Shown: positions 1 through 64,000 of the stretch, in pieces
How positions within the stretch are numbered: the stretch's first letter is position 1
Layout of the letters: each line of letters opens with the position of its first letter
Assembly: GCF_029338295.1 (NCBI RefSeq)
Contig: NZ_CP119792.1
Span: 434,001 to 498,000, forward strand
From: Haladaptatus sp. QDMS2
GTDB taxonomy: Archaea; Halobacteriota; Halobacteria; Halobacteriales; Halococcaceae
Length of the DNA stretch: 64,000 bases
Direction: 5' to 3'
Translations under genes and position numbers: made by a program
Notes under the pieces: generated by a model
Database searches by the model: none
What the model was told of the DNA's origin: nothing
What the model saw: the letters and a program-made list of their open reading frames with translations, nothing else

Positions 1-114
1 AACGGCGCGCACGCCCGTCACGTCGCGCTCGACGAACCGCCGATAGAAACCGACCGGGACCTGCGAGCGTACCTCGCCCAGCGACTGGACTGGACCCCGG
101 AGGCGGTTGTGTGA
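1..114 (+). CDS. C-terminal end of an unidentified protein (truncated by window edge)
   Basis: An open frame runs from base 1 to a TGA at 112-114 and encodes the last 37 residues of a protein, ending LDWTPEAVV. The stop overlaps the GTG start of the MATE exporter (GTGA), so the two genes are probably co-transcribed and translationally coupled. Too little is present to assign a family. Confidence 0.6.
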   Translation, partial: NGAHARHVALDEPPIETDRDLRAYLAQRLDWTPEAVV

Positions 115-1559
115 AGCTTTTCAAGGGACAGAGCGAACTCGAACTGACCGAGGGTGGCATCGTCGAACCACTGGTTTATCTCTCGCTACCCATCGTCATC
201 ACGAATCTGATGCAGACGGCGTACAACCTCGCCGACACCTTCTGGCTCGGTCAGTACTCCACTGAAGCCCTCGCGGCAATCTCCTTTGGCTTCCCGATGG
301 TGTTCCTACTCATCTCGCTTGGCATGGGTCTGTCCGTCGCGGGCAGCGTCCTCGTCGCCCAGCACACGGGGGCCGGCGAGACGGAGGAAGCGGAGTACGC
401 CGCTTCTCAGACGGTAAGTTTCGCGTTCATCGCGTCGATTATCCTCGGCGCGATTGGTTACCCGTTGGTTCGCCCGTTCCTCGCGTTCCTCGGGGCATCA
501 CCGGAGGTGCTGCCCGGCGCGACAGCCTACATGCAGGTCATCTCGCTCGGCCTGCCGTTCATGTTCGGGTTTTTCATCTTCATCTCGCTGATGCGCGGAG
601 CGGGGGACACCATCACACCAATGGTCGTCATGTTCGGCACCGTCGTCGTGAACGTGGTTCTGGACCCCTTTCTCATCAATGGGTGGGCGTTCTTTCCGGA
701 ACTGGGGATTCAGGGCGCAGCCATCGCGACGGTGTTCTCCCGGAGCCTCGCCATGGTGGTCGGCCTCGCAATCATGGTCTCGGGAACGAGGGGCATCCAG
801 ATTCACCTCGCGGACATGAAACCGGACTTCACCTACCTCCGGAAAATCGTCCGCATCGGGATTCCGGCGAGCATCGAGGGCACGGGCCGGGCACTCTCGG
901 TCAACGCGATGTTGCTCATCGTCGGCATGTTCGCGACGCCCGTCGTCGCCGCCTTCGGTATCGGCGTGCGCGTTTTCTCGGTAATTTTCATGCCCGCTAT
1001 CGCGGTGGCCCGCGGCGTCGAAACCATGACTGGCCAGAACATCGGCGCGGGGCGCTACGACCGTGCAGAGGAGGCGAACTACATTGCGGCGAAGGGAACG
1101 TTCGTCATCCTCTCGCTGGTCGGTGTCCTCATCTTCCTGTTCCCGACGCCCATCGTCGCCGTGTTCACGGACGACCCGCTCGTGCTCGCTGAGGGGAGTA
1201 CGTTCCTCCGGTACGTCGCACTCTCCTTTGGCTTCACTGGCATCATGCGTGCGTTTACGGGTGGCTTTCGTGGCGCTGGCAAGACGCTCGTCGCGGCGAC
1301 CATCTCGATTCTCGCGCTCGGAGGGATTCGCCTGCCGGTCGCCTACGTCGCCTCGCAGTTCCGGTTCTCGCTCCCCCTGATTCCGACCGACGCCATCTTC
1401 GGCGTCCGCGGTATCTGGGTGGCGTTTTTCGTCTCGAACGTCACCGGGGCGCTCATCGCGTGGGCGTGGTTCTCACGAGGGACCTGGCGCGAGACGAACG
1501 TTCGCGGGTCGCCCGACGCCGGCCCACCGGACGTGGACGCGACCATTTCCGACGACTGA
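111..1559 (+). CDS. MATE family multidrug/cation exporter
   Basis: A 482-residue polytopic membrane protein of the multi-antimicrobial extrusion (NorM/DinF) family, which exports organic cations or drugs in exchange for Na+ or H+. The sequence shows about 12 hydrophobic segments in two related halves, family-typical early residues (PIVITNLMQTAYNLADTFWLG) and the internal repeat with G-AGDT (RGAGDTITPMVV) and G-AGKT (RGAGKTLVA) motifs. Its length is normal for the family. The start is a GTG overlapping the upstream stop; no downstream methionine fits the first membrane segment as well. The C-terminal tail is acidic and soluble. The substrate cannot be read from sequence. Confidence 0.9.
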   Translation: MKLFKGQSELELTEGGIVEPLVYLSLPIVITNLMQTAYNLADTFWLGQYSTEALAAISFGFPMVFLLISLGMGLSVAGSVLVAQHTGAGETEEAEYAASQTVSFAFIASIILGAIGYPLVRPFLAFLGASPEVLPGATAYMQVISLGLPFMFGFFIFISLMRGAGDTITPMVVMFGTVVVNVVLDPFLINGWAFFPELGIQGAAIATVFSRSLAMVVGLAIMVSGTRGIQIHLADMKPDFTYLRKIVRIGIPASIEGTGRALSVNAMLLIVGMFATPVVAAFGIGVRVFSVIFMPAIAVARGVETMTGQNIGAGRYDRAEEANYIAAKGTFVILSLVGVLIFLFPTPIVAVFTDDPLVLAEGSTFLRYVALSFGFTGIMRAFTGGFRGAGKTLVAATISILALGGIRLPVAYVASQFRFSLPLIPTDAIFGVRGIWVAFFVSNVTGALIAWAWFSRGTWRETNVRGSPDAGPPDVDATISDD

Positions 1560-1641
1560 CCTCTCACCTCTCTATCCCTTCATCGCTGAAGATGTCTCTC
1601 AACTGAAACGCTCAAGAGGTGAGCGAGAGTAGGGCGAGATA

Positions 1642-2676
1642 ATGCAGTGGGAACCCGACCGCGGCCTCCAATATCGCATGGCCGTCGCCCTCGTCTTGCT
1701 CGCCCTGATGCCCCTCGCCTTCGTTACTGCCATGAGCCTCGCGATTTCGTACATCGTCGTTCCGCTCGCCGAACTCCTCCTCGAAACCCAGATTGCCTGG
1801 CGGTTCACCGTAAGCTTGCCACTCGTCCTCGTGTTGACGGTCGGTGGTCTCGCATTTCAGTTCCTGTTCGGCGACCGCCTCGCGCTTCACTCGATTGGCG
1901 CCCGCCGCGTCGAACGCGCCGACTACCCGGAGGTGTACGCCCGCCTCGACCGCCTCTCGACGCAGGCCGTCCTCCCGACGCCACGCCTCGCGGTGGCCCC
2001 AACTCGCGTCCCGAACGCCTTCGCCACGGGCCGCTCCCCGGAGACGGCGACCATCGCGGTCACCCGCGGCCTGCTCGACACGCTCTCGGGCGACGAACTC
2101 GACGCCGTGTTGGCCCACGAACTTTCCCACGTGAAAAACCGCGACGTGGCGGTCATGTCGCTCGCCTACCTCTTGCCCTCGTTCACTTACGTGGTCGCCA
2201 CAATTGCCTACACTCTGCTCGGCGGCCTCTGGAACGTCATCGGCCACTTCCACCACAGCGACAGCGACGACGCCCGGCCCCTGCTCGTGTTCATCGTCCT
2301 GTTCGTCGTCACCGCCCTGCTGACCATCCTCATCGCCACCGTCTTCTGGGTCGGCAGTTTCCTCCTCTTTCGCCTGCTCTCGCAGTACCGAGAGTACGCC
2401 GCAGACCGCGGGGCCGCCCGCATCACGGGCAACCCACTCGCCCTCGCGAGCGCCCTCGGGAAGATACACGAGACGATGGCCGGCCTGCCCGACCGCGACC
2501 TGCGCGAAATCGACGGCGGCGTCGAAGCCCTCTACATCGCCCCGCTCGACCTGCCGATGTTCACCGACGGCGACAAGGCGCTCATCAGCCGCGACATCTT
2601 CCCGGAGACCCACCCGCCGACGGCGACGCGAATCGAGCGCTTGCAGGCGCTCGCGAGAGACTTAGAAACTCGATAA
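1642..2676 (+). CDS. htpX: M48 family zinc metalloprotease, HtpX-like
   Basis: A 344-residue membrane-anchored endopeptidase of the M48 (HtpX/Ste24) family, which degrades misfolded membrane proteins. It has two N-terminal membrane segments (about residues 10-75), then the zinc site HELSH followed by KNRD. Two more hydrophobic stretches follow, then the third zinc ligand in REYAADRGAA. This is the normal domain order and length for archaeal HtpX. The gene stands alone on the forward strand and converges on the propeller lipoprotein gene, with only five bases between the two stops. Confidence 0.92.
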   Translation: MQWEPDRGLQYRMAVALVLLALMPLAFVTAMSLAISYIVVPLAELLLETQIAWRFTVSLPLVLVLTVGGLAFQFLFGDRLALHSIGARRVERADYPEVYARLDRLSTQAVLPTPRLAVAPTRVPNAFATGRSPETATIAVTRGLLDTLSGDELDAVLAHELSHVKNRDVAVMSLAYLLPSFTYVVATIAYTLLGGLWNVIGHFHHSDSDDARPLLVFIVLFVVTALLTILIATVFWVGSFLLFRLLSQYREYAADRGAARITGNPLALASALGKIHETMAGLPDRDLREIDGGVEALYIAPLDLPMFTDGDKALISRDIFPETHPPTATRIERLQALARDLETR

Positions 2677-2681
2677 CCTAC

Positions 2682-4013
2682 TCAATCGACGATACAGTGT
2701 CCCAGAACGGGCAGATTACACGTCCCGAACGCGAACAACTCGCCGTGATTGGTGGGTGCGAACACGAGGTCACTGGCAACCGCAGGCCGGGTGGCATGGA
2801 GTTGCGAATTCCTCCCCAGTTTGGCGCGGGCCTGCTCCTTGCCGGTCTTCGCGTCGAGGACGAACACCTGTCCGAACACCGTATCTCGCTGTAACCACCC
2901 GGGTACGTAAACCGACCCTCCGGAGACGACCGGGGTCGAGACGAGGTCGATTTCGGGATTCCCCTCATGGGCTTCGACACTCACGTCCTCCGGCCGACCG
3001 AACCGCCAGCTGCGTTCGCCAGTCTTCACATTCCTCGCGTCGAGGCCGAACCCCGCGGCGTGGTAGAGGAGTCCATCCGCGACGGCGAATCCGGCGTCCG
3101 TCCATCGCGGCGTGATCTCCTGTTTCCACTTCGTCTCTCGCGTCTCGCGGTCGAGTGCGACGACGTACTCCTTGCCGTCTTTGGTGCGTTCAGAGAGCGC
3201 GACGAACAGCGTGTCGTCGACGATAGTGGGGGCTCCGTCAATCAATAGCTGTTCGCGCCACAGCTCCTCGCCAGTCTCCATGTCGAGGGCGATGAGGAGG
3301 TCGTCGGCAATCATCGGGACGTAGACGATACCGTCTGCGGCTGATAGTTGCCACATGAGTGTTTCTTCCGGGAATGTGGTTTTCCAGCGTTCTGACCCGT
3401 CAGCAGGGTCGATACCGTACACTGCTTCGACTTGGCCCTGGTCTCGAAACGGTGACCCGTACGTCCCGGCCACGACCACGTCGTCGGTCACGATTGGTGG
3501 GACCACGTCGGGCCGCTGCTGGGGTTCGAAGAGATTGTCGAACGTCCATTGCACCGTCCCGTCCAAATCGAGCGCTTTCAGCCCGGGTTTCGTCTGGACG
3601 TAGATGCGGTCGTCGTGGAGGACGAGCGAATCTGCGAGATAGAAGTAGTAGAACTCGTCGCTGCGCCACAGTTCGGTCACCCACCGCGATTCGCCGGTCG
3701 TTGCGTCGAGGGCTTCGAGCCACGCGCCGCCCGGATTTTCTGTTCTGGGTTCCTGCGAGAAGCCGAAATAGACGGTGCTATCCCCGACGACAGGCGAGGT
3801 GATTACGACGCCACCTTGGTCACGACGTTGTTTCCATTCCGTGTGAAGCGCCGAAGCCGGCCCCTCGATGCCGGTGTGGCCGGTGTGGGAATTGTCGATG
3901 GTCGAGCGGGGCCACGTCCCCTCTGCTTCGGAGGAATCGAGGGAGAGACAGCCAGAGAGGGCTGCGAACGCGCTTCCGAACGTCGCGAGAAACGTTCGGC
4001 GATTCGAGGGCAT
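2682..4013 (-). CDS. Secreted PQQ-like beta-propeller lipoprotein
   Basis: A 443-residue protein with a Tat signal and lipobox at the N-terminus (SNRRTFLA, then ALSGC), so it is probably exported folded and lipid-anchored outside the membrane. The rest is a series of WD-like PQQ repeats, seen as recurrent blades of the form VYGIDPADGSERWKT, LIALDMETGEELWRE and VYALD-type strands with a conserved Trp, which fold as a beta-propeller. No dehydrogenase residues for PQQ cofactor binding are evident, so a structural or binding role resembling BamB is more likely than an enzyme. The gene lies behind another Tat lipoprotein gene on the same strand, 78 bases away. Confidence 0.85.
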   Translation of the reverse strand: MPSNRRTFLATFGSAFAALSGCLSLDSSEAEGTWPRSTIDNSHTGHTGIEGPASALHTEWKQRRDQGGVVITSPVVGDSTVYFGFSQEPRTENPGGAWLEALDATTGESRWVTELWRSDEFYYFYLADSLVLHDDRIYVQTKPGLKALDLDGTVQWTFDNLFEPQQRPDVVPPIVTDDVVVAGTYGSPFRDQGQVEAVYGIDPADGSERWKTTFPEETLMWQLSAADGIVYVPMIADDLLIALDMETGEELWREQLLIDGAPTIVDDTLFVALSERTKDGKEYVVALDRETRETKWKQEITPRWTDAGFAVADGLLYHAAGFGLDARNVKTGERSWRFGRPEDVSVEAHEGNPEIDLVSTPVVSGGSVYVPGWLQRDTVFGQVFVLDAKTGKEQARAKLGRNSQLHATRPAVASDLVFAPTNHGELFAFGTCNLPVLGHCIVD

Positions 4014-4091
4014 TTCAGGAATGTTGACAGATTCGAGGTAAATATCTTCTGTTGAATCGAGTGCGCGTGGCGGTGCCCGCGTCGAGGTTCC

Positions 4092-4913
4092 TCACGCGGT
4101 GTTGGATTCGAGCGAACAGGCCACCGCTCCCCCACCGTTCACGCTCGACTGCGCGCCCGTCAGCCGGTAATCGAACGAATAGGCCGCGCTCCCACCGCGC
4201 CCGTGAACCACCGTAACTTTCCCAGTTCGCTCCGCGCCGTCGCAGGCGTTGGCCGGTGCGCCGTCGGGGAACGCGAAGGGTGCGTACGTCGTCTCGAACG
4301 CTCTGGTCTCACCGCCCGGGACGATGAGGTCGGGGCGGTCGGGCGTGAGTGGCTGGTTCGCTCCGACGCCGATGACGCCGGGGTCGAAGCCGAGTGAGGA
4401 ACGGTCGAACGACTCGCTCTGGGGGTCGACCGTCGGATTCGGCACGTCCCCGGAGATAGCGACGAATCGAATCAGGAGCGGTGAATCGCCCTGATTCTGG
4501 ATGTCGAACCGAGCGCGGCCGTCGGGGAGGGCTTCGACGTGGTTCGTCCAGGCGTGGACGGAGCCGAACGCCCACTCGCTGGTCCAGCCGTCGGCCGTCT
4601 TTGCTTTGACGTGGGGCATTCCGGTGAGACGGGTTTCAAACGTTTCCGGGAAGATGACGCGGAACCGCGCCGTCTCGCCGGGATGGCTCACGGTTTCGTG
4701 CTCCTCGTCGGTGTCTTCGTCGTAGAAAACGACTTCCTCGACGATGACGTCCTCTCGAAATTCGACCACGAGGTCTGCGCCCTCGAATCGGTAGGAGGAA
4801 AACACGTCGTCGGACTTCGGAGGGCCAGTCACGAACGGAACCGAATCGACGCAGCCGGCGGAGAGCAACGCGCTTCCCGCGGCCAGCGAGTGGAGGAGTG
4901 GGCGGCGCTTCAT
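4092..4913 (-). CDS. Tat/lipobox lipoprotein of unknown function
   Basis: A 273-residue protein starting MKRRPLLHSLAAGSALLSAGC, a Tat-type signal followed by a lipobox cysteine near residue 21, which indicates a lipid-anchored extracellular protein. The mature part is acidic and strand-rich and resembles two immunoglobulin-like beta domains, but I do not recognise the family. It is followed on the same strand by the propeller lipoprotein gene. The upstream side toward the subtilase gene contains an 87-base spacer with an AT-rich segment (tgttatcaaaa) that could hold its promoter. Confidence 0.75.
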   Translation of the reverse strand: MKRRPLLHSLAAGSALLSAGCVDSVPFVTGPPKSDDVFSSYRFEGADLVVEFREDVIVEEVVFYDEDTDEEHETVSHPGETARFRVIFPETFETRLTGMPHVKAKTADGWTSEWAFGSVHAWTNHVEALPDGRARFDIQNQGDSPLLIRFVAISGDVPNPTVDPQSESFDRSSLGFDPGVIGVGANQPLTPDRPDLIVPGGETRAFETTYAPFAFPDGAPANACDGAERTGKVTVVHGRGGSAAYSFDYRLTGAQSSVNGGGAVACSLESNTA

Positions 4914-5000
4914 GTAACGGTGTTATCAAAATCCGCGATAAGCTTTCGGGTGTTGCGTTGCTGTCACGTTGACTCCGCACCCGAAAAACGGAGACTCGGG

Positions 5001-6341
5001 TTACTCTGTCAGTGCATCGTAGGTGTCGAGGTAGCCCGAACCGTAGTACTTCTTCTCGTACTCGTCTGGCACTTCGGCGACGCGTTTGAGCGTGCTCTGT
5101 AGCTGATTCGCGTTCATTCTCGGGTTCGCGCTCTTGAGGAGCGCCACCGCGCCCGCGACCTGCGGGGCAGCCATCGACGTGCCGGCGTACCAGTCGTAGC
5201 CGTAGTCCGCGCCGAGGTACTCGCCGTTCTCGTCGTAATTCGGCTCTGCGACGGTGTTCACGACGAAGTCGTAGTGCCAGTTTGCGCCCGTGCCGACGGC
5301 GTCCGAATCGGCGTTGCCGCCGGGTGCGCCGAGGTCCACCGCGTTCGTCCCGTGGTTGGTGTAGTAAGTCGGTGCGTAGGGCGGTTCTTCGAGGCCGTCT
5401 TCGCCCCACTTGAAGCCGATTGGGCCGGTGGCGGCGACGGTGAGGCCGCCGGCCATCTCGGAGGAGTCGCGCTGGTCCTTGTCGAACTGGAGCGTGCCGC
5501 CCCAGTTGCCACAGGCGTGCGTGAGGACCGTCCCCTGTCGGTTGGCGTAGGTGGCGGTGCGCTGCATCGCCTGCCCCCAGAATTTGCCCCACCCGTCTTC
5601 GCGGAAACGGAACGTCCAGCCGAGACTGAGGTTCGCGGCGTCCGCCCCGATGTCCGCGGCGTAGACGATGGCGGCGAGCACGTCGCCCATCCACGCGGCG
5701 AAGTCGGCCGAATCCACCTGCGAGAACACGCGCAGGTCAACGAGCTCCGCGCCGGGTGCAGAGCCGACGACCCCGGAGTCGTTCTCATCGCTGGCTGCGA
5801 TGATGCCCGCGACGTGCGTGCCGTGTGCGCCGCCGTACGGACCGGGTGCGCCGAGCGAGTCGGGCGTGAAGTTCCGCGAGAGGTCGTGGTTCACCGTCCC
5901 TTGTAGGTCGGGGTGACCCGCGCCGACCCCGGAGTCGATGATGGCGACGCGCGTCCCTTCGCCCCGGGTAATTTCGTGGGCTTCGGGGATGCGCTGGTCC
6001 TGTTTGTCCCACTGGTAGGCAGTGAGGTCCTCGCCCTCTGGCGGGTACTCGACCCGCGTTGCACGGCCCGGAGCCGGGTCTGGAACTCGCGGTTCGTAGC
6101 GGCCATCTGCCGCGTATTTGGCGCCGTCGAGGGCCGCCTCGTCTGCGCGGACGACGAGCAGGTCGACTGCAGAGAGGTCGTGGAGAATCTCGACATCTGC
6201 GTTCTTTCGCAGGCTCTTGCTGTCGACGAGGTAGCGCCGCTTCTCACTTGCGCCGGCGAGCGACGTGCTGAGTGTGAGTCCGGCGAGTGCTGTCCCCGTC
6301 GCTTTCAGGACGCTCCGCCGATTCGTTCGGGGCAGGGTCAT
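5001..6341 (-). CDS. Secreted subtilisin-like serine protease (S8, halolysin-type)
   Basis: A 446-residue subtilase. The N-terminal RRSVLKATGTALAG is a Tat signal, followed by an I9-like propeptide to about residue 125. The catalytic triad is visible in order: Asp in VAIIDSGVGAGHPDL, His in HGTHVAGIIAA and Ser in GTSMAAPQVAGAVALL. The protein ends shortly after the catalytic domain and lacks the C-terminal extension found in many halolysins. Its ATG overlaps the stop of the upstream carboxypeptidase gene by four bases, so an endoprotease and an exopeptidase are made from one transcript, consistent with joint digestion of external protein. Confidence 0.93.
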   Translation of the reverse strand: MTLPRTNRRSVLKATGTALAGLTLSTSLAGASEKRRYLVDSKSLRKNADVEILHDLSAVDLLVVRADEAALDGAKYAADGRYEPRVPDPAPGRATRVEYPPEGEDLTAYQWDKQDQRIPEAHEITRGEGTRVAIIDSGVGAGHPDLQGTVNHDLSRNFTPDSLGAPGPYGGAHGTHVAGIIAASDENDSGVVGSAPGAELVDLRVFSQVDSADFAAWMGDVLAAIVYAADIGADAANLSLGWTFRFREDGWGKFWGQAMQRTATYANRQGTVLTHACGNWGGTLQFDKDQRDSSEMAGGLTVAATGPIGFKWGEDGLEEPPYAPTYYTNHGTNAVDLGAPGGNADSDAVGTGANWHYDFVVNTVAEPNYDENGEYLGADYGYDWYAGTSMAAPQVAGAVALLKSANPRMNANQLQSTLKRVAEVPDEYEKKYYGSGYLDTYDALTE

Positions 6342-7657
6342 CGCAGATTCACCTCCTCGCCGTACAGCGGGGTATCGAAGTAGGTGTCCACGCTGTAGTC
6401 AGTGAGCGTCGGGTCGTCTGCGAGCGCGGCGAACGATTCGAGGAAGCCGACTTTCGTGAGTTGGAGTTGGCGGCCAAACGCCTTCTGCCCGAGGTGGTCG
6501 GTCTGGTAGGCCACTTCGTAGAGCATCCCAGCGGCTGTGTCGCCGCCGTTGGCGACGTTCGGACAGAGAGCGTCCAGATACGACCCCCAGAGTGGGTAGT
6601 AGCCGTAGCGCGTAATGCTGTCGTAGACGCTGTTGCCGCGGTCTGCGAGCGCCTCGATGACGAGCGAGTTGAGTTTGATGGACTTCGTGCTGGTCTCGTA
6701 GTCAAGGAACGGATTGACCGCTTCACTGACCGGCGTGTGGTCGTCCGGGAAGAAGGGCGACTGGGCGAGGTAGTCCTCGCCAAAATTGGCCATGACGCTC
6801 ATCAGCGTTTGCTTCGGCGGTTTGTTGCCGTCGCCCGACCCCGGAATCAGGTCGCCACCCTTGTGGTGGTGAGTGATGGCGTAGTCCGGATTTGCCTCAA
6901 TGAACGATTCGGTGACGGCCCGCACTTCTGGCGTGAGGCGGAGGCCGCTCGCAAAGAGCGTGTGCCCTTCATAGGGCATGTCCATGTACTGTTCGTTGGC
7001 CCACCAGTCCGCCTGGTCGTCAGTTCGTGGATTGAACTCAGAAGGTGGACGGATGTTGAAGTCCCGGTTCATGTCGTAGCCGGGGTCACCCACCGGGTCG
7101 GTCGAGTGATAGTACGGCTTGTAGCGCGATTCACCCTCCCACGCCTGGGTGTTCTGCCGGCGGGCCACCCACTCTTCGCGGCCGTCGTCGTCGTAATCGT
7201 AGTGGTACATCGCCCCGTCGGGGTTGATTCGCGGGATGATGGTGAACGAGAGGTTGTCGAGGATGTGTTCGACCTGTTTCGAATTGCTCATCCCGAAGGA
7301 TTTGATGAGTTTCAGCGCGACTTCCGTTCCGATGGCTTCGTCGCCGTGAATCTGGGTGACGAGGTGGATGTGGGTGTCGCCCTCGCCGACTTTCACCTCC
7401 CAGATGGGGTCGTTTCGACCCGCAGAGCGCCCGATTTCTCGGAGCGAGATGCGGTCGCTTCGTTGTTCTACCTGAGCGAGTTCCGTCGCGAGTTCCTCGT
7501 TGGTGTGGAACGCGTTCAGGTTGATGAAGTTCTCAGTGCCCTGTTTCGGCCCGCCCGGTCTGTACGTTTGTTTGTCTGGGTCGGCGGACACGCTCGTGAG
7601 GCCTGCCACGCCGAGTGCTGCTGTACCCGTAGTCTGGAGGAAGTGTCTTCGTTTCAT
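6338..7657 (-). CDS. Secreted M14 zinc carboxypeptidase
   Basis: A 439-residue metallocarboxypeptidase of family M14. I place the start at the ATG giving MKRRHFLQTTGTAALG, a clear Tat signal; an in-frame Met 25 codons upstream would bury it. Zinc-site residues are visible: the HxxE motif as HGDE in QIHGDEAIGTE, and a later His in the YAITHHHKGGD segment. The IPRINPDGAMYH segment carries the family Asn-Pro-Asp-Gly motif. Release of C-terminal residues from peptides is the expected role. It is the first gene of a two-gene operon with the subtilase. The His after the signal and the acidic surface suggest a folded protein exported to the medium. Confidence 0.88.
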   Translation of the reverse strand: MKRRHFLQTTGTAALGVAGLTSVSADPDKQTYRPGGPKQGTENFINLNAFHTNEELATELAQVEQRSDRISLREIGRSAGRNDPIWEVKVGEGDTHIHLVTQIHGDEAIGTEVALKLIKSFGMSNSKQVEHILDNLSFTIIPRINPDGAMYHYDYDDDGREEWVARRQNTQAWEGESRYKPYYHSTDPVGDPGYDMNRDFNIRPPSEFNPRTDDQADWWANEQYMDMPYEGHTLFASGLRLTPEVRAVTESFIEANPDYAITHHHKGGDLIPGSGDGNKPPKQTLMSVMANFGEDYLAQSPFFPDDHTPVSEAVNPFLDYETSTKSIKLNSLVIEALADRGNSVYDSITRYGYYPLWGSYLDALCPNVANGGDTAAGMLYEVAYQTDHLGQKAFGRQLQLTKVGFLESFAALADDPTLTDYSVDTYFDTPLYGEEVNLR

Positions 7658-7836
7658 CTTCGGATGCGAGTCGGTGGACCTGGAGGGCTGTCTCCGTCCC
7701 CGACTATCCCGGTCAAAAATGCGGGCAGCCACTACTTAGTGTTATGCACTACCGTGGTTGGTTGAAACAATCACATATCTGGTTAGAAGGGACTGTGCAG
7801 GTGGGGCCCCGGCCGTGTACCATGCTATCATTCATA

Positions 7837-8334
7837 ATGGATAGTCCCGAACAGGTCAGTATGGCCGTCGATGACACCAGAGTGGACATCCTCGAGTTCG
7901 AGTTCGAGCGAGCGCTCACCGACAAAGCAGAGACGGACCTCTCGGATGCGTGGCCGTTTCGCGAGGTACACCTCGCGTATGTGGGTCCGGACGAGGTCAC
8001 CCACGCTCCGAAACAGCCTCAGTTCCTGGTGAACATGTCCTACGAACTGCCACGGGACATGGACTGGTCGCGACTCACGTTCGACGAGCGCGACCCGGCG
8101 GAACGGCGAGAACCGAGCGAACCGGCCGGCCCGGCCACGGCGATGACCGACGCACTCGCCCACGCCCAGGGGTACGACGCTATCGACTATCTGGCCGATT
8201 TCGCCACGGCGTATTCGAACGCCATCGACGAATCCTACGAGACGGTGGTGAAGTACTTCGACGACTTCTACGTGGTCAACGCCGATCGGCGCGAGCGACT
8301 CGTCTTCTTCGTCGGGAGTCTCCCAACCAGCTGA
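7837..8334 (+). CDS. Conserved haloarchaeal protein of unknown function
   Basis: A soluble acidic protein of 165 residues with no signal peptide or membrane segment and no motif I recognise. I chose the ATG that begins MDSPEQVSMAVDD; the open frame extends 31 codons further upstream but that part is basic and atypical. MAVDD at 7861 is an alternative start. The gene is divergent from the carboxypeptidase gene, with the 179-base spacer (7658-7836) serving both promoters. The next gene starts about 100 bases downstream and is also of unknown function, so the pair may be functionally linked. Confidence 0.6.
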   Translation: MDSPEQVSMAVDDTRVDILEFEFERALTDKAETDLSDAWPFREVHLAYVGPDEVTHAPKQPQFLVNMSYELPRDMDWSRLTFDERDPAERREPSEPAGPATAMTDALAHAQGYDAIDYLADFATAYSNAIDESYETVVKYFDDFYVVNADRRERLVFFVGSLPTS

Positions 8335-8437
8335 GTTTACGAGTAGAACCCACAGACTGAGCGGTCGGTAAAAATGTTATTATCTTGATGTATGTGTCTG
8401 TCCAATGAATTATACGTAGTGGCGCAAATGGGAATCT

Positions 8438-8827
8438 ATGCAAACGCTGGCCAATCGGGTCTACGATGAACTCGCCGAGTGGCTCGGAACTGACCTCGTC
8501 GGGGTGGCGTACTTCACGCAGGATTCGTGGGGCGTCGTCGATACACGCGCAGATTTACGGGAGAAGTATCCAGACGAGGTGGTGATAGAGAATATCATCA
8601 AACCGATGCAACTCGATTCGCTCGCCTCCCCGCTCTACGAAGAACCACACGGAGAGCGACTGACGGCGACCTGTCGCCTCTACGAGCACATCGTCGTCGC
8701 TGCCATCCTCGTCGGCGAAGAAGAGGGTGAGGGGCTGATTCTCGGGCTCGAACGTGGCACCGACTATTCGCTCGTCGAAGTCGTAGACCACGTCCAGATG
8801 CTGGCGACACAGGAATCTGCTGACTAA
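8438..8827 (+). CDS. Small conserved haloarchaeal protein of unknown function
   Basis: A 129-residue acidic cytoplasmic protein. The sequence alternates predicted helices and strands (LANRVYDELAEWLG, then DLVGVAYFTQDSWG, then a strand-rich C-terminal half) and has no Cys motifs or membrane segments. The overall pattern recalls the small sensor-like single-domain proteins common in haloarchaea, but I cannot name a family. A promoter-like AT stretch (gttattatcttgatg and aattatacg) lies 25-70 bases upstream. It ends 19 bases before the convergent MOSC gene. Confidence 0.65.
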   Translation: MQTLANRVYDELAEWLGTDLVGVAYFTQDSWGVVDTRADLREKYPDEVVIENIIKPMQLDSLASPLYEEPHGERLTATCRLYEHIVVAAILVGEEEGEGLILGLERGTDYSLVEVVDHVQMLATQESAD

Positions 8828-8846
8828 TTCTTGAAACCGCCGGATT

Positions 8847-9341
8847 CTACTCGTCGAGGACGGTGATTTCGTCCCCAGGTCGAATCGTGCCGCCTTCGAG
8901 AATGTCGGCTCGCAGGCCGCCGCGGTGGGTGAGCGCACTGAGAACGCCGTCTGCGGTCACGCGCTGGAGGTGACTGCACGGCTCACAGAGGCGGTCGCCC
9001 CGACAGACCACGTCCCCGACCGTGAATCGCTTGCCGACGAGGTGATTGAGCGCCGCATCGCGCGTCTCCACGTTGCGTCGATGTTCGCCGGGATTGAGTG
9101 TGAGTCCAGCCTCGCGCTCGATTGCTTCGATGGCTTCCTGTTCGATGAGCGTCAGGTCATACCCCGTCGGCCGGTCCTCGTCGCGCTCCCACTCGACGAA
9201 CGTTCCCGACTCGATGTCCCGAAAGTACCGGTCGCCGCGGAGGCCGGCTCCGGCGACCGCCTCGACTGCCGACTGTTCGCGCATCTCTGCTTCTGCCTCA
9301 GGAGCGATAAAAATCCGCTCGACTGTGCCCTGTCCGTTCAT
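8847..9341 (-). CDS. MOSC domain protein
   Basis: A 164-residue stand-alone MOSC domain, the fold found at the C-terminus of molybdenum cofactor sulfurases and in YiiM-like enzymes, where a conserved Cys handles the cofactor or a sulfur donor. The visible hallmarks are AGLRGDRYF, the acidic DLTLIEQEAIEAIE segment, RRNVETRDAALNHLVGKRF and the Cys-containing CRGDRLCEPCSHLQR, with the catalytic Cys expected in CEPC. There is no N-terminal beta-barrel extension. Its substrate is not evident; in the family, reactions on hydroxylamino compounds or Moco are known. No molybdoenzyme genes are adjacent. Confidence 0.88.
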   Translation of the reverse strand: MNGQGTVERIFIAPEAEAEMREQSAVEAVAGAGLRGDRYFRDIESGTFVEWERDEDRPTGYDLTLIEQEAIEAIEREAGLTLNPGEHRRNVETRDAALNHLVGKRFTVGDVVCRGDRLCEPCSHLQRVTADGVLSALTHRGGLRADILEGGTIRPGDEITVLDE

Positions 9342-9403
9342 ACCTCACTTCGGTACGTCCGAATCTTGAGTGTATCCCCTGGGAATCGCGGACTGTGCCC
9401 GGT

Positions 9404-12400
9404 CTATCCCAGCGGGACGAACGGGAGCGTCGCTCGCTCTTCGCTCGAGTAGTCGAGTGCGCCTGCCTGCGAGACTCCCGCCGGCGTGAGCAGGTCCACG
9501 ATACGCGGTGCGTTTTCGACGGCCCCTGCTTTCGCCCCGCCAAACACCCACTCGGCGTTCGATTCTGCGACCGGGCGAAGCGTGCCCCGGTCCTCCGATT
9601 GTACCATCGGAATGACTTCTAGATTTGCGGCATCGACGCCGTCGAACGCGGCCCGGTCGAGGGTGAGCGTGATCGTCCCGGCGTCGGTATCGACGCGCTG
9701 GTCGAGACTCACTGCCGACCCCGACTCAGTAGTGAGCGTTCCGCCGCCTGCATTCACGGCGCTCTTGGTGAACCCGCTCACTTCGAGGCGGTAGTGCCAC
9801 GGCTGTTCGAACTCGGTCGTCGCCGCGAGGTCCGAGCGACTTTCGGTCGTCCCTCCTTCCTTGGCCGGGTCGCGTACCCAGAGCACGAACATGTGTGGTG
9901 AAAAGCCGGTTCCACTCCCGAAGGCGTTGTAGAGGTTCTCGACCTCGAAGGTGAACTCGTAGAGGGTGTCGGTCTGTGCGGCCGAGAACGATTGCAGGTC
10001 GAACGCACCGGATTCGAAAGCGGCGTTCGTCGGGTAAGTGTAGGAACCGGGGCCATCGTCGTCACCATCTGCATCGGTGAGCGTCGCGACCGTCTCCGGT
10101 GGTTTGACGCGCACCGTCTGTGCGGCAAGTTCGGTTCCGTCGGTGGTTCTGACGGTCACGTCGTAGGTTCCCGGGTCAGCTATCGTGTAGGCGAAGTCGT
10201 CGGTTTGCTCACTGCTGTTCGGCGGGAAGCGGACGTTCTCGGTCGCGACGACGTCGCCATCGACCACCAGTTCGACCGTCGTCCCGCCGATGTAGTCACC
10301 GTCGTTCGACCCCGTCGCAGTGATGAACGATTCTTTGACGAACGTCTCGGCTGGAATCGACACGCTGAGGTCCTGCTGTGGTCGTTCGTAGGTCGGCAGC
10401 GTGGCGATTTCTTTGCCGCGAGCGCGACGCAATCGGATGGCCGTCCCGCCAGAGCCGACCATCGACGCGAGAATCGTCGTGCTCGGATTCACGAGCACCC
10501 GGTCGATACGCACGTCTGCGAGGTTTTCGTCGTAGGTGGCGTCGATTCCGTCCGAGTAAATCTCCGCGACGTACTTCGGTCCCTTCGCGTGCTTGCCAGG
10601 GCCCTTGCTCAGGAAGTCGAGCCGAACGTCCAGCGCCCGCCCGTTTCCGTCGGTCATGGCTCCGACGTACCACTCGTCGTCCTTCTGCCGGGCGGTGACC
10701 GTGTACTCGCCGATGGCCGAATCGAGGACCCGGGTGTCACTCCATCCACAGGCGGGCACGTCTTTCACGAACTGGAACTCGGGAACTGTCGGCCCGCGAA
10801 TCGGGTCCGTCTCGGGGTCGGGCATGACCGCCCCCGGCTGCGTCAGCGCGATAGCGTCGAGGTTGAACCCGCCGCTGTCGCCTTCGCCGAGTGTGAGGTT
10901 CAGGTCGGTCTCGCCCGCGGCGAGCGAAACCGTCGTCGAGGCCGTTGCCCAGTCGTCCCAGTAATCCGTCGGTGCGAGTGTGAGTTGGGTCGTCGTCTCG
11001 CCAGCCGACACCGTCACGGTGCGCGGTTCGTCGGCCGGGACGGCGTTTTCCTCCGCGTCACTCGCATAGCGCAGGTGGAGGTCGTACTTCCCGCGCTCGG
11101 GCACATTCTCGACGGTCCACGACACGCTCGCACCCGTGTCTGCGATGTTGGGGTCGAATCGGACGTATCGGCCGCTCTGGGCGTTCGCCCACTTCGCGGC
11201 CCGTGGCAGGCCCTCGCGGTCGGCGAATTCGGCTTGTGCGACCGACCCGACGGCGACCGTCGCTGCCTGTTCTGCGAGGTACGAACTCGGCAAGTCTGCG
11301 ACCATGTGCAGGCCGCTGAAGTAGGTCGGGTACATCGCGAGTTGCTTCGCCCGCGTCGTCTCGATGCCGCCAGACCCGGAGTCCATGTCGAAGATGCCGG
11401 GCGTGTACTCGACTGGCCCGCCGAGCATCCGGGTAAATGGGAAGGTGACGTGGTGGTCGGGGCTGACGTAGCCAAAGGAGTCGTACTCCTGGCCGAGGAC
11501 GCCCTCGCGGGTCATCACGTTCGGGTAGGTCCGGCGCTCCCCGGTCGGTTTGATGGGTTCGTGCACTTCGAGCATCTGACGGTGGTTCGCCGCCTCCTGA
11601 TAGACGAGGTGGTGGTGGTTCACCAGCGCCTGACAGTGGTGGTTGTAGGTCTTCCCGTCGACGGTCATGCCATCGTCTGCGACGTAACCGGTCTTGATGG
11701 ACCGAATCCCGAGTTCCTCGTAGAGTGCGAATGGATTCGGCGAGTCGTCGAGTTGCGCCTCGTAGTTCACGAAGTTCCCAGAGGTTTCGTTGTGAGAGGT
11801 CATCTCGACCGGTGGGTCCAACTGGAGACCGTACTCGGTGACCTCGCGCAGGTCGAAATCGGGGTAGGGGTCGTCGAAGTCCATCGTCGTCCCATCGCCG
11901 GGGAACGAGTCCCAGCCCTCGTTCCACCCTTCTACGAGCACGCTCGGAATGTCGTGTTCGCTCGCGAAGTCCATGTAGCGTTTCATCCGGCCGGTCTGTG
12001 CGCCGTGATTCCCGGTCTCCGGGCCGTTGTACTCCCAGTCTGCACGGCCGGTAATCATCATCCACCACACGCCGAGGAACTTCTGTGGAGTGATGAAATC
12101 GGTCCCTTTCGGGAATGCATCCGCGTCGAACGGTTCGTTCAGGTTGACCACGAGATTCGACTCGACTAGTGCCCCGGGTCGGTCGGCAACCTGAATCGTC
12201 CGCCACGGCGTCCGGTGGGGGGCAGCTGCAGTGACTTTCGACCCGTCGGGCATAGGTGCGAGGACGGATTCGAACGTGGTGGCTCCCGGGGAAACAGGTT
12301 CGAGGCCCATCCCGGCGTAATCGACGAGATTCGCCTCGTGGATGCTGACGTAGCGATTCTCGTCGGCCCGCATGGTCATCGGCGTGTGTGCGCCGCCGAA

Positions 12401-13054
12401 GGGACTCAGGTCGCCGATTTCGCTCAGGGCTGACTCCGTGTACTCGTACTCGTAGCTGTTGAAGTCGTTTTCAATCCACCACGCGGTGTAGTCACCCGCG
12501 AAGGCGAACTCGGTGCGCTCTGCGGTGATGGTGAAGTCTCCGAACCCGCCGTCCTCGGGGAAGACGTAGCGAAAGCCGAGGCCGTCGTCGAAGGCGCGAA
12601 ATTCGAGGGTCAGCGAGCGACCCGGTGAGCCTGTTTCCTCGAACCCGATGCGGAGCGCCCGGTAGTGCTCGCGAATCTCGTCGTACTGGTCCCAGAGCGG
12701 TTCCCAGGTGTCGTCGTACGTCGTCCGCTCTGTGCCCGTAACGCGGATGCCGTCGCCGAACGGTGCCTGCGTGGCGAACTCGAACCCAAGCATCGAGTCC
12801 TCGACGACCGTCTGCCCGTCGTAGGCGACGCTGTAGACGGGAACGCCGTCTTCGAGGTCTATCGTCGCTTCGACGCGGCCATCGGGGGATTCGAGCGTCT
12901 GTGGCATGGAACTCGTTCCAGTATCGACTTTCGCCGCTGTTTCTTCTGCGAGGGAGAGGGACAACGCAGACGCCGCTGCGAGCGAGGTGAGGCCGCTCAC
13001 GAACGAGCGTCGGTCGAGGGGCAACCCAGAGCAGGATGTTGGTTCGTCAACCAT
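9404..13054 (-). CDS. Very large secreted GH97 glycosidase with inserted CBM and C-terminal binding domain
   Basis: A 1,216-residue exported enzyme, about twice the usual GH97 length. Domains in order: Tat signal (DRRSFVSGLTSLAAA); GH97 N-terminal beta-sandwich (about 55-310); (beta/alpha)8 catalytic domain with the family block LEVHEPIKPTGERRTYPN; a CBM35/CBM6-like sandwich (about 600-730); the GH97 C-terminal domain (about 770-890); an Ig-like segment; and a glucodextranase-type C-terminal module (TYPTNAAFESGAFDLQSF onward). The KTGYV segment lacks the Asp expected of retaining members, which fits SusB-type inverting alpha-glucosidases, though I infer this from memory of the family. I start at the ATG giving MVDEPTSC; an ATG seven codons upstream is possible. 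It probably hydrolyses alpha-glucans outside the cell. Confidence 0.9.
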   Translation of the reverse strand: MVDEPTSCSGLPLDRRSFVSGLTSLAAASALSLSLAEETAAKVDTGTSSMPQTLESPDGRVEATIDLEDGVPVYSVAYDGQTVVEDSMLGFEFATQAPFGDGIRVTGTERTTYDDTWEPLWDQYDEIREHYRALRIGFEETGSPGRSLTLEFRAFDDGLGFRYVFPEDGGFGDFTITAERTEFAFAGDYTAWWIENDFNSYEYEYTESALSEIGDLSPFGGAHTPMTMRADENRYVSIHEANLVDYAGMGLEPVSPGATTFESVLAPMPDGSKVTAAAPHRTPWRTIQVADRPGALVESNLVVNLNEPFDADAFPKGTDFITPQKFLGVWWMMITGRADWEYNGPETGNHGAQTGRMKRYMDFASEHDIPSVLVEGWNEGWDSFPGDGTTMDFDDPYPDFDLREVTEYGLQLDPPVEMTSHNETSGNFVNYEAQLDDSPNPFALYEELGIRSIKTGYVADDGMTVDGKTYNHHCQALVNHHHLVYQEAANHRQMLEVHEPIKPTGERRTYPNVMTREGVLGQEYDSFGYVSPDHHVTFPFTRMLGGPVEYTPGIFDMDSGSGGIETTRAKQLAMYPTYFSGLHMVADLPSSYLAEQAATVAVGSVAQAEFADREGLPRAAKWANAQSGRYVRFDPNIADTGASVSWTVENVPERGKYDLHLRYASDAEENAVPADEPRTVTVSAGETTTQLTLAPTDYWDDWATASTTVSLAAGETDLNLTLGEGDSGGFNLDAIALTQPGAVMPDPETDPIRGPTVPEFQFVKDVPACGWSDTRVLDSAIGEYTVTARQKDDEWYVGAMTDGNGRALDVRLDFLSKGPGKHAKGPKYVAEIYSDGIDATYDENLADVRIDRVLVNPSTTILASMVGSGGTAIRLRRARGKEIATLPTYERPQQDLSVSIPAETFVKESFITATGSNDGDYIGGTTVELVVDGDVVATENVRFPPNSSEQTDDFAYTIADPGTYDVTVRTTDGTELAAQTVRVKPPETVATLTDADGDDDGPGSYTYPTNAAFESGAFDLQSFSAAQTDTLYEFTFEVENLYNAFGSGTGFSPHMFVLWVRDPAKEGGTTESRSDLAATTEFEQPWHYRLEVSGFTKSAVNAGGGTLTTESGSAVSLDQRVDTDAGTITLTLDRAAFDGVDAANLEVIPMVQSEDRGTLRPVAESNAEWVFGGAKAGAVENAPRIVDLLTPAGVSQAGALDYSSEERATLPFVPLG

Positions 13055-13328
13055 TATTTCCACCAACACGAACAAGAATGATAAATTTACTGCAACTTGA
13101 ATTAATTTTTATAATATGTCGAACCGATGAGAAGTCAGACGGTTCATTCCGTGGCACGAAACGGACAATTTGAGCAGCGTATCACCGGAATAAACGCGTA
13201 CACAACGGAGCGTGCACGCGGTATGCAGAACGGTTGAAAATTACCCTCTAACAGTAGTAAAAAATAATTGCAAATTTGTAGAATAGAAATCAATTTCAAT
13301 GGGGAATCTCGTTGCCATTGAATAGCAC
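13055..13328 (+). promoter_or_regulatory. AT-rich intergenic region between GH97 and gntP genes
   Basis: A 274-base divergent spacer. It contains the GH97 promoter side (gaattaatttttataatatg near 13099-13118, TATA-like) and the gntP promoter side. No gene is visible. Next to the gntP start is an inverted repeat with eight-base arms, TTCAATGG at 13295-13302 and CCATTGAA at 13315-13322, separated by 12 bases and ending six bases before the ATG at 13329. Its location suits an operator or a 5' leader hairpin that affects translation. Confidence 0.55.
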
Positions 13329-14720
13329 ATGGCAATACAGTTTGCACACAGTCCACTGCTCACCTTCGCGGTTGGACTCGTCCTGGTCGTCCTGCTCCTC
13401 GTCGTCTGGGACCTCCCGGCGTTCGTGGGCCTCGCACTCGCCGCTTTCGGCGTGGGAATCGTGAACGCCGCGTTCGTCCCCGATTTCGCCCTCGCACAGG
13501 CGGCGACGAAAACAGCAACCGAATTCGGCGCTGGCATGGCCGGCATCGGGATTCCCATCCTGATGGCCGCCATCATCGGCAAGTCGATGCTCGAAAGCGG
13601 CGCGGCCCAGCGCATCGTCCGGTCGTTTCAGTCGCTCGTGGGCACGGGCAACAGCGACATCGCACTGTGGGGCAGCTCCACGGTCCTCGCCATCCCGGTG
13701 TTCTTCGACAGCGTATTCTACCTGATGGCTCCCCTCGCCCGCTCGATGCGGGCACGGGTGGGCAAGAACTACGCGCTCTACCTCGTGGTCGTCGGCGCGG
13801 GCGCGGCCACCGCACACGTGTTCGTTCCGCCGACGCCCGGCCCCCTCGCCGTCGCCGAGCAGATTGGTGCTGACCTCGGCGTGACGATGGCCATCGGCGT
13901 CGCGGTGGCCGTCCCCTCCGCGACGATGGGCGGCCTCGTCTACGGGCGCTGGATAAACCGTCGGCTCGACATCCCACTTCGCGATTCGATGGGCACCACC
14001 ACGGAGGAACTCAAAGAACGTGCGAAACGAGACACCGACTCGCTGCCGGGAGTCCTCGAATCGATTTTACCCGTCGTCCTCGCCGTCGTCCTCGTCGGCT
14101 CGCTCACCGTGGTCGATGCGCTCGTCGGTTTCTACCCCGACCTCACGACGGTCGAACCGTTCGTCGCCTTCGTCGGCGACAAGAACGTCGCGCTCACCGT
14201 CGCGGCCCTCGTCGCGGCCTACACCTACCTTCGCTGGAGCGACCTCGCGCGGCCGGCGTGGGAATCTGAACTCACGGAAGCCCTGAAAAGTGGGGGAAAC
14301 ATCGCCGCAATCACCGCGATGGGTGGCGCGTTCGGGGCGCTGCTCGCCGCGTCCGGTATCGGCCCATACCTCGCAGACAGTCTGGAGGGCGTCGGCATCG
14401 GCCTGCTCGTGACGGCGTGGCTCATCGCCGCCATCGTCCGCATCGCACAGGGGTCTGCCACCGCAGCCATGCTCACCGCCGCGGGCATCATGGCCCCACT
14501 CGCGAGCCAACTCGCCGTCCACCCCGCCTACCTCGTGATGGTCATCGGCGCGGGCGGCAACATCTGCTCGTGGTACAACGACTCCGGGTTCTGGCTCGTC
14601 AAGGAAATCGGCGGCCTCACCCAGCGCGAGACCCTGCAGACGTGGACGGCGCTCACCACCATCATCTCGATTACCGGCCTCGTCGTGGTGCTCGTCCTCT
14701 CGACGCTGTTCCCGTTATAG
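13329..14720 (+). CDS. gntP: GntP family permease (gluconate/organic acid transporter)
   Basis: A 463-residue membrane protein of the GntP family of H+ symporters, which take up gluconate and related hydroxy acids. The sequence has about 12 hydrophobic segments and the family blocks VFVPPTPGPLAVAEQIGADLG, GSATAAMLTAAGIMAPL and the C-terminal GAGGNICSWYNDSGFWLVKE. Length is normal. The actual substrate (gluconate, lactate, glycerate) cannot be read. It follows an intergenic inverted repeat that may regulate it. No gluconate kinase is adjacent; a sugar-acid dehydratase gene lies far downstream at 62.6 kb. Confidence 0.9.
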   Translation: MAIQFAHSPLLTFAVGLVLVVLLLVVWDLPAFVGLALAAFGVGIVNAAFVPDFALAQAATKTATEFGAGMAGIGIPILMAAIIGKSMLESGAAQRIVRSFQSLVGTGNSDIALWGSSTVLAIPVFFDSVFYLMAPLARSMRARVGKNYALYLVVVGAGAATAHVFVPPTPGPLAVAEQIGADLGVTMAIGVAVAVPSATMGGLVYGRWINRRLDIPLRDSMGTTTEELKERAKRDTDSLPGVLESILPVVLAVVLVGSLTVVDALVGFYPDLTTVEPFVAFVGDKNVALTVAALVAAYTYLRWSDLARPAWESELTEALKSGGNIAAITAMGGAFGALLAASGIGPYLADSLEGVGIGLLVTAWLIAAIVRIAQGSATAAMLTAAGIMAPLASQLAVHPAYLVMVIGAGGNICSWYNDSGFWLVKEIGGLTQRETLQTWTALTTIISITGLVVVLVLSTLFPL

Positions 14721-14774
14721 GGAACTCACACGTAACTCGCGGGCTGGCAGTCGCGCCGACTCGTGCCGGTTTCG

Positions 14775-14978
14775 TCACTTTTTCGCGTAGTGTCTGATGA
14801 GTCCGCACTCCGGGCAGACGGCCACGACCGTACCCAGTTTCTCCTTGACGCCGAGGCCGCCGAGGAGTCCCGGCTTCGGTTCGTTGGTCACGAGATAGAG
14901 TTTGAAGCCGTCGCCGGTCTGTAGTTCCATCTGTTCCATCCCCACGCCACAGTCTGGACATCGTCTGGTGGTCGCCAT
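14775..14978 (-). CDS. Small zinc-ribbon protein
   Basis: A 67-residue protein starting MATTRRCPDCG, with a first CxxC at residues 7-10 and a second in VCPECGLIRHYAKK at the C-terminus. The two knuckles flank a central hydrophobic and glycine-rich segment (GLLGGLGVKEKLG). This is a typical haloarchaeal small zinc-finger protein; function is unknown. An in-frame ATG 20 codons upstream would add an unrelated hydrophobic stretch and was not used. Confidence 0.75.
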   Translation of the reverse strand: MATTRRCPDCGVGMEQMELQTGDGFKLYLVTNEPKPGLLGGLGVKEKLGTVVAVCPECGLIRHYAKK

Positions 14979-15069
14979 CGTCCCGTACAAAATGACAGCC
15001 GGGGGTATTAACGCAGCGTCCACTGGCTCGATCAGCACGTCGAAAAATGGGCCGAAACCCTTCGAGGAT

Positions 15070-16362
15070 CTACTCCCGTCCGCCGGCAGCCGGGGATACC
15101 TTGAACGTGTAGATGCCGGTGGTCATGTCGCTCGCGACCACGAGGTCACGCGCTTCGTTGTAATCGGCACCCCACGCGTTCGGGGCCGAACCGAGCCACT
15201 CTGCGCCGTTCGCTTCGTCGGCTTCGTCGTCGGTTTCGTAGATGTCTACGGGGACGGGGTCGGTCGGGTCGCTCATGTCGTAGACGACGACACCCTCGTG
15301 GTAACCGCCGTCGACGAGGAGCGTCGTGTTCCCCTTCGAGATGATGTCGTGGTTGTGCGTCGTCCAGTCGTAGGTCTCCTTTTCGTCGTCGCCCTGATAC
15401 TCTGCGTTCGGCGAGTAGGTGAAACCGATGTGTTTCGGGTTCTCCGGGGACCCGTCACCCCAGCCGATGTCGAAGATGTGCTTGCCACCGGGCCAGCCGT
15501 GGCCGATTTCGTCGCCGACGACCGCGAGTCCGCGTTCGGGGTCGTAGTTCGCGTAGTGACAGCTCTCGAAGCCGGGTTCACCCTGTTCGAGGCGCTCCTC
15601 GCTGTAGTCGGGCCGCCCCTCGTAGTCGAATCGACCGACCTCCGTCGGGGCGGTCGGGTCGCTCATGTCCATGATGACGTAGCCGTCGAGGCCGCCACCG
15701 ATGTACGCACAGTGCATGAACTCGGTGTCCGGGTCGATGACGAGGTCGTGGAGTGCGCCGGAGGGACCGGCTTCACCAACCTTCTCCGGGTTCCACGGGT
15801 CGCTCACGTCGAAGATGTCGAACCCTGTGTTCTCCTCGTCCTCGTGCCCGCCGTGGGCGTTCGTGGTGTACACCACGTCCGCGTTCGGATGGGCGAAGAT
15901 GTTGTGCGTGTCCTCCGCTTCCAGTCGGCCCACGATTTCGGGATTCTCCGGCGTGGCGTCGCCGTAGCCGTAATCGATGATTTCGACGCCGCCGACGCCG
16001 TCGTCGTCGTTTGGCTCCTGTGACCGGTAGTAGAGGCCATCGCGGGTGTCGAACTTGGCATCCGCGTTCCGGGTGTGTTTGGAGGAGGGCACGCGGTGGA
16101 CCTCCGTCGGCTGGGTCGGGTTCGTGATATCCACGAGGAAACTCCCGCCTTCGCCGAAGAAACTGCCGAGGACTGCGTACTGTCCGTCATCGCGGACGTC
16201 GACCTCGGCGTAACTCCCCGGCGGGTCGGAAAGCAGTGAGTGGCCGAGTTTCTCGATTTTGCCCTTTGGCTTCGATGCGCTCACGGTCCCGATTCCTGCG
16301 CTCCCGAGAACTGCCCCTGCCCCGAGTGCCTTGAGAACCGAGCGGCGAGTGTTTTCCACCAT
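15070..16362 (-). CDS. Secreted LVIVD-repeat beta-propeller protein
   Basis: A 430-residue exported protein. The N-terminal NTRRSVLKALGAGAVLG is a Tat signal; I start at the ATG giving MVENTRRS because upstream in-frame sequence is unrelated. The body consists of repeats of the form FDVSDPWNPEKVGEAG, MDMSDPTAPTEVGRF and YDMSDPTDPVPVDIYE, the LVIVD-type blades that build a seven-bladed propeller in extracellular choice-of-anchor proteins. Conserved His and Asp residues such as HDLVIDP and THNHDII could bind metal or ligand. It is followed by a small zinc-ribbon gene and preceded, 69 bases away on the same strand, by a multicopper oxidase gene. Confidence 0.82.
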   Translation of the reverse strand: MVENTRRSVLKALGAGAVLGSAGIGTVSASKPKGKIEKLGHSLLSDPPGSYAEVDVRDDGQYAVLGSFFGEGGSFLVDITNPTQPTEVHRVPSSKHTRNADAKFDTRDGLYYRSQEPNDDDGVGGVEIIDYGYGDATPENPEIVGRLEAEDTHNIFAHPNADVVYTTNAHGGHEDEENTGFDIFDVSDPWNPEKVGEAGPSGALHDLVIDPDTEFMHCAYIGGGLDGYVIMDMSDPTAPTEVGRFDYEGRPDYSEERLEQGEPGFESCHYANYDPERGLAVVGDEIGHGWPGGKHIFDIGWGDGSPENPKHIGFTYSPNAEYQGDDEKETYDWTTHNHDIISKGNTTLLVDGGYHEGVVVYDMSDPTDPVPVDIYETDDEADEANGAEWLGSAPNAWGADYNEARDLVVASDMTTGIYTFKVSPAAGGRE

Positions 16363-16431
16363 GTTGTATTCCCAACAAGAATGATTATGGATTAAAATAA
16401 TTATGGACGAAATCAAGCAGGTTTGACGTGC

Positions 16432-18066
16432 TTATCGTCGTTCATTCCCCTTCGTCACCTCGAATGGGAGCATCATCTCCTGGTCTTCGTGTTCGAGGAT
16501 GTGGCAGTGCCACGGGTAGCGACCGGCAAAGTTCTCGAACGTGGTTATGATGCGCACCGTTTCGTCTGGATTGACCCGAACCACGTCCTTGTCCCCGCGC
16601 TCGTTCGGGAGCGGTTCAGCCGTGCCGTCCGGTCCCCGTCCGATGACTTCGAAGCCGACGAGGTGCATGTGAATCGGGTGGGTGTGGTGGGTCATGTTCT
16701 CGAACTCCCAGATCTCCGTGGAGCCGAGTTGCGGGTAGACGACGGCGTCTTCGTCGTTCCAGTGAGCGTTGTTGAGTAGGTGCGTGTCCAGTTCACCCGT
16801 CATGTTCATGTTGAGCGTCATGTGACGCGTTTCCTTCGCCGCCTGCTCGCGGAACGTGGTTCCACCGGGAAGGTCCAACTCCGCGGGTTCCGCGCTGTCG
16901 TCTTCGGGTTTCTCCGCCGGGTCGGTCACTCGAATCTGAAGCAGTTCCGGAAGGTTGGACCCCGCGTTCTCACCCTCGTACGGGAACTCGGCGTCGTTCG
17001 TGAGCGTGAACGTCTCCCCTGCGAACTCGCTGAAATCCACGATGACGTCGGCGCGCTCGAACGGAGCCAGCGTCAGCGAGTCGAGGTCGCCTTCGGGGCC
17101 GATGGAGACTACCGATTCGAGGAATCCCTGGTCCGGGGCGAACTGGTGGACCTGTGGTGCCCCCGTCCCGTCGTCGTTCGAAAGTCGCATGTTGAACGTT
17201 CGGCCGTTCGACTGGTTCACGAGTCGGAACCGGTACCGCCGCCGTTCGACTTCGAGATACGGCCAGGCCGTACCGTTTACGACCGCGGTGTCCCCGGAAA
17301 CGTTCGGCTCGAACGACTCGGGATAGTGCAGCGCCCCATCTTCCTCGAAGGCTTTGTCCTGGAACAGGAGGGGTATCTCGTACTCGTCGCTCGGCAGATT
17401 CATTTTCTCCTCCTGCTCGCTCCTGATGAAGTAGAACCCGACCAGCCCCGCATAGTTGTTGAGACGGGTGATGCCGAGCGCGTGGTCGTGGTAGGTTGAC
17501 GTCATTCGAGATTGTCGGTTCGGAATCTCGTGGACCGACTGGGCGAACAGCGGCCCTTCGACCCCGTCCGGTGAGGTCCAGGCTTCCGCTTTCCCGTCGC
17601 TCTCGGGTTCGATGTTCAACCCGTGGAAGTGGGTCACCGTTCGGACTTCGGGGACGGGGCCGTCGTAGTCGGGGTAATCGTCCGGGTTCGTGCCGTTGAC
17701 TCGTTCGTCAACTGAGAGCAGGTGGTCGTCGGGGAGCGCGCTATTGTCGAACTCGACGGCGAGACGTTCGTGCGTGTTCCCCTCGATGAGTGGTCCGGGG
17801 AATTGCCCGTCGAAGCCCCAGAACGTCGTGTCGGCGAGGTCGGGATGGAAACTGTGGTCGAACTCCTCGAGTTTGATGTGGTGGTAGTCTGCACCGTTTC
17901 GCTTGCCGTCGGGGGCTTTCGCGCTCGGAATCGGAACCGGCTCGACGAATTTTTCGAGGTTGGGAGACGGTTGGGCTCGTGCGGGCGCAATCGAATTGAG
18001 GATGGTCCCGGAGAGGCCGAGTGCGGTCCCCGCCTGAAGCACGCGCCGTCTGGTTACCTCTCTCAT
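16432..18066 (-). CDS. Secreted multicopper oxidase (CotA/LccA-type laccase)
   Basis: A 544-residue periplasmic-side or extracellular copper enzyme. The Tat signal is TRRRVLQAGTALGLSG. The four copper motifs are all present: HFHGL, HDHALG, HTHPIHMHLVGF and HCHILEHEDQEMM, giving the T1 and trinuclear T2/T3 sites. Length and spacing match three-domain CotA-like laccases and bilirubin oxidases, and the known haloarchaeal laccase LccA is a plausible relative. The axial T1 ligand is Met in the HEDQEMM segment. The substrate is not evident; phenols or metal ions are usual. The LVIVD propeller gene follows on the same strand and may be co-transcribed. Confidence 0.93.
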   Translation of the reverse strand: MREVTRRRVLQAGTALGLSGTILNSIAPARAQPSPNLEKFVEPVPIPSAKAPDGKRNGADYHHIKLEEFDHSFHPDLADTTFWGFDGQFPGPLIEGNTHERLAVEFDNSALPDDHLLSVDERVNGTNPDDYPDYDGPVPEVRTVTHFHGLNIEPESDGKAEAWTSPDGVEGPLFAQSVHEIPNRQSRMTSTYHDHALGITRLNNYAGLVGFYFIRSEQEEKMNLPSDEYEIPLLFQDKAFEEDGALHYPESFEPNVSGDTAVVNGTAWPYLEVERRRYRFRLVNQSNGRTFNMRLSNDDGTGAPQVHQFAPDQGFLESVVSIGPEGDLDSLTLAPFERADVIVDFSEFAGETFTLTNDAEFPYEGENAGSNLPELLQIRVTDPAEKPEDDSAEPAELDLPGGTTFREQAAKETRHMTLNMNMTGELDTHLLNNAHWNDEDAVVYPQLGSTEIWEFENMTHHTHPIHMHLVGFEVIGRGPDGTAEPLPNERGDKDVVRVNPDETVRIITTFENFAGRYPWHCHILEHEDQEMMLPFEVTKGNERR

Positions 18067-18421
18067 CGACGATTCGCTCCTTCGTTCGCGACGGGAAGTG
18101 CGGATGCGACGCTGAACTTGTCCGGAGGGCTACATCGCGACATAGCAGAGACATGAACACGATGTAATTAATCCTTTTTACCGATACGATTATCAAAGAC
18201 TCTGGCTGAATTTTTCACCGTTTGCTGCCAGTTTCGTTCGGTGGTCAGCCGCCCGCCCATGCCGTTAACGGAAAGCACAACGTGGTCAACGGTGGCGACA
18301 TGCACACCGAGGGGCGTCGCTCGTGTCGATTCTCATCCTCGCTGTATGCCTCTATTCGTCAATGAACAACCATTAGAAAACTTTTTTGCATAGCACTTTT
18401 AATTTAAATCGAAATTAAACA
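18067..18421. promoter_or_regulatory. Divergent promoter region, oxidase gene and M23 gene
   Basis: A 355-base spacer without a gene. Near 18160-18195 lie AT-rich TATA-like segments (atgtaattaatcc) suited to the oxidase on the reverse strand. The forward side, 18370-18420, is very AT-rich and contains an inverted repeat, TTAATTT at 18399-18405 and AAATTAA at 18412-18418, ending three bases before the M23 start codon. The middle part shows no recognisable signal. Confidence 0.5.
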
Positions 18422-19366
18422 ATGGGAAAGAAATGGGCGCGACGAAACTTCCTTCGCACCGTTGGCGCAACCGCACTCACGCTTCCCGTGATGACCACGA
18501 CGGCCGCCGCCGCCCAGGCCGACTTCGTCTGGCCGGTTTCAGACCACATCAACTCTCCGTACGGCCCACGCGGAAGCGGCTACCACTACGGGGTCGACAT
18601 CGACGGCGAAACCGAAGACCCAATCTACGCTTCCCGTGCGGGGACGGCGTACGCCGCAGAGGACCCGGGCGGCTATGGTCAGTACATCTACATCGACCAC
18701 GGCGACGGGTACGTCTCAGAGTACGGCCACGTCAACAGTTACGACGTTTACGACGGCGAGTGGGTCGAACGCGGCGAACAGATTGCTGGTATGGGGACCA
18801 CCGGTTCGTCGACCGGCGTCCACGTCCACCTCGAAATCGAGCACGACGGCTCGCCGCAGTCGATTCCCGGCGATAAGGGCGACTGGGTCACGCAGGGCGA
18901 ACCCATTCCGAAGGACTTCCCCGGCATCGGCGGAACCGACACCGGCAACTATTACAGTTGGCCAACCTACTCCCGGGGCGACCAGTCTGAGGGGGTCTAC
19001 TCGATTCAGTACCTCCTCGAAGAGCAGGGGTACAACCTGAACTACCACGACGGGATTTACGGCTCCGAGGTCGAGAACACGGTCGAATCCTTCCAGTCCA
19101 GCCAGGGACTCAGCGTCGACGGCATCGTCGGGCCGAACACGTGGGAAGAACTCTACGTGACGGTGTACGACGCGAACAATGACCCCTACTGGGCGACCTA
19201 CGGCGCACAGCACCACCTCCGCTACGACCAGGGCTACAGCATCTCGGTCGACGGCTACTACGGCCCAGAGACGGAGGGTGCAGTCGAGGACTTCCAGTCG
19301 AACGCCGGGTTGACTGTGGACGGCATCGTCGGGCATGACACGTGGCAGGCACTGATGGACCTCTAA
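18422..19366 (+). CDS. Secreted M23 (LytM-type) peptidase with two PG-binding-like domains
   Basis: A 314-residue exported protein. RRNFLRTVGATALTLP is a Tat signal. Residues about 40-160 form an M23 domain with the zinc-ligand pattern HYGVDID (HxxxD) and HVHLEIEH (HxH), flanked by YGPRGSGYHYG. Two repeats of a PG_binding_1-like domain follow (about 185-240 and 250-310), each ending DGIVGPNTWEEL or DGIVGHDTWQAL. In bacteria this architecture cleaves peptidoglycan peptides. Haloarchaea have no murein, so the target may be bacterial walls or another polymer. The metal ligands look intact, so I expect an active enzyme, not a degenerate one. Confidence 0.9.
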   Translation: MGKKWARRNFLRTVGATALTLPVMTTTAAAAQADFVWPVSDHINSPYGPRGSGYHYGVDIDGETEDPIYASRAGTAYAAEDPGGYGQYIYIDHGDGYVSEYGHVNSYDVYDGEWVERGEQIAGMGTTGSSTGVHVHLEIEHDGSPQSIPGDKGDWVTQGEPIPKDFPGIGGTDTGNYYSWPTYSRGDQSEGVYSIQYLLEEQGYNLNYHDGIYGSEVENTVESFQSSQGLSVDGIVGPNTWEELYVTVYDANNDPYWATYGAQHHLRYDQGYSISVDGYYGPETEGAVEDFQSNAGLTVDGIVGHDTWQALMDL

Positions 19367-19479
19367 CACGGACACCGACGGCTCTCACCACGCTTTTTGC
19401 GGTGAAACTCACCGACACTAATAGCTGAATTAACCACCTCGGCAATGAACTATAATAACTAGCGGGGCCGACTGCGGGT

Positions 19480-21051
19480 ATGACGGAATCGGCGACTATT
19501 CTGAAAGTGGTGGATGGGGATACTGTGACCGTCGAACTCGAAGACGGAACCGAGGAGACGGTTCGCGTCCTCGGCATCGACACACCAGAGACGGGGGACA
19601 ACGTCGAGGCGGAGCGGCGCGCCGAATGGGAGGGAATCGGCGACCTCGACTATCTGGGGAAGTGGGGGGACCAAGCCAGCCTGTTCGCGAAGGACGAACT
19701 CGCCGGCGCAGCGGTCGAACTCGAAGCCGACGAAAACGAACCCGACCGCGGGACCTACGGCCGCCTGCTCAGGTACGTCCGATACACCCCGAGCGACGGC
19801 GACGACTCAGTCGTCTACAACCGCCGGGCCGTCGCTGAAGGATACGCCCGCGTCTATCACTCTGGATTCGCCCACCACGACGATTACCTCGACGCGGAAC
19901 TGGATGCCCGTGCCGACCAGCGCGGCGTGTGGAAGCGAAGTGACCCGGACGCCTCGCCAGAGATTCGCGACAAACCGGTGGGTAAACTGTACGTGCCACG
20001 GGCAGCGAGCATCCACACAGAGACGGGGGCTGTGGACGAATCGCGCGTCCCGGTGTTCGCCGAATCGAGCGCGACCCAACAGCTCGATTCCGGCACCGCG
20101 TACGACGAGGCACTCCCGCTCGTTGCCGTGGACGAGGAGTCGCGGGTCACACTGGTCTCCGGCCCGCTCGTGGATGAATCGTACGAAGAGGCGGAGAGAT
20201 TCTCGGAAGACACGAGTCGATACGGAAACTTCCCGTTCGTGACGAATCTCCTCACTTCGCTCACGGACCGCTCGGGACCAATTTTCGTCGACGGCGGCCA
20301 CGGCCAGTTCAACGCCGACTTCGCCCTCTCACTCGAGGACATGGCCTACTATCTACGCTTCCTCGAGGGACAGGACGTGGCCCTCCATCAGGTCAACTCG
20401 TGGACCGAAGAAACGCTCGCTGAGGCTCGGGGAATCGTCGTCACCGCGCCGGCGGAGCGGCTGACCGAGGACGAACGAGCCGCACTCGCGTCGTTCGCAG
20501 CGTCTGGCGGGGCCGTTGTGCTGGTCGGCCACGCCGCGGCCGATATGCCAGCGCGTGCTCGGGAAAATCTGAACGAAGTCGCTGCCGCCCTGGACACTGA
20601 CCTCCGCCTCAATGGTGACACCGTCTCCGACGAGGCGTCCCACCTCGCAGACGACCCACGGCTCGTCGTCACGTCGAACCTGAACAGCGAATTCGAACAC
20701 CTCTTTTTCCCGGTCACGCAGGAGCAATCCCGCGACGGCCACCTCGCCGTAAGCGAGATTCGACCGTCAGTCGAGGGGCACGAGTATTCTGAACTCGTCG
20801 TCCTCGAGAACACTGGCGACTGCCCTCTCGACATCTCGAACTGGCGCGTCGAAGACGCCTCTGGCAAGCGCTTCGAGTTCCCCGTCGGAACGACCCTACC
20901 GGTCGGCGGTCGCGTTCAGGTTCGAACCGGTGACGGCGAAGACGCGGTCATTCTCCACTGGGACCACTCTCAGGGCGTCTGGAACGACGATGGCGATACC
21001 GTTTCCGTCGTCGATGATACCGGAACGGTCGTGGCTGAACGGACGTACTGA
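19480..21051 (+). CDS. Thermonuclease-like nuclease fused to a lamin-tail domain
   Basis: A 523-residue protein. Residues 1-145 form a staphylococcal-nuclease domain with the catalytic residues in place: Asp in VVDGDTVTV, Arg in VRVLG, Asp/Thr/Glu in IDTPET, and Arg in DRGTYGRLLRYV. The middle (about 270-390) resembles a Rossmann-like DUF4350-type domain (IFVDGGHGQFNADFALSL and AASGGAVVLVGHA). The C-terminal 100 residues match a lamin-tail (LTD) fold with SELVVLENTGDCPLDISNW. I see no signal peptide at the ATG, unlike many SNase-LTD proteins, so secretion is doubtful. It is monocistronic, and its upstream spacer (19367-19479) holds the AT-rich promoter. Confidence 0.85.
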   Translation: MTESATILKVVDGDTVTVELEDGTEETVRVLGIDTPETGDNVEAERRAEWEGIGDLDYLGKWGDQASLFAKDELAGAAVELEADENEPDRGTYGRLLRYVRYTPSDGDDSVVYNRRAVAEGYARVYHSGFAHHDDYLDAELDARADQRGVWKRSDPDASPEIRDKPVGKLYVPRAASIHTETGAVDESRVPVFAESSATQQLDSGTAYDEALPLVAVDEESRVTLVSGPLVDESYEEAERFSEDTSRYGNFPFVTNLLTSLTDRSGPIFVDGGHGQFNADFALSLEDMAYYLRFLEGQDVALHQVNSWTEETLAEARGIVVTAPAERLTEDERAALASFAASGGAVVLVGHAAADMPARARENLNEVAAALDTDLRLNGDTVSDEASHLADDPRLVVTSNLNSEFEHLFFPVTQEQSRDGHLAVSEIRPSVEGHEYSELVVLENTGDCPLDISNWRVEDASGKRFEFPVGTTLPVGGRVQVRTGDGEDAVILHWDHSQGVWNDDGDTVSVVDDTGTVVAERTY

Positions 21052-21158
21052 ACGGTCTTCGCATGCCGCCCGTCCCAGAATACAACGCTCCGTCGCGTTC
21101 GACCGGGTAAATTTCCGCTGCTCTCGGATATTTACCAGTGCCCGGCGTTTGCTTCACC

Positions 21159-22295
21159 ATGGCTGACGAGCAACTGAATCGGGGCTTAGAGGGCGTGGTT
21201 CTCGCGGAGACGCGACTCAGCAGCATCGACGGCGAGGCAGGCGAACTCACCATCGGTGGGTTTTCGGTCGGCGAACTCGCCTCGAACGCGACCTACGAAG
21301 AAAGCGTGTTTCTGCTGTTGCACGACCGACTCCCGACGGTCTCTGAACTCGCCTCCTTCCGCGAGGAACTGGCCGCAAACCGTGCTATCACGCCAGAGGT
21401 GACGGCGGTTCTCGAACGGGCGGCCCGCGAGGAGCGTTCTGCGATGGACGCACTGCGCATGGGCGTCGCGGCCGCCAATCTCGGCTTCGAAGGCGGTGCT
21501 GATACCGACGCCCTCCTGAAGCGTGTCGTCGCCGTCTTCCCGACAATCGTGGCCGCTTATTGGCGGTTCCGAGAAGGGAACGACCCACTCGCCCCACGCG
21601 ACGACCTGGGTCACGCCGCGAACTACCTCCACATGCTGACGGGCGAGGAACCGACCGACGACGCGGTGCGAGGCCTCGAAACCTACCTCAACACGGTTAT
21701 CGACCACGGCCTGAACGCCTCGACGTTCGCCGCCCGCGTCGTCGTCTCCACCGAATCCGACCTCGTGTCCGCGGCGACCGCGGGCGTTGGGACGCTCAAA
21801 GGACCGCTGCACGGCGGCGCACCCGGCCCGGTCCTCGAGATGCTCATGGCGGTCCACGAATCCGGTGATCCTGAGGGGTACATTCAGGAGAAATTCGACG
21901 CAGGCGAGCGCCTGATGGGCTTTGGCCACCGCGTCTACAAGGTTCGCGACCCGCGTGCGGAGGTGCTCGAAACCGCCGCCAAACGCTTCTACGCGGGCAA
22001 CGACGAGAGCACCTTCTTCGAGACGGTCGAATCGTTCGAGGAACTCGCCGTCGAAAAGCTCGCAGAACACAAACCCGGTCGCCGCCTCGACACCAACGTC
22101 GAATTCTACACCGCCGCGTTGCTCCACGGCGTGGGCATCCCACAGGACCTGTTCGCGGCGACGTTCGCCGTCTCCCGGGTCGGTGGCTGGATGGCCCATT
22201 GCAAGGAACAACTCGCCGACAACCGCCTCATTCGACCGCGAGCCCGCTACGTCGGCGAGACGGGAAGGCAGTGGGTCCCGGTCGGGGAGCGGTGA
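21159..22295 (+). CDS. citZ: Citrate synthase
   Basis: A 378-residue type II-like archaeal citrate synthase condensing acetyl-CoA with oxaloacetate at the entry to the citric acid cycle. The active-site histidines lie in HGGAPGPVLEML and GFGHRVYKVRDPRAEVL, and Asp in the DTNVEFYTAALLHGVGIP segment, all in family order. I chose the ATG giving MADEQLNRGLEGVVLAET, the conserved N-terminus, not the ATG seven codons earlier. A 2-methylcitrate synthase role cannot be excluded from sequence alone, but no prp genes are adjacent. The gene stands alone. Confidence 0.93.
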   Translation: MADEQLNRGLEGVVLAETRLSSIDGEAGELTIGGFSVGELASNATYEESVFLLLHDRLPTVSELASFREELAANRAITPEVTAVLERAAREERSAMDALRMGVAAANLGFEGGADTDALLKRVVAVFPTIVAAYWRFREGNDPLAPRDDLGHAANYLHMLTGEEPTDDAVRGLETYLNTVIDHGLNASTFAARVVVSTESDLVSAATAGVGTLKGPLHGGAPGPVLEMLMAVHESGDPEGYIQEKFDAGERLMGFGHRVYKVRDPRAEVLETAAKRFYAGNDESTFFETVESFEELAVEKLAEHKPGRRLDTNVEFYTAALLHGVGIPQDLFAATFAVSRVGGWMAHCKEQLADNRLIRPRARYVGETGRQWVPVGER

Positions 22296-22551
22296 GCGCG
22301 TCTCTCCTGGTCAGCACCTCGCACCCGATTTAATGACCTGACCAATACGACCGTTCGACTACCTTGAAACTAACTCACGAACAGAGAATCGTGAAAAATA
22401 TATATTTTTATGCAACACCTGCTGGGAAATTCAGCATTCACAATCATTACGTGAATACTTTTCGGAGAAACACCTAACATGGCGGCCAGAGACCTACTAT
22501 CCATAGTGCTTCGACTAATGACGCGGTGTCCGACTGCGGAGGTGGCGTGAG
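22296..22551 (+). promoter_or_regulatory. Leader region with two inverted repeats upstream of the zinc-finger gene
   Basis: A 256-base region after the citrate synthase gene. It contains TCACGA at 22375-22380 paired with TCGTGA at 22389-22394, an AT tract with a TATA-like stretch (gaaaaatatatattttta, 22393-22410), and ATTCAC at 22436-22441 paired with GTGAAT at 22451-22456. It also encodes the 23-codon mini-ORF listed separately. The two repeats flank the TATA-like element, which suits regulated transcription. Confidence 0.5.
22479..22550 (+). CDS. Possible 23-residue leader ORF coupled to the zinc-finger gene
   Basis: An ATG at 22479 opens a 23-codon frame, MAARDLLSIVLRLMTRC continuing to PTAEVA, ending with TGA at 22548-22550, one base before the next ATG at 22552. 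The Shine-Dalgarno sequence GGAGGT at 22538-22543 lies inside it. Spacing suggests translational coupling with the downstream gene or a leader peptide. No independent evidence shows it is translated, and its amphipathic sequence could be chance. Confidence 0.35.
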   Translation: MAARDLLSIVLRLMTRCPTAEVA

Positions 22552-22932
22552 ATGATTCAGTGCTTCGACTGCGACCACACGTATCTCTATATAGGTGCTG
22601 ACTCGCACCCTGGCATCTGTAACGAGTGTGGGTCACGTTGCGTCAGCCTGAGCGGCGAAGCCGTTATCGAGACGGTCGAGACCCACGAACCGCTCGTCGA
22701 ATCGTTCGACACGTATCTCGACGTGCGGGTGTCGGATGCGACAGACCGGTTGTTCCACTACATGTTCAGCGTCCAAGAAGACCGCATCGCCCGACTCGAC
22801 CTCATCTGTGTCGGGGAGTCAGAACTCAGAAGCGAGACTGGCTGGCCGGACGAACTCCTTCCGTCGGTGGTCGTCGACGCGGTTTCCGACGCTGGCTACG
22901 CGATTCCCGGACGCGCCCTTCAGCGAGACTGA
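22552..22932 (+). CDS. Zinc-finger-containing haloarchaeal hypothetical protein
   Basis: A 126-residue protein. The N-terminus is a small zinc knuckle: MIQCFDCDHTYLY (CxxC), then GICNECGSRC (CxxC), spaced about 18 residues apart. The rest is acidic and soluble and of unknown function. A strong Shine-Dalgarno sequence, GGAGGT, sits eight bases upstream of the ATG, which is unusual in a clade where many genes are leaderless. It may have a regulatory or RNA/protein-binding role because of the zinc knuckle, but this is inference. Confidence 0.75.
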   Translation: MIQCFDCDHTYLYIGADSHPGICNECGSRCVSLSGEAVIETVETHEPLVESFDTYLDVRVSDATDRLFHYMFSVQEDRIARLDLICVGESELRSETGWPDELLPSVVVDAVSDAGYAIPGRALQRD

Positions 22933-22994
22933 CAGAGACGGCTGGAGCGCCGTCATTCCTTTTACTGGTGGTCTCCCATTGACACGTAGGGAGG

Positions 22995-23741
22995 ATGGTT
23001 CTCACTGACTCGTTTGGGGTGTTCGCGGGGGCGATTGCGCTCGGTGCGTTCCACGGCATCGAACCCGGCCACGGGTGGCCAGTCGCGGCCTCCTATGCCC
23101 TCGGCACGGCGAACAAGTGGGCCTACGGACTGGCCGCGAGCGTCATCCTCGGCGTTGGCCACCTCGTGAGTAGCATCGCGATGGTCGGGGCGTTCTTCTA
23201 CGCGAAAGCGTACTTCGACCTCACGGAGGTCAACCAGCCCATCACGATTTTCGGCGACGTGCAAATCGGTGGCCCAGTCAGTCTGGCCGCCGGATTCCTC
23301 CTCATCGGTCTCGGCCTCCGCGAATACGTCTCCGGACACTCCCACGGTCACGGCGGGCACGACCACGATCATCCACACAGCCACGAGGCTGGTCACTCCC
23401 ACGACCACAGTCACGACCATAGCCATTCCAACGACCACGCTCGCGATTCTCACACCGACCGCGGCCTGCTCGGCATCGCGTGGTTCGCCTTCCTCCTCGG
23501 ATTCGCCCACGAGGAGGAGTTCGAAATCATCGCCCTCTGTGCCGGGTCTGACTATTGCCTCGAACTGATGGGCGCGTACGCCCTCACGGTCATCGCTGGT
23601 ATCGTGGGACTGACGCTCCTGCTCATCGCCGGCTATCAGGAGTTCGAGGAGCAAGTCGAGCGGTACACGCCTTACCTGCCCGTCTTCTCTGCGGCGGTGC
23701 TCGTGGTCATGGGAGTGGGCTTCATCAGTGGCCTCCTGTGA
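22995..23741 (+). CDS. NicO/RcnA-like nickel/cobalt transport protein with His-rich loop
   Basis: A 248-residue membrane protein with about six hydrophobic segments. The first carries HGIEPGHGWPVAASYALG, with a His-x4-His pair in the position of the HxxxxDH motif of NiCoT/RcnA-family transporters. Between membrane segments three and four is a long histidine-rich loop (about residues 114-155; the dense part is HSHDHSHDHSHSNDH), typical of metal-binding efflux or uptake proteins. Export or import of Ni or Co cannot be decided. There is no upstream gene on the same transcript other than the zinc-finger gene 62 bases before. Confidence 0.78.
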   Translation: MVLTDSFGVFAGAIALGAFHGIEPGHGWPVAASYALGTANKWAYGLAASVILGVGHLVSSIAMVGAFFYAKAYFDLTEVNQPITIFGDVQIGGPVSLAAGFLLIGLGLREYVSGHSHGHGGHDHDHPHSHEAGHSHDHSHDHSHSNDHARDSHTDRGLLGIAWFAFLLGFAHEEEFEIIALCAGSDYCLELMGAYALTVIAGIVGLTLLLIAGYQEFEEQVERYTPYLPVFSAAVLVVMGVGFISGLL

Positions 23742-23851
23742 GGCGGCGCCTCTTACACACTGCGTCGTCGCTCGACTCGCTCCTCTCGTTCACCGTGAAG
23801 AGTTGCACTATTGCAAAGAAGGGCTAAATCCACACCTATCCTACGTCTCCT
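23742..23851 (+). promoter_or_regulatory. Promoter element TTGCACTATTGCAA upstream of HTH regulator
   Basis: A 14-base inverted repeat (arms TTGCA/TGCAA) at 23803-23816 lies 49 bases before the regulator start at 23852. A near-identical element, TTGCACTACTACAA (12 of 14 bases the same), occurs at 24682-24695, 53 bases before the start of the small cysteine gene. The same distance to both starts suggests that the HTH protein controls itself and the adjacent small gene, or that another factor binds both. Confidence 0.5.
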
Positions 23852-24643
23852 ATGCGCGAGTACGTCTTCCTGTTCGAGTACGAGCGGGGGGTCCACGCGG
23901 TTCGGGACAGCTTCATCGACCACCCCGAGTTGATGGCCACGACGCTCGCAATCTCCGCGTCGACGGATTCTCGGTGGCGCGTAGAGCGTATCACAGGTCC
24001 CGAGGACGCACTCGATACGCTCGAAGCCGTGTATCTGAATCCGGACATCTGCAACGAGTGCATCTACCCCCATCCCGCGTGCGACGCGGTCGCTGTCTAC
24101 GAAGTTCTCGAAGCCGAACCGACCGCCCGGACCATCTACCGTTCGACGACCGAAGTCGAGTTCTGTTACTCGGTTTCCTCGCTCGCCGTCGCCACGCTCG
24201 GCTCTGGGCTCGTGTTCGACGCCGTCCAGCGCGGCCCCTACTACGAGTGGCGCGTCCTCGTCCCGGCGGGCCGCGACCTGAGCGCCTTTCACGAGGCGCT
24301 GCACGCAGACCTTCCTGCGGGTGTGACGCTGTCCATCCGCCGGGTCGGATCGCCGGAACCGTGGGCACACCGCCGTCCGAACCGGGAACTCGCCCTCCCG
24401 TACGAACAGCGCGTCGCGCTCGAAACCGCGACTCGGCTCGGGTATTACGAGCACCCGCGACGCGCCGACTTGACGGACATCGCCCGCGAACTCGACCTGC
24501 CGCTTACGACGCTCAGATACCGACTTCGCCGGGCGGAGGCGTGGGCGGTGTCGCTCGCCGCCACCGCGACCCAACCCGGCGGCGCATTCCGAGAGCATTC
24601 TGATTTCTCACCCGACACGTCGTCGCCACTGGTCGAGCGATAG
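23852..24643 (+). CDS. Bacterio-opsin-activator-type HTH regulator (HTH_10)
   Basis: A 263-residue regulator of the haloarchaeal Bat/DmsR class. Residues about 205-255 form the C-terminal HTH_10 domain (ELALPYEQRVALETATRLGYYEHPRRADLTDIARELDLPLTTLRYRLRRAEAW). The N-terminal 190 residues form a sensor-like domain with a cysteine cluster, CNECIYPHPAC near 64-74, which could bind metal or respond to redox. It has a candidate operator 49 bases upstream, and a matching one before the next gene, so autoregulation is likely. Known members control light- or oxygen-responsive genes; the target here is unknown. Confidence 0.85.
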   Translation: MREYVFLFEYERGVHAVRDSFIDHPELMATTLAISASTDSRWRVERITGPEDALDTLEAVYLNPDICNECIYPHPACDAVAVYEVLEAEPTARTIYRSTTEVEFCYSVSSLAVATLGSGLVFDAVQRGPYYEWRVLVPAGRDLSAFHEALHADLPAGVTLSIRRVGSPEPWAHRRPNRELALPYEQRVALETATRLGYYEHPRRADLTDIARELDLPLTTLRYRLRRAEAWAVSLAATATQPGGAFREHSDFSPDTSSPLVER

Positions 24644-24681
24644 GCCGCCGGCTGGCGCAAAACCGTGTGTAGTGAACCGAT

Positions 24682-24695
24682 TTGCACTACTACAA
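24682..24695 (+). promoter_or_regulatory. Promoter element TTGCACTACTACAA upstream of small cysteine protein
   Basis: This 14-base element lies 53 bases upstream of the start at 24735 and matches the element at 23803-23816 in 12 of 14 bases. See the HTH regulator entry for the proposed joint control. Confidence 0.45.
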
Positions 24696-24734
24696 ACGCA
24701 GGCCTATCGCCTCCGCCGTCGTCTCTTCACCTGT

Positions 24735-24917
24735 ATGTCGAGCTTACAACAGGGAGAACGGATGCCTCACACGCGCGTCCGCAAGAAGTACAGCATCGGT
24801 GGTGGCGTCGAATGTATCCACCCCGTCGAAAACCGCCGATATCTCGGTCATCAGGGAGAGGGGGCGTACTTCCAGTGTACACTCTGTGAGTCGGTGGTTA
24901 TCAGCTACGGACGCTAG
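24735..24917 (+). CDS. Small cysteine-containing protein
   Basis: A 60-residue basic protein. I chose the ATG giving MSSLQQGERMPHTRVRK; MPHTRV at 24762 is an alternative. It contains one CxxC (QCTLCESVV), plus Cys-His in ECIHP, so it could bind a metal as a single zinc ribbon. It follows the HTH regulator by 91 bases and shares its promoter element. Haloarchaea encode many such small zinc proteins. Function is unknown. Confidence 0.6.
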   Translation: MSSLQQGERMPHTRVRKKYSIGGGVECIHPVENRRYLGHQGEGAYFQCTLCESVVISYGR

Positions 24918-24963
24918 CCAATATCGATTTTTCGCGCTGGAATCGCACTCAGAGAGTGCAGCG

Positions 24964-25566
24964 TCAGGCGGCCAGGTACTCTTCGATGTAGGAATTGAGC
25001 GCAGAGCGGAGGTCCTTGATTGCCCGTGGGTTGTCGGCGGTCACGCGTTCCAGTATCGCGCCGTTGATCATGGACAGAAAGAGTTGCGCCGTCGCCTCGG
25101 AGTCGACTTCCCTGAAGGTTCCCTGTTCGATGCCCGATTCGAGGTACTGCTCGATCGTCTCGCGGATGAAGCGGTCGGTCTTCGTGAACTGTTCGCGGTA
25201 GACCTCGTTGTGCGGAGCCTGCGCGCGGATTTCCAACAGCGCGGTCTGGAACTCCCGTTGTTCGTCGTCGAGCGCGGGAGGAATGAGGCGGTCGAAAAAC
25301 GAACGCAACTGGGCCTCCGCGTCGTCCCACGCGTCGAGTGTGATGTCCGCGGCGAACTGGTCGATGAGGTACTCGAGGAAGGCGACCAGCAGGTCGTCTT
25401 TACCGTCGTAGTGATGGTAGAGCAACGATTTGCTCTTTTCGAACTCCTCTGCGATTTTCGAGATAGAGAGGTCTGCGTACCCGTGTTTTCGGAGTGCTTG
25501 ATACGTCGCCTCCATTATCGCCGTCTGGGTGTCGCTCGTGTTCGATGAAGCTGAGGTTGATGTCAT
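24964..25566 (-). CDS. TetR/AcrR family transcriptional regulator
   Basis: A 200-residue repressor-type protein. The N-terminal HTH is clear: AIMEATYQALRKHGYADLSISKIAEEF, then KSKSLLYHHYDGKDDLL. The C-terminal two-thirds is a helical ligand-binding domain of unknown specificity. On the same strand upstream lie the MMPL transporter and COG1361 genes. Palindromes resembling TetR operators occur at 25812-25825 and 30257-30270, each just downstream of a TATA-like box, making this the best candidate for their ligand-responsive repressor. Bile salt, drug and lipid ligands are usual in the family. Confidence 0.88.
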   Translation of the reverse strand: MTSTSASSNTSDTQTAIMEATYQALRKHGYADLSISKIAEEFEKSKSLLYHHYDGKDDLLVAFLEYLIDQFAADITLDAWDDAEAQLRSFFDRLIPPALDDEQREFQTALLEIRAQAPHNEVYREQFTKTDRFIRETIEQYLESGIEQGTFREVDSEATAQLFLSMINGAILERVTADNPRAIKDLRSALNSYIEEYLAA

Positions 25567-25633
25567 GATTGAACCGTCTTCAGTGGCCGTCGGTCGGGGT
25601 CTTTTTCGTCGTATTACCGTCGGCCATTAATAG

Positions 25634-25756
25634 TTATCTCGTCTGGTCGGCCGTCGTACTAACAGGCCGAACAGTTCGCGACCCCGGCGATACGGGGCGA
25701 CTCATCGAACCGACGAGCGCGCCGAGTGTGACGAGGAGGGCCGAAACGAGTGTCAC
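25634..25756 (-). CDS. Possible small membrane ORF upstream of tetR
   Basis: A GTG-initiated frame of 40 codons (GTG at 25754-25756, TAA at 25634-25636) encodes a hydrophobic segment VTLVSALLVTLGALVG followed by a short polar tail. It sits between the candidate operator at 25812 and the tetR start. It could be a leader for tetR or part of a longer untranslated region. I regard it as uncertain because it has no clear ribosome binding site. Confidence 0.2.
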   Translation of the reverse strand: MTLVSALLVTLGALVGSMSRPVSPGSRTVRPVSTTADQTR

Positions 25757-25811
25757 AGCGGAGAGGCAGGCGGCGGGACGCCGGGCGCGAACGATTACGG
25801 CCTACTTTGAC

Positions 25812-25825
25812 TAAACATTCGTTCA
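25812..25825 (-). promoter_or_regulatory. Candidate TetR operator, tetR side
   Basis: Sequence TAAACATTCGTTCA on the plus strand, an imperfect palindrome matching the perfect one at 30257-30270 in 12 of 14 bases. It lies about 25 bases downstream, in the reverse direction, of a TATA-like element (TATAAAAAG at 25841-25849 on the plus strand, ctttttata in the direction of tetR). It would therefore cover the expected start of transcription and block it. The distance from here to tetR is about 245 bases. Confidence 0.5.
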
Positions 25826-25866
25826 GCAAGAAGGTTTCGCTATAAAAAGCCGGCCGCCGCGAGCTT

Positions 25867-28314
25867 TCACGCGACGATGTCGTCCCAGATGACGGCCGCA
25901 GACGGCGTGACGAGCAACGAGGCGACGAACGAGAAGAACACGCTCAGCGCGATGACGAGTCCGAACTGACCGAGGACGGGCGTAATCGCCAGCGCGAGAA
26001 CTCCGGTTCCCGTCGTGGTCGTCAGCATCGACCCGGCGAGTGCCCCACCGGTACCTCGAACCGAGTCGTCGAGGGCGCCGTGAACCTCGCCCTTCTCGTC
26101 GTACTCCTCGGCGAATCGGTGGACGATGTGGGCGGAGTAGTCGATGCCGAGTCCGATGGCGATAGAGAGCACCGTCGCGGTGAGGGCGTTTAGCGGAATG
26201 TCCAGCAACCGCATCGACCCCGCGAGCAGCGCGACGGTCACGACGATGGGGATGAGATTGAGCACGCCGAGCGACGGGCGACCTTCGAGTAGCCAGTAGA
26301 CGAACACGAGGAAGATGCCCGTGGCGACGAGCGCAGCGATGAGGCTCTGGATGGCCGACGCGAAGATGATGTCCGTAATCGCGGCGAACACCACCGTCTG
26401 GCCCGTTGCGATGGCGGTCATCCGATACTCGGCGGCAACCGCTCGTCCGTCTGCGGTCACCTCGCCCTGCGTCGCAGAGGCTTCCGTGGAGTAGACGACG
26501 CGTGCCGTACTGAAGTCCTCGCTCACGTACGAGAGTGCCTGCTCGCGGACCGGCGAATCGAGCAGGTATTCGTAGATGGCTTCGAGGTTGTCGTCGGGAA
26601 CGCCGTTGTCGTTCAGGTCGTTTCGCTCGACCAGCGCGGCGAACTGCGAGTCCTGTCTGGCGTAGGACCGAATCACGCTGACGATGCTCGACGCTTCTGC
26701 CTCGCGGTCACGGGTGACGAACGACGGTGGCGGCGTCTGTGAGGCGCGGTGAATCTGCTCTAAACTGTCGTCCTGGCGCATCGGTTCGTCGATGAACACC
26801 GTGACTGTGTTGCCCTGTGCGGACTCGAAGTTTTCCTCCAGGAAATTAAGCGACTTCGTGACGGTGTAGTCGCCGGGTGCGAACGGTTCGGGGAGCGCCT
26901 CGATGTAGTCCGGTATGTCTTCGGGCGGCAGGAAGTCCTCCTGTGAGAAGGACGTATCCACGCCGGTTCCGTACGCGCCAGCGGCGGCCGAAGTGACGAG
27001 CAACAGCCCGAGAAACGCCTTGGGCGCGCGGGCGGCGAACCAGTTGCCGACCGTGAGCGCCCGGCCGAAGGCGGAGTCACCGCTCCCGATGGGCGTCGAA
27101 TTGAACGCAGGGACGCCAGCACGTTCGCGCCACTCGTCTAAGAGAATCTTGAGCGATGGGAGGAACACCCCGAAGATGAGGAACGTAAAGACGATGCCGA
27201 TGGCTGCGACCAGCCCGAAATCCCGGATGGGACCGAGGTTGCTCAGCAGGTTGGCCGCGAATCCGAGCACCGTCGTCCCGGTGACAATGAAGAACGCGAC
27301 GAGCAGTTGGTCCGTCGTCGGACGCATTGAGCCACGGATTCCCTTCCCCGTCGCCCGCTCCTCGCGGTAGCGATTGATGGCGTGGATTCCGAAGTCGATG
27401 CCCACCGCGAGCAACAGGACGGGGACGGCGATGGTCATCTGGCCGAACGGAATGCCGGCGAGGCCCATGAACCCGAACGTCCAGACGATGGTCATCCCGA
27501 GGGCGACCAGTCCGAGCAGCAGGTCGATGGGGTCGCGATAGGCGAACAGCATAAACACGAGGATGAGCACGAGCGCGGCGGGCACGACGATGGCGAGCGA
27601 GTCACCGATGACGCCCGACAGTTCGCCGGAAGTGATGCCGCTGCCGAACACCGTGAATTCGCCGTCTGCGGCGTTTGCAATGTGTTCGACGCTCCGCTGG
27701 ATGTCGGTGAGCGGACTCGTCCCGCTCGTGCCTGCCGACGAGGACACCCCGCCTGGAACCTCGTGGGTAACCGCACCGATTGTTGCGGAGGCGGTCGCCG
27801 CTTCGGCGTTGAAGTCGGTGCTCAGAAGTGAGGCGAATCCGGGCGCAGCGGCCGCCCGTTCGACGGCGGCATCGACTTCGCCGGGCGTCGCCAGTCGAAT
27901 TGCCTCCTGCTGAGCCGACAGTGTCGTCGCGTTCGGGTCGAGTTGCCGGGCAACGATTTGCGCCGCGCTCGACGTCCCCGTGACCCGGAGGTCCTCCTGG
28001 GCTGCGATGCGCTCCTGTAGCGCGAGCATCCGGAGCAGTGCGGGTTTCGAGAGGACGTTTTCGCTCCGCTGGATGAGCTGGGTCGACCCGGTGTCCGTCT
28101 CGAACGCGCCCGGCCCGAACTCCTCGTTTACCTCCTCGAAGGCTTCCTGTGCGGGCACGCCGTCGAGGAACTGGCTCGTTCCGGCGTCGGTGCTCACGCC
28201 GCCGAGTCCGGCGGCGAGTACCGCTGTCACGAGAAGGAAGGCGACGACCACCGTCTTCGGGCGGTCGACGATCCACCGGTCGAGTCGTTCGAGAATCGAG
28301 TCTACAGACACCAT
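25867..28314 (-). CDS. MMPL/RND superfamily transporter
   Basis: An 815-residue membrane protein with two repeats, each with an N-terminal membrane helix, an extracellular loop domain of about 170-200 residues and a group of five hydrophobic helices, the pattern of MmpL and SSD-containing exporters. Charged residues in the middle of membrane segments (ISFVAVGIDFGIHAINR-like in the first half, IAIGLGIDYSAHIVHRFAEEY in the second) are the family Asp/Tyr proton relay. It starts directly after the COG1361 stop, so the pair is one operon. Probable substrates are lipids or hydrophobic compounds, taken together with a companion extracellular protein. Confidence 0.9.
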   Translation of the reverse strand: MVSVDSILERLDRWIVDRPKTVVVAFLLVTAVLAAGLGGVSTDAGTSQFLDGVPAQEAFEEVNEEFGPGAFETDTGSTQLIQRSENVLSKPALLRMLALQERIAAQEDLRVTGTSSAAQIVARQLDPNATTLSAQQEAIRLATPGEVDAAVERAAAAPGFASLLSTDFNAEAATASATIGAVTHEVPGGVSSSAGTSGTSPLTDIQRSVEHIANAADGEFTVFGSGITSGELSGVIGDSLAIVVPAALVLILVFMLFAYRDPIDLLLGLVALGMTIVWTFGFMGLAGIPFGQMTIAVPVLLLAVGIDFGIHAINRYREERATGKGIRGSMRPTTDQLLVAFFIVTGTTVLGFAANLLSNLGPIRDFGLVAAIGIVFTFLIFGVFLPSLKILLDEWRERAGVPAFNSTPIGSGDSAFGRALTVGNWFAARAPKAFLGLLLVTSAAAGAYGTGVDTSFSQEDFLPPEDIPDYIEALPEPFAPGDYTVTKSLNFLEENFESAQGNTVTVFIDEPMRQDDSLEQIHRASQTPPPSFVTRDREAEASSIVSVIRSYARQDSQFAALVERNDLNDNGVPDDNLEAIYEYLLDSPVREQALSYVSEDFSTARVVYSTEASATQGEVTADGRAVAAEYRMTAIATGQTVVFAAITDIIFASAIQSLIAALVATGIFLVFVYWLLEGRPSLGVLNLIPIVVTVALLAGSMRLLDIPLNALTATVLSIAIGLGIDYSAHIVHRFAEEYDEKGEVHGALDDSVRGTGGALAGSMLTTTTGTGVLALAITPVLGQFGLVIALSVFFSFVASLLVTPSAAVIWDDIVA

Positions 28315-30198
28315 CTATCGGTATCGCGTGTAGGCGAAGCCAATCGCGCCGAGTAACACGACGGCCACGCCGCCGATGAGCGTCATCGAGACGCCCCCAT
28401 CGTCCGTGGCGGCAGTCAGCCGAATTGGCACCTGGTAGGTGTCAGAGAGGCGGGTGTCACCGTCCGGCTCGTCGTACTGGAAGTCGAGTTTGAGCGGGTA
28501 GGCCCGCTCGTCGGCGTCTTCGGTGGCCGAAAGCTCGAACTCGACGGTCGTCGATTCACCCGCTGCGAGCGACGGCACGTAGGATTCGTCGCTGTCGGCC
28601 GAAATCGGGTCGTCGACGAACGCTTTGGCGTTGATGTTCGTGAGGTTCTCGTCGCCGTTGTTCGAGAGACGGAGGGTGACGCTGTCGCTCGAACCCGCCG
28701 CGAGCGAGGTGTTGACCGGTTCGACGCTGAACACGTCACGCTGTCCGGCGACTGTGACCTGCTCGCTCAGCGTGCGGCTCTTTCGTTGCTCGCCGTCTGC
28801 GTTCTGGTACTGCACGACGACGGAGAACTGTCGGGGGCCGGCCTCACTGCCTTCGCTCACGGAAACCGGGAAGGAGAACGAGGCCTCTCCACCGGCTTCG
28901 AGCGACCCGACGGCGTACTCCGGGGATTGGGTGCTGATGCCCGTTCCAATCGGCTGGAGGACCACGACGGCGTTTTCGACGCCAACGGGTCCGTCGTTCA
29001 CGAGCGTTCCCTGCACTCGTCCTTCGGTGTCCACGCGGAGGTTTGCAACGACCGAATCGAGTGAGAAGTCCTGTTCGTCACCGACCGTGACGCGGGTCGT
29101 GAGAGGTGCGGTCTGTCGGAGTTCGTCGTCCGCGTTCTGGTAGTTGACGACGAACGAGAACTGTCGCGGGCCGGGTTCTGCGCTCTCTGCGACGCGGATT
29201 GGGTACTCGATGGTCGCCGATTCGCCCACGTCGAGCGTGCCGAGCGGCTGGCTCGGCTCGACGGGCACGACCGTCTCACCGTTCGGTTGCATGGCGATGG
29301 TGGCGTCGTGGAGCGGATTCGGCCCACGATTCGTCACCGTCGCGGTGAGCGTCCCTTTCTCACCGACGAAGAGGCGACTCGACACGTCGGTGAGTTGGGC
29401 GGTCTGTTTTCCGGCTGGCGTCACGCTCGTCGTGAGTTTCTGTGAGGTCTGAGTGATGCCGTCTTCCGTCTCGTAGGTCACGGTGACGTAGAGGGGCAGC
29501 GGCCGGGTTTCCGCGTCGGGAGTCGCCATCCCCTCGAAGCTCACCTGCTTCGTCTCGTCGTCGCCCCATTCGCCGACGTAACGCGAGGCGCTGGCGCTGT
29601 TGCCAAAGGCGATGGTCGGCGAGCCAGATTGCACCTCGACGACGGCCGAAGTGACCTCGTCGCCGACGTTTTCGAGGTCGAACGTGACGTCACCGCGTTC
29701 GCCGACGCTCACGTCGGAGCGAACGTCGTTCACCTGAAAGCGCGCCCCGTCTGCGACTTCGACTTCGATTTCTGGGCGAGCGGTTCTCGTGACGGTCTCG
29801 CCGTCTGCGTTCGTGTACTCGTAGCGAACGTCCACGTCAACGTCGTAGGTGCCCGGTTTCGCGTCCTCGTCTACGGTGATGGCGAACGTCGCGGGTATCG
29901 TCGCGCCGTTCGGGACCGACCCGAGTGGAATCGTCCCGGTCTTCACGTCGATGGGCGCGCCATTCTCGTCGAGAGAGACGCGGACGTTCCGGGCGGTTCC
30001 CGAGGCGTTACCCGCCCCGCTCGTGGCCGAATTAACGAGTTGGACGCCGAGTGAGGTCTGCGAACCCGGCTGGACGGTGTTGTCCGGTGCGTACGCAGAA
30101 AAGCCCGGTTGAAGTGTGGTCGCCGCCCCGAGCCCGGTCGCGCCAAGCGCGGACCCGACCAGCAACAGGACCAGGCCGACCGCAGCCGCCCGTCTCAT
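28315..30198 (-). CDS. COG1361-type secreted repeat protein with C-terminal anchor
   Basis: A 627-residue protein with an N-terminal signal peptide (MRRAAAVGLVLLLVGSALGATGLGAA) and four or more Ig-like repeats of the NEW3/COG1361 type, recognisable by repeating FSLDSVVANLRV, SYTV- and FSVEPVNTSL blocks. A single C-terminal transmembrane helix (GGVAVVLLGAIGFAYTRYR) anchors it in the membrane, so the repeats face outside. It directly precedes and adjoins an MMPL transporter; paired COG1361/MMPL genes are common in haloarchaea. An SD sequence, GGAGG, lies nine bases upstream of the ATG. A candidate TetR site lies 59-72 bases upstream. Confidence 0.85.
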   Translation of the reverse strand: MRRAAAVGLVLLLVGSALGATGLGAATTLQPGFSAYAPDNTVQPGSQTSLGVQLVNSATSGAGNASGTARNVRVSLDENGAPIDVKTGTIPLGSVPNGATIPATFAITVDEDAKPGTYDVDVDVRYEYTNADGETVTRTARPEIEVEVADGARFQVNDVRSDVSVGERGDVTFDLENVGDEVTSAVVEVQSGSPTIAFGNSASASRYVGEWGDDETKQVSFEGMATPDAETRPLPLYVTVTYETEDGITQTSQKLTTSVTPAGKQTAQLTDVSSRLFVGEKGTLTATVTNRGPNPLHDATIAMQPNGETVVPVEPSQPLGTLDVGESATIEYPIRVAESAEPGPRQFSFVVNYQNADDELRQTAPLTTRVTVGDEQDFSLDSVVANLRVDTEGRVQGTLVNDGPVGVENAVVVLQPIGTGISTQSPEYAVGSLEAGGEASFSFPVSVSEGSEAGPRQFSVVVQYQNADGEQRKSRTLSEQVTVAGQRDVFSVEPVNTSLAAGSSDSVTLRLSNNGDENLTNINAKAFVDDPISADSDESYVPSLAAGESTTVEFELSATEDADERAYPLKLDFQYDEPDGDTRLSDTYQVPIRLTAATDDGGVSMTLIGGVAVVLLGAIGFAYTRYR

Positions 30199-30256
30199 CG
30201 ATGGTGCCTCCGTATCGCCGACGAGGAGGAACCGGTTTTCGCCAGCACGTATGGGC

Positions 30257-30270
30257 TGAACATTTGTTCA
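30257..30270 (-). promoter_or_regulatory. Candidate TetR operator, MMPL operon side
   Basis: A perfect 14-base palindrome, TGAACATTTGTTCA. It is 59-72 bases upstream of the COG1361 start and about 33 bases downstream of the TATA-like element. It resembles the site at 25812-25825 before tetR, so one repressor may silence both the transporter operon and itself. Confidence 0.55.
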
Positions 30271-30300
30271 ATTCGTGGCTAACGGTCCCATCGCTAAAAG

Positions 30301-30338
30301 TGTTTGTACTATCCTACAAACAGTACTGGATTCCAGTA
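30301..30338. promoter_or_regulatory. Palindrome pair, possible TrmB or other regulator binding sites
   Basis: Two adjacent symmetric elements: arms TGTTTGTA and TACAAACA around six bases (30301-30322), and the 15-base palindrome at 30324-30338 centred on one T. They lie 31 to 68 bases to the right of the TetR-like site and about 180-220 bases upstream of the trmB start. TrmB autoregulation is common in the family, but the long distance to trmB makes the assignment uncertain. Confidence 0.4.
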
Positions 30339-30519
30339 TTCGGCCTTATGGTGTCGATTTTTCTCCGGAAAATTCGTTACTTTGACCGCGATACGAGCGG
30401 TGGACTTATCTTGACCGAGTGTTCAGTTAGGGTGTGCTATCGTCCCGTTTCTCGACCCAGTCGCGTTCGCTCGGGAGGGGCCGACTCCGCCCGCTGCCGC
30501 GAGCGGCCAACGCAGACAC

Positions 30520-31272
30520 ATGAGCGACCCAGATGGTCTCACGGCACTGCGCCGCCTCGGTCTGTCCACCTACGAGGCGAAGGTGTTCGTCGCCTTACAG
30601 CGTCTCGGTCCCGCGACCGCGAGCGACATCGACGCGACGACCGACGTTCCGCGCTCGCAGGTGTACGGCGCGGCGGACGACCTCGAAGCGAGAGGCCTCG
30701 TCGAGGTCCAACAGGAGACGCCAAAGCGGTACCGTTCGGTGTCGCTCGACGAGGCAGAACAGCGACTGAGAGACCGCCTCGACGTGGAGACGAATCGGGC
30801 CTTTTCGTACCTCGAAACCGTTCAGGGCGAGGGCGCTGGGGACGAAGCCCACCAGGAGAACATCTGGATGCTCCGGGGGTCGGCCACGATAACCGACCGC
30901 ATCGAATCGCTGATTCGGGAGGCAGACCTACAGGTCGTCCTCGCCGTCGGCGAACGCCTGCACACCCCTGCCCTCGAAAACGCCCTGGCCGCGGCCGTGG
31001 CCCGTGGCTGTGTGGTCACGGTCATCTCGGAGGACGAGTCAGTCATCGAGTGGGCTGAGACAATCGCCGACGTTTCGGTCCACCGACCACCCCACGAAGT
31101 CGACACGGAGTCGACGATTGCCGGTCGCTTCCTCATGGTGGACGGGCGCACCATCATGATTGGCATCCTGAACGAGTCGTTCGGGAACCCCCAGGAGACG
31201 GGAATTCTCAGTTCGGATTCGGGTTTCGCCCAGATTTTCATCGGGCTGTTCGAATCGCATCTGCGCGGGTGA
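30520..31272 (+). CDS. TrmB family transcriptional regulator
   Basis: A 250-residue regulator. The N-terminal winged helix is typical of TrmB (RRLGLSTYEAKVFVALQRLGPATASDIDATTDVPRSQVYGAADDLEARGLVE), followed by a coiled linker (about 75-110) and a C-terminal sugar- or ligand-binding domain with a PLD-like fold. TrmB proteins in haloarchaea and Thermococcales control sugar transport, glycolysis and gluconeogenesis. It starts in a divergent region with long palindromes that may be its binding sites. The next gene downstream encodes PhoD and has its own promoter region. Confidence 0.85.
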   Translation: MSDPDGLTALRRLGLSTYEAKVFVALQRLGPATASDIDATTDVPRSQVYGAADDLEARGLVEVQQETPKRYRSVSLDEAEQRLRDRLDVETNRAFSYLETVQGEGAGDEAHQENIWMLRGSATITDRIESLIREADLQVVLAVGERLHTPALENALAAAVARGCVVTVISEDESVIEWAETIADVSVHRPPHEVDTESTIAGRFLMVDGRTIMIGILNESFGNPQETGILSSDSGFAQIFIGLFESHLRG

Positions 31273-31445
31273 CACACCGTTTTGGCTCCTCGCATGGGAA
31301 GGACGCACGAAGCCGTACGCTGCGAGAAAGACGAGTGAGCACGGCGGAAATCTGGCGGCGAAACGCTATTTCTTCACTATATTTCTATGTTGTCTTCATA
31401 TAAAATTCAAAATACTAATTCGCTAAAATTTCTGGCGGAGCTTCG
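31273..31445 (+). promoter_or_regulatory. AT-rich promoter region of phoD
   Basis: A 173-base spacer after trmB. The last 85 bases are AT-rich with candidate TATA-like stretches (ttcactatatttctatg and catataaaattcaaaatac). I see no clear operator. Confidence 0.45.
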
Positions 31446-33458
31446 ATGCCCCCGACAAATCAACCCAACGCCAGCGAAGACGAACCGGACGACGAACGAC
31501 GCACCTTCCTCAAGACAATTGGCGGTACGGCGGCCGCAGCGACGACACTTGCTGGAACCGTGAGCGCAGAGCAGACCGGGGCGGACACTGTCCCCCTGAC
31601 CCATGGGGTCGCGGCAGGCGACGTAACAGCCACGACAGCCGTCGTCTGGGCGCGGGCCGCAGACGAGGGCGTTCTTCACGTCGAATTCAGCGTCGACGAC
31701 TCGTTCGACAGCGCACGCGAGCAGCGAACGACGGTCGATTCGACAACCGACTACACGGGGACCATTCGTCTGAGCGGACTCCAGTCAGGGACGCGCTATC
31801 ATTACCGAGCGTGGGCGACGAACCGGAACGAGTCCGCCTCGGACGCTCCCGCCTCCGCACCGACTGGCACCTTCGTCACGCCACCGAAGGAAACTGACGC
31901 TGCGCCAGTCACTTTCGCCTGGACTGGTGACACGTGGGGGTACGGCACTAACCCTATCGAGCCGCCGTTCACGGGGTTGCAGACGATAGCTGATCTCGAT
32001 CCCGAGTTCTTCCTCTACCTCGGTGACACCATCTACGCCGATGCCGACACGCCGGCCGGGAAGATTACCGACAACACGCCTCCCGGCGAAGCTCTCGACA
32101 TCTACCGGGGGAAGTACAAGGAGATGCGCGACCCACCCGCTGAGATTGCAGACCGGTCTAACCTGATGCGATTGCTCGAATCGACGTCCGTCTACACCGT
32201 CTGGGACGACCACGAGGTCATCAACAATTTTGCGGGGCCTATCGAACCGCTCATGCCCGAGGGCCGTCGGGCGTTCGAGGAGTACTGGCCACTCGACCGA
32301 GGTGGGCGCGGAAAGGGTTACGAACACCGCCTCTACGACTCGTTCCGCTGGGGCGAGCACATGGAACTGTTCATCCTCGACACCCGCCAGTACCGTGACC
32401 CGAACATCGACCTCGATTCGAAGACGCTACTCGGTGCGGAGCAACTCGCCTGGCTGAAGGACGCGCTCTCCGACTCGGACGCGACGTGGAAAATCCTCGC
32501 CTCGCCCGCGCCGCTCGGCTATCCGTCTGACTCCTGGGCGACCGAGACTGAGCGGACCGGCTACGAGGCCGAACTCCTCGACGTGGTTGAACACATCCAG
32601 ACCGAACCGATTTCGAATCTCGTTGTGGTGGCAGGCGACGTTCACAAGTCTGTCGTCGGCGCATACGACCCTGACGACGACGGCGAATTCGAGTTCTACG
32701 AAGCCATTGCCGGCCCACTGGGCGCACCCTCCGGCGAACCGGACGACCTGTACGCCCCGCTCAACCCGACGAAATTCTTCGCGAAAGGCGGCTACCTGAA
32801 CTTCGGGACCATCTCGATTGGAGAGTCGGGTGAGACGCTCACCGTCAGCATCTTCGACGAGGACGGCGACGAGCAATTCGAGAAGACCATCGAGGCGTCA
32901 GTCCTCGAACCCACCGCGGTTCCGGCCCGCATCGAGAGCACCTTCGACGACGACCCAGAGGGCTGGCTCGTCTCGAAAAACGGCGGCAGCGACCGACCGG
33001 AATATCACGCCGAGGGCGGCAGCCCAGGCGGGCACGTCAGCGACGAGGAGAACCAGGGCGGCGTGGCGTGGTACTATCAGGCACCGTTCAAATTCCTCGG
33101 CAACCGGGAGGCGTTCTACGGTGGCACGCTCTCGTTCGACATTCGCCAAAAGCAAACTGACCAGCAGTTCGACGCCGACCCAATCGAAGGAGGAGATATC
33201 CTGCTCCAGAGTGGCGACCGCAAACTCGTCTACGAGTTCCGCGGGCCCGACTCGACTCCGGAAACGGAGTGGACGACGCTCGATGCCCCGCTTACCGCAG
33301 CAGCGACGTGGGTAGATATGCAGAGCGAGGAGCCACTCGCGACCGAGGAGGCGTTCCGCGAGGTGCTGTCGAATCTCGAATTGATTCGGATTCGGGGTGA
33401 GTATCGTGCTGGCGACGACCGAAGCTATCTCGACAGCGTCGTCCTCGAACGGGACTGA
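31446..33458 (+). CDS. phoD: Secreted PhoD-type alkaline phosphatase/phosphodiesterase with laminin-B-like domain
   Basis: A 670-residue Tat-exported enzyme (ERRTFLKTIGGTAAAATTLAG). Residues about 45-145 are the PhoD N-terminal Fn3-like domain (HGVAAGDVTATTAVVWARA). The metallophosphatase domain follows with the metal-binding motifs FAWTGDTWGYG, YLGDTIYAD, WDDHEVINNF and VVAGDVHKS. Residues about 500-670 resemble a laminin B (domain IV) module, from FDDDPEGWLVSKNGG to YLDSVVLERD, an unusual add-on that probably binds an extracellular partner or a glycan. The expected role is phosphate scavenging from extracellular phosphoesters. The stop at 33456 is followed by 84 bases before the CBS gene. 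Confidence 0.9.
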   Translation: MPPTNQPNASEDEPDDERRTFLKTIGGTAAAATTLAGTVSAEQTGADTVPLTHGVAAGDVTATTAVVWARAADEGVLHVEFSVDDSFDSAREQRTTVDSTTDYTGTIRLSGLQSGTRYHYRAWATNRNESASDAPASAPTGTFVTPPKETDAAPVTFAWTGDTWGYGTNPIEPPFTGLQTIADLDPEFFLYLGDTIYADADTPAGKITDNTPPGEALDIYRGKYKEMRDPPAEIADRSNLMRLLESTSVYTVWDDHEVINNFAGPIEPLMPEGRRAFEEYWPLDRGGRGKGYEHRLYDSFRWGEHMELFILDTRQYRDPNIDLDSKTLLGAEQLAWLKDALSDSDATWKILASPAPLGYPSDSWATETERTGYEAELLDVVEHIQTEPISNLVVVAGDVHKSVVGAYDPDDDGEFEFYEAIAGPLGAPSGEPDDLYAPLNPTKFFAKGGYLNFGTISIGESGETLTVSIFDEDGDEQFEKTIEASVLEPTAVPARIESTFDDDPEGWLVSKNGGSDRPEYHAEGGSPGGHVSDEENQGGVAWYYQAPFKFLGNREAFYGGTLSFDIRQKQTDQQFDADPIEGGDILLQSGDRKLVYEFRGPDSTPETEWTTLDAPLTAAATWVDMQSEEPLATEEAFREVLSNLELIRIRGEYRAGDDRSYLDSVVLERD

Positions 33459-33542
33459 GCACCGTACCCAGCACACGCAGCTTTTCGGTCGGTGAGACAG
33501 GGCTAACCGTTCATCACGCTTACCTCAGTGAGGTGAAAGACG

Positions 33543-34763
33543 ATGGATATCGCTGAGGTCATTTCGTCGGAGTTCGTCGAGTTCGATATCGGCGCGCCGC
33601 TTTCGAAGGTCGCTGGTGCGTTCGCAAATCAACAGCTTGACGCGGTCATCGTGACAGACGGAGACGAATATTGGGGCATCGTTACCCGCCGTCAACTGGC
33701 AGCGTCGTCCAATCACTCGTCAGCCAAAGTGGGGTCACAACTCCACCACGTGCCGACCGTCGAGCGGACGGAGGACGTCCGCGAAGTCGCCCGCCTCATG
33801 ATCGGAAGTGGCGCGAAAACGCTCCCGGTGGTGGAGAATGACCACATCCTCGGCGTGGTAACCGCGAATGCGGTGCTCGAAGCCGTAAAACCGTTCCTCG
33901 ACGTCGTGACCGTCGACGACGCCTACTCTGAGGAACTGTTGCGTGCAGCACCCGATACCACGCTTGGGGAGGCTCTCAACACGCTCCGCCGAGCCCGTAT
34001 CACGCATCTGCCGGTCACCGAAGCAGGAACACTAGTGGGGATGTTGAGCCTGTACGATGTCATCGAGTTCACGACGCGCGGCGGGCGCAAGAGCCAGGGT
34101 GGAACGGCTGGTGATTTCGGTGGGCGCGGTGGTGGCGGGCAGAAAGCCGGTGGTACCCACGGTGGGTTCGGTGCACGCGAAGGTGATACAGACCGTATGC
34201 TCGACCTCCCCGTGCGTGATTTGATGACTGATGGAGTCGTTACGGTGAGCCGCGATGCTACCCTCGACGAAGTGGTCGAAACGATGTTCGACCGAGAAAT
34301 CTCCTCGCTCGTCGTCACGGCTGACAGTGCGACCGAGCCGGTTGGAATCATCACGAAGACTGACGTCATCGAGGCGCTCACCTGGGAGGAAACGGGGCGA
34401 CGTGGGGTGCAGGTCAGCGGCATCGAACTGCTCGACGACATGGACTACGAGGAGGTCTCGACGCTAATCGAGGGTCTCGACACAAAGTATCGCCAGATGA
34501 ATGTCATCAAGGCGAGTATCGAACTCAAAGAGCACAAAGAGATGAGTCGGGGCGTGCCGCTGATTCTCGCTCGGATTCGATTGGTCACCGATAGGGGCTA
34601 CTTCACGGCCGACGGCGAGGGCTACGGTGCGTCACACGCCATTCGCCTCGCGGCAAACGCCGTCGAACGCCAACTCCTCAAGGGAAAGACGTACGCCAGT
34701 TCGAAAAAACACCCAAGCCTAGCCGAGCAGGAGCGTCTCTACGGCTGGTGGCTCGGCGGTTGA
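33543..34763 (+). CDS. Four-CBS-domain protein with C-terminal HPF/RaiA-like domain
   Basis: A 406-residue cytoplasmic protein. Four CBS motifs are visible: about 1-60, 65-115, 120-180 and 220-285; each contains a D-LVG-VT style strand (for example YWGIVTRRQL, ILGVVTANAVL, LVGMLSLYDVI, PVGIITKTDVIEAL). A Gly-rich linker (GGTAGDFGGRGGGGQKAGG) separates the third and fourth. Residues about 290-390 resemble the ribosome hibernation factor fold: ASIELKEHKEMSRGVPLILARI, then GEGYGASHAIRLAANAVERQLLKGK. CBS domains bind adenine nucleotides, so this may link energy status to ribosome silencing. CBS proteins have been discussed as archaeal hibernation factors, which fits. A GAGGTGA ribosome-binding sequence precedes the ATG by six bases. 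Confidence 0.8.
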   Translation: MDIAEVISSEFVEFDIGAPLSKVAGAFANQQLDAVIVTDGDEYWGIVTRRQLAASSNHSSAKVGSQLHHVPTVERTEDVREVARLMIGSGAKTLPVVENDHILGVVTANAVLEAVKPFLDVVTVDDAYSEELLRAAPDTTLGEALNTLRRARITHLPVTEAGTLVGMLSLYDVIEFTTRGGRKSQGGTAGDFGGRGGGGQKAGGTHGGFGAREGDTDRMLDLPVRDLMTDGVVTVSRDATLDEVVETMFDREISSLVVTADSATEPVGIITKTDVIEALTWEETGRRGVQVSGIELLDDMDYEEVSTLIEGLDTKYRQMNVIKASIELKEHKEMSRGVPLILARIRLVTDRGYFTADGEGYGASHAIRLAANAVERQLLKGKTYASSKKHPSLAEQERLYGWWLGG

Positions 34764-34773
34764 GTGACCTCAC

Positions 34774-34798
34774 GGCAGGGGAGGACGCCTCCTCTGCC
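34774..34798 (+). terminator. Terminator-like hairpin after the CBS gene
   Basis: GGCA and GAGGA pair with TCCTC and TGCC around a four-base loop. The stem is GC-rich and has no T-tract, so it may instead be an RNA-stabilising element. Confidence 0.3.
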
Positions 34799-34892
34799 TC
34801 ATGTAGCCACCGTGTAGATTCGAGCCAACCGGTTCATCCCGCTCCTGCTGTGCGTTCTCTACCTTCACAATTGTTCATACAGTCTCATACAG

Positions 34893-34915
34893 CCCGTGTA
34901 CTGCATACACACGGG
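34893..34915 (+). promoter_or_regulatory. Inverted repeat upstream of the NRAMP/hyu operon
   Basis: Arms CCCGTGT (34893-34899) and ACACGGG (34909-34915) are separated by nine bases; an overlapping register pairs GTGTA with TACAC around five bases. It lies 65-87 bases before the start at 34980. Directly preceding it is a CATACAG direct repeat (two copies). Candidate operator of the operon; no matching regulator gene is nearby. Confidence 0.4.
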
Positions 34916-34979
34916 TCATAACAACATTTTAACCCATAATCGCGTTTCGTGTGAACATGTCTCGCAAGAGGTGTACGCA

Positions 34980-36188
34980 ATGAACATCGTGGAACGACTC
35001 CGGGCAATCGGTCCCGGGGCGATGGTTGCAGCGGCATTCATCGGCCCCGGCACGGTCACGACGGCCAGCGTCACGGGTGCGCGCTTCGGGTACGCGCTCA
35101 TCTGGACCATCGCGTTTTCGGTCGTCGCGACCATCATCCTCCAGGAGATGAGCGCCCGTCTGGGCCTCGTCACCCGCGAAGGACTGGGCGAGGCGCTGCG
35201 AAACCGCTTCGACAATCCTGCGCTCCGCTACGCGAGCATCGCGCTCGTCGTGAGCGCCATCGGCATCGGGACCGCCGCCTACGAGACGGGCAACATTCTC
35301 GGCGGTGCAGCGGGCCTCGAAACCGTGACCGGCGTGAGCGCCTCGCTCTGGGGACCGTTGATGGGCCTCATCGCGGGGGCGCTGCTGTGGACGGGTAAGT
35401 ACAAACTCATCGAACGGGCGCTCATCGCGCTCGTGGCCATCATGGGCGTCTCGTTCCTCATCGACGCCATCCTCATCGGCCCGGACCTCGGCGCAATTGT
35501 GACCGGGTTCGTCCCGACCGTCCCCGAGGGCTCTGCATTCCTCATCACGGGCCTCGTCGGCACCACCGTCGTCGGCTACAACCTTTTCCTGCACGCGAGC
35601 AGCGTCCAGGAACGCTGGGGCGGCCCCGAGGACCTCGCGGCGTGTCGCACGGACACCATTGCCTCGATCGTCGTCGGTGGATTCATCACGCTCTCGATTC
35701 TCGTTTCCGCGGCCGCCGTCTTCCCTGTCGGGACGGAAATCTCGGACGTCGGGACGATGGCCGAGCAACTCGAACCCGTCGCAGGCACCTACGCGAAGGT
35801 GTTCTTCAGCATCGGCCTGTTCGCCGCCGGGTTCACCAGCGCGACGACCGCGCCGCTCGCGGGTGCCTACGCGACGGCCGGTGCTCTCGGCTGGGAACGC
35901 GACCTCACCTCGCGAAAGTTCCGCGCTGTGTGGATGACCATCCTCGCGACTGGTATCGTCTTCTCTGCCATCGGGCTCAGCCCCGTCAGAGCCATCCTGT
36001 TCGCACAGGTCGCAAACGGGATTCTCCTCCCGATCATCGCACTCTTCCTCATCCTGATAATGAATGATCGCTCCAAACTCCAATCCTACGTCAATTCGAC
36101 TGCACAGAACGTCCTCGGCGGACTTGTCACGCTCATCGTCATCTGGCTCGGCGTCCGCAGTCTCCTCTCGCTCGCGGGGGTATTCTGA
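34980..36188 (+). CDS. NRAMP-family transporter lacking the metal-site motifs
   Basis: A 402-residue membrane protein with about 11 hydrophobic segments, homologous to Mn/Fe/Mg importers of the NRAMP family. The canonical DPGN motif of the first helix is GPGT here (residues 22-25) and the MPH motif in helix six is replaced by VGYN (residues 198-201), so the usual metal-ligating Asp, Asn, Met and His are absent. I start at the ATG that gives MNIVERLRAIGPG, with a GAGGTG ribosome-binding sequence nine bases upstream. The stop abuts the hyuA start. Location in a hydantoinase/oxoprolinase-like operon suggests transport of an organic substrate such as a hydantoin or oxoproline instead of a metal; the NRAMP-like gene ycsG near the B. 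subtilis oxoprolinase genes is a parallel. Confidence 0.85.
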   Translation: MNIVERLRAIGPGAMVAAAFIGPGTVTTASVTGARFGYALIWTIAFSVVATIILQEMSARLGLVTREGLGEALRNRFDNPALRYASIALVVSAIGIGTAAYETGNILGGAAGLETVTGVSASLWGPLMGLIAGALLWTGKYKLIERALIALVAIMGVSFLIDAILIGPDLGAIVTGFVPTVPEGSAFLITGLVGTTVVGYNLFLHASSVQERWGGPEDLAACRTDTIASIVVGGFITLSILVSAAAVFPVGTEISDVGTMAEQLEPVAGTYAKVFFSIGLFAAGFTSATTAPLAGAYATAGALGWERDLTSRKFRAVWMTILATGIVFSAIGLSPVRAILFAQVANGILLPIIALFLILIMNDRSKLQSYVNSTAQNVLGGLVTLIVIWLGVRSLLSLAGVF

Positions 36189-38219
36189 ATGAACACGGGG
36201 GGCAACCAGCCGCCAGAAACGACCGTCGGCGTGGACGTCGGCGGCACGTTCACGGACGTGGTCCTGCTTCGCGGCAACGACCTCATCACTGCGAAGGTGC
36301 CGAGTACCGCAGACCAGAGCGTCGGCGTGATGAACGGCATCGAGAAAGCCTGTGAAAAGGCGGGCATCGCACCCGGCGACATCGACGACTTCGCCCACGC
36401 CATGACCGTCTCGGTCAACGCGCTGCTGGAAGAAGACGGCGCGAAGACGGCGCTCGTCACTACTGAGGGCTTCCGCGACGTCCTCGAAATCGGCCGCCAG
36501 GACCGGCCATCTCTGTACGACATCAACGCCGACAAGCCAGCGCCGCTCGTCCCACGCCGCCGTCGATTCACGGTCGGCGAACGCGCAACGACCGAGGGCG
36601 TCACCCAGTCGGTAGACGCTGCTTCGGTCCGCGAGGTGGCCGCCTCGATTCGAAACTCGGGCGTGGAGGCCGTCGCGGTCTGCCTGCTCCACGCCTACGC
36701 ACACCCCGAAAACGAGTCGGCCGTCGCGGAGATTCTCGAAGGCGAACTCGACGTTCCCGTCTCCGTCTCCCACGAGGTGCTCGCAGAGTTCCGCGAGTAC
36801 GAACGCACCTCGACGACCGTCGCAGACGCATACGTCACCCCGGCCATCGACGCCTATATCGGCCGGTTGGTCGAAAGAGCCGCGGACGCCGGCGTGCCCG
36901 AACCGCACGTCATGCAGGCAAACGGTGGCATCACCGACGCCACGACGGTCCGCAATCACGCGGTTCGGACGTGTATGTCCGGGCCGGCCGCCGGCGTGGT
37001 TGGCGCTCGGGCGAGCGTTAACGACGTCGCCGCAGACCGCGGTCTCGAAGGCCTCGTCACCTTCGACATGGGTGGCACGTCCTCGGACGTGAGTCTCGTC
37101 CGCGACGGTGCGGTGGAGCAGACCACCAACGCCAAAATCAACGGTCGCCCCATCAAGACGCCGATGGTCGACGTGACCACGGTCGGTGCCGGTGGCGGCA
37201 GCAAGGGCTGGGTTGACCCGGGGGGTGCGCTCCGCATCGGCCCCGAGTCGGCCGGCGCGAACCCCGGCCCGGTCTGCTACGGACGCGGCGGCACCGACCC
37301 GACGGTCACCGACGCGAACGTCGTCCTCGGCTACATCGGGTCGAGCACCAGTCTCGGCGGCGAACTGTCCATCGACGTGGACGCCGCCCGCGACTCGCTC
37401 GCAGAACTCGCAGACGAGGCTGGCCTCGACGGCCCGCTCGCGGCCGCACAGGGGATGTACCGCGTCGCCAACGCGACGATGACTCGCGCCATCCGCGCGG
37501 TCACGCTCGAACGTGGCTACGACCCACGGAACTTCGGCCTCGTCGCCTTCGGCGGTGCCGGACCGATGCACGCCGCCGCTCTCGCAGACCGCCTCGACAT
37601 CGGCACGGTGGTCGCCCCACGCGCCTGTGGCGTGCTCTCTGCGTTCGGCCTGCTCGCCGCAGATGAGAAACACGACGTGGTGCGGACGAACCGCCGACCG
37701 CTCGACGCAATCGACGTAGACGAGATGGAGGCCACCTACGCCGACCTCGAAGCGTCGGTGCGCGACGAGTGCAGCGACCCGGACGCGGCCGTCGTCACCC
37801 GCCGGGCAGACCTCCGGTACGCAGGGCAAAGTTTCGAACTCACCGTCCCCGTCGATACGCCGTTCGACCCCGAGGCCGCCGCCAAGCGATTCCACGCGGC
37901 CCACGAAACGGCCTACGGCTACCGGATGGACGAGGCGGTCGACCTCGTGAACGTCCGTGCCGAAGCAGTCGTCGAACGCGCAGACCCAGCAGTCACCTAC
38001 GACGCACCCGGCGACGCCGTCGTCGACGAGCGCGAGGCACACTTCGCGGACGGAGCCTACACGACCACCATCTACGACCGGATACGCCTGCCGCCGGGCG
38101 AGACGGTCACCGGCCCAGCAGTCGTTGAACAGGACGAGAGTACCGTCGTCGTGCCGCCACGATGGGAGGCGACGGTGCGCGTCGATGGAACCCTCGTCCT
38201 CACGGAGGTGGCCCAATGA
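36189..38219 (+). CDS. hyuA: Hydantoinase/oxoprolinase family protein HyuA
   Basis: A 676-residue protein of the hydantoinase A/oxoprolinase N-terminal family, with ASKHA-type phosphate-binding motifs VGVDVGGTFTDVVL at the N-terminus and FDMGGTSSDVSLVRDG in the middle, plus AFGGAGPMHAAALADRL. Together with HyuB it typically catalyses ATP-dependent ring opening of hydantoins, 5-oxoproline or acetone-type carboxylations; the substrate cannot be read from sequence. The ATG follows directly after the transporter stop, and the stop overlaps the hyuB start by four bases, so translation is probably coupled. Length is normal for the family. Confidence 0.92.
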   Translation: MNTGGNQPPETTVGVDVGGTFTDVVLLRGNDLITAKVPSTADQSVGVMNGIEKACEKAGIAPGDIDDFAHAMTVSVNALLEEDGAKTALVTTEGFRDVLEIGRQDRPSLYDINADKPAPLVPRRRRFTVGERATTEGVTQSVDAASVREVAASIRNSGVEAVAVCLLHAYAHPENESAVAEILEGELDVPVSVSHEVLAEFREYERTSTTVADAYVTPAIDAYIGRLVERAADAGVPEPHVMQANGGITDATTVRNHAVRTCMSGPAAGVVGARASVNDVAADRGLEGLVTFDMGGTSSDVSLVRDGAVEQTTNAKINGRPIKTPMVDVTTVGAGGGSKGWVDPGGALRIGPESAGANPGPVCYGRGGTDPTVTDANVVLGYIGSSTSLGGELSIDVDAARDSLAELADEAGLDGPLAAAQGMYRVANATMTRAIRAVTLERGYDPRNFGLVAFGGAGPMHAAALADRLDIGTVVAPRACGVLSAFGLLAADEKHDVVRTNRRPLDAIDVDEMEATYADLEASVRDECSDPDAAVVTRRADLRYAGQSFELTVPVDTPFDPEAAAKRFHAAHETAYGYRMDEAVDLVNVRAEAVVERADPAVTYDAPGDAVVDEREAHFADGAYTTTIYDRIRLPPGETVTGPAVVEQDESTVVVPPRWEATVRVDGTLVLTEVAQ

Positions 38220-39871
38220 CGAACAACGCCGTCCCTTCGAACGATGGTGCTGACATCGACGCCGTGACGCTCGAAATCCTCCGCAACCAGCTCGAAAGCG
38301 TCGCAGAGGAGATGGGTCAGGTGCTCATCACGGGGTCGTACTCCCCGAACATCAAGGAGCGCCAGGACTGCTCGACCGCGCTCTTCGACGCCAAAGGCCG
38401 AATGATTGCGCAGGCAGAGCACATCCCGGTCCACCTCGGCGCGATGCCCGAAGCCGTCGACGCCGTGCTGGAACGCGACCCCCAGCCTGGCGACGTGTTC
38501 ATCCTCAACGACCCGTTCGACGGCGGGACGCACCTGCCGGACGTGACGCTCGTCTCGCCGCTCGCGCCCCGCGGTGAAGTCGTCGGATACGCTGTCTCAC
38601 GCGCCCACCACGCCGACGTGGGTGGGATGACGCCGGGCAGCATGCCTGCCGGCGCGCGCGAAGTGTACCAAGAAGGGCTCAGACTTCCCCCAACCCGACT
38701 CGTGTCAGGCGGCGAGGTCAACGAGGACGTGATGGGGCTCATCCTCGCGAACGTCAGAACGCCGGACGAACGTCGGGCGGACCTCCGTGCGCAGATTGCC
38801 GCCAACGACCGCGCCGAGGAGCGCCTCGGCGACCTGCTCACCGAACACGGCGACCTCGTGCTCGGGGCGTTCGACGCCGTTATCGACTACTCGCGCGACC
38901 GCATCGCCGCCGAGATTCGCGACCTGCCGGACGGGACGTACGCCGCCCGCGACGTACTCGAAGGTGACGGCGTCCTCGAACACCAGTCGGACGTGGATCC
39001 GGAAACGGTCGAAATCCCAATCGAGACGACGGTCACCGTCGACGGCGACGAGATTATCGTCGATTTCGAGGGGACGGCAGCCCAGGTGCCGGGCAATCTG
39101 AACGCGCCGCTCGCGGTCGCGAAGTCAGCGGTCTACTTCGTGGTTCGCTGCGTGACCGATCCCGAGATTCCGCCGAATCAGGGCTGTTACGACCCGGTCA
39201 CGCTCAACGTACCCGACGGCTCGGTGCTGAATCCGAACCTACCGGCGGCCGTCGTCGGCGGGAACGTCGAGACCAGCCAGCGCGTGACCGACGTCGTCCT
39301 CGCCGCGTTCGCGGAGGCTGTCCCAGACCGCGTGCCAGCGGGCGGGCAGGGGACGATGAACAACCTCATCATCGGCAGTCGCACGGGGTCGTTCACCTAC
39401 TACGAGACCATCGGCGGCGGATTCGGTGCCCGCCCGACCAAAGACGGGATGGACGGCGTGCAGGTCGGCATGACCAACACGCTCAACACACCCGTCGAAG
39501 CGCTGGAGACGGCCTACCCGCTCCACGTCGAACGCTACGGACTTCGCGCAGGAAGCGGCGGCGACGGCCGGTTCCGCGGGGGACTCGGCCTCGAGCGCTC
39601 GGTCACCATTCAAGAAGACGCCACCGTCTCGCTGCTGACCGAGCGTCGGCGCATCCCGCCGAAGGGGCTCGCCGGCGGCAAAGACGGCGCGGTCGGCCGC
39701 AACCTCATCGACGGCGAACCCGTCGCCGCGAAGACCTCGGTCGACGTGGACGCCGGAACGACCGTCACCGTTCTCACACCGGGCGGCGGGGGCCACGGGA
39801 ACCCGGACGACCGGGACCCGGCACTCCGCGAACAGGACCGCCTCGACGAGAAGGCGGACGGAGACGAATGA
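38216..39871 (+). CDS. hyuB: Hydantoinase B/oxoprolinase family protein HyuB
   Basis: A 551-residue partner of HyuA. The N-terminal block IDAVTLEILRNQLESVAEEMGQVLITGSYSPNIKERQDCS and the family segments HLGAMPEAVDAV, NDPFDGGTHLPDVTLV and RAHHADVGGMTPGSMP are typical. The C-terminal part has GFGARPTKDGMDGV and RERR-type loops. I chose the start MTNNAVPSND, which overlaps the hyuA stop (ATGA) and matches family N-termini. Functions as the hydrolytic subunit of the ring-opening complex. Its stop overlaps the racemase start. Confidence 0.92.
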   Translation: MTNNAVPSNDGADIDAVTLEILRNQLESVAEEMGQVLITGSYSPNIKERQDCSTALFDAKGRMIAQAEHIPVHLGAMPEAVDAVLERDPQPGDVFILNDPFDGGTHLPDVTLVSPLAPRGEVVGYAVSRAHHADVGGMTPGSMPAGAREVYQEGLRLPPTRLVSGGEVNEDVMGLILANVRTPDERRADLRAQIAANDRAEERLGDLLTEHGDLVLGAFDAVIDYSRDRIAAEIRDLPDGTYAARDVLEGDGVLEHQSDVDPETVEIPIETTVTVDGDEIIVDFEGTAAQVPGNLNAPLAVAKSAVYFVVRCVTDPEIPPNQGCYDPVTLNVPDGSVLNPNLPAAVVGGNVETSQRVTDVVLAAFAEAVPDRVPAGGQGTMNNLIIGSRTGSFTYYETIGGGFGARPTKDGMDGVQVGMTNTLNTPVEALETAYPLHVERYGLRAGSGGDGRFRGGLGLERSVTIQEDATVSLLTERRRIPPKGLAGGKDGAVGRNLIDGEPVAAKTSVDVDAGTTVTVLTPGGGGHGNPDDRDPALREQDRLDEKADGDE

Positions 39872-40605
39872 TGAATGACCCCACGACCCACGGCGACCGC
39901 CTGAAACTCGGCGTCGTCGTCCCATCCTCGAACACGACGGTCGAACCGGAGTTCGCCTACTGGACGCCCGCGGACGTGTCGGTCCACGCGGCCAGAATGC
40001 CGCTCGTTGACGTGACCGTCGAGGGGCTGGATGCGATGGCCGACGACGCCGTCGCCGCAGCCGAGCGACTGGCTGACGCCGAAGTCGACGCCATCGCCTA
40101 CGCCTGCACGACGGGGAGTCTCGTCCACGGCCACGGCTTCGACGCGGACTTAGAAGCGCGACTCAGCGAGGCCGCAGGCGTGCCTGCCGTTGCGACGGCG
40201 CTCTCGGTGCGCCGCGTGCTCGACGCACTCGACGTGTCGCGAATTGCGGTTGCCACGCCGTACATCGCGGAGCTGAACGACCGAGAACGCGACTATCTCG
40301 ACGAAGCCGGATTCGACGTGCGCCACCTCGACGGCCGGGGAATCGAGCGCAACACCGACATCGGGAGACTCACCCCGGCAGACGCCCGCGAGCAGGCGTC
40401 GGCGGCGCTCGAAGTGGCCCCGGACGCAGAGGCGCTGTTCATCTCGTGTACGAACTACGCGACGCTCTCGGTCATCGACGAACTCGGAGCAGGCGGCGTC
40501 CCCGTCTTCTCCAGCAATCTCGCGACGCTCTGGGACCTCGCCCGCGTTTCCGGCCTCGCCATCGACGGGTTGCCCGGTGGGCTTCCGGCTCCAGACGCTC
40601 GGTAA
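39868..40605 (+). CDS. Asp/Glu/hydantoin racemase or maleate isomerase-like enzyme
   Basis: A 245-residue cytoplasmic enzyme of the Asp/Glu racemase superfamily (maleate cis-trans isomerase, arylmalonate decarboxylase-like). The two cysteines of the superfamily are visible: one in AIAYACTTGSLVHG and one in ALFISCTNYATLS, with the start region GVVVPSSNTTVEPEF. It overlaps the hyuB stop by four bases, completing a transporter-HyuA-HyuB-racemase operon. In this context a racemase for hydantoins or an intermediate acid is the best guess, but maleate isomerisation is also possible. An alternative start is the second ATG at 39871. Confidence 0.85.
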   Translation: MMNDPTTHGDRLKLGVVVPSSNTTVEPEFAYWTPADVSVHAARMPLVDVTVEGLDAMADDAVAAAERLADAEVDAIAYACTTGSLVHGHGFDADLEARLSEAAGVPAVATALSVRRVLDALDVSRIAVATPYIAELNDRERDYLDEAGFDVRHLDGRGIERNTDIGRLTPADAREQASAALEVAPDAEALFISCTNYATLSVIDELGAGGVPVFSSNLATLWDLARVSGLAIDGLPGGLPAPDAR

Positions 40606-40640
40606 GCGTCCCCAGGGCTCCCTCCCCTCTCGCCTTCTTC

Positions 40641-43136
40641 CTACGAAATCGACCCTTTTGGCCGCTGTCCGCGCAACTCCTCGATTGTTTCGTCGTCGAT
40701 GTACGTCTCCAGTTCCTCCCGCCGCAGATTTCCGAGGAGGTACTGCAACACGTCCGTCGCCGCGGGCGAGTAGAGCGGTCGGTTGTCGTTTCCGCAACGA
40801 ACGTCCATCGTGCAGGCCGGACAGCCCTCGTCGCGACCGCACGAGCAGTCGGCGATGAGGTCGTAGGCGCGACGCGCGACCGCCTCGAAGTGGTCGTAGA
40901 TGGCGCGCGAAAAGCCCATCCCGCCCTCGACGCCGTCGTAGATGAACCAGCCGCTCGATTCGGGCGTCCCGGGCAGGCGGTTGGTCGCGAGGCCGCCGAG
41001 GTCGGTGGCGTCCACCTTGAGTTCGAGCGGTGCGACGCCAATCATCGCGTGTTCGACGGCGTGAATCCCGCCGAGGTAGCCGTGGAGGCGCGGCGGCAGG
41101 TCCGTACACTCGGGATTCTGGTAGTCGCTGTGCTTCGAGAGCATGGCGAGTTCGAGTTCGTCGGGGACTTCGACCCAGCACAGTTGGGTGCGCATTTCGA
41201 GCGGTGGAAGTCCCGTCTCGAGGCCGATGTCGTGGACGTCTCCCGACCCGATGTCGCGTTTCAGGTAGGAGGCGTAGTGGACCGACACCGTGCCGTAGCC
41301 CCAGTTGAGCCTGAACGGGCCAATCATCCGGAACTCTTCGACCTCGGTGTCGAAGATGTGGACCTGTCCCTGCGATTCGGTGTAGTAGCCGACGTTCACG
41401 GGTTCGAGTTCGACGAACGGCTGGGGTACGTCCTCTCGGAGCGTCGTGACCTGGTACTGGTCGCCCTGGTAGAGGACGGTCGCGCCCTCGTGGTAGTCCC
41501 GGTAGGCGCGGTCACGGCCGATTGGCTGGTGGTCGAACGACTCCCGTCTCGGACACCGAACGTCGAAGGCGTTGCCGCCCGAGGCGTAGAGGCTCACCGC
41601 GTCCTGCGGGCGGTCGCGGTGGGCGTACATGACCCCGCCGTCGAGCGTGCCTTCGAGCGACCCGGTTCGTCGGCCGTACTCGACGGCGCGTTCGAGTCGC
41701 GACTCCCCACCAAAGCGGTCGGCGTCTACCCACGTCAGTGGCAACTCCTGGGCGGCGCAGTTGACGTGCTGAAGGTAAACCGGATTGTTTTCCAAATCGA
41801 CGACGGCGCTCTCGTGGTCTTCCTCCAGCACGTACTCGGGGTGGTGGAGGATGTACTGGTCGAGCGTCGAGTGGTTGGGGACGAACACCGAGAGCGCCTC
41901 GCGCTCGTCGCGTCCGGAGCGGCCGATTCGCTGCCAGAACGACTGACGAGAGCCGGGATAGCCCATGAGCACCGTCCCGTCGACGCCGCCGATGTTGATG
42001 CCCACTTCGAGGGCACTCGTCGTGGCCACGCCGTCGAGCAAGCCCTTTTTCAACTGGTACTCGGTCGCCCGGCGCGACTCCTTGCCGTGGCCGGCGTTGT
42101 ACGGTTCGAGCGCAGGCAGGTCGTCCGCCAGCGGGTTCGCCTCCCGGAGGAAGTTTTTGCCCCTGTCTACGGCGAGTTCCGTGAGTTTTCGCGAGGGACA
42201 GAACAACAGCGACTGGACGCCGCCGGCACAGAGGTGCGCCCAGACTTCGGGGGCTTCGACGGTCGCTGGCCGTTTCGCGAGCGGCGTCCACCCGGAGTCT
42301 TCGAGTCCGCTATCCGACTCACTCCCACTCTGTGGTGGGTCCCAGAACACGAGGTCGCGCTCGCCGCGTGGCGACCCGTCTTCTTCTACGACGGTTGCCG
42401 GCTGGCCGGTCAGGGCATGGGCGTGGACAGCGGGATTTCCGATGGTCGCCGTCGTGAGGGCGTACTGCGGGTCGCCGCCGTACCAGTCGACGACGCGCTG
42501 GAGGCGACGGAGAATCCACGCGACGTGCATCCCGCTCAGGCCGGTCCAGACGTGGGCTTCGTCCACGACGACCAGTTCGCAATTTGCGTGGAAGTCGGCC
42601 CACAGGTGGTGACCTTCGAGGTACTGGTTGAGGCCGACGAAGTTCGTGATGACGACGTTCGCCTCCTCGCGGATGCGCCCCTTCTCGCTCGATTTGGTGT
42701 CGCCGTCGTAGACGCCGACGGTGATGTCGAGGCCGAGTGTGTCGAAGAGGTCGTTCAGTTCCTTCTCCTGGTCGCGACTGAGCGCCTTCGTCGGGTAGAC
42801 GATGAGCGCCCGCGTCTCTGGGTTTTCGAGATATCTGCGGGCGATGTGGAGGGCGTAGACGAGCGTCTTCCCCGAGGAGGTACTGGTCGCGACACAGACG
42901 TTCGCTCCCCGGTCAAGCGCGGAGAGGGCCGTCGCCTGATGGGTCCACGGGTCGAACGGCAGGCGCGTGGCGAGTTCGGGCGGCAGACACTCGGTGGCCG
43001 GGACTGTTTGCGCCTCACGTGCGGGAATATTGAACTTCGCCTTGACCTGCCCCCGGTAGCGATTCGGTGGGTACGTCTCTGCGAGGTCGTCGCCGGAAAG
43101 CGCCAGTCCGTCTGTGGTGGTGTCGTCTTCGTGCAT
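40641..43136 (-). CDS. MrfA-like DEAH-box helicase with DUF1998 C-terminus
   Basis: An 831-residue superfamily 2 helicase. Walker A is ATSTSSGKT at residues 83-91 and the Walker B is VVDEAHVW (DEAH). The helicase core is followed by a C-terminal DUF1998-type zinc domain, seen as CSCGRDEGCPACTMDVRCGNDNRPLYSPAA near residue 770. This architecture is that of Hrq1/MrfA (YprA), which in Bacillus acts with the exonuclease MrfB in repair of mitomycin adducts. The gene is one base downstream of the RNase H-fold nuclease gene on the same strand, matching that pairing. I start at the ATG giving MHEDDTTTDG; more upstream codons overlap the nuclease gene. The 35-base gap to the racemase gene is convergent. 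Confidence 0.88.
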   Translation of the reverse strand: MHEDDTTTDGLALSGDDLAETYPPNRYRGQVKAKFNIPAREAQTVPATECLPPELATRLPFDPWTHQATALSALDRGANVCVATSTSSGKTLVYALHIARRYLENPETRALIVYPTKALSRDQEKELNDLFDTLGLDITVGVYDGDTKSSEKGRIREEANVVITNFVGLNQYLEGHHLWADFHANCELVVVDEAHVWTGLSGMHVAWILRRLQRVVDWYGGDPQYALTTATIGNPAVHAHALTGQPATVVEEDGSPRGERDLVFWDPPQSGSESDSGLEDSGWTPLAKRPATVEAPEVWAHLCAGGVQSLLFCPSRKLTELAVDRGKNFLREANPLADDLPALEPYNAGHGKESRRATEYQLKKGLLDGVATTSALEVGINIGGVDGTVLMGYPGSRQSFWQRIGRSGRDEREALSVFVPNHSTLDQYILHHPEYVLEEDHESAVVDLENNPVYLQHVNCAAQELPLTWVDADRFGGESRLERAVEYGRRTGSLEGTLDGGVMYAHRDRPQDAVSLYASGGNAFDVRCPRRESFDHQPIGRDRAYRDYHEGATVLYQGDQYQVTTLREDVPQPFVELEPVNVGYYTESQGQVHIFDTEVEEFRMIGPFRLNWGYGTVSVHYASYLKRDIGSGDVHDIGLETGLPPLEMRTQLCWVEVPDELELAMLSKHSDYQNPECTDLPPRLHGYLGGIHAVEHAMIGVAPLELKVDATDLGGLATNRLPGTPESSGWFIYDGVEGGMGFSRAIYDHFEAVARRAYDLIADCSCGRDEGCPACTMDVRCGNDNRPLYSPAATDVLQYLLGNLRREELETYIDDETIEELRGQRPKGSIS

Positions 43137-43137
43137 C

Positions 43138-44592
43138 TTAGAAGTCCGTGAGGCCGGTCTGCGTCGTCGAATCGTCGGTTGGTGCGTCTGCGCGTTCTCG
43201 GCCGGGTGTCGCCGCGGCGATTGCCTCGTACACGGCGGCGAGTTCGCGCACGTCTGCCTCGCAGTAGGCGCGGGCGGCCTCCCAGTCGAGTTCGCTTGCG
43301 AGGTCTGGCGACTGGAGCGCCCGGCCGACTGCACGGGCGAGGGATTTTCCGTCGAGCGACGCGGCCTGTGCGCCCCGTTCGAGGCCGAGCGCGGCGGCCA
43401 CGGCTTCGAGGCGGTTCGTGCGGCCGGGGAGGACGGCATTGCCCTGCCGAATCGCCCAGTCGTAGAGGTCGTATTCGAACACCGACTCGCGCCAAAACTC
43501 GGCGAACTCGGGGGCGTGATGGGCGATGAAGCTGTTCAGGTGCTTGAAGTCGAAATTGTGGCCGTTCCACGTCACGAGTGAGGGGCGGTCGTATTCGGCG
43601 GCCAGCCACTCGACGAACTCGCGGGTCGCCTTGCCCGGGTCGTCGTGGGACGGTGCGGTGTCCACGAAGTCCACGTATTCGTCCCGGGCGGGGTCGTACA
43701 CGCCGACGAGCCAGATGATGGTCGGACTCAAGCCGTCGGTTTCGATGTCCACGAACAGCGGCGAGTACGTCGCTGCGGGAATTGGTTCGTCGGTCTGGCG
43801 GACGACGCACCCCTCGGCCAGCGCGCGGGCACTCTGTCGAATCGTCCGGGCGGTCGACTCGCCGATGCCGTGGATGGCCCGCAGGTCCGCTTCGCTGGCC
43901 TCCGCAACCGCCTCTCGGGTTTCGTAGCCAGCTTTCTTCAGCCGCAACGCGGTTGTCGACCCAACGTTCGAGAGCGCTTGCAGGCCGAATCGGTCTGCCG
44001 GGGCCGAGGTGACCGCAATGTTTCCCACTCCGTCGAACGTGAGACAGGCGAGTTCAGGGTGGCCGGACCGACGAAGCGGCGCGAGTCCGCGGACCGGCAG
44101 GCGAACCGCCTCGCCCTCGACGGTCGCCTCCCACACGTGGTCGTAACTCGCCTCGAACGCGCCGGTAAGAAACGTCGTCTGTCCGTCTGTAGACGCCTGA
44201 AAGCGGGTGACGTCCGCGAGACCGTCGAGGCTGGCCGCCAACGTGACGGCGTCGATCCGGGGTTCGAGGCCGTCGCAGATGACGTAGTCTGTGTCCCTCG
44301 GAATGCTCCCCCGGGTCGCGGCGTCTGCGATGAGGGCCGTCGAATTCACGAACGCGAGGGACACGCCGCTAACTGTCTCGGTGCGGATGCCACGCAGGCC
44401 GTCGGCGTGGATGACTGAGCAGTCACTCGCGCGCTTGAGTCGGCTCACGGTGCGCATGTCAGCTCGTTCACGGACGACGTAGACGAGGTCCGGGTCGAAG
44501 TGGGCGACGAGGTCACCGAGGGCGTCGCTCGCGAGCTCCGCGACGGCGTCACACCGAACTGCGAGCAGTCGTGCGCCCTGCCCCGTTTGCAT
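43138..44592 (-). CDS. HhH plus RNase H-fold exonuclease, probable partner of the helicase
   Basis: A 484-residue protein. Residues about 205-260 form a helix-hairpin-helix DNA-binding domain with two hairpins (QALSNVGSTTALRLKKAGY and AIHGIGESTARTIRQ). Residues about 278-470 are a DnaQ/RNase H-fold exonuclease with the acidic motifs FVDIETDG, TWNGHNFDFKHL and YCEADVREL (the DEDDy-type triad). The N-terminal 200 residues are of unknown fold. The downstream helicase starts one base after its stop. The pair parallels MrfB and MrfA, in which a DnaQ-like nuclease partners a DUF1998 helicase, so nucleotide-damage repair is likely. I start at MQTGQGARLL; the frame continues 32 codons further upstream but is unrelated to it. 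Confidence 0.88.
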   Translation of the reverse strand: MQTGQGARLLAVRCDAVAELASDALGDLVAHFDPDLVYVVRERADMRTVSRLKRASDCSVIHADGLRGIRTETVSGVSLAFVNSTALIADAATRGSIPRDTDYVICDGLEPRIDAVTLAASLDGLADVTRFQASTDGQTTFLTGAFEASYDHVWEATVEGEAVRLPVRGLAPLRRSGHPELACLTFDGVGNIAVTSAPADRFGLQALSNVGSTTALRLKKAGYETREAVAEASEADLRAIHGIGESTARTIRQSARALAEGCVVRQTDEPIPAATYSPLFVDIETDGLSPTIIWLVGVYDPARDEYVDFVDTAPSHDDPGKATREFVEWLAAEYDRPSLVTWNGHNFDFKHLNSFIAHHAPEFAEFWRESVFEYDLYDWAIRQGNAVLPGRTNRLEAVAAALGLERGAQAASLDGKSLARAVGRALQSPDLASELDWEAARAYCEADVRELAAVYEAIAAATPGRERADAPTDDSTTQTGLTDF

Positions 44593-44853
44593 ACGTCCAC
44601 TTGCGCGCTTTCGGCCATAAGATTTCGTCCTCGGTGTAACTCGTTCGAACGCCGTTCTCACGCGCGCTGACCGCCATAGCAACGCCAAAACAGCACGGCA
44701 ACTGCGACTCTGAACTGACTACGGGACAGGAGATTTGTTCGGTTTGTACGTCCAAACTAGTTTGGAGCTGTCGCACCCTTAGAGTTAAGAGGCGATGTAA
44801 AGTACTCTTTACTGTAAAGCGAGCTTTACGGAATGCCTGTTTTACATCTGCCA
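44593..44853 (+). promoter_or_regulatory. Palindrome array upstream of DUF2178-Xre pair
   Basis: A 261-base spacer without a gene. It contains the perfect 16-base palindrome TCCAAACTAGTTTGGA at 44751-44766, then two tandem palindromes with the same arms, GTAAAG/CTTTAC, at 44797-44812 and 44814-44829 (17-base period), and an outer pair GATGTAAA (44794-44801) with TTTACATC (44841-44848). The array ends five bases before the ATG at 44854, so binding would block transcription or translation. The adjacent Xre-type gene is the likely binder. Confidence 0.6.
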
Positions 44854-45270
44854 ATGACACAAACACAAACTCATCGCTCCCCACTCGCGAAACAACGCCT
44901 GTACCGCCGCCTGATGGTCGGATTCGTCATCGCTGGCACCGTCCTCGGCGTTGCCCTCAGAGAACTCCTCAACTACCCGCTGGTCGGCGAAGTGGTGTAC
45001 TGGGGCGGCATCGTCGCCTTCCTCGCTGTCTGGCGTGGCTCCTCGGTCACGCTCTTCGACGAGCGAGACAAGGCGCTCGAACGACGGGCCAGCCACCTCA
45101 CGATTACGCTGTTCGCGGTGGTGCTCGTCCTCGGCGCGTCCGCCGCCCGCATTGCCACGTACACCGACCTCTATACGTTTCCCGCCGGCTTCTGGACGGT
45201 CCTCTGGGGGTACGTCGCGGTGTTCGTCACCTACGCCGTCGTCTACGGCTGGCTGCGCTACGTGCGATGA
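44854..45270 (+). CDS. DUF2178-like membrane protein
   Basis: A 138-residue protein with four predicted transmembrane helices (starting LYRRLMVGFVIAGTVLGVALRELL). It resembles the DUF2178 family that is commonly paired with an Xre regulator. I chose MTQTQTHRSPLAKQ over an ATG seven codons upstream. The stop overlaps the regulator's ATG (ATGA), so the two are coupled. Function unknown; membrane stress or signal transduction is an inference. Confidence 0.75.
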   Translation: MTQTQTHRSPLAKQRLYRRLMVGFVIAGTVLGVALRELLNYPLVGEVVYWGGIVAFLAVWRGSSVTLFDERDKALERRASHLTITLFAVVLVLGASAARIATYTDLYTFPAGFWTVLWGYVAVFVTYAVVYGWLRYVR

Positions 45271-45473
45271 AGAACGACGTTCGCAGGCGACGCGAGGCAG
45301 CAGGTTTGAGCCAGGCCGACCTCGCGGCCGCCGTCGGCGTCACCCGCCAGACCATCAACGCCATCGAGCGACGTCGATACGACCCCTCGCTCGTACTCGC
45401 GTTCAACCTGGCCGCCTACTTCGACTGTGCGGTTGAGGACCTATTCGACCCCGAGTTGGACGGCGAAAAATAG
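45267..45473 (+). CDS. Xre-family HTH regulator (YozG-like)
   Basis: A 68-residue protein almost entirely composed of an Xre/HTH_3 domain (RRREAAGLSQADLAAAVGVTRQTINAIERRRYDPSLVLAFNLAAYFDCAVEDLFD). It starts inside the DUF2178 stop. In bacteria such small regulators paired with membrane proteins control their own operon, which suits the palindrome array 600 bases upstream. No ligand domain is present. Confidence 0.88.
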   Translation: MKNDVRRRREAAGLSQADLAAAVGVTRQTINAIERRRYDPSLVLAFNLAAYFDCAVEDLFDPELDGEK

Positions 45474-45492
45474 GCTGCTGAGGTGTTTTTCG

Positions 45493-46251
45493 TTATGCCT
45501 GTGCGTGCGCTCCGGCAGTCTGCGTTGCTTGCGCACTGCTGAGTTGGTCGTAAATCGCGCCGAGGAATCCGAGCACGACGAGCGAGAGTGGCGTAGCGAA
45601 GATGCTCCCGACGACCGCGCCGACCGTGGGATAGCCCGCCGCTTCGGCGACGAGTGCGACGACGAACGAGAGGACGCCGCTGATGATGGAGAGCGCGACG
45701 ATTGCGATGAGCAGGACGACGAAGATGCGAAGCCAGTTGCCTCGGGTGAGTTTCCAACTCTTCTTGAGCGCGGCGACGAAGCTCTGGTCTTCGACTGCGA
45801 TGAGGACGGGCATCAACAGGAACGCGACGTACGCGATGATGCCGGGGACGAGCAGGAATATCGAGGCGATGCCGACGATGATGCTGTAGACGATGCCGCC
45901 GACGAGCGTGTTCGCGAGCACCCAGCCGATACGCCGGGAAAACGTTCCCTCCGGAATCGTCGTTCCCTTCCCGCTCACGACGATGCGGATGGTTACGATG
46001 CCGAGGTAGCTGAACAGCAGTAAGGCGAGTAGATTGCCCGCGACGAGGAGTGAGACTGGCGCGTCGAACGTCGGGTAACTCTCACGGAACGCAGCACCGA
46101 GTTCCCCGCTGAACACCTGGACCATGAGGCTGTTGAACAGGAACTGGTAGACGATGCCCGCGAGGGCGTAAACGCCAGCGATTGCGAGGCCGTACTTCGT
46201 CACGACCCGTTTGAGGCCGTTTTCGAGCGTGAAACCAATATCGAGGGACAC
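45493..46251 (-). CDS. Haloarchaeal membrane protein of unknown function
   Basis: A 252-residue protein with about five to six predicted membrane helices and a short C-terminal tail (AQATQTAGAHAQA). Long hydrophobic stretches such as VYALAGIVYQFLFNSLM and IVALSIISGVLSFVVALVAEA dominate. The pattern resembles the haloarchaeal DUF7544-type family, but I do not claim a firm match. It is convergent with the Xre gene and lies alone. Confidence 0.7.
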   Translation of the reverse strand: MSLDIGFTLENGLKRVVTKYGLAIAGVYALAGIVYQFLFNSLMVQVFSGELGAAFRESYPTFDAPVSLLVAGNLLALLLFSYLGIVTIRIVVSGKGTTIPEGTFSRRIGWVLANTLVGGIVYSIIVGIASIFLLVPGIIAYVAFLLMPVLIAVEDQSFVAALKKSWKLTRGNWLRIFVVLLIAIVALSIISGVLSFVVALVAEAAGYPTVGAVVGSIFATPLSLVVLGFLGAIYDQLSSAQATQTAGAHAQA

Positions 46252-46469
46252 GATGGTGCATCGCTGTTAGAACAAGTTAACCTTTGTTGAACAGTTGACA
46301 AATTTGCCGCAATCGACCTGTTTTACGCGAGACCTCCCTCTTCGTGCGAGGCTCCACAATAAACCTGGAAATTACGACCCGTCCCAAGCGAGTACGGGCG
46401 AGTCGCGGATTCTACTGCGAGAATCACTGTCACAAACATACGCGAGTTCACAATAATCCGGTTCAGGGA

Positions 46470-47398
46470 ATGGCTATGCCCCTTCCAGCAGTCGGTCGAC
46501 ATATGCTCCTCGCTGGAACGACCGACGGCGTCTACACACTCACCGAGGTTGCGGGCCCTGCGCCGCCAGTCGCTGAGAAAGTTCTCGACGCATCGGACTT
46601 AACTCGCCTCGCGGAATTCGACGCTGTGGAGGGCGTGTTCGCAGCGACCTACGACGGACTGTTCCACTCTGTCGATGGCCGCGAGTGGACGAACCTTTCC
46701 CTCCCAGAAGCGCACGTGTGCTCGGTCGCAGTACACCCTGAAGGCGATACAATCAACGCGGGGACGAAGCCAACACGCCTGTTCGAAGCGTCACTCGACG
46801 CTTCGCCTCGTCTCGATGACCTGACCTGGAGGGACGTTTCTGCGTTCGACGAACGGCGCGAGCGAAGCGACTGGAGTCTTCCCCGACACGACGACCTCGC
46901 AATCGTTCGCAGACTCTGTACGCATCCCGACGTTCCAGACCGCCTCGTTACCGGCGTCGAAGTGGGCGGCATCCACGTGAGCGACGACCGAACTGAATCA
47001 CTGGAAACGCGCTCAGTGAGTGGCTTCGATGCTCCACACACGGACGATATCCACCACATCGAACTGGAAGACAGCGACACGCTCGTCGCCTCGACGGGCA
47101 GTGGCCTGTATCGCACGACAGACCTCGGGCAGACGTGGACGCGATTGGATACGGGCCACAACCAACGCTACTTCCGTGAATCGTTCGCTCACGATGGACG
47201 GAATCTCGAACGTGTGCCGTCGCAACGCCCGAAGAGGCTGCCGGCGGCTGGTGTGCAGTTGAGGGCACGATATTCGCATCGACGTACAAAGGTCCGCTCT
47301 TTCGACGGGAGACGGATGGTTGGGAGATTGCAGGGACGATTCCCAACCCCGAGGAGGTGCTCAATCGGTATCTTCCATTGATGGGGTTCGAGAACTGA
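46470..47398 (+). pseudogene. BNR/sialidase-like beta-propeller gene with frameshift
   Basis: The N-terminal part (MAMPLPAVGRHMLLAGTTDGVYTL onward) shows Asp-box blades: GLFHSVDGREW and GLYRTTDLGQTWTRLDTG. After SFAHDG near 47198 the frame turns into basic, non-family sequence. The plausible continuation is in the frame shifted by -1: TESRTCAVATPEEAAGG, then GTIFASTYKGPLFRRETDGW and a proper C-terminus ending LPLMGFEN at 47398. So a single-base indel lies near 47196-47198. It may be a true pseudogene or a sequencing error. An upstream in-frame start at 46344 is possible but unlike the family. It is convergent with the KaiC-like gene. Confidence 0.7.
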
Positions 47399-47416
47399 CC
47401 GTGGCCGTCAGTTGAA

Positions 47417-48880
47417 CTAGTCTTCGTTCTCGTCGAGTTTGACCGTCGGTGTGTTGCTCAGGATGCCGCTCAGGTTCGTGAGCGGCTCGCCCACCTTCAG
47501 TCCGTGTTCGGTAATCTTGAACTCCCGGAGCATCCGCTCGAAGTCGCTCGTGCGCTTTTTGAGCACGCCGATGACCTTGCGCATCTCGGCTTGCAGTTCG
47601 AGGTGGCGCAGGAAAATGATGTTGTCCGCGAGGTAGCTGATGCCGACTTCCGTTGCGGTAAACTCGCCGGTTACCGTGCCGATCTCCTCGACGAGGATGA
47701 CGGTGACGCCCATGTTCTTAAGGTAGCGACACAGCGAGTGGAGTTCGCGGACGAGGTCCGTCTCGTCGCCCTGCAACGAGAGTTTGTAGCCGTCGATGCC
47801 GTCTATCATCACGATTTGCGTGTCGTACTCTTCGACTTCGCTGCGCACCATGCTCGCAAATTCCCCAGCGGAGTAATCGAGTGCCTCGATTTCGTTGACG
47901 TACAGCGAGTCCTGTTCGAGCATCTCGCGGACGGGGATGTTGATTTTCTGACTGCGTTTGAGGAACGTGTCGACCGTTTCCTCGAACATGTAGACCACGG
48001 AGCGCTCACCCCGGCCCGCTGCTTCCTTCATGAACTGCGTTCCGGCCGTCGTCTTGCCCGCCCCGGTTGGCCCGCTGATGACGGTAATCGTTCCACGCTC
48101 GATGCCGCCGTTTAGCATCTGGTCCATCGCCGGGATACCGGATGGGACCGATTCTGACGGGAACTCGCGTTTATACTGGTTCGGGCGCAGTTTCGGGTAC
48201 ACTTCGATGCCGTCGTCGCGGATGCGCATCGAGTGAGAACCGCTCTGAACGTTCGACCCGCGGAACTTGGGGACGTTTACGTTGCGTCCGGCCTCCCCGG
48301 TCTCGATTTCGATGGTGCCGTCGCTCATGAACTGGAGGTCGTCGTCGGGAATCTCGCGGGTGTTCTGTGAGGTGAACACGACAGTTGCGCCCGCCTCGCG
48401 GAGGTACTGCATGAACGAGATGACCTGCTGGCGAAACTGGTGTTCGTCGGGGGTGAGGTGGCGCAACCGCGAGATGGGGTCGATGAACACGCGGTCGGGT
48501 TCGAGGGCTTCGACGCGACTCGTTACGGCCTCAGTGAGTGATTCTTGTTCGACTTCGCTCGGGGCGAAGATGTCGTACGACTGGTTGCGGGCGAACATCT
48601 CCGAATCGGGGCTCAGGTCGAGAAACTCGACGTCGGCTAAATCGACGCCGAGCGTCGCCGCGTTCGTCTTGATGTCCGCCGTTGGCTCCTCTAAGTTCAC
48701 GTACAGGGCGGTCTCTCCCTGTGCGGTTCCCGCCTTCAGAAAGTGGATGCCGAGAATGGTCTTGCCGGCCCCAGGGTCGCCACGGACCAGGTAGCTACGA
48801 TTTTTCAGCAAGCCGCCGTTTAGTACCTCGTCGAGTCCGCCGATTCCTGTGGAGATTCGCTCCGGCGTGCGTACACTCAT
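47417..48880 (-). CDS. KaiC-like RecA-superfamily ATPase with two ATPase domains
   Basis: A 487-residue protein with two KaiC/RecA domains. The first has Walker A GDPGAGKT and the catalytic glutamates in YVNLEEPTADIKTN; the second has GPTGAGKT and VYMFEETVDTFLKR. Walker B sequences are RVFIDPISRL and QIVMIDGIDGYKLS. It lacks the phosphorylation tail of cyanobacterial KaiC. In haloarchaea such ATPases lie next to histidine kinases and HTH proteins, as here, and are thought to act in signal transduction, not necessarily in a clock. I start at MSVRTPERIS; the frame extends 24 codons upstream. Confidence 0.9.
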   Translation of the reverse strand: MSVRTPERISTGIGGLDEVLNGGLLKNRSYLVRGDPGAGKTILGIHFLKAGTAQGETALYVNLEEPTADIKTNAATLGVDLADVEFLDLSPDSEMFARNQSYDIFAPSEVEQESLTEAVTSRVEALEPDRVFIDPISRLRHLTPDEHQFRQQVISFMQYLREAGATVVFTSQNTREIPDDDLQFMSDGTIEIETGEAGRNVNVPKFRGSNVQSGSHSMRIRDDGIEVYPKLRPNQYKREFPSESVPSGIPAMDQMLNGGIERGTITVISGPTGAGKTTAGTQFMKEAAGRGERSVVYMFEETVDTFLKRSQKINIPVREMLEQDSLYVNEIEALDYSAGEFASMVRSEVEEYDTQIVMIDGIDGYKLSLQGDETDLVRELHSLCRYLKNMGVTVILVEEIGTVTGEFTATEVGISYLADNIIFLRHLELQAEMRKVIGVLKKRTSDFERMLREFKITEHGLKVGEPLTNLSGILSNTPTVKLDENED

Positions 48881-49267
48881 CGCTGGTGATACGCAGAAGT
48901 GGCGCAGTGCGATGTGATAGGTGTATCGGTGCCGTGGAAATCGTGGCTCCATTCGGCTCTTTCGACAGGCGTTCTACCGCCCTCCTTCGATGGACACAGT
49001 TTGTCACTGACATAATTCAGATACTTACCACAAAGTTATTACCAGAACATGGCGATAGCTGAATGAGGTCATTCAGTGCATCTAGCAGACCGATCCATCC
49101 CTACACCGTGTGCTGGTCACCGCACCCTTACACAGTGTACCGCCCTCGATCCGCAAAGGCAGTTTCACGTACCTGTCGACGACCGGAATTGTTAACCGAG
49201 TGAAACTTACTGGACGGTCGCGTGCTGTCAGTTCACGTTCGACCACTCACCTGCACCTGGAGCCCCA
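48881..49267. promoter_or_regulatory. Divergent region between KaiC-like gene and HTH protein gene
   Basis: A 387-base spacer with no gene. It contains the perfect 18-base palindrome with arms CTGAATGA and TCATTCAG (49059-49076), separated by two bases, and an adjacent AT stretch (acaaagttattacc). On the forward side, candidate promoter sequence lies near ttgttaaccgagtgaaacttactgg. The palindrome sits about midway between the two starts and may control both. Confidence 0.45.
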
Positions 49268-50257
49268 ATGACGACAGATACCCTCGACGACTCGAAGCTC
49301 GATGAAGCTTCGAATGTGCTCGTGCTCGCCCCCCTCACCCCAACTGGCAACGGTGCCTTCCGCGAGTTAGTGACGGCAATGAGCACGACTTCGGAGACGA
49401 ACCTGGCGGCGATAACCTACACCCAACCGCCGGAATCGTGGCTCGAAGATTGGCAAACACACATCGGTTCGCTCCCCGCTTCCCTCTCGTTCATTCACGC
49501 GAATGGAGCAGCGGTCACCCACGAACCGGAAACCGTTCCGCCCCACCTCGAAGCCACCTCGATACTGAAGGTCAATCCGCGCGAACCGATGGACATCATC
49601 GCGCCGTTGACCAAATGTTTGATACAGTGGCAGACGACCGACCGCCAGTCGGTGGTGTCGGTCCAGACGCTCAGCATCCTCCTCGAATACGTCGATTTCG
49701 ACACCGCGTTTCGCTATCTCCACGTTTTGACCCACCGAGTGAAACTCTACGCAACCGGATTCTACCAGATGGACCCCGACCTCCACGACGCGAAGACGGT
49801 GTACACGCTGAAGACGCTGTTCGACGCCGTCGTAGAACTCGACGCAGACGGCTGGCACGTCACGAAGACGTACACAAGCCAGCCAGAAGACAATTCGACC
49901 GCCGAGACCGACGGCCTGCTCAGCGCGATAAGCGGCGTCATCGACCGACTCTCCGCATTCGGTGGGGGCCGTGAGACGCCGGAAACGCCGGCCACGCCAC
50001 CCGAGCCAACACCGCAAGCCAGCGCCTCCTCCGAGTTCACGAGCGACGCAGACCGTATCTGTGAACTGCTCTCTACGTACGGCGGGCGCATGAAGCAAGC
50101 CGATGTCATCTCCGAAACGTCGTGGTCGAAGGCCACCGTGAGTCGAAAACTCTCGAAAATGGAACTCGATGGCATCATCTCCCGCGTTCGCGTGGGCAGA
50201 GAGAACGTCGTGTTCCTCGCGGGATACGAACCGGCACCCGTCGAGACGGTGCGGTGA
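49268..50257 (+). CDS. Haloarchaeal RecA-like fold plus winged-HTH protein (HTR-like)
   Basis: A 329-residue protein. The N-terminal 200 residues (NVLVLAPLTPTGNGAFREL) are related to the RecA/KaiC-like fold but lack a Walker A lysine, so no ATPase is expected; the C-terminal 65 residues form a winged helix (LLSTYGGRMKQADVISETSWSKATVSRKLSKMELDGIISRVRVGRENVV) preceded by a Pro-rich linker (PETPATPPEPTPQAS). This resembles the HTR-like DUF7504 family. Its position opposite the KaiC-like gene suggests a partner in signal transduction or gene control. Confidence 0.7.
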   Translation: MTTDTLDDSKLDEASNVLVLAPLTPTGNGAFRELVTAMSTTSETNLAAITYTQPPESWLEDWQTHIGSLPASLSFIHANGAAVTHEPETVPPHLEATSILKVNPREPMDIIAPLTKCLIQWQTTDRQSVVSVQTLSILLEYVDFDTAFRYLHVLTHRVKLYATGFYQMDPDLHDAKTVYTLKTLFDAVVELDADGWHVTKTYTSQPEDNSTAETDGLLSAISGVIDRLSAFGGGRETPETPATPPEPTPQASASSEFTSDADRICELLSTYGGRMKQADVISETSWSKATVSRKLSKMELDGIISRVRVGRENVVFLAGYEPAPVETVR

Positions 50258-50394
50258 GTGACGAATGCGTTTCGCATCACCGCCGAGAACCGCCCACTCG
50301 ACTTCCACTTCACCAGCAATTGCTGGCCTGCTGTGTGTACCGACCCAGAACGCCCGCACGACCCAACACCGAACCAGACCCCCGATAGCTGAAC

Positions 50395-50958
50395 ATGTCT
50401 AAGCAAGCGACAGTACTCATCGTAGACGACGAACGGCCGATTACCGACGCATTCGCTACGTGGCTCGAATCCTCCTACGAGGTCCGGGCCACGTACAGCG
50501 GACCGGAGGCACTCGAACACCTCGACGCGGACGTAGACGTCGTGCTCCTCGACCGCCGGATGCCCGATATGTCCGGCGAAGAAGTCCTCTCGGTCATCCA
50601 CGACCGCGGCCTCGACTGCCGCGTGGTGTTGGTGACCGCCGTCGAACCCGACTTCGACATCCTCGAACTGGGCTTCGACGACTATCTCGAAAAGCCGGTC
50701 TCGGACCCGTCTGTCCTCCACGACACCGTCGAATCGTTACTCCGGCGCTCGACCTACGATTCCCAACTTCAGGCGTTCTTCGCTCTCGCCTCGAAGAAAG
50801 CGGCACTGGAGACGAAAAAGAGCCGCGCCGAACTCGAAGCAAACCAGGAATATGGGTCGCTCCAGCGAGAGTTGGCCACGCTGCGGGCGGACCTCTCGAC
50901 GACAACGAGCGCGCTCGACGACCAGGACCTCAGAGCAACCTTCAAGTCTCGCAGTTAG
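50395..50958 (+). CDS. Response regulator with HalX output domain
   Basis: A 187-residue regulator. The receiver domain (1-120) is intact: acidic pocket D11, D12, phosphoacceptor D53 in VVLLDRRMPD, T81 in LVTA and K100 in YLEKPV. The C-terminal HalX domain (about 130-187), KAALETKKSRAELEAN and LQRELATLRADLSTTTS, is a short helical domain found almost only in haloarchaeal response regulators. It is likely to be phosphorylated by a nearby histidine kinase, for example the one encoded downstream. Confidence 0.92.
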   Translation: MSKQATVLIVDDERPITDAFATWLESSYEVRATYSGPEALEHLDADVDVVLLDRRMPDMSGEEVLSVIHDRGLDCRVVLVTAVEPDFDILELGFDDYLEKPVSDPSVLHDTVESLLRRSTYDSQLQAFFALASKKAALETKKSRAELEANQEYGSLQRELATLRADLSTTTSALDDQDLRATFKSRS

Positions 50959-51129
50959 GGTCGCTACAACCTTCTTCACCCGGTACGGCTATGCGTCCCG
51001 GGTGTGAGTTTAGACCAAGAGAGAACCGTTCGCTTCTCCCGATTCGTTCGTACCAGTGTCTGAGGCGGTACCACGACGGCGAACGAACCACCAGTCCGTC
51101 TGCCGGCCCTGCCCGTCGCCCTCACAACA

Positions 51130-52566
51130 ATGATCGAACACGACACCCTCGAACCGCCTCGCACACGAGCGACCAGCGGTCGAATCCTACTGGTCATCCA
51201 GAACGACCGAAACCGCTCGCTGCTCCGCGAGTTGCTCGCCCCCGCCTACGATGTCGCCGTCGCGGCCGGCCGTGACGACCTCGACGGCCCGTTCGACCTC
51301 TGTCTACTCGACGACCGCTCGTTTTCGCAACTCCGTGACCTCCTCGCGGCGCGCAAGGAGGCGGACCGTCCCCTGTTTCTCCCGTATCTGCTGGTCACCT
51401 CGAACGAATCTACAGACGGCTTCGAGACGGAGACGGGCGTGGACGAAATCGTTACCAAGCCGGTTCGAAAGGCGGTGTTACACGCCCGCGTCGAGGGGTT
51501 GCTCGACCGCAGACAGCTTTCGGTCGCGCTGGCTCGACAGAAGGCCCAGAGCGACCAGCGCTTTCGCACACTGTTCGAGACGAATCCGGACCCGGTATAC
51601 GTCCTCGGTGACGACGGCAGCCTCTTGCTCGCGAACGCCGCGTTTCGTGACTTGCTCGAACAGGAAGCAGACGACCTGCTGGGGCGACCGCTCGCGGATT
51701 TCGCGGTATTCTCGCCCAAAACGGCGGCGACGCTCAGCGAACCACGCGACGGGGAGTTGGCGACTATCGAATACACCCCCCAGACAGGGCCGCCTGGGTA
51801 CGCCGAGGTGAATACGGCGCGAATCTCGCTCGCCGGCGACCGGAGTGAACTCGTCGGTGTCCTGCGAGACGTGACCGAACGGCGTCACAGGAAGCGGGAG
51901 TTACAGCGACAAAACGAGCGCCTCGACGAGTTCGCGTCGATTCTCGCCCACGAACTCAGAAACCCGCTCGGTATCGCCCAGATGTATCTCGGAATGGCGC
52001 GAGCAGGTGACGGGGCTGCGTTCGAGCAGGTCGAAGACGCCCACTCGCGCATCGAGGAGATGATTAACACGCTGCTCGACCTGGCCAGAAAGGGTGAGAC
52101 GGTGGGCGACGTCGAACCGCTCTCGCTCGCGGATGTGGTCGAACGCGCCTGGCTCGCGGTGGACACCAGTGGAGCGACGCTCTCTCGCGATGGAGTAGAC
52201 CGCTCCGTGCGCGCGGACGCAGACCGCCTGCTCGAAGTGTTCGAGAACCTCTTTCGCAACGCCGTCGAACACGGCACAGACGGACAGGCTGCGGCGAATG
52301 CGAATTCGTCCCTGACCATCCGCGTCGGCACGACGGCGGCGGGATTCTTCGTCGAAGACGACGGAACGGGTATCCCGGCTGGACAGCGAAAAACCATCTT
52401 CGACCGCGGCTACAGCGCTGCAGACGACGGTGTCGGCATCGGATTGACCATCGTCAAACGAATCGTCGAGGCCCACGGCTGGTCGGTCGCTGTCACAGAG
52501 AGCGAGGCAGGCGGGGCGCGATTCGAGGTCACGGGCGTTACCTTTCAGTCGTCGAGCGTGGAGTGA
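51130..52566 (+). CDS. PAS-containing sensor histidine kinase with N-terminal receiver-like domain
   Basis: A 478-residue soluble kinase. Residues about 15-125 are a receiver-like domain with phosphoacceptor candidate in LCLLDDRSF and Lys in VTKPVRK. A PAS domain follows (FRTLFETNPDPVYVLGDDGSLLLANAAFRDLL). The HisKA motif is ILAHELRNPLG (about residue 275) and the HATPase has the N box NLFRNAVEHG and G boxes DDGTGIPAG and GVGIGLTIVKRI. No transmembrane segments are present, so the ligand or partner is cytoplasmic. It is a plausible partner for the adjacent HalX response regulator. Confidence 0.9.
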   Translation: MIEHDTLEPPRTRATSGRILLVIQNDRNRSLLRELLAPAYDVAVAAGRDDLDGPFDLCLLDDRSFSQLRDLLAARKEADRPLFLPYLLVTSNESTDGFETETGVDEIVTKPVRKAVLHARVEGLLDRRQLSVALARQKAQSDQRFRTLFETNPDPVYVLGDDGSLLLANAAFRDLLEQEADDLLGRPLADFAVFSPKTAATLSEPRDGELATIEYTPQTGPPGYAEVNTARISLAGDRSELVGVLRDVTERRHRKRELQRQNERLDEFASILAHELRNPLGIAQMYLGMARAGDGAAFEQVEDAHSRIEEMINTLLDLARKGETVGDVEPLSLADVVERAWLAVDTSGATLSRDGVDRSVRADADRLLEVFENLFRNAVEHGTDGQAAANANSSLTIRVGTTAAGFFVEDDGTGIPAGQRKTIFDRGYSAADDGVGIGLTIVKRIVEAHGWSVAVTESEAGGARFEVTGVTFQSSSVE

Positions 52567-53259
52567 GCCAGCCGGCCCCGTCGGAACCGGTCTCCGTGTG
52601 ATATCTAATTACACCTAAGTTGAACGACAGATGGCGATTTCGGGCTGTTTTACGGTGGGAAAATCACGCGATGCTGGCTGCCGTGACGTAGCGCTCCGAC
52701 TGACGCCACATTTGTGCTGCTTTGGGCACGAGTCATCTGTCATCACTGACACGTCCGTGGAGGTTCGAAACACGGTTTTCCCCAGCAGAAGTGGTGGACT
52801 ATTCGAAACGAACGTGTCGTTTGGCGCGAGAACGAGGGTATGGTTGGGTCCATTGGGCTGATTTCTCAACGTTCCGAGCATCAAATGTGGGTGATGGCGT
52901 GGAATTTCGCGCTCAAAAGTTGGATGATTGACAACACTGCGCCGTTGGTGTTCGGGCGCTCTCGTCTATGTTGAACTACTGGTATGTTTCGTTTGGACAA
53001 TTTCACTGGCGTAAGCTTTGTGGAACCACCAACTCTCGGATAACTCTCGGTCTCGATTACTAGATGTATCCCGAAATTGGGAGATAGAGGCATGGAAACG
53101 CCTTTGTGTGGGGGTCTGGACTATGGTGGCAGACAGTGATTCAGGAGCATATTACTGTCAGCAAATACGGAATGTATTGATTGCAAATATCTCTCGGGCT
53201 GGGGGCTGCTCTCCACATCCGGACGCACGTTCGGAAGACAGACGACCTACGGGTTATCT
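52567..53259. other. Long intergenic region with no convincing gene
   Basis: A 693-base stretch. It is lower in GC than its flanks, particularly about 52920-53210. Short open frames on both strands have no recognisable domain or family-like composition. It may be a degraded gene or mobile-element remnant, but I could not identify one. The last 60 bases lead into the secreted beta-helix gene. A weak inverted pair, GACAGT near 53132 and ACTGTC near 53154, is the only symmetry I noticed. Confidence 0.5.
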
Positions 53260-54825
53260 ATGACCACGCGAGACACGATCCACACATCGGACTCGGCACA
53301 CGAATCGAACGACACGAACACTTCCCTTGGGCGACGGACGTTCCTGGGTGCGGTCGGGGCGACTGCGGCGGGCGCGACGCTTCTCGGCACCGGGACGGCG
53401 ACGGCTTCGTCGAGCCTCGAGGACAACTACGACCGCGTCGTCGACATGGTCGAGGACGCGGGGGCTGACAACACCGGCGAGGAGTCGATTACCCCGAAAA
53501 TCGAACAGTACGCGGGTAACGACACGCTGCTCAAATTCCCCGAGGGCCGGTACTTCATGGATTCGCAGTTCCGGTTTACCAACTTCCGGAACTTCGGCAT
53601 GGTCGGGGACAACGCGACGCTCGTCCCGGCGAACTACCACAACTACGACGGCCCACAGTACCGGATGTTCCGCCTCGGCGTCGATTACGACCCTGGCGTG
53701 GACCTCCACATCGAGAACTTCACCGTCGACCTGCGGGCGAACGACACCGGCATTCGGGCGTTTGAAGCACAGGTCAAAGACGGACTGTTCGTTGACAACA
53801 TCAACATCGTCGGCCAGCACGACAGCGGGACGAAAGGCCCCGGCATGTTCGTCATCACCGACCCGGACGGCCACGGCATGGTCAAGCGGTTCCGGGCGAA
53901 CGACGGCGGGGCGTTCTCAGAGAACGCGCCCGGCGACATCTGGCGTGGCCCATCCGGGATTTTCACGTCGAAGTACCACAAGGGGACCATCGAGTACAAA
54001 AACTGCGAGTTAGACGATTGGCCGGACAACAGTCTCTATTGCCCGTCGAACGGCAGTATCATCGTCAACGGCGGGCGCTACGCCAACGGCGAAGCCGCGA
54101 GCATCCGCCTGCGCGGCCACGATTGTCTCGTGACGGGCGCGAAAGTCGTCGTCGACAAACAACGCGAGGAGAACGAAGGCCAGCGTGGCATCCGCCTCGA
54201 TGGTGGGTCCGACATGCGCGTCACGGAGACGACTATCGAACTCGTGAAGCCGAACGGCCACGCCCTGACGGTGATGGACGACGTGAAGAACGCGAAGATA
54301 GACCACGTGAACGTCACCGTCGGCGACGAGGTGAACCACGCCTTCGTCGTCCAGCCCGGAGCTGGCCCGACGACGATTCGACGGTGCGACTTCCACATGG
54401 AACGCGGGGGCAACGCCATCCAGATTCGCGGCGACGACGCCGGAAAGGTCGTCTGTGAGCACCTCGACATCACCGGCGACGCCGAGGGCTACATCTGGCC
54501 GTCGGCGATTCGCAACTACCGCAACAACGTCGTGTTCCACAACGTCAACTTCCAGCAGCGCGGGGACGAGAACCGCAAGGCGTTCTGGCTCGACGGCGAC
54601 GACGTTCGCGTCACCGGCGGCGGTCAGTACGCTACTCACTACCCAACCGTAGTGAACGGGAGCAACGTCGTCATCGAAGACATCGAGGCGGAGTCGGTGG
54701 ACGGCTACGAAGCCATCCGCCTGAACGACGGCAGCAAGAACGTCACCATCCGCAACAGCTACATCAAGCGCGGTGTCGAGGACAACGGATGTGAGAACTT
54801 GGAGATGTACGGGAACGAGACCTAA
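53260..54825 (+). CDS. Secreted right-handed beta-helix protein (pectate-lyase-like)
   Basis: A 521-residue Tat-exported protein (LGRRTFLGAVGATAAGATLLG). The mature part consists of parallel beta-helix coils (recurrent G-x-NV and IRNC-type blades, for example INIVGQHDSGTKG, IEYKNCELDDWPDNS, VTIRNSYIKRG). In this superfamily such proteins are glycan lyases, hydrolases or surface-adhesion proteins. I cannot assign catalytic residues, so the enzyme class is unknown. It follows a low-GC intergenic stretch and ends 21 bases before the flavodoxin gene. Confidence 0.85.
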   Translation: MTTRDTIHTSDSAHESNDTNTSLGRRTFLGAVGATAAGATLLGTGTATASSSLEDNYDRVVDMVEDAGADNTGEESITPKIEQYAGNDTLLKFPEGRYFMDSQFRFTNFRNFGMVGDNATLVPANYHNYDGPQYRMFRLGVDYDPGVDLHIENFTVDLRANDTGIRAFEAQVKDGLFVDNINIVGQHDSGTKGPGMFVITDPDGHGMVKRFRANDGGAFSENAPGDIWRGPSGIFTSKYHKGTIEYKNCELDDWPDNSLYCPSNGSIIVNGGRYANGEAASIRLRGHDCLVTGAKVVVDKQREENEGQRGIRLDGGSDMRVTETTIELVKPNGHALTVMDDVKNAKIDHVNVTVGDEVNHAFVVQPGAGPTTIRRCDFHMERGGNAIQIRGDDAGKVVCEHLDITGDAEGYIWPSAIRNYRNNVVFHNVNFQQRGDENRKAFWLDGDDVRVTGGGQYATHYPTVVNGSNVVIEDIEAESVDGYEAIRLNDGSKNVTIRNSYIKRGVEDNGCENLEMYGNET

Positions 54826-54838
54826 TCGGCTCCCGCAC

Positions 54839-54846
54839 GCTGTTTT
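54839..54846 (+). terminator. T-tract after beta-helix gene
   Basis: A run of six T residues (TGTTTTTT, 54841-54846) directly follows the beta-helix stop in the short convergent gap with the flavodoxin gene. In archaea such T-tracts can terminate transcription; no stem is required. Confidence 0.35.
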
Positions 54847-55413
54847 TTACGTGGACGGTGCATCCGCCAGGTTGCTCTCGACGAGCGTCGCGAAGTCCGT
54901 CGCGAACTCGTCGACCGCGTTCCAGTCGGTGTACTCGTAGTCGCGGGCGGTGTCCACGTCCCCAGTCGTCTCACGGGCGATTCGCTTCATCATGAGGCGC
55001 TTCAGGAACCCGTATCTGGTGTAGGCGAGCGCCCCGGCGAAACTCGTGATGCGGTCGGGTTGCCATCCCGTCCCGGCGACGAACTCGTCGAGATAGCTCT
55101 GCGCTTCGGCCCGCGACTCTGGGTCGGTTCTCGACGAGGCGAGACACACCTGGAAAAAGCCCGTCGGCAGGCCTAAGAGCGTCTCTCTGTTTGACGCCAC
55201 GAACCGCCGCATCGCCCGCGAGTGTCGCCCGTAGTGGACCGAACTTCCCACGAGCACGCCGTCGACCCCCGTAAACGAGGTGTTCCGTGGCAGCGACGCG
55301 ACGTTTGACAGCGTCACCTCGTGGCCCGCCGCACGGAGTCGGTTCCCGATGTAGGTTGCAATCTTCTCGGTTTGCCCCTCTTTCGTTCCGTAAATCACCT
55401 GAATCGATGCCAT
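54847..55413 (-). CDS. Flavodoxin-fold protein, HemG-like
   Basis: A 188-residue flavodoxin-like protein with an FMN-phosphate loop VIYGTKEGQTEKIATYI at the N-terminus and a Cys-containing segment SVHYGRHSRAMRRFV. The family includes menaquinone-dependent protoporphyrinogen oxidase HemG, a step in haem synthesis. No haem genes are adjacent, so electron transfer of other type is possible. I start at MASIQVIYG; four further codons upstream are unlikely to be coding. Confidence 0.82.
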   Translation of the reverse strand: MASIQVIYGTKEGQTEKIATYIGNRLRAAGHEVTLSNVASLPRNTSFTGVDGVLVGSSVHYGRHSRAMRRFVASNRETLLGLPTGFFQVCLASSRTDPESRAEAQSYLDEFVAGTGWQPDRITSFAGALAYTRYGFLKRLMMKRIARETTGDVDTARDYEYTDWNAVDEFATDFATLVESNLADAPST

Positions 55414-55496
55414 TTCTATCCCCACACTAGAATCGACGGGAAGCGAGATAACGACACTTCCTCGGTCTCAGACGGAGAAACTGCCCGCAGAGACGG

Positions 55497-55973
55497 TTAC
55501 GTCTGCTTTCGCTTCACCATCACGTGAGCGGTCATCGTCATCAGGACTTCGCCCTCGCCGGTGCGGACCTCGGTGTCAACGTCGACCAGCCCTCGGGAAT
55601 CAGTTTCCACGGATTTGTCGACCACGGTGGTGTGCGCAGAGAGGGTCTGTCCTGGGCGTGTCGGCCGCCGCCATCGAATGTTGTCCACGCCGGGTGACCC
55701 GAGCGCCACCCACTCTGAGAAGAGCGAATCGACCGTCATCCGCATCCAGATGGCGGTGGTGTGCCAGCCACTCGCGATGAGTCCGCCGAACATCGACGCT
55801 TCTGCCGCCTGCTCGTCGACGTGAAACGGCTGGGGGTCGTACTTCTCCGCGAACTCCGTGATTTCCGCTGCTGTGACCGAATAATCGCCGTACTCCATGC
55901 TGTCACCGACCTCAATATCTTCGAATTGACATCCTCCCGCGCCTGAAGACGCGGGAATCCCACGGCACCGCAC
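55497..55973 (-). pseudogene. MaoC-like hydratase gene whose 5' end is replaced by an IS terminus
   Basis: The frame encodes a hotdog MaoC dehydratase with the active-site block YDPQPFHVDEQAAEASMFGGLIASGWHT. Native family N-termini have M-x-x-FEDIEVGD; here FEDIEVGDSMEYG is present but preceded by RCRGIPASSGAGGCQ, which is translated from the right-end hairpin of the adjacent TnpB element. The open frame starts with GTG in the element. So the native start was lost or separated by insertion at about 55925/55926, and the upstream part of the gene lies beyond the element. The remaining coding part would need a new start to be functional (Met at 55899, MEYG). It could be expressed as a shortened protein. 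Confidence 0.7.
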
Positions 55974-56080
55974 CGCTGGGTTGGGATATTAAGGTTCGCG
56001 GTTCACGACCTGTTCTCGTGGGGCGAAAACGCCCTCACTACGGTCGAACAGGTGAACCGCAGGCTGTGCCAACCAGCCGT
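55926..56080 (-). ncRNA. Putative reRNA (omega RNA) of the TnpB element, approximate limits
   Basis: By analogy to characterised TnpB elements, the guide RNA spans the 3' end of tnpB and the right end, including the stem-loop at 55935-55956, and its guide would lie just outside the element, starting TTCGAAGATATTG (reverse strand from 55925). Only the right-end hairpin is directly visible. The 5' limit is a guess. Confidence 0.35.
55935..55956 (-). repeat. Right-end stem-loop of the TnpB element
   Basis: Seven-base stem (TCCCGCG/CGCGGGA) with an eight-base loop CCTGAAGA on the plus strand. The sequence resembles the right-end hairpins that IS200/IS605 family elements commonly carry downstream of tnpB. 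It is translated into the new N-terminal residues of the maoC frame. Confidence 0.65.
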
Positions 56081-57263
56081 TATCCCTATCACCGCCATCC
56101 GTGGCGAGACTCGGGAGTACCTTTTGCCGAATGTTCTCCGCACCGTTCACGTCAGCGTTCGCAACCGTCTCGCACTTCTCGCACACGTACAGGCCACGTT
56201 CAACTCGCTGGTTGTCATCGGTGTGACCGCACGCCGAACACGACTTCGACGTATCGCGTTCCGACACCACCTCAACGTCGATGCCCTCGGCTTCCGCCTT
56301 GTAGTCGAGTAGCGTCGTGAAGCGGTCGAACGCCCACCCGTGTAAGTCGAGATTACCGTGGTCACCCCAATTCCGAGGTTCGGCATTTTCATCGTCTTCT
56401 CGGATACCGCCGAGGTCGCCAACAACGAGTTTACCGACACCCCGTTCGATGCACTCCTCTACGATTGCTTTCGAGAGGGCGTGCAAGAAGTGCGTCCGGC
56501 GGCCCGTTCGCTTCCGGTCAAGACGAGTGGCTTCACGGGACGAGGAATCGTCGCACTCAGCTTTCTTCTTCGTGAAGTAGTATTCGTCCTCTTTGAGTGC
56601 GCCACCCGGATACAACAACGACTCACCGCCGAACGAGACGGCGGCGAAGTTGCAAATCCCAAGGTCAATACCGGCCACTTCGTCACCCGGCGGTTCCGGG
56701 TCGATGACGGTTCGACAGACGAACTGAAGCCGCCACTCGTCGCGCTTGTAGACGGCGCGAACCTGTTGAATGTCCCACTCGGTCAGGTCAAGGTCCGGGC
56801 GCGTCTCATACTCGCACAGAATGAAGTCTGAACGGTGTTCTTTCAGGTTGCGGCCTTTCGAGAGGCGAACGCGGGTGAACTGTGCGTCGTGTTTGAAGCC
56901 AGCCGCTTTGAACGACACAGTTGAACGCGGGTGGGAGTCGCCGGTTTTTCGGTAGCCGGGCGGTCGGGCACGGTTGTCGCCGTTTCGACGCTTGCCGAAC
57001 CAGCCGTTGAACGCTTCAGCGAGTTCTTCGAGAACGCGCTGACTGGATTGCGAATGCAAGTCCGTGTAGCGTTCGTGGCGTTTGAGTTCGGCTTTGAGTT
57101 CCCCGTCATCGGGAATCTCGCCCGTTTCATCCCACTGTTCTTGCGTGTAGTAGCGACCGACGTTCCAGAGTTTTGAGGCGGCCCATCCGAGTTGGTCGAG
57201 GTCGTCACGAACCTGTTGCTGGTTCGGTATCGTTGCCTCGAAGGTTCGGATGGTTCGACCCAT
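55989..57263 (-). CDS. tnpB: RNA-guided endonuclease TnpB (RuvC-like, E at RuvC-II absent)
   Basis: A 424-residue TnpB of the IS1341 type. RuvC-I is VAGIDLG (D200), the zinc ribbon is CSAC (342, 345) and CEKC (361, 364), RuvC-III is ANADVNGAENI (D371). The RuvC-II glutamate, normally in an IED/VED motif, aligns with G282 in KLVVGDLGGIRED; the neighbouring D283 and the E289-D290-D291 cluster could replace it. So catalysis is uncertain unless an alternative acid is used; rearranged RuvC sites occur among TnpB proteins. There is no TnpA gene, hence the element depends on another transposase or is immobile. Confidence 0.88.
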   Translation of the reverse strand: MGRTIRTFEATIPNQQQVRDDLDQLGWAASKLWNVGRYYTQEQWDETGEIPDDGELKAELKRHERYTDLHSQSSQRVLEELAEAFNGWFGKRRNGDNRARPPGYRKTGDSHPRSTVSFKAAGFKHDAQFTRVRLSKGRNLKEHRSDFILCEYETRPDLDLTEWDIQQVRAVYKRDEWRLQFVCRTVIDPEPPGDEVAGIDLGICNFAAVSFGGESLLYPGGALKEDEYYFTKKKAECDDSSSREATRLDRKRTGRRTHFLHALSKAIVEECIERGVGKLVVGDLGGIREDDENAEPRNWGDHGNLDLHGWAFDRFTTLLDYKAEAEGIDVEVVSERDTSKSCSACGHTDDNQRVERGLYVCEKCETVANADVNGAENIRQKVLPSLATDGGDRDNGWLAQPAVHLFDRSEGVFAPREQVVNREP

Positions 57264-57442
57264 TTTCTGGCTTCATAACCGGTTATGGACGCCGTTTTCT
57301 CAATAGTATTGATTGGCGTGGAATATCCAGCCGTGTCATCGACGGTGGAATATGGAGGAATTGTCGGATTCATCCTGGCCCTAAAGGGTCAGGTATTCTC
57401 CTCGATTCTGTATAATCTCGCGGTCGTTTCGCTACTCGCACA
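57264..57442 (-). promoter_or_regulatory. Region upstream of tnpB, including left end and remnant of maoC promoter
   Basis: A 179-base spacer with the palindrome CATAACCGGTTATG at 57274-57287 (14 bases, perfect) and TATA-like sequence nearby (reverse strand caatactattgag). If the element inserted as proposed, the sequence right of 57275 was the original maoC 5' flank. No gene is convincing here, though a hydrophobic frame of 50 codons occurs on the plus strand. Confidence 0.45.
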
Positions 57443-58435
57443 TTACCCGGCGTCACCTGCGACCGTAGACGGCGTGTCTGCGGTTCGGGTGGTGTCTTCG
57501 ACCTGCAATTTTTCGTCGATGGTCACCGCCAGCGTCTCATCGTCGAGCAAGATACGAACCGTGACGCGAAGTGGGTCTGTGGTGACGATGGTCGCGTACT
57601 CGCGGCTCGACGCCGGAACGCACCACGGGAGCGTCCAGAGTGGTTCTGCAAACAGGTCTCGGCCGTGGTCGCGGAAGAACTCGACGACGGCTGGTTCGAA
57701 CAGCAGCGTCTCGCCCATCGTCAGGTAGTACCAGACGTCACAGTGTTCGCACTCGTAGACGACGCCGGGGCCGTGGATGGCGTCCATTGTTTCTGGAATC
57801 TTCACGTGCAGGATGTCCGCTGGCAGCGGGTCGGTAGGGCCGAGAACGGTTCGCCGATTCGTCCCGGTACAGCCCGGACAGACGCCGCTCATCGAGAGAA
57901 AATAGCTCGCTCGAATTCGTCGGTCGCTCGCCGCGAGCACCTCCGCCGGTGTTCGCCCGACGAGGCCACCTGGCGAGAACACGGACAGGTAGTGAAGCAA
58001 GTTGCAATCCACACAGTTCACGAGGGCGAGTTCCTCCTCGTAGCGCGCCGAGAGTCCGCCGCCGCAGGCGACGCACGTTCCGTCGACGGGGAAGGGCGGA
58101 ATCGTCGGGTTGTCGGTGAACGACCCTGCGGTGATGGCGCGGACGACCTGTGCGCCGGCCTGATTGATGTGAAAGCCCTCTGCGGTGCGCTCGGCGAAGT
58201 TCGGGACGAGTTTGCCGAGGTGATAGTTGAACTGTGACCCGTCGCGCATTCCCACGCGCTTTCTGAGTTCGGTGAAGGTGAGCGGGCGGTTTTTCGCCGC
58301 GAGCAACTCCTGGAGGATGGCGAGGCGCGTCTCGTTACCGATGATTTTGAACGCCTCAGTCGGGTCGAGGTGCTCGCCCTCTCTGCGATTCCCTACGTGT
58401 CTCTGTCCTTTCGCACCCCTCCCCTCTCCTGACAT
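57443..58435 (-). CDS. ArsR-like winged-HTH protein with zinc-ribbon-rich C-terminus
   Basis: A 330-residue protein. Residues about 25-100 are an ArsR-type winged helix (EAFKIIGNETRLAILQELLA and FTELRKRVGMRDGSQFNYHLGKLV). The C-terminal 200 residues include cysteine pairs CVACGG, CVDC, CPGC and ECEHC, so two zinc ribbons are probable (DUF7351-type domain). Such haloarchaeal regulators are of unknown specificity. It is divergent from ppc, with a 223-base spacer that contains a nested inverted repeat. The stop lies near the proposed left end of the TnpB element. Confidence 0.8.
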   Translation of the reverse strand: MSGEGRGAKGQRHVGNRREGEHLDPTEAFKIIGNETRLAILQELLAAKNRPLTFTELRKRVGMRDGSQFNYHLGKLVPNFAERTAEGFHINQAGAQVVRAITAGSFTDNPTIPPFPVDGTCVACGGGLSARYEEELALVNCVDCNLLHYLSVFSPGGLVGRTPAEVLAASDRRIRASYFLSMSGVCPGCTGTNRRTVLGPTDPLPADILHVKIPETMDAIHGPGVVYECEHCDVWYYLTMGETLLFEPAVVEFFRDHGRDLFAEPLWTLPWCVPASSREYATIVTTDPLRVTVRILLDDETLAVTIDEKLQVEDTTRTADTPSTVAGDAG

Positions 58436-58658
58436 CTACGTACTATGACGCCGAGTCGCGGCAAAACCTTGCGTCCTCACTGCCCTGACAGTCAGGTTCC
58501 GGAGAGCGAAGCGCCACCCGTTGGCGACTGGTTGAACAATCGCGAAAACTATCACGAATTTTCGCCAATCGCCCAATTGTTCACTCTTTTTCCTCCCAAA
58601 CCCTGATATTTGCCACCGTCGGGGCACCTAAGTATGTTATGTGTGAACAACGTTCGAG
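58436..58658. promoter_or_regulatory. Divergent spacer with nested inverted repeat upstream of ppc
   Basis: An outer inverted repeat TGAACAAT (58533-58540) with ATTGTTCA (58576-58583) encloses an inner pair GCGAAAA (58542-58548) with TTTTCGC (58559-58565). The whole feature spans 51 bases, 76-126 bases upstream of the ppc start. A GAAC-AAC-GTTC symmetry also occurs near 58645. It may control ppc, the ArsR-like gene or both. Confidence 0.5.
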
Positions 58659-61397
58659 ATGGGTGCGCTACACGCCAGAGACGTCGAACAGGACGTTCGC
58701 GAACTCGGTGCCCTGCTCGGCAACGTGCTCGCAGCACAGGCTTCCGAAGCAGCCTTCGAAACCGTCGAATCGGTCCGCAAACAGTCGATTTCCTACCGCC
58801 GCGGCGACGCGGAGACGCGAACGGCTCTCACGGAGACGCTCACAGACCTCCCGGCCGCCCGTGCGGGAGAGGTAGTGCGGGCGTTCACCACCTACTTCGA
58901 ACTTGTGAACCTCGCAGAGGAGCGCGAACGCGCCCGCGCCGTCCGCGAAGCCGAACAGGACGGGACGCCAGCCGACTCGCTCGCGGCGGCCGTCGAGTCG
59001 CTCGTCGCCGCGGACGTAGACAGCGAAACGGTCCAGCGCCTGCTCGACGATACGCTGATTCAACCCACCTTTACCGCCCACCCGACCGAGGCGCGCAGGA
59101 AGACGGTGAAGGCGAAACTGCGCTCGGTCGCCGGCGACCTGAAGACACTTGACGAACAGCGACTCACCGACGCCGAACGCGAGCGCGTCGAACGGTCGAT
59201 TCGTGCAGAGGTCACGAGCCTCTGGCAGACGCCGCAGGTGCGCGACCGTCGCCCGGAGGTCGCAGACGAGGCACGAAACGTCCAGTGGTACCTCGAAAAC
59301 GTCCTCTTTGACGTGGTCGGCGACGTGTACGACCAGCTGGACGCCGCGCTCGCAGCCCACTACCCTGACGTCACCGTCCCGAAACTGTTCGAATTCCGGT
59401 CGTGGGCGGGGTCGGACCGCGACGGCAACCCTTACGTCACCCCCGAGGTGACCGCTGAAACGCTCTCACGCCAGCGGTCGGTCGTCCTCGCGCGCTACCG
59501 TGGCGAACTGAAGCAGATCTCCGGCGTCCTCAGCCAGGACGCCGGGATGATGGGCGTCGGCGACGCCGTCTACCGGCGCATCGACACGCACGCGGCGGCC
59601 CTGCCGTACGTCGCCGAGGCGGCGAAGGAACGCTACCCCGACGAACCCTACCGGCAGTTGCTCAAACTCATGCGCGAGCGCATCGTCCGGGTGGACGACG
59701 TGCGACCCGGTGGGTACGTGGACGCCCGCGCACTCAGACGCGACCTCGAAGTGCTGGCTGCGGACCTGCGTGAAAACGGTGCAGAGAGCGTCGCCGCTGC
59801 CCACGTCGACCCGCTCGTCCGGCAGGTCACCACCTTCGGATTCACGCTCGCGAGCCTCGACTTGCGCGACCACCAGGAGAATCACACGCAGGCAGTCACC
59901 GAGGCGCTCGCCCGTGAGGGACTCGACTACGAATCGCTCGACGAGGACGAGCGCGTGGACCTGCTCACAGAGGCCATCCTCCAAGACGAACCACTCATCG
60001 ACGTGGACGCGACCGATGACCTCTCTGAAACCGCAGAAAAGGTACTTACCCTGTTCGCGAACACTGCCGAGTGGCAGCGCCAATACGGCGAGGACGCCAT
60101 CGACACCTATTGCATCAGCATGTGCGAGGAGCCGAGCCACGCCCTCGAAGTGCTGTTCCTCGCAGACCAGGCGGGAGTCGCGGACCTGCCCGGCCACTGT
60201 GGACTCGACGTGGTTCCACTGCTCGAAACCGAGTACGCCCTCTCCGGAGCGCGACGCATCATGGGGACGCTGTTCGAAAACGAAGCCTACGCCGCTGCCC
60301 TCGAGGCCAGAGGCGCGTCGAGTGGAGCCACCGAGTCCCCAGCCCAGGACTCGACCCGCGGCGTCCAGGAAATCATGCTCGGCTACTCAGATTCGAACAA
60401 GGAAAACGGCTATCTCGCCGCCTGGTGGTCGCTCTACCGCAACCAGAAACGCCTCGCCCGAATCTGCGACGATTACGACATCGAGATGCGCCTGTTCCAC
60501 GGTCGCGGAGGGTCAATCTCCCGTGGGGGCGGCCCGATGAACGACGCGCTGCTCGCGTTGCCTCCCAAGACGGTGACCGGCCAGGTGAAGTTCACCGAAC
60601 AGGGTGAGTCCATCGCCGAAAAGTACGCGAACCCGGAAATCGCTCGGCGAAACGTCGAACAGATGTTGAACGCCCAGTTACGCGCCCGCCATCGGGCGCT
60701 CGAATACGACGCGGAGACGGTTCCAGATGGCTGGCACGAGACGATGGAGACGGCAGCAGACGTCGCCCGCGACGCCTACCGCTCGCTGCTCGCGACCGAC
60801 GGCTTCGTCCAGTATCTCGAACAGGCGACCCCCATCACCGTCATCGAGGAGTTGAACCTCGGGTCGCGGCCCGCTTCCCGGTCGGGCGAACGCACGGTCG
60901 AAGACCTGCGGGCGATTCCGTGGGTGTTCTCGTGGACGCAGACGCGGTGTATCCTCCCGGGCTGGTACTCGCTGGCCGCGGGACTGAACGCCGCCCTCGA
61001 AACAACCGACATTGAGACGTTCCAGGAGATGTACGACTCGTGGCCGTTCTTCCGGACGATGCTCGACAACGCCGCGCTCGCTCTCGCCCGGACCGACATG
61101 GACATCGCCCGTGAGTACGCCGCACTCGCAGACGACGACCTGCAGGAACGGGTGTTCGGCCCAATCGTCGGGGAGTACGAGGCGACCGTCGAACTGGTGC
61201 TTCGGATTACGGGCCGCGACTCGCTCGTCGACCGCGAGTGGCTCGTAGAGAACTTAGACCGTCGGAATCCTTACGTGGACCCGCTCAACCTCATCCAGTC
61301 TGACCTGCTCGGGCGCGAGGACCTCTCGGCCGCGGAACGACGCACGCTCAGACTCACGGTGAAAGGCATCGCTGCGGGGATGAAGAACACGGGGTAA
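58659..61397 (+). CDS. ppc: Phosphoenolpyruvate carboxylase
   Basis: A 912-residue enzyme of the bacterial-type PEPC family, adding bicarbonate to phosphoenolpyruvate to give oxaloacetate and replenish the citric acid cycle. Active-site landmarks are visible: HPTEARRKTVKAKL with the catalytic His, FRSWAGSDRDGNPYVTPEVT, LGYSDSNKENGYLAAWW, FHGRGGSISRGGGP and the C-terminal NTG. Length is full. I use the ATG that gives MGALHARDVEQDVRELGALLG, as in haloarchaeal homologues. A convergent sugar dehydrogenase gene follows after 25 bases. Confidence 0.95.
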   Translation: MGALHARDVEQDVRELGALLGNVLAAQASEAAFETVESVRKQSISYRRGDAETRTALTETLTDLPAARAGEVVRAFTTYFELVNLAEERERARAVREAEQDGTPADSLAAAVESLVAADVDSETVQRLLDDTLIQPTFTAHPTEARRKTVKAKLRSVAGDLKTLDEQRLTDAERERVERSIRAEVTSLWQTPQVRDRRPEVADEARNVQWYLENVLFDVVGDVYDQLDAALAAHYPDVTVPKLFEFRSWAGSDRDGNPYVTPEVTAETLSRQRSVVLARYRGELKQISGVLSQDAGMMGVGDAVYRRIDTHAAALPYVAEAAKERYPDEPYRQLLKLMRERIVRVDDVRPGGYVDARALRRDLEVLAADLRENGAESVAAAHVDPLVRQVTTFGFTLASLDLRDHQENHTQAVTEALAREGLDYESLDEDERVDLLTEAILQDEPLIDVDATDDLSETAEKVLTLFANTAEWQRQYGEDAIDTYCISMCEEPSHALEVLFLADQAGVADLPGHCGLDVVPLLETEYALSGARRIMGTLFENEAYAAALEARGASSGATESPAQDSTRGVQEIMLGYSDSNKENGYLAAWWSLYRNQKRLARICDDYDIEMRLFHGRGGSISRGGGPMNDALLALPPKTVTGQVKFTEQGESIAEKYANPEIARRNVEQMLNAQLRARHRALEYDAETVPDGWHETMETAADVARDAYRSLLATDGFVQYLEQATPITVIEELNLGSRPASRSGERTVEDLRAIPWVFSWTQTRCILPGWYSLAAGLNAALETTDIETFQEMYDSWPFFRTMLDNAALALARTDMDIAREYAALADDDLQERVFGPIVGEYEATVELVLRITGRDSLVDREWLVENLDRRNPYVDPLNLIQSDLLGREDLSAAERRTLRLTVKGIAAGMKNTG

Positions 61398-61422
61398 GTT
61401 CTCACCGCCACCTGCGAGAGCG

Positions 61423-62499
61423 TCAGCGAGTCGCCACTCGAACGAACGCGCCGCTTTCTATCGAGTCGTAGAGCGCCGAAAGCGCGTACATATCGACGAG
61501 TCCGTGCGCGCCGTCCGCCTCCGGGTCGCGCCCCGATAGCAGGCAGTCTGCGAAGTAGGCGAATTCCTCTTCCATTTCGTCTACCTGCGGTGCGTCGAAG
61601 GACACCTCCCGACCGTTTCGGGCGACCGAGAGGCCACACTCCATGTGGAAGGCGGGTTCGAGGCGAATCCGGCCCTCGGTGCCAGTAATTTCGAGAAACG
61701 AGTCGTTGTAGGCGTGCTGGCTGGTGGTACACGCACCGAGCGTGCCATCGTCGAATCGGAGATTGAAGGCCGCCCGCTCGTCGGGCACGTCGTCGAACGC
61801 CTCGTGGGTTGAGTCGGCCATCGCGCTCACTTCGACGGGGTCGGCACCGAGTAGGAACCGGGCGGTGTTCAACGAGTAGATGCCGAGGTCCATGAGCGAC
61901 GTGCCGTAGCCAGTCAACTCGGGATCGAGTCGCCACTGGTTGGAGTTCGGAATCATCTCCAGGAGGCGCTGGGAATTGTGGCTGCGGACGAATACGGGAT
62001 CGCCAATGAATCCCTCGCGGAGGAGTTCTCGCGCCCGCCGAACCGCGGGTTCGGTGTGCATCCGGTAGGCAATCATGAGCGTCACGCCTTCGCGCTCGCA
62101 GGCGGCGACGAGTTCTTCGGCCCGTTCGGCGGTCGCTTCCATCGGTTTCTCACAGAGGACGGCTTTTCCCAGCCGGGCAGCGGTTTCGACGTAGGGCAGG
62201 TGTAGGGCGTTCGGAGTGGCGACGTAGACCGCGTCGTAGGCATCGGCGTGGTCGCCGTCGTGGAACTCGTCGTAGCTCATCGCATGAGAGACGTCGTTTT
62301 CGGCCGCTACGTCCGCCGCCTTCTCGCGGGTGCTGCTCACGACCACGGTGGTCTCGCAGGTGTCGGTGGCTTCGATGGCCGGAATCGCCTTGTCCACGGT
62401 CCACCAGCCGAGACCGAGGAGGGCGAAGCGAACGGTTCCGTCGGCCCCAGTCTCCCAGTCGCGGGCGGTGAAGTCGTCCAGAGCGGTGGCAACGTCCAT
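61423..62499 (-). CDS. xacA: Gfo/Idh/MocA family sugar dehydrogenase, XacA-like
   Basis: A 358-residue NAD(P)-dependent dehydrogenase. The Rossmann N-terminus has [20 protein letters not shown], and the catalytic segment [16 protein letters not shown] (Lys-Pro) is intact. The overall sequence strongly resembles Haloferax volcanii D-xylose dehydrogenase XacA, including [21 protein letters not shown] and [12 protein letters not shown]. Xylose oxidation to xylonate is thus the best guess, but related galactose/glucose oxidation is possible given the neighbouring DgoD-like gene. I start at [15 protein letters not shown]. It is divergent from that gene. Confidence 0.85.
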
Positions 62500-62574
62500 G
62501 TCTTTCCCTATCACGCTCGGCCCCTAAGTGTTGGCCGTCGGTAGGTATTTGGGCGACTAGTGGGAGTTCGTAGC

Positions 62575-63729
62575 ATGCCAGAGATTCACGACTACGAACT
62601 GTACGAAGTCCCGCCGCGCTGGCTGTTCTTGCGCCTCGAAACGAGCGACGGCCTCGTCGGGTGGGGCGAACCCGTCGTTGAGGGCCGAGCGAAGACGGTG
62701 CGGGCGGCCGTGGAAGAACTCCTCGATACGTACCTCCTGGGCGAGGACCCCGCGACCATCGAGGACCATTGGCAAACGATGTATCGCGGGGGGTTCTACC
62801 GCGGTGGCCCGGTGTTGATGTCGGCGATTGCGGGCATCGACCAGGCGCTCTGGGACATCAAGGGAAAACGATTCGGCGCGCCCGTCTACGACCTGCTCGG
62901 CGGCCCGGTCCGCGAGAAGGTCAGAGTCTACCAGTGGATCGGCGGCGACGAACCTGCGGACGTGGGCGAACAAGCCGCGAAAAAGGTCGAAAACGGCCTC
63001 ACCGCGGTGAAGATGAACGCGACCCCCGAACTGGAGCGCATCGACACGCCCGCAGCCATCTCCGACGCGGTCGACCGCATCGCGGAGGTCCGGGAGACGG
63101 TCGGTTCCGAGGTGGGCATCGGGGTGGACTTCCACGGGCGAGTCTCGAAACCGATGGCCAAACGCCTCGCCGCGGCGCTCGAACCCTACGACCCGATGTT
63201 CGTCGAGGAACCACTGCTCGCAGAACACAACGACGCGCTCGAATCACTCGCTGTCCACACCACGACGCCAATCGCGACGGGCGAGCGAATGTACTCTCGG
63301 TGGGACTTCAAGGAACTCCTCCACGACGGGCACGTAGACGTCATCCAGCCTGACCTCTCGCACGCCGGGGGGATTACCGAGGTCCACAAAATCGCGGCCA
63401 TGGCTGAGGCCTACGACGTGGCGCTCGCGCCCCACTGCCCGCTCGGCCCCATCGCGCTCGCCTCGTGCATTCAGGTGGACGCCTGCGCGCCGAACGCGCT
63501 CATTCAGGAACAGAGCCTCGACATCCACTACAACGAGACGAACGACGTGCTCGACTACCTCGCCGACCCGAGCGCCTTCGCCTTCGACGACGGGTTCGTC
63601 TCGCTGCCCGAAGGTCCGGGTCTCGGCGTCGAAATCGACGAGGAATACGTCGCAGAACGCGCAGAACAGGCGGTCGACTGGCACAGTCCGGTCTGGCGAC
63701 ACGCAGACGGCAGCGTCGCCGAGTGGTAA
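62575..63729 (+). CDS. dgoD: Sugar-acid dehydratase, D-galactonate dehydratase (DgoD)-like
   Basis: A 384-residue member of the enolase superfamily (mandelate racemase subgroup), Mg-dependent dehydration of sugar acids to 2-keto-3-deoxy products. Blocks closely matching E. coli DgoD are present: ALWDIKGKRFGAPVYDLLGGPV, GVDFHGRVSKPMAK (Asp), EEPLLAEHNDAL, TGERMYSRWDFKELL and PDLSHAGGITEVHKIAAMAEAYDVALAPHCPLGPIALAS. I start at ATG giving MPEIHDYELYEVPPRW; the first residues are family-like. With the adjacent XacA-like dehydrogenase this outlines oxidative pentose/galactose degradation. Xylonate dehydratase XacD is an alternative. Confidence 0.87.
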   Translation: MPEIHDYELYEVPPRWLFLRLETSDGLVGWGEPVVEGRAKTVRAAVEELLDTYLLGEDPATIEDHWQTMYRGGFYRGGPVLMSAIAGIDQALWDIKGKRFGAPVYDLLGGPVREKVRVYQWIGGDEPADVGEQAAKKVENGLTAVKMNATPELERIDTPAAISDAVDRIAEVRETVGSEVGIGVDFHGRVSKPMAKRLAAALEPYDPMFVEEPLLAEHNDALESLAVHTTTPIATGERMYSRWDFKELLHDGHVDVIQPDLSHAGGITEVHKIAAMAEAYDVALAPHCPLGPIALASCIQVDACAPNALIQEQSLDIHYNETNDVLDYLADPSAFAFDDGFVSLPEGPGLGVEIDEEYVAERAEQAVDWHSPVWRHADGSVAEW

Positions 63730-63837
63730 CGAGCGAAGCAGGTCGACAGACTGAAGCGCGCGGCGGCGTCCACTCGACGAGTGGTGGGCAGACGCGTCGA
63801 TGCCAGCCTTTTTCCCTGCCAACCCCGTTCGGTCGGT

Positions 63838-64000
63838 ATGTTCTTCTCTGCTGCTTGGCTGGTAGCCCAGACTGCCGCTCCCGCTGGGGTGACGATCGAC
63901 ATGCTCGTCGTCTTCGTGGTGATTCTCCTCGCCCTCTTTCTGTTCGCGACTGAGTGGTTCCCAATCGACGTCACCGCCATTCTCATAATGGTCACGTTGA
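63838..64000 (+). CDS. SLC13-family permease, N-terminus (truncated by window edge)
   Basis: The first 54 codons of a membrane protein start with MFFSAAWLVAQTAAPAGVTI and continue DMLVVFVVILLALFLFATEWFPIDVTAILIM, the typical first helix of SLC13/CitT-like Na+-coupled di- or tricarboxylate transporters. The product is therefore probably a transporter for organic anions or sulfate. The rest lies beyond the window. Confidence 0.65.
   Translation, partial: MFFSAAWLVAQTAAPAGVTIDMLVVFVVILLALFLFATEWFPIDVTAILIMVTL

Follow-up and report, generated by a model that had tools for sequence, protein, structure and literature searches.

NRAMP-family import of an organic compound has a precedent in PxpT, described in 2026. 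C. glutamicum PxpT is needed for growth on 5-oxoproline, and pxpT mutants grow normally on glucose, lose growth on 5-oxoproline and are restored by plasmid-borne pxpT (PMC13274462). For B. subtilis YcsG (MntG), a 2023 paper reported that overexpression raises cellular Mn and that MntR is bound at the promoter of the ycsG operon (PMC10448178). The bacterial PxpT/YcsG proteins, encoded in 5-oxoproline operons, lack all four metal ligands, and we found this clade adjoining pxpA in 70 of 80 loci. Other non-canonical members of the family have been described as 'Nramp-related, G-motif' groups (PMC12873925) and as an Slc11 'orphan outgroup' (PMC10606218). Both lack DPGN and MPH and were published without genomic context, and all G-motif groups except the NRMT-like and MntG groups were called entirely uncharacterized (PMC12873925). 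In a rooted tree, the Nramp-related proteins are basal and the DPGN/MPH site is derived (PMC12873925).

A four-gene operon with an NRAMP-family transporter

The window analyzed here is a 64,000-nucleotide stretch of DNA from a Haladaptatus-like haloarchaeon. On its forward strand, a gene for an NRAMP-family transporter of 402 aa (34980..36188; Pfam Nramp PF01566, 1.6e-97), which belongs to a clade denoted hyuNRAMP, is followed by genes for the HyuA-type subunit of an ATP-dependent cyclic-amide hydrolase (676 aa, 36189..38219; Pfam Hydantoinase_A, 2.3e-89), a HyuB-type metal subunit (551 aa, 38216..39871; Pfam Hydantoinase_B, 1.4e-204), and an Asp/Glu racemase-superfamily enzyme of the two-cysteine type (245 aa, 39868..40605; Pfam Amdase, 4.2e-38, and Asp_Glu_race, 1.1e-8). 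The initial annotation had proposed HyuA/HyuB and a racemase-like enzyme downstream of the transporter, in four genes coupled by abutting or overlapping ends. The Pfam matches across 36189-40605 bear out the first point and the gene boundaries the second: the TGA stop of the NRAMP gene is followed directly by the HyuA ATG (0 nt between), HyuA and HyuB overlap by 4 nt, and HyuB and the racemase-type gene share 4 nt, which shrinks to 1 nt if the latter begins where the public annotation of a near-identical plasmid places it. The public annotation of that plasmid lists the NRAMP protein as a divalent metal transporter.

HyuA carries the ATP motifs DVGGTFTD (at 16), DMGGT (at 293), and GANPGP (at 356), and HyuB the metal tetrad D51, H106, D109, and H132. 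The same three ATP motifs are present in the caprolactamase subunit CapA, and the HyuB tetrad is equivalent to Asp41, His99, Asp102, and His124 of CapB (PMC8453981). These ATP and metal motifs make HyuAB a candidate ATP-dependent lactam/hydantoin-type hydrolase. The best HyuA homologues of solved structure were one named N-methylhydantoinase (1e-137) and the caprolactamase 6yra (7e-107); acetone/acetophenone carboxylase subunits are more distant relatives. HyuAB of the window resembles CapAB and N-methylhydantoinase-type HyuAB in subunit pair, ATP motifs, and metal tetrad but falls far under the caprolactamase equivalog cut-offs, and the oxoprolinase equivalog model gave no match to it.

The last enzyme belongs to the sequence family shared by maleate isomerase, hydantoin racemase, and arylmalonate decarboxylase (AMDase), and structures of AMDase and maleate isomerase can be aligned to it. 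The defining feature of AMDase is a Gly at position 74, where the second Cys would otherwise be; the window enzyme has C80 there, and both C80 and C194 are conserved in more than 90% of 26 relatives. Since both cysteines are kept, as in racemases and isomerases, the enzyme is not an arylmalonate decarboxylase, and it can be placed with the racemase/isomerase type of the superfamily. No equivalog cut-off was reached by this enzyme; ectoine utilization EutA was rejected at 108 of the 318 bits required.

Replacement of the metal ligands in the hyuNRAMP clade

The readings GPGT for the metal-binding DPGN of TM1 (residues 22-25) and VGYN at residues 198-201 of TM6, with V-G-Y replacing M-P-H, had both been made in the initial annotation and are exact in the DNA (35043..35054 and 35571..35582, forward strand). 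Among 33 relatives, G-P-G-T is present in all 33, as are V198 and Y200, and G199 in 31 (S in two). In the alignment to DraNramp, D56 corresponds to G22, N59 to T25, M230 to V198, P231 to G199, H232 to Y200, and the TM3 Glu E134 to N105, a position occupied by Asn in 32 relatives and Asp in one. Because these residues are invariant or nearly so, they reflect neither sequencing error nor drift. Metal ligands at shifted positions would have pointed the other way, but the alignment showed no shifted Asp, Glu, His, or Cys within the TM1 or TM6 breaks; the sole histidine near the TM6 break, H205, has a counterpart in canonical NRAMPs.

hyuNRAMP is a member of the NRAMP family by sequence and by its LeuT-type fold, without DPGN, MPH, or the TM3 Glu. 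In an AF2 model (pLDDT 74.8, pTM 0.77), TM1 is broken at residues 20-22. The closest folds were all of the NRAMP family, namely DraNramp, EleNRMT, and YcsG in PDB model 9a52 (YcsG-FabL), which was found through the fold search only; organic-solute carriers of the LeuT fold ranked next. Canonical NRAMP/MntH proteins (DraNramp, BfraNramp), at 26-28% identity in structural alignment, share the fold and the TM10 Gln (Dra Q378, here Q343) but retain the three elements that hyuNRAMP has lost. The Mg transporter EleNRMT is similar in its fold and non-canonical site but still has the Asp of TM1 and the Glu of TM3; it falls in a separate supported clade of our tree, ruling out NRMT membership. The TM3 Y-N and TM6 V-Y pattern of the Slc11 'orphan outgroup' (PMC10606218) fits the hyuNRAMP clade.

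We then compared hyuNRAMP with PxpT/YcsG, reading the YcsG residues from a B. tequilensis orthologue (L120) close to B. subtilis YcsG. The two groups share the NRAMP fold, the loss of metal ligands, and a cyclic-amide hydrolase in the operon, and have in common GPG in TM1, GN in TM3, and GY in TM6. The loss of the metal ligands in PxpT/YcsG and these common residue changes are new observations from the sequences. The groups differ at T25, V198, and Q343, where PxpT/YcsG has F, G, and G, so that of the PxpT motifs GPGF and GGY, hyuNRAMP lacks the F and the first G. They are 22-25% identical and form separate clades, PxpT being monophyletic (100/100) to the exclusion of hyuNRAMP, although a joint clade was not rejected (p-AU 0.42). 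The partner enzymes of PxpT/YcsG are PxpABC, a different 5-oxoprolinase, whereas those of hyuNRAMP are HyuAB and the racemase-type enzyme; the regulator gene encodes a GntR protein at the former loci and a ribbon-helix-helix protein at the latter. Simple orthology to PxpT is ruled out by the tree and the gene context. The parallel with ycsG drawn in the initial annotation was stronger than it could know, given the common residue changes and the requirement for PxpT in C. glutamicum (PMC13274462), but it does not extend to the partner enzymes and is contested, as YcsG is reported to raise cellular Mn (PMC10448178).

Distribution and regulation across haloarchaea

The hyuNRAMP clade (33 tree rows, support 99/99) was present in 85 of the 294 genomes of the class. 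Outside haloarchaea, no member was found in a search of 394 genomes of the phylum (E 1e-60), and no bacterial plasmid exceeded about 34% identity to hyuNRAMP among the full-length matches listed. In the loci compared, genes were called with a codon-usage model. HyuA lies directly 3' of the NRAMP gene in 33 of the 36 loci that we read from across the class, which argues for an operon and against chance juxtaposition. A HyuA orthologue was present in 84 of 85 NRAMP-bearing genomes vs 124 of 209 others (Fisher 4e-13, computed with 83 of 85; the 84th was found by reading the locus). HyuAB itself is mostly found without NRAMP. In 35 such loci sampled, with family searches run on part of the neighbors, no replacement transporter was evident beside HyuAB, and non-orthologous replacement of the NRAMP was disfavored. 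This suggests that HyuAB may often act on an internal metabolite.

Three features accompany the NRAMP gene and hardly ever occur at HyuAB loci that lack it, which is a further new observation. The racemase-type gene was found in 27 of 36 NRAMP loci vs 2 of 35 HyuAB loci without NRAMP, and a ribbon-helix-helix regulator gene adjoins NRAMP in at least 29 of 36 loci vs 0 of 35. The third is a putative operator, located in the window at 34864..34890 (forward strand), with three tandem TTCAYAC-like units (TTCACAA, TTCATAC, and CTCATAC, separated by ttg and agt) at a 10-bp period. The TTCAYAC motif precedes the NRAMP start in 30 of 33 loci, with a dominant spacing of 10 bp and a 118-fold enrichment over the rest of the loci, and it was upstream of HyuA in 0 of 35 NRAMP-less loci. 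The site in the window is the only overlapping pair of near-matches in this genome. Downstream of it, a putative archaeal core promoter element (tCATAACAACATTTTAA; 34916..34932, forward strand) was read by eye, and a CAACAACCCTTTT-like element recurs by eye at the same position in most related upstream regions. Taken together, the NRAMP gene and the accompanying regulator gene, operator, and racemase gene look like a substrate-specific uptake module added onto a widespread cyclic-amide hydrolase, not like a metal regulon.

Probable substrate class and alternative explanations

We consider it likely, from the gene content and residues described above, that the four genes together serve to take up and degrade a small organic ring compound with a cyclic amide. 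The loss of all metal side chains in a protein whose operon encodes ring-opening and racemase-type enzymes suggests that the haloarchaeal NRAMP probably imports such a compound, as PxpT seems to, and not a metal. The substrate would be of the hydantoin, lactam, or imide type and would probably bear a carboxylate. The NRAMP-fold protein would carry it inward, and at the canonical metal position the free backbone amides of the TM1 GPG break and the TM6 Tyr side chain might contribute to binding. HyuA would then phosphorylate the ring amide with ATP, and the metal site of HyuB would hydrolyze it, while the two-cysteine racemase/isomerase could convert whichever isomer of substrate or product cannot be used. 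The ribbon-helix-helix protein may control the operon through the tandem TTCAYAC repeats.

5-Oxoproline is one candidate substrate. As a special case of the ring-compound explanation, the NRAMP could be a haloarchaeal PxpT, with HyuAB as a 5-oxoprolinase and the last enzyme handling the D form (e.g., D-glutamate to L-glutamate). The residue changes common to PxpT are consistent with this, as are the position of HyuAB within the hydantoinase/oxoprolinase/caprolactamase group, the Asp/Glu racemase superfamily of the last gene, and the wide occurrence of HyuAB without the transporter, as expected of a metabolite arising in every cell. However, the window genome has its own pxpA cluster, which includes neighboring PxpB- and PxpC-like genes and no NRAMP and lies on the same contig at a distance of about 137 kb, and across genomes pxpA and hyuNRAMP co-occur above expectation (21 observed vs 11 expected, p 4e-4) and do not replace each other. 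This distribution disfavors 5-oxoproline, named as an example in the initial annotation, as the HyuAB substrate. Together with the equivalog results for HyuAB and the differences from PxpT at residues 25 (T vs F) and 343 (Q vs G), it makes a 5-oxoproline-specific system unlikely.

A more improbable explanation is that hyuNRAMP still transports a divalent metal (Mn, Mg, or similar), supplying the HyuB metal or the Mg of ATP, with selectivity altered as in NRMT. EleNRMT carries Mg with its canonical site partly missing, so ligand loss is no proof of lost metal transport; the fold, the HyuB metal site, and Q343 are retained, the public annotation reads divalent metal transporter, and YcsG/MntG, with equal residue changes in its orthologue, is the protein reported to raise Mn and be repressed by MntR (PMC10448178). 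Against this, the clade invariantly has G, T, V, and Y at the positions of D, N, M, and H, and N where DraNramp has E134, and it has neither of the two acidic residues kept in EleNRMT. The presence of NRAMP tracks HyuAB, the local regulator gene and operator are nearly unique to the NRAMP promoter, and the C. glutamicum pxpT mutants fail on 5-oxoproline and not on glucose (PMC13274462).

That the cargo of the NRAMP has nothing to do with HyuAB (e.g., a product or compatible solute that it exports) and the operon is kept for co-regulation only is very unlikely, despite the many HyuAB loci without the NRAMP and two loci where it lacks adjoining HyuAB (L051, with a racemase-type and a creatininase-family gene, and L052, with neither), given its near-total co-occurrence with HyuA, the tight gene coupling in most genomes, and a HyuA elsewhere in the L051 genome (G077).

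Annotation treats NRAMP proteins across the board as divalent metal transporters, and for many genomes the family name misleads. An apparent organic importer of this family had been described in PxpT, and we infer a comparable function for the haloarchaeal HyuAB-linked clade. This large, conserved, ligand-less clade would add to PxpT another lineage of probable organic-molecule carriers within the family, and it makes the dispute over YcsG/MntG as a Mn or 5-oxoproline carrier testable. More tentatively, several Gly-for-Asp NRAMP clades might be organic-acid carriers, each with its own catabolic enzyme: HyuAB, PxpABC, and, in another haloarchaeal/rhizobial clade, a DHDPS-family lyase. If this is true, the assignment of YcsG as a Mn importer would need revision, and metal transport would be derived within the family. 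The initial description of a reused NRAMP fold presumed that metal transport came first, which runs against the rooted tree with its derived DPGN/MPH site (PMC12873925). The hyuNRAMP clade bears in this way on the origin of the metal site in a medically important transporter family.

The operon and its metal site

ORF calls placed four genes at the positions given in the initial annotation, and Pfam bore out their families: an NRAMP-family gene (34980-36188), HyuA (36189-38219), HyuB (38216-39871) and a racemase-type gene (gene 4; 39868-40605). The NRAMP stop codon TGA is directly followed by the HyuA ATG, and the HyuA/HyuB and HyuB/gene 4 junctions overlap by 4 nt each. Plasmid NZ_CP119783 of Haladaptatus sp. 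YSMS36 carries an identical NRAMP and the four genes in the same order; there the NRAMP is annotated as "Nramp family divalent metal transporter".

We aligned the protein with DraNramp, BfraNramp and EleNRMT, for which structures are solved, and with canonical haloarchaeal and bacterial MntH. From DraNramp to the window protein, D56 became G22, N59 T25, E134 N105, M230 V198, P231 G199 and H232 Y200. Metal ligands at shifted positions, named initially as the case against ligand loss, were looked for in this alignment and none was seen. Residues G22, P23, G24, T25, V198 and Y200 were invariant across 33 members of the haloarchaeal clade of this protein, denoted hyuNRAMP. In an AlphaFold2 model of moderate confidence (pLDDT 74.8, pTM 0.77), TM1 was broken at residues 20-22, and the best fold matches were NRAMP structures, then LAT1, ApcT, AdiC and MhsT, all of them transporters of amino acids or amines.

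The loss of these ligands has been described before, in a group about which little is known. "Nramp-related" proteins lack the DPGN and MPH motifs and are paraphyletic to canonical NRAMPs, and their groups other than NRMT-like and MntG have been called entirely uncharacterized (PMC12873925). The hyuNRAMP clade fits the TM3 Y-N and TM6 V-Y pattern of an orphan outgroup (PMC10606218).

Relation to PxpT/YcsG and other NRAMP clades

A maximum-likelihood tree resolved six supported clades: canonical, NRMT, hyuNRAMP, PxpT, and two with GSGS and GPGS. The PxpT/YcsG clade was sampled as NRAMP genes adjoining pxpA in plasmids and genomes, with B. subtilis YcsG represented by a Bacillus tequilensis locus (L120); pxpA lay near NRAMP in 70 of 80 genome loci. 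No canonical metal ligand was found in this clade. The members examined had GPGF in TM1 and GGY in TM6, compared with GPGT and V[GS]Y in hyuNRAMP. The two clades were not sisters in the best tree, in which PxpT sits on a long branch, but their joint grouping was not rejected (p-AU 0.42). PxpT of C. glutamicum is reported to be essential for growth on 5-oxoproline, with plasmid complementation and with metal transport not excluded there (PMC13274462). YcsG overexpression is reported to raise cellular Mn, and an mntH mntA ycsG triple mutant proved unobtainable in that study (PMC10448178). A signature common to PxpT and hyuNRAMP and tied to function was not found in the literature searched.

The canonical metal site was absent from all three NRAMPs of the window genome. 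The second is of GPGS/SIAA type (L096, C2:390684; by eye, with a sulfatase-like gene and an ABC transporter nearby), and the third (L097, C1:892038-893066) reads GPAT/HITL on a very long branch. Members of the GPGS/SIAA-type clade (also L186, L187, L191 and L209) adjoin a gene of the dihydrodipicolinate synthase family in Neorhizobium and three haloarchaea, and this clade, too, may carry organic acids. Another haloarchaeal clade reads GSGS in TM1 and ALWPN in TM6, and a TauE/SafE anion permease gene often comes after its NRAMP gene (L185, L189, L190, L192-L195, L197-L199, L203, L204); GSG is reminiscent of the motif that amino-acid carriers have in TM1.

Distribution and putative regulation of the module

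A hyuNRAMP member was present in 85 of 294 genomes of the class. Identities of these members were 56-100%, whereas every other NRAMP fell at or below 36%, leaving a gap between the two. A search of 394 genomes of the phylum yielded no member from outside the order. Across 36 wide loci (the window and L034-L068), HyuA directly followed NRAMP in 33 and gene 4 lay within the locus in 27. The exceptions were informative: L036 was rearranged with all parts retained in the locus; L051 held NRAMP with a racemase-type and a creatininase-family gene, and L052 only a regulator gene and NRAMP.

HyuA orthologues (best E below about 1e-215, tallied by hand) occurred in about 207 of the 294 genomes. The genome search placed them in 83/85 NRAMP-bearing and 124/209 other genomes (Fisher 4e-13, only indicative because related genomes are not independent), and direct reading of L060 raised the former to 84/85. 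We compared 35 HyuA-orthologue loci, nearly all from genomes without hyuNRAMP (the genome of L051, G077, has one elsewhere). The regulator gene and operator described below were found in 0/35 and the racemase-type gene in just 2. On this pattern, the regulator, operator, NRAMP and racemase-type gene appear to form an uptake module that was joined to a widely occurring enzyme. CofE-like (F420 ligase) and F420-dependent-oxidoreductase-like genes were seen by eye after HyuAB in several genomes, with NRAMP (L048, L054, L062, L063, L066, L068) or without (e.g. L232, L235, L244, L246). In one relative (L047, about 10704-12020, NRAMP on the + strand), the gene after the operon exceeds the 5'-deoxyadenosine deaminase cut-off.

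The regulator, a ribbon-helix-helix (CopG type) gene, adjoins NRAMP in at least 29 of 36 loci, mostly immediately upstream. The window lacks it; a 62% identical copy lies elsewhere in the genome (G000:C1:1127473-1128009). Tandem TTCAYAC repeats with a 10-bp period, the putative operator, were common to the promoters of 30 of 33 loci (118-fold enriched), and overlapping near-matches occurred only at this promoter within the 3.88 Mb genome. Within the window by itself, a pair of matches allowing up to 2 mismatches arose in 9 of 100 shuffles, which is not rare by chance, so the weight of the operator lies in the comparison across genomes. We infer that the ribbon-helix-helix protein binds these repeats. 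Just downstream of them lies an inverted repeat, CCCGTGT...ACACGGG (34893-34915); the upstream regions of the other loci show no obvious counterpart. Our literature search found no paper on an NRAMP with hydantoinase, nor the haloarchaeal hydantoinase context, racemase-type partner or operator of such NRAMPs.

Proposed function

HyuA retains the motifs DVGGTFTD, DMGGT and GANPGP. NCBIfam scores were well under the caprolactamase and acetophenone carboxylase cut-offs, so homology does not give the HyuAB substrate. Gene 4 retains two cysteines, C80 and C194, as is characteristic of racemases and isomerases; in arylmalonate decarboxylases, Gly occupies the first of these positions (PMC4996985).

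The most likely joint mechanism is that the NRAMP would import a cyclic-amide acid, whose ring would be opened in an ATP-dependent step, followed by conversion of the isomer. Amino-acid carriers of the LeuT fold commonly bind the carboxylate of their substrate through backbone amides of the broken TM1, and GPG in TM1 is compatible with such binding. 5-Oxoproline is one candidate substrate, albeit a doubtful one: a pxpABC-like cluster is also present in the window genome, and pxpA and hyuNRAMP are positively associated (21 observed vs 11 expected), both of which argue against plain redundancy. Near this pxpA (L095, C2:326000-338000) lie PxpB-like, PxpC-like and dihydropyrimidinase/hydantoinase-like genes and, by eye, amidase-like and aminotransferase-like genes, forming a second cyclic-amide cluster without NRAMP.

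The module is real and conserved, and is probably a mis-annotated organic-solute importer module. One bacterial precedent for an importer of this kind now exists, and the haloarchaeal module, with its putative transport and substrate, would be a new variant beside it.
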